The notes under the pieces: generated by a model
The model's input: the letters and a program-made list of their open reading frames with translations, nothing else
Told to the model about the DNA's origin: nothing
Database searches by the model: none
Made by a program: the position numbers and the translations under genes
Shown: positions 1 through 22,661 of the stretch, one piece after another
Layout: each line of letters starts with the position of its first letter
How positions within the stretch are numbered: position 1 is the stretch's first letter
Origin: a virus
Virus record (IMG/VR): IMGVR_UViG_3300046515_000144
Coordinates: 1-22,661 of that record
Length of the DNA stretch: 22,661 bases
Strand: one strand, 5' to 3'

Positions 1-1
1 T

Positions 2-562
2 GAGTGGCTGCAGTACTTCGAACAGGCACGCACCGGTGCTTTCAAGGTGCTGACCCGCCTGAAAGAGCAAGGCGTGATCAAGGCGTGGGGCCTGGGCGTG
101 AATCGCGTCGAACCCATCGAGTTGACCCTGGGGCTTGAAGAAGCAAACCCCGACGGTTTTCTGCTCGCCGGCCGCTACTCCCTCTTGGACCACGACCGCG
201 CCTTGCAGCGTCTGATGGCAGAGGCCAAGGCCCAGAACACCGACATCGTCGTCGGCGGCCCGTACAGCTCCGGCATTCTGGCCGGCGGCGCACACTTCGA
301 ATACCAGAAAGCCAGCCCGCAAATCATCGCCAAGGTCGAGCACATCAAACGCATCGCTCAGGCCCATGGCGTCGACATCAAAGCCGCCGCCCTGCAATTC
401 GCCCTCGCCAACCCGGCAGTGGCTGCGGTGATTCCAGGGGCAAGCCGCCCGGAGCGAATCGCTGAAGATGTGGCAGCGCTGCAGGCCGTGATTCCAGCTG
501 CGTTCTGGGATGCGCTGCGCGATGCCGGGTTGATTGCGGGGAGTGCGCCAGTGCCGGTTTGA
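2..562 (+). CDS. Aldo/keto reductase, C-terminal part (chromosomal flank)
   Basis: The reading frame is open from base 2 and enters from beyond the left edge, so only the last ~186 residues are present. Aldo/keto reductases are cytosolic NADPH-dependent TIM-barrel oxidoreductases acting on aldehydes and sugars. Visible family hallmarks are the strand/helix segment ending VIKAWGLGVNR and the cofactor-binding IPGASRPERI motif near the C-terminus; the style resembles the D-threo-aldose / pyridoxal 4-dehydrogenase branch. The catalytic Tyr/Asp/Lys/His region lies outside the window. A strong terminator follows 17 bases after the stop. This is bacterial chromosome outside the prophage. The family is confident; the substrate cannot be told. 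Confidence 0.85.
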   Translation, partial: EWLQYFEQARTGAFKVLTRLKEQGVIKAWGLGVNRVEPIELTLGLEEANPDGFLLAGRYSLLDHDRALQRLMAEAKAQNTDIVVGGPYSSGILAGGAHFEYQKASPQIIAKVEHIKRIAQAHGVDIKAAALQFALANPAVAAVIPGASRPERIAEDVAALQAVIPAAFWDALRDAGLIAGSAPVPV

Positions 563-578
563 GGTTTTTTGCAGGCAC

Positions 579-607
579 AAAAAAAGACGTCCGAGGACGT
601 CTTTTTT
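579..607. terminator. Bidirectional rho-independent terminator
   Basis: Stem AAGACGTC / GACGTCTT with loop CGAG, flanked by an A-run on the left and a T-run on the right. It can stop the aldo/keto reductase transcript on the plus strand and the tmRNA transcript arriving on the minus strand. Confidence 0.85.
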
Positions 608-612
608 ATGTT

Positions 613-640
613 TGGTGGAGCCGGGGGGATTTGAACCCGC
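613..640 (-). other. ssrA: attL: 3' end fragment of tmRNA gene (ssrA)
   Basis: On the minus strand this reads as a T-arm (GGGTTCAAATC) followed by CCCCCGGCTCCACCA, which is how Pseudomonas tmRNA genes end. Only this 3' tail is present: the sequence further right does not continue as tmRNA, and one base of the T-stem is mispaired (C opposite C near 637). That fits a crossover in the shared core, with phage DNA starting around 637-640. The phage should carry a replacement 3' end that restores ssrA at the far right junction, outside this window. The leftward-pointing integrase ~1.5 kb inside supports this. The boundary of the core cannot be fixed without attR. Confidence 0.7.
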
Positions 641-788
641 GTCTAAGGCCCGGATCCCGTGGCTTCCAGTGATAAGGCTGGCATAAAGCTGTCATTAGCC
701 AGTGAGCATTTCTAAACCGAGCATCAGATCCTTTTGGAAATCATCATCACTAGTGGCAAACTGATTATCCGACACAATTTTCAAAGGA

Positions 789-1781
789 ATGAGCGTGGCT
801 ACCCTCGTTGAAGCTCTTGACTGGCTTCCAAAACACTATGGTCATCTAGATGCCGAAGCGGAGCACCGCGTTCCGGACAAGTACTATTCTCCAGGATTTA
901 TCGCCGCGTTTGCCGCCTATCTGACCTACAAGCGTGTAAATCAGAGGTCTGTCGTTTTTGATAACGAGAACCACGAAGGGTATTTTTCAGCCGTCGGTCT
1001 GGCTAAGGCGGTCTGGGGGGTAGACGATTACCAGTATGAGCGCAAGAATGCTGGAGTGAACTATGCTCCGTTGACGCCGCTAGCCTCGCAGGACGACGTT
1101 GATAAAGCGACCGCCCAGATCAACAGCTGCCTCAGATCGTTTGCGCGTTCTGGACCTGTGGATTACGGTAGAAGCCCTGCCTTTAAAGAACTCACACACG
1201 TCGTGGGTGAAATGCACGACAACGTGTGGTCCCATGGTCTCAACACTGGCTTCTCTGTGGCTCAGCGACATGCCATCAGAAACGGTTTAGGCCATGCCAT
1301 CGAGTTTTCCTTGGCGGATTGTGGCATGGGCTTTCTTGAGGAGCTGAAACGTTCCCGGATAGCTGGCGTTAAGGGTATTGTCTCCGATCGGGACGCCGTT
1401 GAGTGGTGTGTACAAGAGGGGAACTCATCAAAGCTTGCTAAGCTCGAAGATGAGTGGGCCCAGTCAGTTCCAGAGGACTTTCTTGGATCTGCTCCCTTTG
1501 GTGAGGTCGGAGTCGTTTTATCTGGAAATGGTAACCATCACCAAGGTCTAGGTCTGGCGAAGCTGGTCGAGCTCGCTAGGTCATACGAAGGTGTGTTGAA
1601 CATAGCATCAGGCGACTGCTTAATGATGCTGAGACGTGGTGGAAACCCCAGTTTCAGAAGGCTTTCACAGCCATGGAGAGGTGTCGCTGTTTCGCTTTCC
1701 ATTAAAGAATCTAGCCTCATGGCCGCTAGGGTTGATGAGGCTGAAGATGTACGAGACATTATGGATTTATTGAGGGGGTAA
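789..1781 (+). CDS. GHKL (Bergerat-fold) ATPase, prophage cargo gene
   Basis: 330 residues. A GHKL ATP-binding fold is visible in the second half: N-box with E141, N145 and H149 (VVGEMHDNVWSH), G1 box D177-C-G-M-G181, and G2 box HQGLGLA at 251-257, closing with strand WRGVAVSLSI. These are the nucleotide-binding elements of the HATPase_c superfamily (histidine kinases, anti-sigma kinases, MutL, Hsp90, MORC). No transmembrane segment, histidine phosphoacceptor domain or receiver domain is seen. The N-terminal ~120 residues match no family I know. The AAAGGA ribosome site touches this ATG but sits 6 bases before an in-frame GTG at 795, so the real start may be 795. It is followed after 2 bases by a STAS-like gene, forming a two-gene unit. 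GC content looks lower than in the phage core. Function unknown; an ATPase/partner-switch or phage-defence role is inference. Confidence 0.8.
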   Translation: MSVATLVEALDWLPKHYGHLDAEAEHRVPDKYYSPGFIAAFAAYLTYKRVNQRSVVFDNENHEGYFSAVGLAKAVWGVDDYQYERKNAGVNYAPLTPLASQDDVDKATAQINSCLRSFARSGPVDYGRSPAFKELTHVVGEMHDNVWSHGLNTGFSVAQRHAIRNGLGHAIEFSLADCGMGFLEELKRSRIAGVKGIVSDRDAVEWCVQEGNSSKLAKLEDEWAQSVPEDFLGSAPFGEVGVVLSGNGNHHQGLGLAKLVELARSYEGVLNIASGDCLMMLRRGGNPSFRRLSQPWRGVAVSLSIKESSLMAARVDEAEDVRDIMDLLRG

Positions 1782-1783
1782 TT

Positions 1784-2068
1784 ATGGAAACGTTTGCCTT
1801 TAGGCACAGTGACCTAGCTTCCCGAAGCCTCGCCTCGAAGGAACGGAGCGCGTTATACCGAAAACTGCATGATCATGAGCAGATCGTGATCGACCTTGCA
1901 TCGGTAGAATCCATCTCCGAATCCTTTGCCGACGAGCTTTTCGGCGTATTGGTGCTTGAACGAGGTTTTGACTTCGTGATCAAGCACGTCAAAATTATCA
2001 ACGCTGCTGACGATGTGCTTCGTTCCATTGCTATCGCAATGAAGCGGCGGAGGGCTGTCGCTGCCTAA
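1784..2068 (+). CDS. STAS-like DUF4325 family protein
   Basis: 94 residues. The core, IDLASVESISESFADELFG, has the DUF4325 pattern: hydrophobic strand, 'V-x-x-I', then S-F-A-D-E-L-F. This family has a STAS-like fold, and STAS proteins bind GHKL kinases in the SpoIIAA/SpoIIAB partner switch. The serine pair in SISESF is where a phospho-acceptor would be expected in an anti-anti-sigma protein. The gene starts 2 bases after the GHKL gene, with a GGGGG ribosome site overlapping the upstream stop region, so the two are translated as a pair. A terminator lies ~18 bases after the stop, so the cassette has no other member. Family call is good; the biological role is unknown. Confidence 0.75.
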   Translation: METFAFRHSDLASRSLASKERSALYRKLHDHEQIVIDLASVESISESFADELFGVLVLERGFDFVIKHVKIINAADDVLRSIAIAMKRRRAVAA

Positions 2069-2085
2069 ACCGCAGAGACATCAGA

Positions 2086-2113
2086 GAAGGGGCTATTTGG
2101 CCCCTTCTTTTTT
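2086..2113 (+). terminator. Rho-independent terminator of the GHKL/DUF4325 cassette
   Basis: Perfect 8-bp stem GAAGGGGC / GCCCCTTC, loop TATTTG, then TTTTTT. It overlaps the last codons of the convergent integrase gene and insulates the two transcripts. Confidence 0.85.
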
Positions 2114-3274
2114 GCCAGCATTATTGTTGGCGCCCTCCCACAGGCCCTCAGCTCGTTGTCCAGCGCTTAAATCTGCGGCCGGCATCCATCGTCCGTATAC
2201 CCTGGCAATCATCGTCCAGTCGCTATGCCCCATCTGCTGAGCTACCCACATCGGATGCTCGCCCGCAGAAAGCATCATTGAAGCGTAAGTGTGCCGAGTT
2301 TGGTAAGGGCGCCGGTACCGTACGCCTGCCTTCTTCACTGCATGTGCCCACATCGTTTTCCGAATCGGCCCGTCCCCAGTCCAACGCGCGAGGGTACGGG
2401 GATTCTGAAACACCTCCTCCCCAGCCAGAAAGGTATGCTCTTTCTGCGCTTTCAATGCTGTCATTGCCGGGCCAAGCAGCTTCACCGCGCGCCGGCCTGC
2501 AGCTGTCTTTGGAATCTCCGCTGCTCCCCTTGAGGCCTGGGTCATTGCCCTGGTGATCATCACCTCGCCCCGGATAAAGTCCACGTCCCCCCAGTCAAGT
2601 GCCACCAGCTCGCTCGTTCGCAGACCTGTCCACAACGCGAACTGCACCAAGTTGGCCGCTTGCCCAGTCAGTGCAGCGATGATTGCGCGCTGCTCTTCCG
2701 GACTGAACGGATCGACTTCATCCTCTTCTGTGGGCGCGGCCTTGCGCTTGTAAGTCCAGCCGGCCATTGGGTTGTTCTCGATCAACTCTTCGTCGACCGC
2801 CTCCGTGATGGCAGAACGGAGACAGCTCTGGATGTTGCTCAGCGTCTTGTTACCAATCTCCAGCGTGTCGAGCCAGTCCTTGATCATTTTCCGCTTCAGG
2901 TCGACCATCATGTGCGTGCCTAGGGCTGGCACGAGTCGGTGCTCGACGAGCTTGCGATACCCTTCGTAGGTGCTGCTGGAAAGGTGCTTCTTCTTCGACG
3001 CGAGCCACCTGGTCAGGAAACCCGCGACCGTTTCATGTGAAGCCTCCGGCGCAAACTTCGCAGCCCTGGCCGAACCCGGGAAGGTAACCGAGTAATCGAA
3101 CGCTCCGATGGAAATCGCGTGTTCGATCGCCGCCTTGTGCTGTTCGGCCTTCTTCAGATTAGTGGCGGTGGGCTTGAGCGTGATGCGCTCGCGGCACCGG
3201 ACGCCCCGATACATGAACGTGATTTCGATGCTCGAATCGGAGATCGCCCGAACTCCCCGCCCGTCTCTACCCAT
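2093..3274 (-). CDS. int: Phage tyrosine integrase (N-terminal DUF3596 arm-binding domain)
   Basis: 393 residues, a normal length. The N-terminus (about 1-60; ITFMYRGVRCRERITL then an ATNLKKAEQH stretch) is the arm-site DNA-binding DUF3596 type. A SAM-like core-binding domain follows (~80-170), then the catalytic domain: first Arg in LWTGLRTSELVAL, second Arg in YQTRHTYASMML, His in QQMGHSDW and the nucleophilic Tyr in ARVYGRWMP. The box II position usually filled by His is Tyr (YQTRH), which I recall as common in this subgroup. It catalyses attP x attB recombination. It points at the attL scar at 613-640 and its start overlaps the excisionase gene by 121 bases. Confidence 0.95.
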   Translation of the reverse strand: MGRDGRGVRAISDSSIEITFMYRGVRCRERITLKPTATNLKKAEQHKAAIEHAISIGAFDYSVTFPGSARAAKFAPEASHETVAGFLTRWLASKKKHLSSSTYEGYRKLVEHRLVPALGTHMMVDLKRKMIKDWLDTLEIGNKTLSNIQSCLRSAITEAVDEELIENNPMAGWTYKRKAAPTEEDEVDPFSPEEQRAIIAALTGQAANLVQFALWTGLRTSELVALDWGDVDFIRGEVMITRAMTQASRGAAEIPKTAAGRRAVKLLGPAMTALKAQKEHTFLAGEEVFQNPRTLARWTGDGPIRKTMWAHAVKKAGVRYRRPYQTRHTYASMMLSAGEHPMWVAQQMGHSDWTMIARVYGRWMPAADLSAGQRAEGLWEGANNNAGKKEGAK

Positions 3275-3429
3275 GATTCATATCCCTGTGTGTCAATCAG
3301 TGTCCGGCCGTCCGGAGCCCTGAACCAGATTTCGCCAAGCCGCCAAATTCCATCACGGATCTTCGAGCGGATAGCGTCCTCGCTGTAGCCAGACTCGCTG
3401 GCGAATTTCCTGATGGTCATGTAGCGCAT
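3154..3429 (-). CDS. xis: Excisionase-like DNA-binding protein
   Basis: 91 residues. The first ~55 (MRYMTIRKFASESGYSEDAI, then an IRDGIW / WFRAPDGRTLID / GYESWVE pattern) are a winged-helix, excisionase-type domain: the helix selects DNA and the 'GRTLID' hairpin is the wing. Such proteins bind next to att sites and steer integrase towards excision. The start is supported by AGGAG 9 bases upstream. The last ~40 residues overlap the integrase start in another frame and look low-complexity (Ala/Ser-rich), so the conserved protein may be effectively ~60 residues. The gene is last-but-one in the leftward operon, as usual for xis-int. Confidence 0.8.
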   Translation of the reverse strand: MRYMTIRKFASESGYSEDAIRSKIRDGIWRLGEIWFRAPDGRTLIDTQGYESWVETGGEFGRSPIRASKSRSCIGASGAASASRSSPPPLI

Positions 3430-3440
3430 TCGGTCTTACT

Positions 3441-3454
3441 CCTGACGCGTCAGG
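3441..3454. repeat. 14-bp perfect palindrome upstream of xis
   Basis: CCTGACGCGTCAGG is its own reverse complement. It overlaps the 5' edge of the xis ribosome site, and the heptamer GCGTCAG recurs at 3477-3483. It could be an operator for xis-int or a site that sequesters the ribosome site. Confidence 0.5.
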
Positions 3455-3480
3455 TTTCTGTTTGCGGTGAGATTGATGCG

Positions 3481-3681
3481 TCAGACAGACGGTTCGCTTT
3501 CATTCGTCTCAGCAACTGCCCGCAGCTTCAGCGCGATACCGCATGAGTTGGCCAGGGCAGTGAGTTGGCCAACGGTTGTCTCAGGTTCTTTCAGCGCTTG
3601 GCCAAAGCGGATCAGCCGGTCGCCCAGGCTTTCGAACTCGGTGCGCAGATGGATCTGGGTGCCTTGAGTGAGGATGCTCAT
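3481..3681 (-). CDS. Small hypothetical phage protein (66 aa)
   Basis: 66 residues, no family recognised. Predicted soluble and mainly helical (TEFESLGDRLIRFGQALKEP, then a TTVGQLTALANSCGIALKL stretch). The start codon overlaps the stop of the upstream 82-residue gene by 4 bases, implying translational coupling in the leftward operon. The ~50-base gap down to xis holds the palindrome at 3441-3454. Position suggests a leftward early gene, like the small non-essential genes between cIII and xis in lambdoid phages, but function cannot be assigned. Confidence 0.6.
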   Translation of the reverse strand: MSILTQGTQIHLRTEFESLGDRLIRFGQALKEPETTVGQLTALANSCGIALKLRAVAETNESEPSV

Positions 3682-3926
3682 AGCTGAACCCTCTCGTCAT
3701 GTTGGCGCGGGGCAGGGGCGCTCGCCGGGTTTGTCGCAGCTTTCGCGGGCTGGCGGAGCTGGGAGTCAGGCAAGCAGCTGATGCCGGTGCCTGCAATGAT
3801 CCAGCACGTAACCTGACGGTGCGTATCGTGCTGAACGTCGATCACCTCGGGCTCGTCGGCGTAGGCCAGGCTCACCCTAAGGATCAGGAGAAGGCAGACA
3901 GCGAAAGTGATGATCGTGGGCTTCAT
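3678..3926 (-). CDS. Small secreted protein with signal peptide
   Basis: 82 residues. The N-terminus (Met-Lys, then a hydrophobic run IITFAVCLLLILRVSLAYA) is a Sec signal peptide with a likely cut after AYA, leaving ~60 residues outside the inner membrane. The mature part has a QVTCWIIAGTGISCLPD segment with two cysteines, which could form a disulfide. I have the impression that small Pseudomonas periplasmic proteins share a TCW...G.SCLP pattern, but I cannot name a family. The start overlaps the stop of the upstream gene (4 bases) and the end overlaps the next start. An envelope-acting lysogenic factor is possible but is inference. Confidence 0.65.
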   Translation of the reverse strand: MKPTIITFAVCLLLILRVSLAYADEPEVIDVQHDTHRQVTCWIIAGTGISCLPDSQLRQPAKAATNPASAPAPRQHDERVQL

Positions 3927-4291
3927 TGTTCGCCCTCCAAAGCGGCTTCAAAACCAGCTTTGAAAATCAGCCAGTCGCCGTGGATGCGGTCATCGACAAA
4001 GCCGTGGCGCCCCTTGGCCAACTCGTCATCGCTGGCGCCCATAGGGTTCGCTTTGATGAACAGATCGCGAGGGTCGAGCTGGGCTGCGACTTCCTTGATG
4101 CGGGTGTCGATGCAAAAGTCTTCCCGGTCCAGGGCGCTATTCAACACATCCCGGTCGCTGGCGCCTGCGATGATGGCCACGCTGGTCCCTACGGCTACCG
4201 GTGCGCCGAGTTGAACGTACGGCAGGACGTGGGCGAGCGTCTCGCCCTCTTTGGCGCGCAGCACCAGCGTGATTCGGTTAACTGGCTGCAT
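3923..4291 (-). CDS. Hypothetical phage protein (122 aa)
   Basis: The frame is open further upstream to 4354, but that would run deep into csrA. The ATG at 4291 has a good ribosome site (GAGGTGG just upstream) and gives [16 protein letters not shown], so this start is chosen; it leaves a 14-base overlap with csrA. 122 residues. A hydrophobic Gly/Ala stretch ([14 protein letters not shown]) is followed by an acidic middle and a C-terminal [15 protein letters not shown]. No family recognised. The gene is coupled at both ends (csrA upstream, the signal-peptide gene downstream) in the leftward operon. Confidence 0.65.
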
Positions 4292-4472
4292 GGGCCACCT
4301 CGTTGCGCGGGTTCTGCTCTTTGCGAATTGCGATTTCTTCGCGGTCGACGGCAACGTGCTTCGGCGCCGCCACGCCCAATTTGATCTGACCCTGCTGGAT
4401 GCCCAGCACGGTCACAGTGATGTCGTTGCTGATGCGGATGGTTTCGCCAATGCGGCGCGTGAGGATGAGCAT
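4278..4472 (-). CDS. csrA: Phage-encoded CsrA/RsmA-family translational regulator
   Basis: 64 residues, very close to the normal CsrA length. The first strand [14 protein letters not shown], the core [19 protein letters not shown] and the RNA-binding VAVDREEI segment are all present, including Leu4, Arg6 and the Arg of REEI that contacts GGA in RNA hairpin loops. CsrA/RsmA dimers bind 5' leaders and block or activate translation; in Pseudomonas they control secondary metabolism, biofilm and virulence. A strong AAGGAG lies 7 bases upstream of the ATG. The last ~12 residues differ from chromosomal RsmA. Downstream genes are coupled. Whether it targets host or phage messages is not visible. Confidence 0.93.
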
Positions 4473-4517
4473 TTGAATCTCCTTGAAAAGTGGGGGCGGC
4501 TAGTCCCGCCCCATCGC

Positions 4518-4688
4518 TTAATCGCCCTTGGGCGCTTTCCCGGCCAGCAGCACGATCAGCAGCAGCGCGACCAGAATCAGGTCACCAACCATCGAAAGCA
4601 GGCGGCTGGCCGAATCAACGAACACCACACCACCAGCCAGCCCAAAGGCTGCGCAGCGGCGGGCGCGGTCGCTGAAACGGCGGAACAT
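4518..4688 (-). CDS. Small membrane protein (56 aa)
   Basis: The ATG follows the TAA of the TerB-like gene with no gap (stop 4691-4689, start 4688), so it should be translated by re-initiation. 56 residues: a basic N-terminus (MFRRFSDRARRC), a mildly hydrophobic Gly/Ala/Val stretch (AFGLAGGVVFV), a strong transmembrane helix (VGDLILVALLLIVLLAG) and a short charged tail KAPKGD. Two membrane passes are possible. No family recognised. The coupling to a TerB-like protein suggests the two work together at the inner membrane, which is inference. Confidence 0.6.
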   Translation of the reverse strand: MFRRFSDRARRCAAFGLAGGVVFVDSASRLLSMVGDLILVALLLIVLLAGKAPKGD

Positions 4689-5126
4689 TTACAGGTAGTC
4701 TTTCAGCGAAAGGCCCATGAGCTTCGCGGCCTTTTCGAGCACGGCCATTTCCTTGTCGTCGATGTCGCCCGAGGCCTCTGCGATGGTCAGCATCACGTTG
4801 ATGACGATCTGCGCTTCCTCCGGTGAATGAGCCAGGTCTTTCAGCTCCTTCTCGGCATTCATACGCAGGATGCGGTGGCCGCCGTCGTGGAAGTCCTTCT
4901 CGGCGCGATCCATGGTGTTTGAGAGTTCCGGGCCGAAGCCTTTGAGCTGGGGCGTGTTGGCGATCAGCTTTTCCGCCTTCTTCAGCTCGTCCTCGCTGAT
5001 GTCGCCATCGGCAGCAGCCACGTAGAAGGCGCCGTAGACGATCGCCTGCATAAGGTCGCGGTTCTGAACGACCGACATCGCCGCACGGGCCTCACGCCCT
5101 TTCTTGCCAAACAGTCTTCCAAGCAT
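4689..5126 (-). CDS. TerB-like protein
   Basis: 145 residues, all-helical. It carries two copies of the TerB acidic motif: AAADGDISEDELKKAE (~38-53) and EASGDIDDKEMAVLEKA (~116-132), the pattern by which TerB family proteins bind metal ions. TerB domains occur in tellurite-resistance loci and in many phage- or stress-associated membrane complexes; the domain alone does not prove tellurite resistance. GAGG lies ~8 bases before the ATG. The gene leads the unit TerB-like / small membrane protein / csrA and has a candidate promoter at 5186-5214. No other ter genes are present. Confidence 0.8.
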   Translation of the reverse strand: MLGRLFGKKGREARAAMSVVQNRDLMQAIVYGAFYVAAADGDISEDELKKAEKLIANTPQLKGFGPELSNTMDRAEKDFHDGGHRILRMNAEKELKDLAHSPEEAQIVINVMLTIAEASGDIDDKEMAVLEKAAKLMGLSLKDYL

Positions 5127-5185
5127 GGGTATTTCCTCTTTTTCAGGCCGAACGAATCCCGGCCGCGTTGTTGGCTTTCGCGAAA

Positions 5186-5214
5186 AATATGGTTTGATTA
5201 GCGGGTCAGGTCAG
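5186..5214 (-). promoter_or_regulatory. Candidate promoter of the terB-csrA unit with overlapping dyad
   Basis: On the minus strand, -35 CTGACC (5214-5209) and -10 CATATT (5191-5186) are 17 bases apart. A dyad TCAGG-TCAG-CCTGA at 5206-5219 covers the -35 box, so a dimeric regulator could act here. The adjacent LuxR-type protein is the obvious candidate, but that is inference. Confidence 0.4.
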
Positions 5215-5268
5215 CCTGAGCACCGGACTGCGTCCTCTTGTGGAAGGCGCACGCCGCTGCGAAAGCGG

Positions 5269-5580
5269 TCATGCGATGAAGACGCCGTCGTGGGAGTCGT
5301 CACGCTGATCATCAGGCGTAGGATTGCTCACTCCAGCGAAAGAAATCAGCCCCATTGCGAATGCGCGCGCCACTAGTTGAGTGCGTTTCACTACGCCGAG
5401 TTTGGTCGTCAGTGCGAGCAGTCGTTTGCTCACGCTGTCTGGCGCCAGGCCGAGATCCTTCGCGATCTCTTTCGTGCTGCAACCAGCGGCGACCGCGAGC
5501 AAGCACTCCAACTCGCGAGGAGCGGCACCGCGGCCAAGGATGCCAATGAAGCCGTGGGCGGAAATGGTTGCAGTGTTCAT
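5269..5580 (-). CDS. Stand-alone LuxR/GerE-type HTH transcription regulator
   Basis: 103 residues. The HTH spans ~20-75: APRELECLLAVAAGCSTKEI begins it, followed by a DLGLAPDSVSKRLLALTTKL recognition region and then RTQLVARA. This is the LuxR/GerE tetra-helical fold with a slightly divergent recognition helix (SVSKRL where V-x-x-H is usual). There is no receiver or autoinducer domain, so control should be by expression level or a partner. GGAG lies 8 bases before the ATG. The promoter upstream carries the CI-type operator (5636-5656), so the gene should be silent in the lysogen and made early on induction. Its position is like that of a delayed-early regulator in the left operon. Confidence 0.8.
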   Translation of the reverse strand: MNTATISAHGFIGILGRGAAPRELECLLAVAAGCSTKEIAKDLGLAPDSVSKRLLALTTKLGVVKRTQLVARAFAMGLISFAGVSNPTPDDQRDDSHDGVFIA

Positions 5581-5613
5581 GATGGAAGCTCCGTGCTGTT
5601 TGGGTATGCCTCA

Positions 5614-5656
5614 AAACTACAGTTTCAAATTACGTATTGCAAATGAAATTTGTAAT
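5614..5656 (-). promoter_or_regulatory. Leftward early promoter (pL-like) with repressor operator
   Basis: The operator palindrome ATTGCAAA-TGAAA-TTTGTAAT lies at 5636-5656. On the minus strand a -35 TTGCAA (5642-5637, inside the operator) and a -10 TAGTTT (5619-5614) are 17 bases apart. The block ACTACAGTTT...ACGTATT-GCAAAT is nearly the reverse complement of the rightward promoter region at 6467-6509, so both promoters share layout and operator. Repressor bound here would cover the -35 box. Confidence 0.7.
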
Positions 5657-5695
5657 TCAGCCCAAAAAATAGCCGGACACTGAGCCCGGCATTGG

Positions 5696-6439
5696 TTACC
5701 AAAAAGTGGATGACCAGAACATTTTGCCTAGAATCCTGATTTTCTGCGTAGCTACCTCGTCCTGGCTGTACTCCTCGTCTGGGTATTCTTCACGATTGAA
5801 GCACCTAAGGCGCAGGCCTCCGCCAGGTAGTCGGTAAACCGTTCTTAGGCGAAGCTGGCCTGCATGGTCTAGCGCGTAAACTAAGCCGTCTGCAATGGCC
5901 AAGTCTTTTGTGTTAATACACACCACACTGCCATCTTTAAGTAAATGCGCCATGCTGTTGCCCTTCACCTCAATGCATCTTGCATAGCGGGGTTTGACGC
6001 CAGCTTTGGTAAGGCCTTCTCGACTGAAGGGATAGCTTCTCCAATCGATATCCTCAACGGATGTCTCCCCCGTTTGCTCATCTCGAAGAACCTCTTGGAG
6101 ATAGCGCAGCGCCACAGAATCATGGTCGTAAGGTTTTATCTCGACCGTGGATTCGTATTCATCCAGTTCCTCGCGTTCGTCGGCTGGAACATCACGTGAC
6201 GTCATAAACCCAGTGTCGTCATAAGGCTCCAACACAACCGAGTCAATCAGCGTGTGCGGCGCGATCTTCAAAACCTCGGCGAGCCTACTAAAGATCTTAG
6301 GGCGTGGCTTTGCTCGACCCGACTCCCAAGCTTGCACTGACTGGGGGGTAATCCCCAATTTGCGCGCGAGCTCAGATTGATTCAGGCCTGCCGCCCTTCT
6401 GCTTTGCGAAATGATATCAGCGATGGTTTTCATGGGCAT
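5696..6439 (-). CDS. cI: CI-type prophage repressor (HTH + S24-like domain)
   Basis: 247 residues. An HTH_3 domain covers 1-65 (recognition region LGITPQSVQAWESGRAKPRP). After an acidic linker comes a C-terminal LexA/S24-like domain with the serine motif VKGNSM (Ser162). The expected catalytic Lys is replaced by Arg199 (QLRLRTVYRL), and no Ala-Gly pair lies ~38 residues before Ser162, so self-cleavage looks unlikely. A second ATG (6433) is the likelier start: there is no ribosome site, and a -10-like TGTAAT (6447-6442) would start RNA near it, giving a leaderless message as for lambda cI. It should bind the operators at 5636-5656, 6467-6487 and possibly 6442-6462 to hold the lysogen. Confidence 0.9.
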   Translation of the reverse strand: MPMKTIADIISQSRRAAGLNQSELARKLGITPQSVQAWESGRAKPRPKIFSRLAEVLKIAPHTLIDSVVLEPYDDTGFMTSRDVPADEREELDEYESTVEIKPYDHDSVALRYLQEVLRDEQTGETSVEDIDWRSYPFSREGLTKAGVKPRYARCIEVKGNSMAHLLKDGSVVCINTKDLAIADGLVYALDHAGQLRLRTVYRLPGGGLRLRCFNREEYPDEEYSQDEVATQKIRILGKMFWSSTFW

Positions 6440-6441
6440 AG

Positions 6442-6509
6442 ATTACAACTCGTGGTTGTAGAGTGCATTGCAAAATAGATTTGTAATACGCAGTTTTAAA
6501 CTGTAGTCT
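6442..6509 (+). promoter_or_regulatory. Rightward early promoter (pR-like) with repressor operators
   Basis: Operator ATTGCAAA-ATAGA-TTTGTAAT lies at 6467-6487, and a weaker relative ATTACAAC-TCGTG-GTTGTAGA at 6442-6462, with centres 25 bases apart. Promoter: -35 TTGTAA (6481-6486) and -10 TAGTCT (6504-6509), spacing 17. A 13-base palindrome CAGTTTTAAACTG (6491-6503) fills the spacer and may serve a Cro-like protein. The weaker operator abuts the cI start and could control cI. Confidence 0.7.
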
Positions 6510-6542
6510 CGGCTTCAATGTCATTACTCCGCAGGTTCAACC

Positions 6543-6836
6543 ATGAGCACTGAAGCCATGGCGTCAGTCGTTAAGGTCCTAGGTAGTCAAACTGCTCTTT
6601 CAAAGGTCCTTGGCTGCACACCGCAAAATGTTCAGCGCATGTGCGCCACAGGTCATGTGCCTGCGAAGCATGTATTGCGGATCGAGGCGGCGTCGGGAGT
6701 TTGCCGGTCCGAGATCAGGCCAGATATCTACCCAGACCACTTGCCGACCTTGAACGCAAATCTACGCCCAAACCCAGCCGCCGATCAGTCCTCTGACAAT
6801 GCTGGCATTTTGTCCAGTACCGGTGGTGCGCGGTGA
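6543..6836 (+). CDS. YdaS/Cro-like transcription regulator
   Basis: 97 residues. The first ~65 (VVKVLGSQTALSKVLGCTPQ, then NVQRMCATGHVPAKHVLRIE and a CRSEIRPDIYP ending) match the YdaS_antitoxin/Cro pattern: an HTH whose second helix is ALSKVLGC and whose end is the typical 'EIRPD(I/V)YP'. This type takes the Cro place in many Pseudomonas prophages. The remaining ~30 residues are polar and disordered. It is divergent from cI across the shared operator region and is the first gene of the rightward operon. Its stop overlaps the next start by 4 bases (GTGA). Expected to bind the pR region and shut down cI. Confidence 0.75.
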   Translation: MSTEAMASVVKVLGSQTALSKVLGCTPQNVQRMCATGHVPAKHVLRIEAASGVCRSEIRPDIYPDHLPTLNANLRPNPAADQSSDNAGILSSTGGAR

Positions 6837-7513
6837 ACACCATTATTCCTTTTGCGTTTGAAGGAAACCCCGTTCGGTTCAGCACTGACGGATGGCTTTA
6901 TGCGACCAAGCTGGCTGATCGTTTTGGAAAGCGTATCGACCACTGGCTGGATAACGCTGAAACCCTCGAATACATCCAGGCGCTCGATGAGCATCTGACC
7001 GGTGTCGAATCCGCAATCTCAAATACCCGTAATTCCGGGTATTTGGTTACACGCCGGGGTAATGGGGGTGGCACGTGGCTGCATCCGAAACTCGCAATTC
7101 ACTTTGCCCGCTGGTTAAGCGCGAAATTTTCTGTGTGGTGCGATGCACGCATTGAAGAGATTTTGCTTGGGGCGCCCCTGGCTCTGAATCGCTTTAACCG
7201 TGCCTGCAAAAATTTTGATGACGGCGAAGCGATCGCAAGCGCGAGCGGCCGCAATCTTAATAATTGGAAGCGGATTAAGCCGGTGTTGATCAGGGAGATC
7301 CAGCGCAGTCGCGAGTTGCTGCAATTGACGCTGGGCTTAGATGAGGATACGCAGCCCAATCCGAACCTTCACGGCGGACTGGACATTAAATACGGCGGAC
7401 TGGATGTAAATTGCACTGGGTTGAGTCGCTTCGCTGATGCGAGCTGTGCATCATATCTAAACCGAGGGTCTGAACAGGGCCTTCCAACCATTGGCGTTTG
7501 CCGGTTTGATTGA
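6833..7513 (+). CDS. KilA-N domain protein (antirepressor-type)
   Basis: 226 residues from a GTG that overlaps the upstream TGA. A KilA-N domain spans ~10-125: RFSTDGWLYATKLADRFGK, HWLDNAETLEYI, a variable insert, then GTWLHPKLAIHFARWLSAKF and WCDARIEEIL. KilA-N is a DNA-binding domain of phage and DNA-virus regulators, often antirepressors. The C-terminal part has a short tandem GGLDIKYGGLDVN that is also a direct repeat in the DNA (GGCGGACTGGA twice, 7374-7401). It is the second gene of the pR operon. It could relieve repression by CI, relevant because CI looks non-cleavable. Confidence 0.85.
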   Translation: MNTIIPFAFEGNPVRFSTDGWLYATKLADRFGKRIDHWLDNAETLEYIQALDEHLTGVESAISNTRNSGYLVTRRGNGGGTWLHPKLAIHFARWLSAKFSVWCDARIEEILLGAPLALNRFNRACKNFDDGEAIASASGRNLNNWKRIKPVLIREIQRSRELLQLTLGLDEDTQPNPNLHGGLDIKYGGLDVNCTGLSRFADASCASYLNRGSEQGLPTIGVCRFD

Positions 7514-7523
7514 GAACAAGAGA

Positions 7524-7562
7524 ATGAACAAGCGCCATTTCCAGTATTTGTTGACCGGCTAA
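7524..7562 (+). CDS. Possible 12-residue leader peptide
   Basis: ATG...TAA encoding MNKRHFQYLLTG, preceded by a weak AAGAGA and followed directly by the hairpin at 7578-7602. A short ORF before a hairpin is the layout of a leader/attenuator, but it could easily be chance. After the TAA the same frame runs on to a second stop at 7606. Confidence 0.2.
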   Translation: MNKRHFQYLLTG

Positions 7563-7574
7563 ATCGCAGGCAAC

Positions 7575-7602
7575 AAAAAGGCCAGCTGTGGCGGCTGGCC
7601 TT
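7575..7602 (-). terminator. Hairpin with T-run on the minus strand
   Basis: 9-bp stem AAGGCCAGC / GCTGGCCTT around a 7-base loop. On the minus strand it is followed by TTTTT, so it works best as a leftward terminator. On the plus strand only TT follows, so it would be a pause or attenuator between the KilA-N gene and the next gene. Confidence 0.55.
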
Positions 7603-7669
7603 CGTAGTACCCATCGCTTGTTTGAGCAAGCAACTTAAAAACTTCTTCGTTCTGTAGGAGGACGAATTC

Positions 7670-8002
7670 GTGCAGCCAAAAAATAGCATTACCCCTGAAG
7701 TAGCGCAACAGCTGCTGACCGTAGAAACCGATTTCGGCGACACCCCGATCGACAATCGTGGGCTCATGGTCTTCAACGTAGCCGCCGGAACAAGCATCGA
7801 GGACGCGCTCCAGACTGCCAAGACTCTTTCGTCCGGCCTGGGGCAGATCTGCGATCACCTTCACGACAGCCTCAACTCTGGCGAGTTGATGTACTGCGAT
7901 GGCGCGAAAACTCTGGCGTTCATCGCAGAAGCGGTCAGCGCACTTGTTTGGTCGGTTCAGCGTGGCATGAAGCCAAAAGAAGAAGGGGAGGCGCACCAGT
8001 GA
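7670..8002 (+). CDS. Small phage protein, DUF3077-like
   Basis: 110 residues from GTG at 7670, chosen because TAGGAGG sits 8 bases upstream. The middle (VFNVAAGTSIEDALQTAKTL, then SSGLGQICDHL) resembles the DUF3077 pattern of Pseudomonas proteins, 'F.V..G...EDAL..A..L', followed by helices. No catalytic residues are evident and its function is unknown. It re-starts the early operon after the 156-base gap that holds the hairpin and possible leader peptide. Its stop overlaps the next GTG start by 4 bases. Confidence 0.7.
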   Translation: MQPKNSITPEVAQQLLTVETDFGDTPIDNRGLMVFNVAAGTSIEDALQTAKTLSSGLGQICDHLHDSLNSGELMYCDGAKTLAFIAEAVSALVWSVQRGMKPKEEGEAHQ

Positions 8003-8298
8003 ATACGCCTATTCCAACCCTTAAAGAGCTCGCTGATGAGGCCGAGTTTCAAATGCTCGCTGCGAAGGATCAGCTTGATTGGTTTGCTGCAATCGCCCGA
8101 GCAATTTCGCGTGACGTGGAGCATAACGCCGGCCGCGACGTTGTCGTCTTGGCGCAACTCGCGAACTACCTTGGAGACACGGGGGCACCAGGTACGGACT
8201 CAGCGATCAACCTGTTCGGGCAGATCGCGCGTAGCGAATCCGCGCCACAAAAGGCCAGCGCGTCAAATCGTGGCGCAGCAGCGGAGGGTGCTCAATGA
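7999..8298 (+). CDS. Hypothetical phage protein (99 aa)
   Basis: The GTG at 7999 overlaps the previous stop (GTGA) and has GGGGAGG upstream, so it is preferred over the earlier in-frame ATG at 7948. 99 residues, helical: LADEAEFQMLAAKDQLDWF, AIARAISRDVEHNAGRDVV, then LAQLANYLGD. The polar tail, rich in Ala/Ser, is encoded across the inverted repeat at 8242-8276, which also lies just before the next gene's ribosome site. No family recognised. Confidence 0.65.
   Translation: MNTPIPTLKELADEAEFQMLAAKDQLDWFAAIARAISRDVEHNAGRDVVVLAQLANYLGDTGAPGTDSAINLFGQIARSESAPQKASASNRGAAAEGAQ
8242..8276. repeat. Inverted repeat, copy A (GCGCCAC-N21-GTGGCGC)
   Basis: The arms GCGCCAC and GTGGCGC are separated by exactly 21 bases, as in copy B at 17830-17864, and both copies are preceded by ATCC. 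The right arm ends 18 bases before the ATG at 8295, so an RNA hairpin would sit next to that gene's ribosome site. Confidence 0.6.
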
Positions 8299-8585
8299 AC
8301 GCTCTCCCTGCTGTCGTCGCCATTGAAGGCGAGATCCTGGCTGACGTCACTGTCAGCGCCGAGCAAATGGCACGCCTTAACACCGCCAGAGCAACCTTCG
8401 GTGAGCTGCGCTCAATCCTGCTGGCGCAGATCGTCCCAGCGTTGCCAGGCGGCTGGAAAAACCCACTCGCGACTGAGATCGAAAGCCGACTTGAATCGAT
8501 CACCTTCGCCACCGGTAACTTTTTCTGGAAGAACCGCCACGCTGGCGCTTCGCACGACGCGATCAATGTCGGAGGTGGTCAATGA
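8295..8585 (+). CDS. Hypothetical phage protein (96 aa)
   Basis: 96 residues, starting in a 4-base ATGA overlap with the upstream gene, with GGAGGGTG as the ribosome site. Visible: an N-terminal strand-like VVAIEGEILADVTVSAEQMA, then a helix ARATFGELRSILLAQIVPAL and an aromatic VSF-type end (TFATGNFFWKNRH). No family known. It is coupled at its 3' end (ATGA) to the ORF6N gene. The hairpin of copy A may control its translation. Early rightward operon member of unknown role. Confidence 0.65.
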   Translation: MNALPAVVAIEGEILADVTVSAEQMARLNTARATFGELRSILLAQIVPALPGGWKNPLATEIESRLESITFATGNFFWKNRHAGASHDAINVGGGQ

Positions 8586-9403
8586 ACTTGATCACCATCC
8601 ACAACACCGAACTGCCCATCGTCGAGTACCGCGGCCAGCGCGTCGTCACCCTGGCGATGATTGATCAAGTGCATGATCGGCCGGATGGTACTGCTCGCCG
8701 CAACTTCAATGAGCACCGCTCGCGCTTCATTGAAGGCGTGCATTGCTTCGAGGTGACTGCGGACGAAATCCGTACGCAGTCACTAGGGCAGGCTTTCGCG
8801 GCGCGGACCGCCAAAGGGGTGCTCCTAACAGAGCGCGGTTACATGATGCTGACCAAGCCGTTCAACGATGATCTGGCTTGGGAGGTTCAATCACGCTTGG
8901 TCGACGAGTACTTCTCCCCAGTCAAATCGCTAGTCCCGCAAGACCTGCCTGGCGCACTCCGTCTCGCCGCCGATCTGGCCGAAGAGAAGGCCGTGCTGGC
9001 GCTGGAAAACCAACAACAGGCCAAGAAGATCGAGGCGCTGGAGCACCTGTTCATGCCTGGCGAGACCGTTCCTCAGTTCGCGAAGCGTCTGAACGGCGTC
9101 AACTCCCAACTGATGCTCGGCTTCCTGCTTGAGAACAAATGGATTTTCAACGCTGAGCGCGACCCTGAGCGATCAATCAAGTATCGCGTGTACTACATCG
9201 CGCGCGAAAAGCATTGGCTCACAGAGAAGCCGGTCACGGTGAGTGGCGAGGGAATCAAATCCTTCATTAAGTACGCCCCAGTGATGCTTGAGGAAGGCAC
9301 CAAGAAGCTTTTTGACCTATACATGGCCGAAAAACTGCCCATGAAAAAGACCTGGGACGGTCAGTTCTTTTACGAAAAATTCAATCCGGAGACGCCCCTA
9401 TGA
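8582..9403 (+). CDS. ORF6N-domain antirepressor-type protein
   Basis: 273 residues. N-terminal ORF6N domain (~10-105: ELPIVEYRGQRVVTLAMIDQ, ARRNFNEHRSRFIEGVHCFEV, LLTERGYMMLTKPFNDD). A coiled-coil linker spans ~120-155 (LAEEKAVLALENQQQAKKIE). The C-terminal domain (~160-260: QFAKRLNGVNSQLMLGFLLE, KYRVYYIARE) resembles the KilAC/ANT DNA-binding domain. This two-domain plan is typical of phage antirepressors such as the P1/P22 Ant relatives. It overlaps its neighbours at both ends by 4 bases. With the KilA-N protein, it is the second antirepressor-like gene in this operon. Confidence 0.85.
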   Translation: MNLITIHNTELPIVEYRGQRVVTLAMIDQVHDRPDGTARRNFNEHRSRFIEGVHCFEVTADEIRTQSLGQAFAARTAKGVLLTERGYMMLTKPFNDDLAWEVQSRLVDEYFSPVKSLVPQDLPGALRLAADLAEEKAVLALENQQQAKKIEALEHLFMPGETVPQFAKRLNGVNSQLMLGFLLENKWIFNAERDPERSIKYRVYYIAREKHWLTEKPVTVSGEGIKSFIKYAPVMLEEGTKKLFDLYMAEKLPMKKTWDGQFFYEKFNPETPL

Positions 9404-9714
9404 GCAAGAAATTTACCTACGAAGAAATCATGGGGCAGATCGCCGAAGCCGCTGTGAAATATCAGCAGGCTGAGACTCAGCGCAACTCCCTGCGCCGCGA
9501 ATTGAATGCCCTGTACGCGACTTACTTCGCCGCATACGGGCGTCCGTACCCCGAGGAGCCCCGCAAACGCATCGACCCGGAAGACCCTGCGTTCGGCGGC
9601 GTTCTGCGCTTCACCGACGCGGCATTCAGCCGGTGGCTGGAAGCCCGCTATCTGACCACCAACACCAAACGCAAAATGCGTACGCTGATTCAGCGTCTGG
9701 AGCGTTCGCTATGA
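9400..9714 (+). CDS. Hypothetical phage protein with coiled coil (104 aa)
   Basis: 104 residues. The N-terminal half is a long helix likely to form a coiled coil (EEIMGQIAEAAVKYQQAETQ, then RNSLRRELNALYATYFAAYG). The C-terminus is basic (TNTKRKMRTLIQRLERSL). No family recognised. ATGA overlaps at both ends place it firmly in the early operon, between the ORF6N gene and the next hypothetical gene. The basic tail could contact nucleic acid; that is inference. Confidence 0.65.
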   Translation: MSKKFTYEEIMGQIAEAAVKYQQAETQRNSLRRELNALYATYFAAYGRPYPEEPRKRIDPEDPAFGGVLRFTDAAFSRWLEARYLTTNTKRKMRTLIQRLERSL

Positions 9715-10232
9715 GCCAGCGCACACCGAAAGGCGACTCTGCCGATATGGCCACGCACGAGACGTTCATCCTGGCAGACTTGCTGCCTCTGGTGGTGGGC
9801 CATGCGAAGGCCGAGGGCCACCCCACTGAAATGGTGGCACTCGCGTGCTTTCTGTCGCTCAGCACGATCCTGCTGCGCAAGGGCATTTCCCGTGAGGCCT
9901 TGCTACAAGGCATAGACAAATCAGCTGTCCCTGCTCTGTTTCCCGAAGCGACTCAGCCAGTTGAACGCTTGGAGATCCTCGGTGAGCCGCATTTCGAACA
10001 GTTCGACAATCTGACCCTAGCCTGCATGGCCAGCAATGGTACGAACTTCGCACACGAGTCTTTGGCTTGCTCTGAGCCCGACGACGACACGGTGTGGAAT
10101 GCGCATGTCTCAATGATCAACTCGTGCTGTGCCTTGGGTGTTCTCGTTCAACGTTTGGCTGGCGGTGGTCCGGTGCCGGCCGAGGGGGATTGGCCTGAGC
10201 TCTTCCGGCCTGCCGGGGAGACACTGCAATGA
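9711..10232 (+). CDS. Hypothetical phage protein (173 aa)
   Basis: The ATG at 9711 is used because it overlaps the upstream stop (ATGA); the frame stays open further upstream but only inside the previous gene. 173 residues, no family recognised. Largely helical first half (HETFILADLLPLVVGHAKAE, EMVALACFLSLSTILLRKGI); later part with several Cys (LACMASNG, LACSEPDDD, NSCCALG). Not clearly membrane-spanning. Directly precedes the replication initiator gene with a 4-base overlap. Confidence 0.65.
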   Translation: MSQRTPKGDSADMATHETFILADLLPLVVGHAKAEGHPTEMVALACFLSLSTILLRKGISREALLQGIDKSAVPALFPEATQPVERLEILGEPHFEQFDNLTLACMASNGTNFAHESLACSEPDDDTVWNAHVSMINSCCALGVLVQRLAGGGPVPAEGDWPELFRPAGETLQ

Positions 10233-10969
10233 GTAATGCCCCACGTAAGTTCCAAGGCGTGTGGATACCGGCTGAACGCTGGCTTGACCGGACCCTTTCG
10301 CCGGTAGAGAAGGTCATGCTTGGCGAGATCGACAGCCTCGACACCGGCCCGCGCGGCTGTTACGCGACGAATGCCCATTTCGCAGATTTCTTCGACCTTT
10401 CGATCTCTCGAGTCTCGGAAATCATCAGCGGTTTGGCTGCACGGGGACTGATCACTGTCGACCTGATCCGCGAGGGTAAGAGGATCGTCGAGCGTCGTAT
10501 TCGTCTGGTTGCCCCCTTCGAAAATCCGAATACCCCTTCGGAAAACAGCGCGAACCCCTTCGGAAAAGACGGTGAACCCCCTTCGGAAAACACGCAGGGG
10601 AACAATACAAAGAACAACAATACATTGAGCAGTACACCTGTGCCGTTTGCTAACTTCTGGAACCTCTACCCTCGCAAGGTCGACAAAGCGAAAGCGCAGA
10701 AGGTATGGGACAAGCTTAAGGTTACCGCCGAACTGTTTACCGTGATCGCCTGCGCTATTGCCCGCCAGAGCCAAAGCCTGGACTGGCTGAAAAGCAATGG
10801 CCAGTTCATCCCTCACCCCACCACATGGCTGCACGGCAAACGCTGGGAGGACGAGTTGCAAGCTCCCGTCCACTCGCCCTCAAGGCACACCGGCTTCAAC
10901 CAGATCGACTACGAGGAAGGGCTCGTACTCGGCGCCGATGGACAATACCGAATCGCGGGGAATCTCTGA
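10229..10969 (+). CDS. Replication initiator, O-like protein
   Basis: 246 residues. The N-terminal winged-helix domain spans ~1-95 (GVWIPAERWLDRTLSPVEKV; then TNAHFADFFDLSISRVSEII and LAARGLITVDLIREG), the layout of phage O/DnaT-like initiators. A Pro/Asn/Ser-rich linker (~95-140) is encoded by the iterons at 10512-10590. The C-terminal domain (NFWNLYPRKVDKAKAQKVWD...TTWLHGKRWEDEL) is the partner-binding type seen in phage replication proteins. It should bind the iterons in its own gene and recruit the DnaC-like loader and DnaB encoded next. Confidence 0.85.
   Translation: MSNAPRKFQGVWIPAERWLDRTLSPVEKVMLGEIDSLDTGPRGCYATNAHFADFFDLSISRVSEIISGLAARGLITVDLIREGKRIVERRIRLVAPFENPNTPSENSANPFGKDGEPPSENTQGNNTKNNNTLSSTPVPFANFWNLYPRKVDKAKAQKVWDKLKVTAELFTVIACAIARQSQSLDWLKSNGQFIPHPTTWLHGKRWEDELQAPVHSPSRHTGFNQIDYEEGLVLGADGQYRIAGNL
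10512..10590 (+). repeat. Iterons: candidate phage replication origin inside the O-like gene
   Basis: Four direct repeats of consensus CCCCTTCGGAAAA (first copy lacks one GG) have their TTCG at 10517, 10537, 10559 and 10582, i.e. spacings of 20, 22 and 23 bases, about two helix turns. An A-rich stretch follows (10600-10630, ACAATACAAAGAACAACAA), suitable as an unwinding element. This matches lambda ori, where O-protein iterons lie inside the O gene next to an AT-rich region. Confidence 0.75.
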
Positions 10970-11748
10970 TGATCATTCGACACACCATCGAGACGACGCT
11001 GCGAGAGTGTATGGACCATGGCCAGTTCAACGACTCGCTTGTTGAACAGTTCGGCGCAGAGCCTCACTGGTATAGCTGCCCACGCTGCAACTTCGACAAG
11101 CGCCATTCCAGCGACTCTGCCATTCGTGCGGTCGGCGTGACGGTCCATCGTGACCGCCTGACAAACGAGCGCCTACTCGACGCCGGTATCCCGCTGCGCT
11201 TCCAGAGCTGCTCGCTCGACACCTGGTCCGCCGGCGATAGCCAAGAAAAGCTGCGCGCCTGGCACATGGCGACGGGATACGTCGATGCGTTCGCCGAGAG
11301 CTTCGAAGTGGGCCGCTCTGTGATGCTGCTGGGCCAAGTGGGCACCGGCAAGACTCACTTGGCCACCGGCATCCTGCAGCAGGTCATTCGTAACTTCGGC
11401 GGGCAAGGCCTGATCGGTCGCTATGTCACCGCTGGCGGCATCATCCGGTCGGTCAAGGATACGTTCGGCAATCGGGATCGAACGGAATCCGAGGTTTACG
11501 CAGGGCTGATCGCTCCGCATCTGCTGGTGATCGATGAGATCGGTGTGCAGCACGGCACCGACTTCGAGCGCACGGTGCTGTTCGAGGTTATCAACGGGCG
11601 GTATGAGCAACGTAAGCCGACCATCATCGTTAGCAACCTTGGCATGGCCGATCTACGTCAATGCTTGGGCGATCGCGCTGTGGATCGTCTTCGTGAGGGC
11701 GGATTGGCGGTGCTGTTTCGTTGGGCATCGGCGCGAGGTGAAGCATGA
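10969..11748 (+). CDS. DnaC-like helicase loader ATPase
   Basis: The ATG at 10969 shares one base with the upstream TGA (TGATG), and is taken as the start. 259 residues. A CPRC pair near residue 40 resembles half a zinc ribbon. AAA+ core: Walker A GQVGTGKTHLA (~121-131), Walker B LLVIDEIG (~184-191), sensor-like IIVSNLG (~218), and an arginine-rich end DRAVDRLREGG. This is the DnaC/IstB family; such proteins open the DnaB ring and load it at the origin. Flanked by the O-like gene and dnaB. Overlaps dnaB by 4 bases. Confidence 0.92.
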   Translation: MIIRHTIETTLRECMDHGQFNDSLVEQFGAEPHWYSCPRCNFDKRHSSDSAIRAVGVTVHRDRLTNERLLDAGIPLRFQSCSLDTWSAGDSQEKLRAWHMATGYVDAFAESFEVGRSVMLLGQVGTGKTHLATGILQQVIRNFGGQGLIGRYVTAGGIIRSVKDTFGNRDRTESEVYAGLIAPHLLVIDEIGVQHGTDFERTVLFEVINGRYEQRKPTIIVSNLGMADLRQCLGDRAVDRLREGGLAVLFRWASARGEA

Positions 11749-13121
11749 GTCGCGAATTGTACAACGTTGACGCCGAGCATGGCCTGCTTGGTGCCATCTT
11801 CATCGACCCCAACCTGCTGGACGAAATCAGCTCGAAGGTCAGCGTCTGCGACTTTCACGAGATCGAGAATGCGGCGCTGTTCCGAGCAATCCTTGATTGC
11901 CACGAAGCAGGTGATCCGGTGGACGTGGTGATGGTGAGTGAGCACCATCAGTACTTGCCCAACGGTGACAGCATGTTGGGCTATGCGGCGACCATTCAGG
12001 CGAATGCCCAAGGCACCTCGAGCTGGAAGACCTACGCCAGGGTGATCCGTGAGCGGGCAGTGCTGCGCAAGGTTGTCGAGACGGCCTATGCCATCAGCGA
12101 ATCGGCCAATGATGATCTGCCCGTCGCTGAGATCATCGCGCGCGGCCAGCAGGCCATGGCCGACCTACGCGATCTGGATGACGGTGAGCCGGACTATCAC
12201 AAGGTAAGCGACATCCTCATAACCGTGACGGACACCATCGACGCCAAATACAACAAGACGGCGCCGAAAGGACTGTCCTGCAGTATCCCGGATCTGGACA
12301 AGCTGATACGCGGCCTGCGCCCCGGCAACATGGTCGTCGTGGCAGGTCTTCCAGCGTCAGGTAAGACCATCCTCGGCGTTCAGATGGCTCAGCACGTCAC
12401 GACCCAGCTCGGTGGCGCTGGTCTGGTGTTTAGTCTGGAGATGACCAAGGAGGAGTTGGTAACGCGCAATATCGCTTCCCTGGGCGCTGTGGACCTAACC
12501 CGGCTTGACGAGGGCGACACGCTCCAGGACGAAGACTGGCCCCGCATCACCAGCGCTGTGTCAGTCCTGCACAAGGCGCGCCTGTATGTCAGCGATCAGG
12601 CGGGAATGACCGTGGCGCGTATCCGATCGATCGCCCGCCAGTGCCAGCGCCGTGAGGGATTGGACGTCATCGTGGTGGATTACATCACCTTGATCGCTGG
12701 CGCTGGCGGGCAGAACCGCACGCTTGAGGTGGGCAAGATTTCCACCGCGCTCAAGAACTTGGCCAAGGAGCTGAAGGTGCCGGTGATCGTGCTGGCGCAG
12801 CTCAATCGCGGACCGACGAATCGCCCGGACAAGCGCCCACGGCCGAGTGACATCCGCGACTCCGGTCAGATCGAGCAGGACGCCGACGTGGTGATTCTGG
12901 TGCACCGCGACATGGAAAGCGAGGAGGGCCAGAACGGCGTCACCGAGTTGATCGTCGGCAAGTGCCGTCACGGCAAGCAAGGCACCTGCCTCGTGCAGCA
13001 ACAGGGCAAGTTCGTGCGCTTCGTGCCATTCGGAGGTAGGGCGCCCAGCGACGAAGAGGTTGAGATGGGACGGGTAGTGAAATTCACCGGGCGATCGAAG
13101 GGGAGACCGGATTATGAATAA
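11745..13121 (+). CDS. dnaB: Replicative DNA helicase, DnaB family
   Basis: 458 residues, normal DnaB length. N-terminal helical collar domain (NVDAEHGLLGAIFIDPNLLD...), then the RecA-like motor: Walker A GLPASGKTILG (~201-211), Walker B DVIVVDYITLI (~307-317), the AQLNRG segment and the DnaB signature DIRDSGQIEQDADVVILVHR, ending with GKCRHGKQG (arginine-finger region). Hexameric 5'-3' helicase for phage DNA replication. The phage therefore brings initiator, loader and helicase together and may be independent of host DnaB/DnaC. ATGA overlap with the loader gene. Confidence 0.95.
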   Translation: MSRELYNVDAEHGLLGAIFIDPNLLDEISSKVSVCDFHEIENAALFRAILDCHEAGDPVDVVMVSEHHQYLPNGDSMLGYAATIQANAQGTSSWKTYARVIRERAVLRKVVETAYAISESANDDLPVAEIIARGQQAMADLRDLDDGEPDYHKVSDILITVTDTIDAKYNKTAPKGLSCSIPDLDKLIRGLRPGNMVVVAGLPASGKTILGVQMAQHVTTQLGGAGLVFSLEMTKEELVTRNIASLGAVDLTRLDEGDTLQDEDWPRITSAVSVLHKARLYVSDQAGMTVARIRSIARQCQRREGLDVIVVDYITLIAGAGGQNRTLEVGKISTALKNLAKELKVPVIVLAQLNRGPTNRPDKRPRPSDIRDSGQIEQDADVVILVHRDMESEEGQNGVTELIVGKCRHGKQGTCLVQQQGKFVRFVPFGGRAPSDEEVEMGRVVKFTGRSKGRPDYE

Positions 13122-13401
13122 CGTGACTGCGGCCCTGCCGCGCAAAAGCCTGACCCAGGTGGAGTGCAAGTTTCTCAAGATTGGCAACCGGGTGCTGCTG
13201 GAGCAAACCAATGGGCGAATCGCCTCGGCGGCTCTGATGGACATCGTTGCGGACTGGCATGGCACCCCCTGCCATATCGGGTTCGAGGCCTACGCGAAAG
13301 CTTGGGTACTTGAGGGCAACGCCAAAAACAAACACGCCGACAAGATGCTTCGCGATCTGCTTGGCCTGAACAACGAACCAGATCCGAGGAAAGCGGCATG
13401 A
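13114..13401 (+). CDS. Hypothetical phage protein (95 aa)
   Basis: 95 residues, overlapping the dnaB end by 8 bases and the Q gene by 4 (ATGA). An NinB/NinX-like place between replication and Q genes, but no recognisable Nin family. Visible: KFLKIGNRVLLEQTNGRIAS, then ADWHGTPCHIGFEAYAKAWV and a charged C-terminus LRDLLGLNNEPDPRKAA. No known domain. Probably a soluble early protein of unknown function. Confidence 0.65.
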   Translation: MNNVTAALPRKSLTQVECKFLKIGNRVLLEQTNGRIASAALMDIVADWHGTPCHIGFEAYAKAWVLEGNAKNKHADKMLRDLLGLNNEPDPRKAA

Positions 13402-13784
13402 AAAAACGTACCTACACCGACAAGCCGCTGGGCGACACCGAATATCTGTTGGAGCAGTGGGGCAGCTGGCGTATGTCAGGGATGGGGGTCCCGCGTTATG
13501 TTTCGCCCTTGGCAGCTCTGATGAACCATTGCAGTCCTGAGCCGAGCTCCCTGACATACGTGATCACCGATGACGCCGCCATGGTCGTTGATTCGATCCT
13601 CGCCCGCCTGATTAAGCGCAACCAACAGATGGGGGATTTCATCTGGTGGTACTTCGGCGCCAAGTGGACAATGGTTCGCATAGGTGAGGCCAACAAGATG
13701 TCGGAGCGGTCGGCCCGTGAAGTGGTCAGGCAAGGTGTGGCGTGGGTGGATTCGGCTTTGGAACATTTTCGTGAAGCTGCGTAA
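13398..13784 (+). CDS. Antiterminator Q family protein
   Basis: 128 residues. The opening KPLGDTEYLLEQWGSWRMSG, then MGVPRYVSP, and the middle DFIWWYFGAKWTMVRIGEAN with the end VAWVDSALEHFREAA are the hallmarks of the phage antitermination protein Q family (phage_antitermQ, 82/21-like). It should bind near the late promoter and let RNA polymerase pass terminators. It is the last gene of the early operon, and a strong terminator follows at 13865-13889, as expected for a Q-controlled late region. No clear late promoter could be fixed by eye between 13785 and 13864. Confidence 0.88.
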   Translation: MKKRTYTDKPLGDTEYLLEQWGSWRMSGMGVPRYVSPLAALMNHCSPEPSSLTYVITDDAAMVVDSILARLIKRNQQMGDFIWWYFGAKWTMVRIGEANKMSERSAREVVRQGVAWVDSALEHFREAA

Positions 13785-13864
13785 AAAGTTCTTTCAGGCC
13801 GGATAAACACCTGTTTTCATGGCACGGTGTTCAACGCATTCAGCGCGACACCTTAACAATCAGA

Positions 13865-13889
13865 CCCCAGCCATAGCGCTGGGGTTTTT
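13865..13889 (+). terminator. Terminator after the Q gene (tR'-like)
   Basis: 7-bp stem CCCCAGC / GCTGGGG, loop CATAGC, then TTTTT (and GTTTTTG beyond). It should block late transcription unless Q is present. Confidence 0.85.
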
Positions 13890-13941
13890 GTTTTTGAGGA
13901 CTTTGGATACTATCCCGGCACAATTCAGCGTCGAGGATGCT

Positions 13942-14241
13942 ATGGAACGAAATACAGATTTGATCGCGTCAATTCTTCATTTCTGCGTCAACGGAACTCC
14001 TGACTGGCGTGTCAAGCTGACTGCTGAAGACCTGCATGAATGCCTGCCGTCAGATCAGCAGGCTGAATGGACTCAGGACAGTCTTGATGGACACATCAGG
14101 CTGCTCGCAGATGCCGGATTGATTGAGATGAAGCTGCCTTCGGGCGTAGCGACCATAGAGCGTATTACCTGGTTGGGGTACGAGCACCTAGGTGCCTACG
14201 AGAAATCGAAGCTTATGAAAGATAATCCGTTTCTCCGCTGA
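13942..14241 (+). CDS. DUF2513 family protein, copy 1
   Basis: 99 residues from the ATG at 13942, chosen because GAGG lies just upstream and the sequence from there fits the family (MERNTDLIASILHFC). The DUF2513 pattern is visible: opening 'M-x-R-x-x-D-L-I', middle DGHIRLLADAGLIEMKLPSG and end RITWLGYEHLGAYEKSKL, a winged-helix-like layout ('H...L..AGLI......ITW.G.E.L'). Function unknown. It stands alone between two terminators. A second member of the same family follows at 14341. Confidence 0.75.
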   Translation: MERNTDLIASILHFCVNGTPDWRVKLTAEDLHECLPSDQQAEWTQDSLDGHIRLLADAGLIEMKLPSGVATIERITWLGYEHLGAYEKSKLMKDNPFLR

Positions 14242-14258
14242 TCGGCATTCGTACACCT

Positions 14259-14293
14259 AAGCCCAGCCACTGCGCTGGGCTTTCTCGTTTTTG
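14259..14293 (+). terminator. Rho-independent terminator after DUF2513 copy 1
   Basis: 9-bp stem AAGCCCAGC / GCTGGGCTT with loop CACTGC and a T-rich tail (TTTCTCGTTTTT). Confidence 0.8.
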
Positions 14294-14340
14294 CGTTTTG
14301 CATTATGGTGCCCGCTGACCATCACGATCAGCGAGATTTT

Positions 14341-14607
14341 ATGAAAAGGGACTTGGCTTTAATCAAGAAAATTCTGGCGTATATCGAGAGTCAGGATGGC
14401 GCAGCTAACAGCAGTGCGGTCGGGTACAAGTGCGGTACCGGCGGTCAGTTTGATACAGACCACGAAAAGTACCAGATCTGGCTGCTGATCGATGGGGGAT
14501 TCCTGAACGCTACGAAGACCGGGTCTTGGGGCGAGTCTGATTATATTTTGACTTGGAGCGGGCACAACTTGCTGGAGCGCCTCAACGCGGGCCAACCGGT
14601 GTATTGA
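14341..14607 (+). CDS. DUF2513 family protein, copy 2
   Basis: 88 residues from ATG 14341; the in-frame ATG-like codon 36 bases earlier lacks family sequence. The opening MKRDLALIKKILAYIESQDG is the classic DUF2513 start, and IWLLIDGGFLNATKTG...ILTWSGHNLLERL carries the 'L...G.L.....LTW.G...L' end. It is diverged from copy 1, so this is an old duplication or two separate gains. Its own terminator follows 16 bases after the stop. Function unknown. Confidence 0.75.
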   Translation: MKRDLALIKKILAYIESQDGAANSSAVGYKCGTGGQFDTDHEKYQIWLLIDGGFLNATKTGSWGESDYILTWSGHNLLERLNAGQPVY

Positions 14608-14623
14608 TAGCCTTGATCTCATG

Positions 14624-14648
14624 AAGCCCCGCCAAGTGCGGGGTTTTT
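14624..14648 (+). terminator. Rho-independent terminator after DUF2513 copy 2
   Basis: Stem AAGCCCCGC / GCGGGGTTT with loop CAAGT and a TTTTT tail. It lies 8 bases before the tRNA-like gene. Confidence 0.85.
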
Positions 14649-14655
14649 AGTTTCT

Positions 14656-14741
14656 GGAAGGTGGCGCCCAGTGGTGGGCAATCCGATTTGAACCCGGAGC
14701 TATCGGTAACGGTAAGAGATCGACTCTTTCACGTTCCGCCA
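14656..14741 (+). tRNA. Phage-borne, degenerate tRNA-Ser(UGA)
   Basis: 86 bases including an encoded CCA. Acceptor GGAAGGT / ACGTTCC pairs in 6 of 7 positions, with discriminator G as in tRNA-Ser. D-arm GCCC-AGTGGT-GGGC. Anticodon arm TCCGA-TTTGAAC-CCGGA gives U33 and anticodon TGA (reads UCA), with one A-C mismatch. A long class II variable arm TATCG-GTAA-CGGTA is diagnostic of Ser/Leu/Tyr. T-arm AAGAG-ATCGACT-CTTTC is degenerate: T54 is A and the outer pair is A-C. It resembles E. coli tRNA-Ser(UGA) in the acceptor and T-stem. No promoter is obvious, and a terminator lies 8 bases upstream. It may be a decaying or unusual functional tRNA. Confidence 0.65.
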
Positions 14742-14786
14742 AAGTGTTTTTCTATCGAGGGCAGACGAATATTAGAAGCGAAATAG

Positions 14787-15077
14787 CTAGTCGTCTTTGT
14801 CGCGATAAAAGGTGCCAAACATGTCGCTAAACAGGTCAGGCTTACTGGTATGCACCTTGTAGCTTGAGCCTTTGCGTCCCTGATCGCGTTCGCCGGGGAA
14901 CAGGTTGAAAAATAGGACCATTGGAACGCAGCAGGCCACCATCAGAAGAAATGACAGTGCGAACGCCCAGCCGCCGAAAGCGCGGAAGGCATAGGCGGCG
15001 AAAAACGCTGATACGCCAGCAAGAGCTATCGAGGTGGTGCCCTTAGTGATCTGTTTGAACAAATGGTAGTTGGCCAT
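14787..15077 (-). CDS. Small inner-membrane protein (96 aa)
   Basis: The ATG at 15077 is chosen over an upstream in-frame one because AAGGAAGAG lies just before it. 96 residues. Two hydrophobic segments predict transmembrane helices: TTSIALAGVSAFFAAYAF (~16-33) and WAFALSFLLMVACCVPMVLF (~39-58). A charged C-terminal tail with SKPDLFSDMFGTFYRDKDD follows. No family recognised. It is transcribed against the late genes, so it is probably expressed in the lysogen (a moron-type gene). The inverted repeat at 15131-15161 lies in its upstream region and may be its operator. A superinfection-exclusion role is possible but unsupported by sequence alone. Confidence 0.65.
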   Translation of the reverse strand: MANYHLFKQITKGTTSIALAGVSAFFAAYAFRAFGGWAFALSFLLMVACCVPMVLFFNLFPGERDQGRKGSSYKVHTSKPDLFSDMFGTFYRDKDD

Positions 15078-15130
15078 CAAAGCTCTTCCTTGGAGGGGCT
15101 GATCTGATTCGATGCAATTTCGGCTGGCTG

Positions 15131-15161
15131 GATGTACGCGGATCAACTATCCGCGTACATC
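15131..15161. repeat. 13-bp perfect inverted repeat downstream of hicB
   Basis: GATGTACGCGGAT and ATCCGCGTACATC around the loop CAACT. No T-run follows on either strand, so it is a poor rho-independent terminator. It lies 13 bases beyond the hicB stop and 54 bases before the membrane-protein start, so it may be an operator or an RNA-stabilising stem. Confidence 0.65.
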
Positions 15162-15174
15162 GCGGGCTTAAAAA

Positions 15175-15597
15175 TCAGGCTGCCTCGACCGACACAGACA
15201 AACGCTTGCCCAGCGCAGAGAGCGCTGCCTCGACCTGCTCGATCTTCGAGCTGTGTTCGAAGTCCACCAGGCGATCAACTTTGGTCTGAGACGACTGCAG
15301 CAACCTGGCCAGATCGGCCTTGCGCATATTGGCCTCGCGCATCGCGTTCCACAGCGACACCTTCGCCGCCACCAGCGTTGGCAGATGCACAAGGCGTTCG
15401 CCTTCTGACGGGGCCGAGGGAAGTGGGATCGGCCGAGACTGATCGACGTAAATCGACAGAGCGAGTTCAAGCCCTTCGACGGCATTGGCCAAGAGCTCTT
15501 CTTCGGTATCGCCAGCGCTGTGTGCTTCTGGGATATCCCGGCACGAGGACCAGAACGAACCGGCCTCGGCATGGATCTTTACTGCATAGCTGTACAT
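15175..15597 (-). CDS. hicB: HicB-type antitoxin
   Basis: 140 residues. The N-terminal domain (~1-55: MYSYAVKIHAEAGSFWSSCR, then DIPEAHSAGDTEEELLANAV, EGLELALSIYV) is the HicB partial RNase-H-like fold that covers the HicA active site. The C-terminal part (~80-135: LWNAMREANMRKADLARLLQ, SSQTKVDRLVDFEH) is an HTH that should bind the operator. It lies downstream of hicA, the usual order, with ~50 bases between. Neutralises HicA and represses the operon. The HTH class (Xre-like) supports autoregulation at the palindrome 15870-15902. Confidence 0.9.
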   Translation of the reverse strand: MYSYAVKIHAEAGSFWSSCRDIPEAHSAGDTEEELLANAVEGLELALSIYVDQSRPIPLPSAPSEGERLVHLPTLVAAKVSLWNAMREANMRKADLARLLQSSQTKVDRLVDFEHSSKIEQVEAALSALGKRLSVSVEAA

Positions 15598-15649
15598 GTG
15601 ATTTTCCTCGATGTTGTGACTGAAGAACCCGGTTCAAAAGGGTAGAGCC

Positions 15650-15832
15650 TCAATCCTTGAGGCCCAGTTGTTTGATGATGTCCTTCCTTAACCCTTCGCC
15701 TATTTCCTTGGCTCCGTGGTCTGGAAGTACCGTCTGTTTGCCGTTGTAGTAGAGCTTGAAGTGCTTCTTACGATGCTTCGCGATCTCTACTCCTTTTGCT
15801 AACAGCCACCTCCTGAACTCGTTGCAGCTCAT
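15650..15832 (-). CDS. hicA: HicA-type mRNA interferase toxin
   Basis: 60 residues from ATG 15832, which has AGGAGG 4 bases upstream; an earlier in-frame ATG (15865) overlaps the promoter -10 box and is rejected. The dsRBD-like HicA fold is visible: MSCNEFRRWLLAKGVEI, then HRKKHFKLYYNGKQTVLPDH and GAKEIGEGLRKDIIKQLGL, with the conserved catalytic His in K-K-H-F. HicA cleaves mRNA, halting growth. Paired with hicB. Length and motifs are complete, so the toxin looks intact. Confidence 0.92.
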   Translation of the reverse strand: MSCNEFRRWLLAKGVEIAKHRKKHFKLYYNGKQTVLPDHGAKEIGEGLRKDIIKQLGLKD

Positions 15833-15863
15833 CAGCCCTCCTGTGTGTTTTGCTGATGGGTTC

Positions 15864-15902
15864 ATTCTACATCATAAATGTGTGAATGCAACACTTATGA
15901 TG
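15864..15902 (-). promoter_or_regulatory. hicAB promoter and operator palindrome
   Basis: Minus strand: -35 TTGCAT (15891-15886), -10 TAGAAT (15869-15864), spacing 16. The inverted repeat CATCATAAATGT / ACACTTATGATG (15870-15881 and 15891-15902, one mismatch) spans the spacer and -35, a natural site for HicB HTH binding. Confidence 0.7.
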
Positions 15903-15934
15903 AATATTTCCGTAGTGGTGCGGGAAGCCATAGC

Positions 15935-16109
15935 CAGGGTGGGCCTTCGGGCAGGGCCTGGACGCGGTAAAGCCGGAAAGTCACGCGTTGCTGAAGAACA
16001 CCGGCAGTCGACGGGCCTCAAATCCTCTTGTGTGCTCGGGGTGGCGTCGGCGGGCAGCGTGGGAAGACACGCAAACCATTTCGAGCCTCGGCAGTTGCCG
16101 GGGCTTTTT
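15935..16109 (+). ncRNA. Candidate structured RNA / late leader
   Basis: No gene is seen between 15903 and 16126. The plus strand can form several stems: CCAGG...CCTGG (15935-15962) enclosing a GCC-TTCG-GGC tetraloop hairpin, ACGCG...CGCGT, GCGTG...CACGC (about 16059-16075), ending in the terminator at 16084-16109. No known RNA family recognised. It could be a small RNA, or simply the leader of the gene at 16127. Confidence 0.3.
16084..16109 (+). terminator. Rho-independent terminator before the gene at 16127
   Basis: 10-bp stem AGCCTCGGCA / TGCCGGGGCT (one T-G pair) with a very short loop, then TTTTT. Sits 17 bases before the next start codon, so late read-through (Q) would be needed to express the genes beyond from an upstream promoter. 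Confidence 0.75.
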
Positions 16110-16126
16110 CGTTTCTGGAGCACATC

Positions 16127-16882
16127 ATGCGCAAGACCGTATTGATCGAAGTTGGCGACTACAGCGACGCAGACCTGCCGAAGAATGCAATCGACTTGCT
16201 GGCGTTCTGGGAAGCCGAACTACAGAAGGTTCCGGCTGAATATCGCGAGTCGGCAGAGATCAAGCGGTTCAACGCAAGCTATGAATGTGACGGGGACGAG
16301 TGGCGCACAACGTTAGAATATCCACGTCCAGAAACGGCAGAAGAAGCGGCGGAGCGAGAAGCAAAAGCAGCGAAAGCCGGAACTAAAATCATGTTCGGCA
16401 ATGAGCACATTGAGGTCTGGCGGGATGGCCGTGTGGTTATCCGCATAGGCAACTCAGATCAGCCTTTCGTTGTCTCGGGCGATCAGGTCTTCATCAGCGA
16501 TGGCATGGTCAAAGATGGTGGCATCACGGCGCTGAGTAATCGGATCCCGTGTTGGTCGCCGGAACTGGCTGTCCTGCCCAATGGCCGGAGTTACGTCGCA
16601 GGATTTGGCGTGGGTGTGGCCGATGACGGTAAGTGTGCCGCATCTGCGACTTCAGAGCTCAAGGCCACGGTGACAGGCGAAGAAAATTCCACCAGCGATT
16701 TCGAGAAGGCTTTGGCTGAGGGTGATGCCGGAAAGATCCTCGACATGCTCGCCGGAACCATCAGTGAAACCGAACTGGGCCAATCTCTCAGGGAGCAGGC
16801 CGATCCCTTCGCTGATCGCATTCGCCAGGTGATCGCTTCTGAGCTTCGCGCAGGCGGAATGCTTCATCGCTTCAACCGCTGA
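16127..16882 (+). CDS. Phage protein with tail-tip (DUF1983-like) C-terminal segment
   Basis: 251 residues from ATG 16127 (TGGAG 6 bases upstream). The N-terminal ~85 residues are a separate acidic/helical domain (LPKNAIDLLAFWEAELQKVP, then EEAAEREAKAAKAG). The middle segment (~90-165: IEVWRDGRVVIRIGN, SGDQVFISDGMVKDGGITAL) follows the 'V..DG.V.IR.....F.V.G.QVFI..A.VKDG.IT' pattern found at the C-terminal end of phage tail-tip proteins (DUF1983). In such phages this segment is normally on a ~1000-residue protein far downstream, so a short stand-alone version before the lysis genes is odd. The last ~60 residues are helical. Confident gene, moderate family call. Confidence 0.7.
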   Translation: MRKTVLIEVGDYSDADLPKNAIDLLAFWEAELQKVPAEYRESAEIKRFNASYECDGDEWRTTLEYPRPETAEEAAEREAKAAKAGTKIMFGNEHIEVWRDGRVVIRIGNSDQPFVVSGDQVFISDGMVKDGGITALSNRIPCWSPELAVLPNGRSYVAGFGVGVADDGKCAASATSELKATVTGEENSTSDFEKALAEGDAGKILDMLAGTISETELGQSLREQADPFADRIRQVIASELRAGGMLHRFNR

Positions 16883-16902
16883 TCCAGTGCGCCACACACC
16901 AT

Positions 16903-16924
16903 CCCCGCCTTGAGCGGGCTTTTT
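16903..16924 (+). terminator. Rho-independent terminator before the holin gene
   Basis: Stem CCCGC / GCGGG (extendable by one pair) with loop CTTGA, then TTTTT-A-TTTT. Confidence 0.75.
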
Positions 16925-16968
16925 ATTTTCCGCTCCCTCCAAGGGAGGACAGTCGGATACAGACCACG

Positions 16969-17286
16969 ATGCCTGAAAAATCTCCTGACTTCTGGGCTGC
17001 GGTCTGGCTGGCCTTGAGCAATCCACTATGGCAGGGCGCAATTATGGCCTTCGTTATCTCGCTGCTTCGCATCATCTGGGAAGCCAAAGAGACCAGTGTT
17101 CGCCGGGTACTCGCTGAGGCTCTGATCTGTGGTGGGCTGAGCCTATCAGCCAGCACTCTGATCGACTGGATGGGATGGCCTGCGAATCTTTCCATCGTTG
17201 CAGGTAGTGCCATCGGGTTCATCGGGGTCAGCGCTGTGCGTGAGCTGATCATTCGCTTCATTGGCCGCAAGGTGGATTCGCTATGA
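16969..17286 (+). CDS. Holin, lambda phage_holin_3 type
   Basis: 105 residues with three hydrophobic segments: PLWQGAIMAFVISLLRIIW (~19-37), VLAEALICGGLSLSASTLI (~47-65) and LSIVAGSAIGFIGVSAVREL (~73-92). The opening PDFWAAVWLALSN is the typical start of the lambda-family phage holins (PF05106). Holins form lesions in the inner membrane at lysis time. The best ribosome-like AAGGGAGG lies 20 bases upstream, too far, so start-site use is uncertain. Overlaps the Rz-like gene by 4 bases (ATGA). Confidence 0.85.
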   Translation: MPEKSPDFWAAVWLALSNPLWQGAIMAFVISLLRIIWEAKETSVRRVLAEALICGGLSLSASTLIDWMGWPANLSIVAGSAIGFIGVSAVRELIIRFIGRKVDSL

Positions 17287-17669
17287 ACACGTTGAGATCC
17301 ATCGCCCTCGCTGGCGTGATCTTGATCGTCGGGCTCTTGCTCGTTGGCATTCAGCAGTATCGAGTGATCGCCCTACGCGGTGAGGTGGCTGTTGAGACCC
17401 GGGCCAAGCAAGACGCCCTCGACGCCAACACCGAAAACCAGAAGACCATCAGCACGCTGCAGGCCGAGGTCGCGAGGAACGAAGCCTATCGGCTCGACCT
17501 GGACAAGCGACTGAAAGCCAGCGAGCAGAAAGCCGAACAGGCCAGGAAAGATTTCGATGACCTCAAACGCAAAAGCCCGGCTGTTCGCAGTTGGGCTGAT
17601 CAGCCTTTGCCTGACGGCCTGCGCAGCAAAGCCCCAGCCAGCAACAAAGACCAGCGTCATTCGAAGTGA
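17283..17669 (+). CDS. Rz-like inner-membrane spanin subunit
   Basis: 128 residues. One N-terminal membrane anchor (SIALAGVILIVGLLLVGIQQ, ~6-25), then a periplasmic coiled coil (~30-95: GEVAVETRAKQDALDAN, TLQAEVARNEAYRLDLDKRL, KASEQKAEQARKDFDDLKR), the i-spanin/LysB layout. With the o-spanin it links the inner and outer membranes and fuses them in the last lysis step. An Rz1-like gene starts inside it in the +1 frame at 17557. Follows the holin directly; in many lysis cassettes an endolysin lies between. Confidence 0.85.
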   Translation: MNTLRSIALAGVILIVGLLLVGIQQYRVIALRGEVAVETRAKQDALDANTENQKTISTLQAEVARNEAYRLDLDKRLKASEQKAEQARKDFDDLKRKSPAVRSWADQPLPDGLRSKAPASNKDQRHSK

Positions 17670-17826
17670 GCCGCCGGTGATGGTGCCGTGTGAGCGCACT
17701 AGCGATGAGACCTACGGCCTTTACAGCAACGGCGACGTCTGGGGCTTGAAAGACCATGCCATCAAGCTGCTCGACACCTGCGCCGATCAAGTCGACGCCC
17801 AGATCCTGCGCAGCCAAAGCAAGTGA
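17557..17826 (+). CDS. Rz1-like outer-membrane lipoprotein spanin subunit
   Basis: 89 residues, read in another frame and starting inside the Rz-like gene; it extends 157 bases past it. The signal sequence ends in a lipobox (KARLFAVGLISLCLTAC; lipidated Cys22), giving a mature lipoprotein of ~68 residues with the Pro-containing start (KPQPATKT) typical of o-spanins. AGGAAAG sits ~6 bases before the ATG. The nested, out-of-frame position is the signature arrangement of Rz/Rz1 pairs. Confidence 0.85.
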   Translation: MTSNAKARLFAVGLISLCLTACAAKPQPATKTSVIRSEPPVMVPCERTSDETYGLYSNGDVWGLKDHAIKLLDTCADQVDAQILRSQSK

Positions 17827-17829
17827 TCC

Positions 17830-17864
17830 GCGCCACAAATTCAGATGCGCCCGTTTCGTGGCGC
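17830..17864. repeat. Inverted repeat, copy B (GCGCCAC-N21-GTGGCGC)
   Basis: Same arms and same 21-base loop length as copy A at 8242-8276; both begin ATCCGCGCCACAAA. The right arm ends 21 bases before the ATG at 17886 and just ahead of its ribosome site. Confidence 0.6.
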
Positions 17865-17885
17865 GAACTCTTACGAGGATCAGTC

Positions 17886-18095
17886 ATGCCCAGAGCACGT
17901 AAAGCCGCATCCGAGCCAGTCCCGCCAGTGATTGAGGCCGCGCCAGCGGTCGACGTGAACGCCGAAGTCGGTCACCTGGACCGAGCTATCACCACGGCAT
18001 TGAACGCGGCCAAAGCTGGCGGTCTGCCGAATGGCTACATCGTCGCTGTTCTGCACGCCCATGCGCTGAAGCAGACCCATCTTCTGCTGGGATAG
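17886..18095 (+). CDS. Small hypothetical phage protein (69 aa)
   Basis: The ATG at 17886 has GAGGA 6-7 bases upstream and is preferred; an alternative GTG at 17823 overlaps the spanin stop and would place inverted repeat B inside the coding sequence. 69 residues: basic opening MPRARKAASEP, a Pro/Ala/Val linker, and a helical C-terminus (HLDRAITTALNAAKAGGLPN, then YIVAVLHAHALKQ). No family recognised. Located between spanins and packaging genes. Confidence 0.6.
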   Translation: MPRARKAASEPVPPVIEAAPAVDVNAEVGHLDRAITTALNAAKAGGLPNGYIVAVLHAHALKQTHLLLG

Positions 18096-18099
18096 GGTC

Positions 18100-18420
18100 A
18101 TGGCCTGCAGCGGATGCGCCTCAAGGCGCCAGTGGATATCGAAGTGGAGCAGGATCGGATATGAGCGAGCCAAGCAGCTATTCGGAACAGATTCAGAAGC
18201 TGATGCCAGCACCGGGCGATCTGCTGGTGCTGAGCCTCAGCACGCCGTTGACTCGCGAGCAGCGGGAGAAGATGTCGGCGTCGTTCAGCGAGCTGGTGAA
18301 GACGCTGGGGTGCAAGATGGTGATGCTGGAGCCGGGGATGTCTCTGTCGCTTCAACCGGACCCAGCGGCGCTGCTGGCCGAGATGCGGAAGCAGACCGCG
18401 ATTCTGGAAAGCATGAGTGA
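18100..18420 (+). CDS. Small CxxC protein, true 3' extent uncertain
   Basis: The frame begins MACSGCASRRQWISKWSRIG, followed by YERAKQLF. A CxxC pair and a basic, amphipathic helix make it look like a real small late phage protein of the kind seen beside packaging HNH genes. From about residue 30 the frame overlaps the 18161 gene, and its composition (Gly/Ala/Asp/Arg repeats) looks like an out-of-frame shadow. Either the gene is genuinely overlapping, or a frameshift or mutation removed its original short end. Ribosome site weak. Confidence 0.4.
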   Translation: MACSGCASRRQWISKWSRIGYERAKQLFGTDSEADASTGRSAGAEPQHAVDSRAAGEDVGVVQRAGEDAGVQDGDAGAGDVSVASTGPSGAAGRDAEADRDSGKHE

Positions 18421-18529
18421 GCAGCAGGTTCAACTGTTGGAGGCTTTGGCCGAGGGCGAGCAAGGCGAAGAACCCGACACCGAGCCAAGCACCTATCTCG
18501 ACGGCACGCCTATCGTAGGCGGCAGCTGA
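18161..18529 (+). CDS. Hypothetical phage protein (122 aa)
   Basis: 122 residues. Opening with strand-like GDLLVLSLSTPLTREQREKM, then a helix FSELVKTLGCKMVMLEPGM. A second helical part (ALLAEMRKQTAILESMSEQQ) may be a coiled coil, followed by a very acidic tail. No domain recognised. AGGAT lies ~7 bases before the ATG. The stop and the HNH gene start share a base (TGATG), so it is coupled to the HNH gene. Probably an auxiliary late protein. Confidence 0.65.
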   Translation: MSEPSSYSEQIQKLMPAPGDLLVLSLSTPLTREQREKMSASFSELVKTLGCKMVMLEPGMSLSLQPDPAALLAEMRKQTAILESMSEQQVQLLEALAEGEQGEEPDTEPSTYLDGTPIVGGS

Positions 18530-18867
18530 TGGGCAGGCTGACCTCGCTCAAGTCATCGCTTCAGTCCCAACCTTCGAAGCTGTCCACTATCAACCCTGAC
18601 TCATGGCGTGCGGGCAAGGAGACATCTGCGCAGCGTGGCTATGGCTACAAGTGGCAGAAGGCGCGGGCAGCTTGGATCGAAGCGCATCCGCTGTGCGAGT
18701 ACTGCAAGCGAGAAGGCCGGGTGACTGCAGCTACCGTCGTGGACCATAGCACTCCGCACAGGGGTGATATGACTATCTTCTGGGAACGCACCAAGTGGGT
18801 ATCCCTCTGCACCAATTGCCACTCATCTGTGAAGCAGCTGGAAGAGAACGCAGACCGATCCAGGTAA
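18529..18867 (+). CDS. HNH endonuclease next to the terminase (packaging type)
   Basis: 112 residues. HNH core: YKWQKARAAWIEAHPLCEYC (first CxxC), VVDHSTPHRGD (the H of the metal/base pair), and WVSLCTNCHSSVKQ (second CxxC and final His). This is the short HNH nuclease that HK97-like phages encode beside the terminase and use in cos cleavage and packaging. Its position just before the cos-like dyad and TerS fits that role. Five bases separate it from a second, unrelated-looking HNH gene. Confidence 0.85.
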   Translation: MGRLTSLKSSLQSQPSKLSTINPDSWRAGKETSAQRGYGYKWQKARAAWIEAHPLCEYCKREGRVTAATVVDHSTPHRGDMTIFWERTKWVSLCTNCHSSVKQLEENADRSR

Positions 18868-18872
18868 TCACC

Positions 18873-19508
18873 ATGCAAGCGAATAAGAACCAGCCGGCCA
18901 GCAACTGCCGCGTAACTGGATGCAGCAGTGCGGCCAACAGGAAAGGCGCCGGCCTGTGCGAGAAGCACTACATGAGGCAGCGTCGGCATGGATCGACGGA
19001 CAAGGCAGTGGTGTTGAGGCCTGGCCTTACAGACCACAGCCACGGCTACAAGCTGGCCCATGCGCCTGACCATCCACTGCGTCGAGCATCCAGCAACAGA
19101 GTTTATGAACATCGGGTGGTCTACCACTCTCATCATGGTGATGGCCCGTTCCACTGTCATTGGTGCTCAGTGATGGTGACGTGGGACGACATGCACGTCG
19201 ATCACCTCAATGATGCCAAGGATGACAATGATCCTGACAACCTGGTTGCGAGCTGCGCCACCTGCAATCAGAAGCGCGGCTTCAACAAGATGACCATCAC
19301 ACACCGGCTCAGATCTGAGCGGCGCTACACCGTGCACGGCAAGACGATGTGCCTCATTGAATGGGCGCGTCACCTGAATCTATCTCGCAATGCTTTGGAG
19401 TACCGGCTCGGTGCAGGTTGGAAGCTTGAGGATGTGTTCTCCCCGAGGAAGGGGAGGTCAGGTCCGCCTAGCAGGAAGGCCGAGGAGTCGAGGTCGCTGG
19501 ATCTCTGA
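18873..19508 (+). CDS. Second HNH nuclease, homing-endonuclease type
   Basis: 211 residues from ATG 18873. N-terminal zinc-ribbon-like part (CRVTGCSSAANRKGAGLCEK), a middle part ending VYEHRVVYHSHHGDGPFHCH, then an HNH core (CHWCSVMVTWDDMHVDHLND, PDNLVASCATCNQKRGF), and a C-terminal DNA-reading segment (MCLIEWARHLNLSRNALEYR, LGAGWKLEDVFSPR) of the kind found after HNH domains in free-standing phage homing enzymes. No ribosome site is strong (CAGGTAATCACC). It sits between the packaging HNH gene and cos/TerS, a place where mobile nucleases often insert. Possibly a selfish gene. Confidence 0.8.
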   Translation: MQANKNQPASNCRVTGCSSAANRKGAGLCEKHYMRQRRHGSTDKAVVLRPGLTDHSHGYKLAHAPDHPLRRASSNRVYEHRVVYHSHHGDGPFHCHWCSVMVTWDDMHVDHLNDAKDDNDPDNLVASCATCNQKRGFNKMTITHRLRSERRYTVHGKTMCLIEWARHLNLSRNALEYRLGAGWKLEDVFSPRKGRSGPPSRKAEESRSLDL

Positions 19509-19563
19509 CGCTGGGCCACTCGCGTGCTACAAATCGACTGATTTCTGGCGTTGCACGTCAATG

Positions 19564-19640
19564 GCGTGCCTCAAGAGGGGGAGGGGTGGGGTAAGAGTTC
19601 ACACCTTTTTGATCCCAGACCACCCACCCCCGCACGCGCG
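19564..19640. other. Candidate cos site (G-run / C-run dyad)
   Basis: A non-coding stretch between the second HNH gene and TerS. GGGGGAGGGGTGGGGT (19577-19592) faces ACCACCCACCCCC (19619-19631), and an outer pair GCGTGC (19564-19569) / GCACGC (19632-19637) encloses them; a T8 run follows. G-rich/C-rich dyads at this spot, between HNH and TerS, are typical of cos regions of HK97-like phages. The staggered cut cannot be located from sequence alone. Confidence 0.5.
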
Positions 19641-19670
19641 TTTTTTTTCCTCCTTTTAAGGTTTTTGTTA

Positions 19671-20141
19671 ATGGCGTTAACAGAAAAAAAGCGCCGTTTT
19701 GTCGAATCCAAGGCCTCCGGGGCCTCGAATCGAGAAGCGGCGGAAGCCGCTGGCTATGCGGCCGGCAGCGCATCTGCTGCTGGTTCTCGACTCGCAAAAG
19801 ACCCTGACGTTGTCGCCGCCCTGGAAAAGTTAAAAAGCCGTGTCTCTGTTAAAGCTGAGAAGGCTGAGGCGGCCAACAGCGGGGATCCCTCTCACGGCGA
19901 CGATGAGGAACTTGGCGAACTTCCAATCACAGACGATCCATTGGTTTGGTTGCTGGCTTTGATGAACGAGCCAAAGGCGAAGATATTCGATCGCCGTAAC
20001 GCTGCGCAGTCGGCACTTCCGTATTTTCACGGCAAGAAATCCGGCATGGGCAAGAAAGAGCAGAAGCTTGAGGATGCTGCTAAGGCCGGGGCTAGCTCCC
20101 GCTTCGGTCTCCGCGAGCGCCACCTGAAGGCTGTGAAATGA
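19671..20141 (+). CDS. Terminase small subunit
   Basis: 157 residues from ATG 19671 (AAGG 10 bases upstream). The N-terminal HTH (ALTEKKRRFVESKASGASNR, EAAEAAGYAAGSASAAGSRL, AKDPDVVAALEKL) is the DNA-recognition domain of the TerS family (Terminase_2-like). The middle is acidic, and the C-terminus (HGKKSGMGKKEQKLEDAAK) is basic and likely contacts TerL. Recognises cos and delivers DNA to TerL. The 4-base overlap with TerL supports a packaging operon. The frame remains open upstream, but that part crosses the cos dyad and looks non-coding. Confidence 0.85.
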   Translation: MALTEKKRRFVESKASGASNREAAEAAGYAAGSASAAGSRLAKDPDVVAALEKLKSRVSVKAEKAEAANSGDPSHGDDEELGELPITDDPLVWLLALMNEPKAKIFDRRNAAQSALPYFHGKKSGMGKKEQKLEDAAKAGASSRFGLRERHLKAVK

Positions 20142-21835
20142 ACACTTGGACAACCGCCTGCCCAGATTGGGAAGATCGCATCGTGCAGGGGCAGTCGTTG
20201 GTCCCGCTGGCGCCGATCTTCCCTGACCAGGCGGAGGATGCGCTCGACGTGTTCGGCAATCTTCGGATGGTCGATGCTGACGGCAGCCCGCTGATGGCCG
20301 ACACCTGCAGAGATTGGGTTCTCGATCTGGTGGCTGCACTGTTCGGCGCATACGACGCCGAAGCTGGTCGCCGGCTGATCACAAACTATTTCCTAATGGT
20401 GAGTAAGAAGAACGGGAAGAGCACTATTGCTGCCGGGATCATGCTTACTGCGCTGATCCTGAACACTCGGCCATCCGGGGAGTTTCTGATTCTGGCGCCC
20501 ACGAAGGAAGCCGCCGACAACGCCTTTAAGCCGATCAGGGACATGATTGATGCAGACGACGACCTGAAGGCCAGATTCCATGTGCAGGAATACAACCGAA
20601 TCGTTACCGACCTCCTGAACAAGGCGAATTTGAAAGTAGTGGCCGCAGACGCTGCGACGGTCACCGGAAAGAAGGCTACCGGAGTATTCATCGACGAACT
20701 CTGGGAGTTCGGCAAACAGGCCAAGGCGGCCAAGATGCTCGTTGAGGCAACAGGCGGTATTACGTCACGCCCTGAGGGCTTCGTTTTCTACTGCACTACC
20801 CAATCCGATGAGCCGCCAGCCGGCGTCTTCAAGGCGAAACTCGACTACGCCAGGAATGTTCGCGATGGGAAGATTAAGGATCACCGGTTTCTGCCGGTCA
20901 TCTACGAATTCCCCCAAGAGATGATTAAGCGGAACGAGCACCGCGACCTGGCAAACGCTCACGTTACAAACCCGAATTGGGGTTTGTCAGTAGACCAGCA
21001 GGTAATCGAACAGAAATACCAGGAAGCCCAGGCGGAGGGCGAGGGAGCCGTTCGTGGGTTTCTGGCCAAACATTTGAATGTAGAGATCGGTCTAGATCTG
21101 CGTTCTGATCGATGGGCTGGAGCAGATCACTGGGAAGGCGCGGCTGAACTAGGCCTGTCGCTTGAAACATTGCTGGAAAGGTCGGAAGTCGTGACTGTCG
21201 GTATTGACGGCGGTGGACTTGATGACCTCCTCGGATTAACTGTGATGGGACGAGAGCCAGTGTCGCGACAGTGGCTTCATTGGTCCCATGCCTGGGCGCA
21301 CAAAATCGTCTTTGAACGCCGGAAAGATATCGCAAGCGTCCTCAGTGATTTCGAACGCGATGGTGACCTAACTGTGGTCGATCGCCCTGGTGACGATGTT
21401 ATTCAAGTGGCAGACATCATTTGCGATATTCGTGATCGCGGCCTTTTACCGGAGAAGCTGGCGATCGGAGTGGATCAGGCAGGTATCGGCGACATCGTTG
21501 ACGAGCTCACTACAGAGGAGCGCGGCATCGCAATTGAGCAGATCGTAGGTATCAATCAGGGCTGGAAGCTGAATGGCGCAATCAAAACTACCGAGCGCAA
21601 GGTCGCCGGTGGAGAGCTTGTGCACTGCGGCAGCGCTCTGATGGCTTGGTGCGTAGGCAATGCGCGGATTGTTCTTCAAGGCAACGCGGTAACTGTCACC
21701 AAGCAAGCCAGCGGCTCAGCGAAGATCGACCCGCTCATGTCTACCTTTGACGCCGTCTCTCTGATGGCGCTGAACCCGGAAGGGGCCGGCGACATACAGG
21801 GCTTTTTCGATAACCCGATCATGGCAGGAATCTGA
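20138..21835 (+). CDS. Terminase large subunit (Terminase_1 family)
   Basis: 565 residues, normal for HK97-type TerL. ATPase: Walker A-like VSKKNGKSTIAAG (~87-99), Walker B GVFIDELWEF (~184-193), coupling motif FYCTTQS (~214). Nuclease: Asp in VGIDGGGLDDL (~355), Asp in GVDQAGIGDI (~446) and the final Asp in FDAVSLM (~545). It packages DNA into the prohead and cuts concatemers at cos. Start in a 4-base overlap (ATGA) with TerS. TGATG overlap with the portal gene follows. Confidence 0.95.
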   Translation: MNTWTTACPDWEDRIVQGQSLVPLAPIFPDQAEDALDVFGNLRMVDADGSPLMADTCRDWVLDLVAALFGAYDAEAGRRLITNYFLMVSKKNGKSTIAAGIMLTALILNTRPSGEFLILAPTKEAADNAFKPIRDMIDADDDLKARFHVQEYNRIVTDLLNKANLKVVAADAATVTGKKATGVFIDELWEFGKQAKAAKMLVEATGGITSRPEGFVFYCTTQSDEPPAGVFKAKLDYARNVRDGKIKDHRFLPVIYEFPQEMIKRNEHRDLANAHVTNPNWGLSVDQQVIEQKYQEAQAEGEGAVRGFLAKHLNVEIGLDLRSDRWAGADHWEGAAELGLSLETLLERSEVVTVGIDGGGLDDLLGLTVMGREPVSRQWLHWSHAWAHKIVFERRKDIASVLSDFERDGDLTVVDRPGDDVIQVADIICDIRDRGLLPEKLAIGVDQAGIGDIVDELTTEERGIAIEQIVGINQGWKLNGAIKTTERKVAGGELVHCGSALMAWCVGNARIVLQGNAVTVTKQASGSAKIDPLMSTFDAVSLMALNPEGAGDIQGFFDNPIMAGI

Positions 21836-22661
21836 TGGCCAACAAGAAACCAGGCCGGGTAAAGGCTGCGCTGCAGAGCTGGCTCGGGGTTCCGATCGGC
21901 CTGAAAGACGGCACGTTCTGGCAGGAGTGGTTCGGAAGTTCTGCTTCTGGAAAACATGTCTCGGTCGATAAGGCGATGCAGCTTTCGACTGTCTGGGCTT
22001 GCGTGCGTCTGTTGTCGGAATCAGTCTCGACCCTGCCGCTGAAGCTTTACCGCCGCCTCCCGGATGGCTCCCGCGAAACAGCGAACGAACATCCGCTCTA
22101 CCGCGTTCTTTGCCGCACACCAAACAGCGAAATGACACCTCAGCGCTTCATGCTGTTGGTCGTGGCAAGTATCTGCTTGCGCGGCAACGCTTTCGTCGAA
22201 AAGAAGATGATTGGTAACCGCATCATCGCTCTGGTACCGCTGTTGCCACAGTGCATGACTGTGAAGCGGTTGGACAACGGCCGGTTGCAGTACAAATACA
22301 GCGAGAATGGCGCCGAGCGGGAGATCCCGGAAAAGAACCTGATGCACATTCGAGGCTTTGGTCTTGATGGCGTTTGCGGGATGTTGCCGGTCACGACCGG
22401 GCGCGAGATTTTCGGGTCTGCGATGGCTGTCGATGAGGCTGCCGCGAAAGTGTTTGCCCAGGGTATGCAAGCCTCGGGCATCTTGAGCAGCGATTCCAAA
22501 ATCACGCCGCAGCAGCGCGAGCAGCTCAGAACCAGCCTCAATGCGTTTGTGGGCTCGAATAACGCTGGCAAGATCATGGTGGCTGAGGCCGGGTTTAAGT
22601 ACCAGGGCATCACGATGAACCCTGAAGCGGCTCAGATGCTTGAGTCTCGATCGTTCAACAT
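21835..22661 (+). CDS. Portal protein, HK97 family (N-terminal part, cut by window edge)
   Basis: Starts at ATG 21835, sharing one base with the TerL stop. About 275 residues are visible with no stop before the right edge. The typical HK97-type portal stretch is present: KAMQLSTVWACVRLLSESVS, TLPLKLYRRLPDG, EHPLYRVLCRTPNSEMTPQR, LRGNAFVEK, and MHIRGFGLDGVCGMLPVTTG (PF04860 layout). It forms the dodecameric ring at one head vertex for DNA passage, with TerL docked on it. No damage is seen in the part present. Confidence 0.93.
   Translation, partial: MANKKPGRVKAALQSWLGVPIGLKDGTFWQEWFGSSASGKHVSVDKAMQLSTVWACVRLLSESVSTLPLKLYRRLPDGSRETANEHPLYRVLCRTPNSEMTPQRFMLLVVASICLRGNAFVEKKMIGNRIIALVPLLPQCMTVKRLDNGRLQYKYSENGAEREIPEKNLMHIRGFGLDGVCGMLPVTTGREIFGSAMAVDEAAAKVFAQGMQASGILSSDSKITPQQREQLRTSLNAFVGSNNAGKIMVAEAGFKYQGITMNPEAAQMLESRSFN

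What the first reader, a model, noticed from the sequence alone, without database searches (positions are those of the whole stretch)
789..2113. GHKL ATPase + STAS-like DUF4325 two-gene cassette in the att-int cargo slot
A GHKL protein with intact N, G1 and G2 boxes (E141/N145/H149, D177-x-G-x-G181, GLGLA at 253-257) but no kinase phosphoacceptor is coupled (2-base gap) to a DUF4325 protein. It has its own terminator and lies between attL and int, the place where prophages carry host-affecting cargo such as defence modules. GC looks lower than the core (one counted 60-base line: 53%, against 67% for one dnaB line). GHKL plus STAS is the partner-switch combination, yet no sigma factor is present. 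The ATPase N-terminal ~120 residues match nothing I know. Defence, or a sensor switch acting through the STAS protein, are hypotheses.
Basis: partly seen in the sequence, partly recalled or inferred. Interest (0 to 1): 0.75.

Follow-up and report, generated by a model that had tools for sequence, protein, structure and literature searches.

The report
Prophage kinase–STAS switch without effector
Two neighbouring genes at the edge of a Pseudomonas-type prophage look like an ATP-using protein kinase and its small target protein, a sensor switch that related systems use to trigger anti-phage defence, but here no effector gene is attached, so how it acts is open and can be tested.

Summary
In detail: a 330-aa GHKL protein (789-1781) is followed 2 bases later by a 94-aa DUF4325 (STAS-like) protein (1784-2068), between an ssrA 3' fragment (att) and int. 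The pair is an old, conserved unit: 75 of 76 related loci have both genes adjacent (the exception is cut by a contig end), under strong purifying selection, with kinase motifs invariant and STAS Ser47 invariant. The 'unknown' N-terminus is not orphan: profile comparison aligns nearly the whole protein with VapK-type STAS-GHKL kinases. The recently described CapK/CapS and VapK/VapS/VapC (EMBO J 2026) work as ssDNA-activated kinase plus STAS substrate in immunity. Our family is a separate clade, lacks the CapS winged helix, VapC and any conserved third gene, and sits in prophage cargo positions: P2 defence hotspot 1, directly behind cI (rex-like), and att-int. A sister clade (31 viral loci) carries a third, one-TM gene and often uses the same att-int slot. 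Best reading: a two-gene kinase-STAS switch carried as lysogenic cargo, probably for phage exclusion; effector and trigger unproven. New variant of a known kind.

The parts
613..657 (-). 3' end of ssrA (tmRNA), the attachment-site side of the prophage
   Evidence: tmRNA family match in this record, E 9e-8, below the family's cut-off because only the 3' end is present
789..1781 (+). GHKL Ser/Thr-kinase-like protein, 330 aa (VapK/CapK-like, phrog_3364)
   Evidence: ORF; phrog_3364 E 4e-38; AF2 pLDDT 85.6; GHKL folds in PDB; profile match to VapK-type kinases prob 97.6, E 4e-12 over 259 columns
789..1058 (+). N-terminal STAS-like domain (about residues 1-90)
   Evidence: aligned to the STAS domain of VapK-type kinases; ordered alpha/beta segment in the AF2 model
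1197..1235 (+). N box, residues 137-149 (HVVGEMHDNVWSH)
   Evidence: D144, N145, H149 41/41; E/D141 41/41
1317..1331 (+). G1 box DCGMG (177-181)
   Evidence: D177, G179, G181 41/41
1545..1559 (+). G2 box GLGLA (253-257), after a disordered ATP lid
   Evidence: G253, G255, L256 41/41; low pLDDT 220-250
1784..2068 (+). DUF4325 STAS-like protein, 94 aa, presumed kinase substrate
   Evidence: PF14213 E 5e-14; family profile matches PDB 9z7o VapS, E 4e-4
1922..1924 (+). codon of Ser47, candidate phospho-acceptor
   Evidence: Ser in 41/41 homologues and 54/55 with sister families
2083..2110 (+). terminator hairpin shared with the convergent int
   Evidence: -23 kcal/mol, z -4.4, followed by T-rich tail
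2093..3274 (-). tyrosine integrase bounding the cargo slot
   Evidence: Arm-DNA-bind_2 and Phage_integrase, phrog_1

Best explanation
The cassette is a two-gene kinase-STAS switch carried as lysogenic cargo by temperate phages. The 330-aa protein is a VapK/CapK-like Ser/Thr kinase: an N-terminal STAS-like sensor domain fused to a GHKL catalytic domain. The 94-aa DUF4325 protein is its substrate, most likely phosphorylated on Ser47. At rest the STAS protein is unmodified; a signal of infection or DNA damage (by analogy single-stranded DNA bound between the STAS-like and GHKL domains) turns the kinase on, and phosphorylation changes what the STAS protein, or the freed kinase, binds. The end result is probably exclusion of a superinfecting phage or arrest of the infected cell. 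Shown here: gene pair, predicted fold, catalytic residues, invariant Ser, homology, conservation, location. Inferred: kinase activity, the phosphosite, the ssDNA trigger, the defence outcome. Unknown: the target, since no third gene is attached.
For: Both genes adjacent in 75 of 76 non-window loci; dN/dS 0.04-0.12 in pairs where it can be computed. Kinase aligns over residues 6-316 with VapK-type kinases, prob 97.6, E 4e-12; STAS with their STAS proteins, prob 96, E 4e-9; closest solved structure to the STAS profile is VapS. CapK and VapK biochemistry and VapKSC anti-phage activity: PMC13373217. Position 32, aligned with a Phe of a Pseudomonas-family VapK, is F/Y/W/H in 39 of 41. A model of the L050 kinase joined to its STAS by reading through the stop has pLDDT 89 and pTM 0.86, which fits a docked pair. 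Cargo positions: 31 of 46 viral loci lie by P2 gene A and/or Q, the locus of old/tin and defence hotspot 1 (PMC9122126, PMC9519451), also in the three E. coli prophages examined, one beside DarT-macro; directly after a cI repressor on the same strand in six distinct contigs; between tRNA-Ser and int in L050, beside tRNA-Gly in L051. Next to PD-Lambda-1-like T5orf172 genes in Billgrantia and HsdM in Marinobacter.
Against: No anti-phage activity has been measured. No effector: no wHTH, no PIN toxin, no conserved neighbour. Several chromosomal copies sit among housekeeping genes. Ser47 lies one residue after VapS Ser48 in the ungapped alignment, so the phosphosite is not settled. The fused model has no inter-domain error matrix and no negative control.
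Confidence: 0.58

Rival explanations
1. The pair is a regulator of the prophage itself: DNA damage turns on the kinase and the STAS protein alters repressor or integrase control, tuning induction.
For: In six distinct contigs the pair is directly downstream of cI on the same strand, gaps 16-98 bp; CapK responds to DNA damage (PMC13373217).
Against: The pair also sits in P2-like phages far from the repressor, beside int in others, on a Leptospira plasmid and in chromosomes without recognised phage genes. A gene tied to one phage's control would not be expected to move between unrelated phages. The rex genes of lambda, also behind cI, are exclusion genes (own knowledge).
Confidence: 0.17
2. It is a classical partner switch: the GHKL protein is an anti-sigma factor acting on a host sigma factor, with the STAS protein as antagonist.
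For: Same domain pair as SpoIIAB/SpoIIAA; invariant Ser in the STAS protein.
Against: No sigma factor gene was recognised next to the pair in the surveyed loci; the spread from gammaproteobacteria to Leptospira, Planctomycetes and Myxococcota would need one conserved host sigma target; the closest profile relatives found are VapK-type kinases.
Confidence: 0.1
3. An orphan sensor module: it drives an effector encoded elsewhere in the host or in a co-resident element, such as a membrane protein like that of the sister clade.
For: The sister clade has a one-TM gene directly downstream in 31 of 31 viral loci and often the same att-int slot; the Leptospira members of our own family have a predicted membrane protein a few bases upstream.
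Against: The two-gene form is conserved under strong selection in many hosts without such a gene nearby. A search of whole host genomes for a detached effector was not made.
Confidence: 0.15

Closest known systems
VapKSC (PMC13373217): STAS-GHKL kinase VapK, STAS antitoxin VapS, PIN toxin VapC
   Same: Kinase domain order STAS-GHKL, gene order kinase then STAS, conserved Ser region, homology by profile; VapS is the best solved match
   Different: No PIN toxin and no C-terminal inhibitory helix on the STAS protein; separate clade; phosphosite one residue off in the alignment
CapK/CapS (PMC13373217): HTH-STAS-GHKL kinase and STAS-wHTH repressor upstream of immune operons
   Same: Kinase plus STAS substrate, N-box Asn, conserved Ser
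   Different: No HTH on the kinase, no wHTH on the STAS protein, no immune operon downstream
Sister three-gene kinase-DUF4325-TM cassettes seen here (L100, L102-L108, L119-L124, L126-L156)
   Same: Kinase then DUF4325; prophage or integrase-adjacent location, often the same att-int slot
   Different: Third gene with one predicted TM; kinase clade distinct, SH-aLRT 96-98
SpoIIAB/SpoIIAA, RsbW/RsbV partner switches
   Same: GHKL Ser kinase and STAS protein with Ser at the start of helix 2
   Different: No sigma factor; extra N-terminal STAS-like domain on the kinase
lambda rexAB and P2 old/tin (cargo positions, not homologues)
   Same: Lysogenic-conversion genes at the same positions: behind cI, and between P2 A and Q
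   Different: Unrelated proteins
Shedu type I-D, VcSduA (PMC12137116)
   Same: GHKL ATPase in an anti-phage protein
   Different: Single protein with DUF4263 nuclease; none here

Membership tests
GHKL (Bergerat) ATPase/kinase superfamily | N, G1 and G2 boxes in a Bergerat fold | tested here: met
   Invariant motifs; AF2 model with GHKL-only top PDB matches; no Pfam HATPase model reaches threshold
DUF4325 (PF14213) | Match over the curated cut-off | tested here: met
   52.2 bits against cut-off 23
VapKSC | STAS-GHKL kinase homologous to VapK | tested here: met
   hhalign prob 97.6, E 4e-12, against an alignment of 8 kinases that includes one VapK
VapKSC | VapC-like PIN gene in the operon | tested here: not met
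   No third gene in the window; no conserved same-strand neighbour in about 40 family loci
VapKSC | C-terminal helix of VapS that blocks VapC | tested here: not met
   The window STAS protein is 94 aa, ending a few residues after the STAS core; some relatives have 20-30 extra residues
CapKS | wHTH domain on the STAS protein | tested here: not met
   94 aa with a single DUF4325 match
CapKS | HTH at the kinase N-terminus | tested here: not met
   hhalign aligns our residue 6 onward with the STAS-GHKL part; no Pfam HTH
CapKS | Immune operon directly downstream | tested here: not met
   The next gene in the window is the convergent int; neighbours differ between loci
CapK/VapK-type switch | Kinase activated by ssDNA and phosphorylating a STAS Ser | not testable with these tools
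   Residues compatible; needs biochemistry
Sigma-factor partner switch | Cognate sigma factor | tested here: inconclusive
   None recognised beside the pair; host genome of the window not held
Anti-phage defence system | Measured protection against phage | not testable with these tools
   Only context evidence

The most novel reading that the evidence does not exclude
A minimal two-gene anti-phage system in which the kinase-STAS pair is sensor and effector at once, acting on a host or phage target with no toxin, transcription factor or membrane gene attached, spread among unrelated temperate phages and occupying their defence-cargo slots.
Probability: 0.35. Interest if true: 0.8.

Novelty: new variant of a known kind. 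Interest (0 to 1): 0.62.

Why it matters
GHKL kinase plus STAS pairs were tied to bacterial immunity only in 2026 (CapKS, VapKSC). This family shows the same switch travelling as prophage cargo in at least four positions, including the P2 hotspot and directly behind cI, with no known effector. It makes a simple question testable: what does a phosphorylated STAS protein do to an infected cell when there is no wHTH and no toxin? The sister clade with a one-TM third gene suggests a wider set of outputs on one sensor module.

Tried and rejected
PADLOC, NCBIfam and Pfam gave no family for the kinase. tblastn found no relative of the kinase among 50,697 phage records, so the family is known from prophage contigs and genomes. 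Single-sequence search of solved structures found nothing. Direct profile comparison of the kinase with our own STAS family found nothing; the link for the N-terminus came only through VapK-type kinases. Promoter scan is at chance level. Low GC as a sign of foreign origin: considered and judged weak. tblastn with a VapS fragment found no vapKSC in plasmids or phages, only DUF4325 scraps. A scan for VapK in viral contigs with one sequence found none. Paper searches for GHKL plus STAS in phage defence found only PMC13373217 and the unrelated GHKL Shedu. Supplementary tables were not readable here, so I cannot exclude that the pair is listed, uncharacterised, among the 169 P2-hotspot systems of PMC9122126.

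Full report
What is there. The window is an IMG/VR virus record of 22,661 bases. From the left it holds the end of an aldo/keto-reductase-like gene (by eye), a terminator-like hairpin (580-607), the 3' end of ssrA on the minus strand (613-657), then two coupled genes, 789-1781 and 1784-2068, and the convergent integrase 2093-3274. A strong hairpin at 2083-2110 overlaps the end of int and so serves both transcripts. DnaB-like helicase, repressor, replication protein and large terminase follow. The cassette therefore lies between the attachment side and int, as reported.

The proteins. The 94-aa product is DUF4325, a STAS-like family (PF14213, 52 bits against a cut-off of 23). The 330-aa product matches no Pfam, NCBIfam or PADLOC model but belongs to phrog_3364, function unknown (E 4e-38). 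With 41 sequences in the alignment AlphaFold2 gives mean pLDDT 85.6 and pTM 0.83; the low-confidence part, 220-250, is where a GHKL ATP lid would lie. Foldseek's top PDB matches are all GHKL proteins, Hsp90/TRAP1, topoisomerase II and GyrB, with probability about 0.99 but E-values just above 0.001 and low TM-scores, so this is a divergent Bergerat fold. D144, N145, H149, D177, G179, G181, G253, G255 and L256 are invariant in 41 sequences and position 141 is always acidic.

A conserved pair. Scans found 46 viral-contig loci and 29 genomic loci plus a Leptospira plasmid. In 75 of these 76 loci a DUF4325 gene follows the kinase gene directly; the one exception ends at the contig edge. Some loci are the same contig held in two collections, so the independent number is lower: 46 clusters at 90% identity, the window included. 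dN/dS is 0.04-0.12 for both genes in the pairs where it can be estimated. The family reaches Planctomycetes, Myxococcota and Leptospira. In E. coli it is rare: 25 of 5,426 complete genomes.

What it is related to. The profile of the STAS family finds one relevant solved structure, Escherichia VapS (PDB 9z7o, E 4e-4). That led to PMC13373217 (EMBO J, June 2026): CapK (HTH-STAS-GHKL) phosphorylates a Ser of CapS (STAS-wHTH) when ssDNA activates it and de-represses immune operons; [quoted passage not shown] To test kinship I sampled DUF4325 genes from 148 genomes of one Pseudomonas family (10 positive) and 392 enterobacterial genomes (8 positive) and read their neighbourhoods. One is a clear vapKSC (L101; the third protein has a PIN domain). 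An alignment of eight such kinases compared with our family aligns residues 6-316, probability 97.6, E 4e-12; the STAS proteins align with probability 96, E 4e-9. So the N-terminal domain that matched nothing corresponds to the STAS domain of VapK-type kinases. Residue 32, aligned with a Phe of L101 VapK, is F, Y, W or H in 39 of 41 sequences; whether it is the residue called F54 in VapK or W68 in CapK could not be checked.

The candidate phosphosite. Ser47 is invariant in our family (41/41) and Ser in 54 of 55 sequences once the sister families are added. In the ungapped alignment VapS Ser48 falls one residue earlier (numbering worked out from the 18-residue difference between chain and protein length). 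From memory the SpoIIAA site has the register of Ser47. The site is therefore a good candidate, not settled.

The two proteins together. In L050 kinase and STAS genes are in one frame, so a read-through of the stop gives a single chain. Its model has pLDDT 89 and pTM 0.86, higher than the kinase alone. A floating STAS domain would be expected to lower pTM, so docking is likely; there is no error matrix and no negative control.

Where it sits. (1) In 31 of 46 viral loci P2 gene A and/or portal gene Q flank the pair; in all three E. coli prophages examined it lies between A and Q, once beside a DarT-macro pair. This is where P2 carries tin and old and where PMC9122126 and PMC9519451 describe a defence hotspot. 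(2) In six distinct contigs the pair follows a cI-type repressor on the same strand with gaps of 16-98 bases (repressor of L066), the position of rexAB in lambda. The Francisella phage KIRK table lists CI, a 293-aa protein and a DUF4325 protein in that order (PMC7924643). (3) In the window and L050 it lies between an RNA gene and int, with different RNA genes (ssrA, tRNA-Ser); L051 has tRNA-Gly beside it. (4) Some lambdoid prophages carry it near the late genes; in L015-L017 a P2 portal fragment follows it, a trace of transfer from a P2-like phage. On the family tree the position labels need 9 changes over five classes (the 'other' class is mixed and several branches are weak). This is the behaviour of mobile lysogenic cargo, not of a gene tied to one phage's life cycle.

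What it lacks. No same-strand neighbour is conserved across about 40 loci except cI in group 2, and a membrane protein upstream in Leptospira. There is no wHTH, no PIN toxin and no immune operon. By contrast a sister clade of kinases (SH-aLRT 96-98) carries a third gene with one predicted TM segment in 31 of 31 viral loci, with an integrase directly after it in 17, and uses the att-int slot beside tRNA-Ser or ssrA in enterobacterial genomes. The TM calls rest on a simple hydropathy score. The PADLOC model PDLC02567 named DrmA matches a VapK at positions 133-274 and our STAS protein at 322-392, which suggests that the same module is fused into some DISARM proteins.

Judgement. That this is a kinase-STAS switch is, in my view, about 0.8 likely; that its main job is exclusion of other phages about 0.6; the joint statement 0.58 (the two are not independent). 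The trigger (ssDNA) and the target are inferred or unknown. It is not a member of CapKS or VapKSC by their defining parts, but it very likely works like their sensor half.

Noticed in passing
L100, L102-L108, L119-L124 and L126-L156: Three-gene cassette GHKL kinase + DUF4325 + protein of about 155-237 aa with one predicted TM segment; 31 of 31 viral loci have all three genes and 17 have an integrase directly after them. Not in PADLOC 2023 and not found in the papers searched; looks like an uncharacterised membrane-effector version of the same switch.
   Followed up: partly
PADLOC model PDLC02567 (DrmA, 1750 positions): Matches a VapK-type kinase at 133-274 and the window's STAS protein at 322-392, suggesting that a kinase-STAS module is fused to some DISARM DrmA proteins.
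   Followed up: no
L015-L017: Lambdoid prophages carry the pair followed by a fragment of the P2 portal gene, a trace of transfer from a P2-like phage.
   Followed up: partly
L101:4950-6813: A complete vapKSC operon (kinase, STAS, PIN protein) in a genome of the Pseudomonas family.
   Followed up: partly
L007:6943-9192 and L049: Leptospira version of the pair has a 323-aa predicted membrane protein a few bases upstream, a possible effector.
   Followed up: partly
window 15928-16009: Proteo-phage-1 RNA, 72 bits.
   Followed up: no
window 15175-15597 (minus): 140-aa ORF that by eye resembles HicB-type antitoxins; no search made.
   Followed up: no
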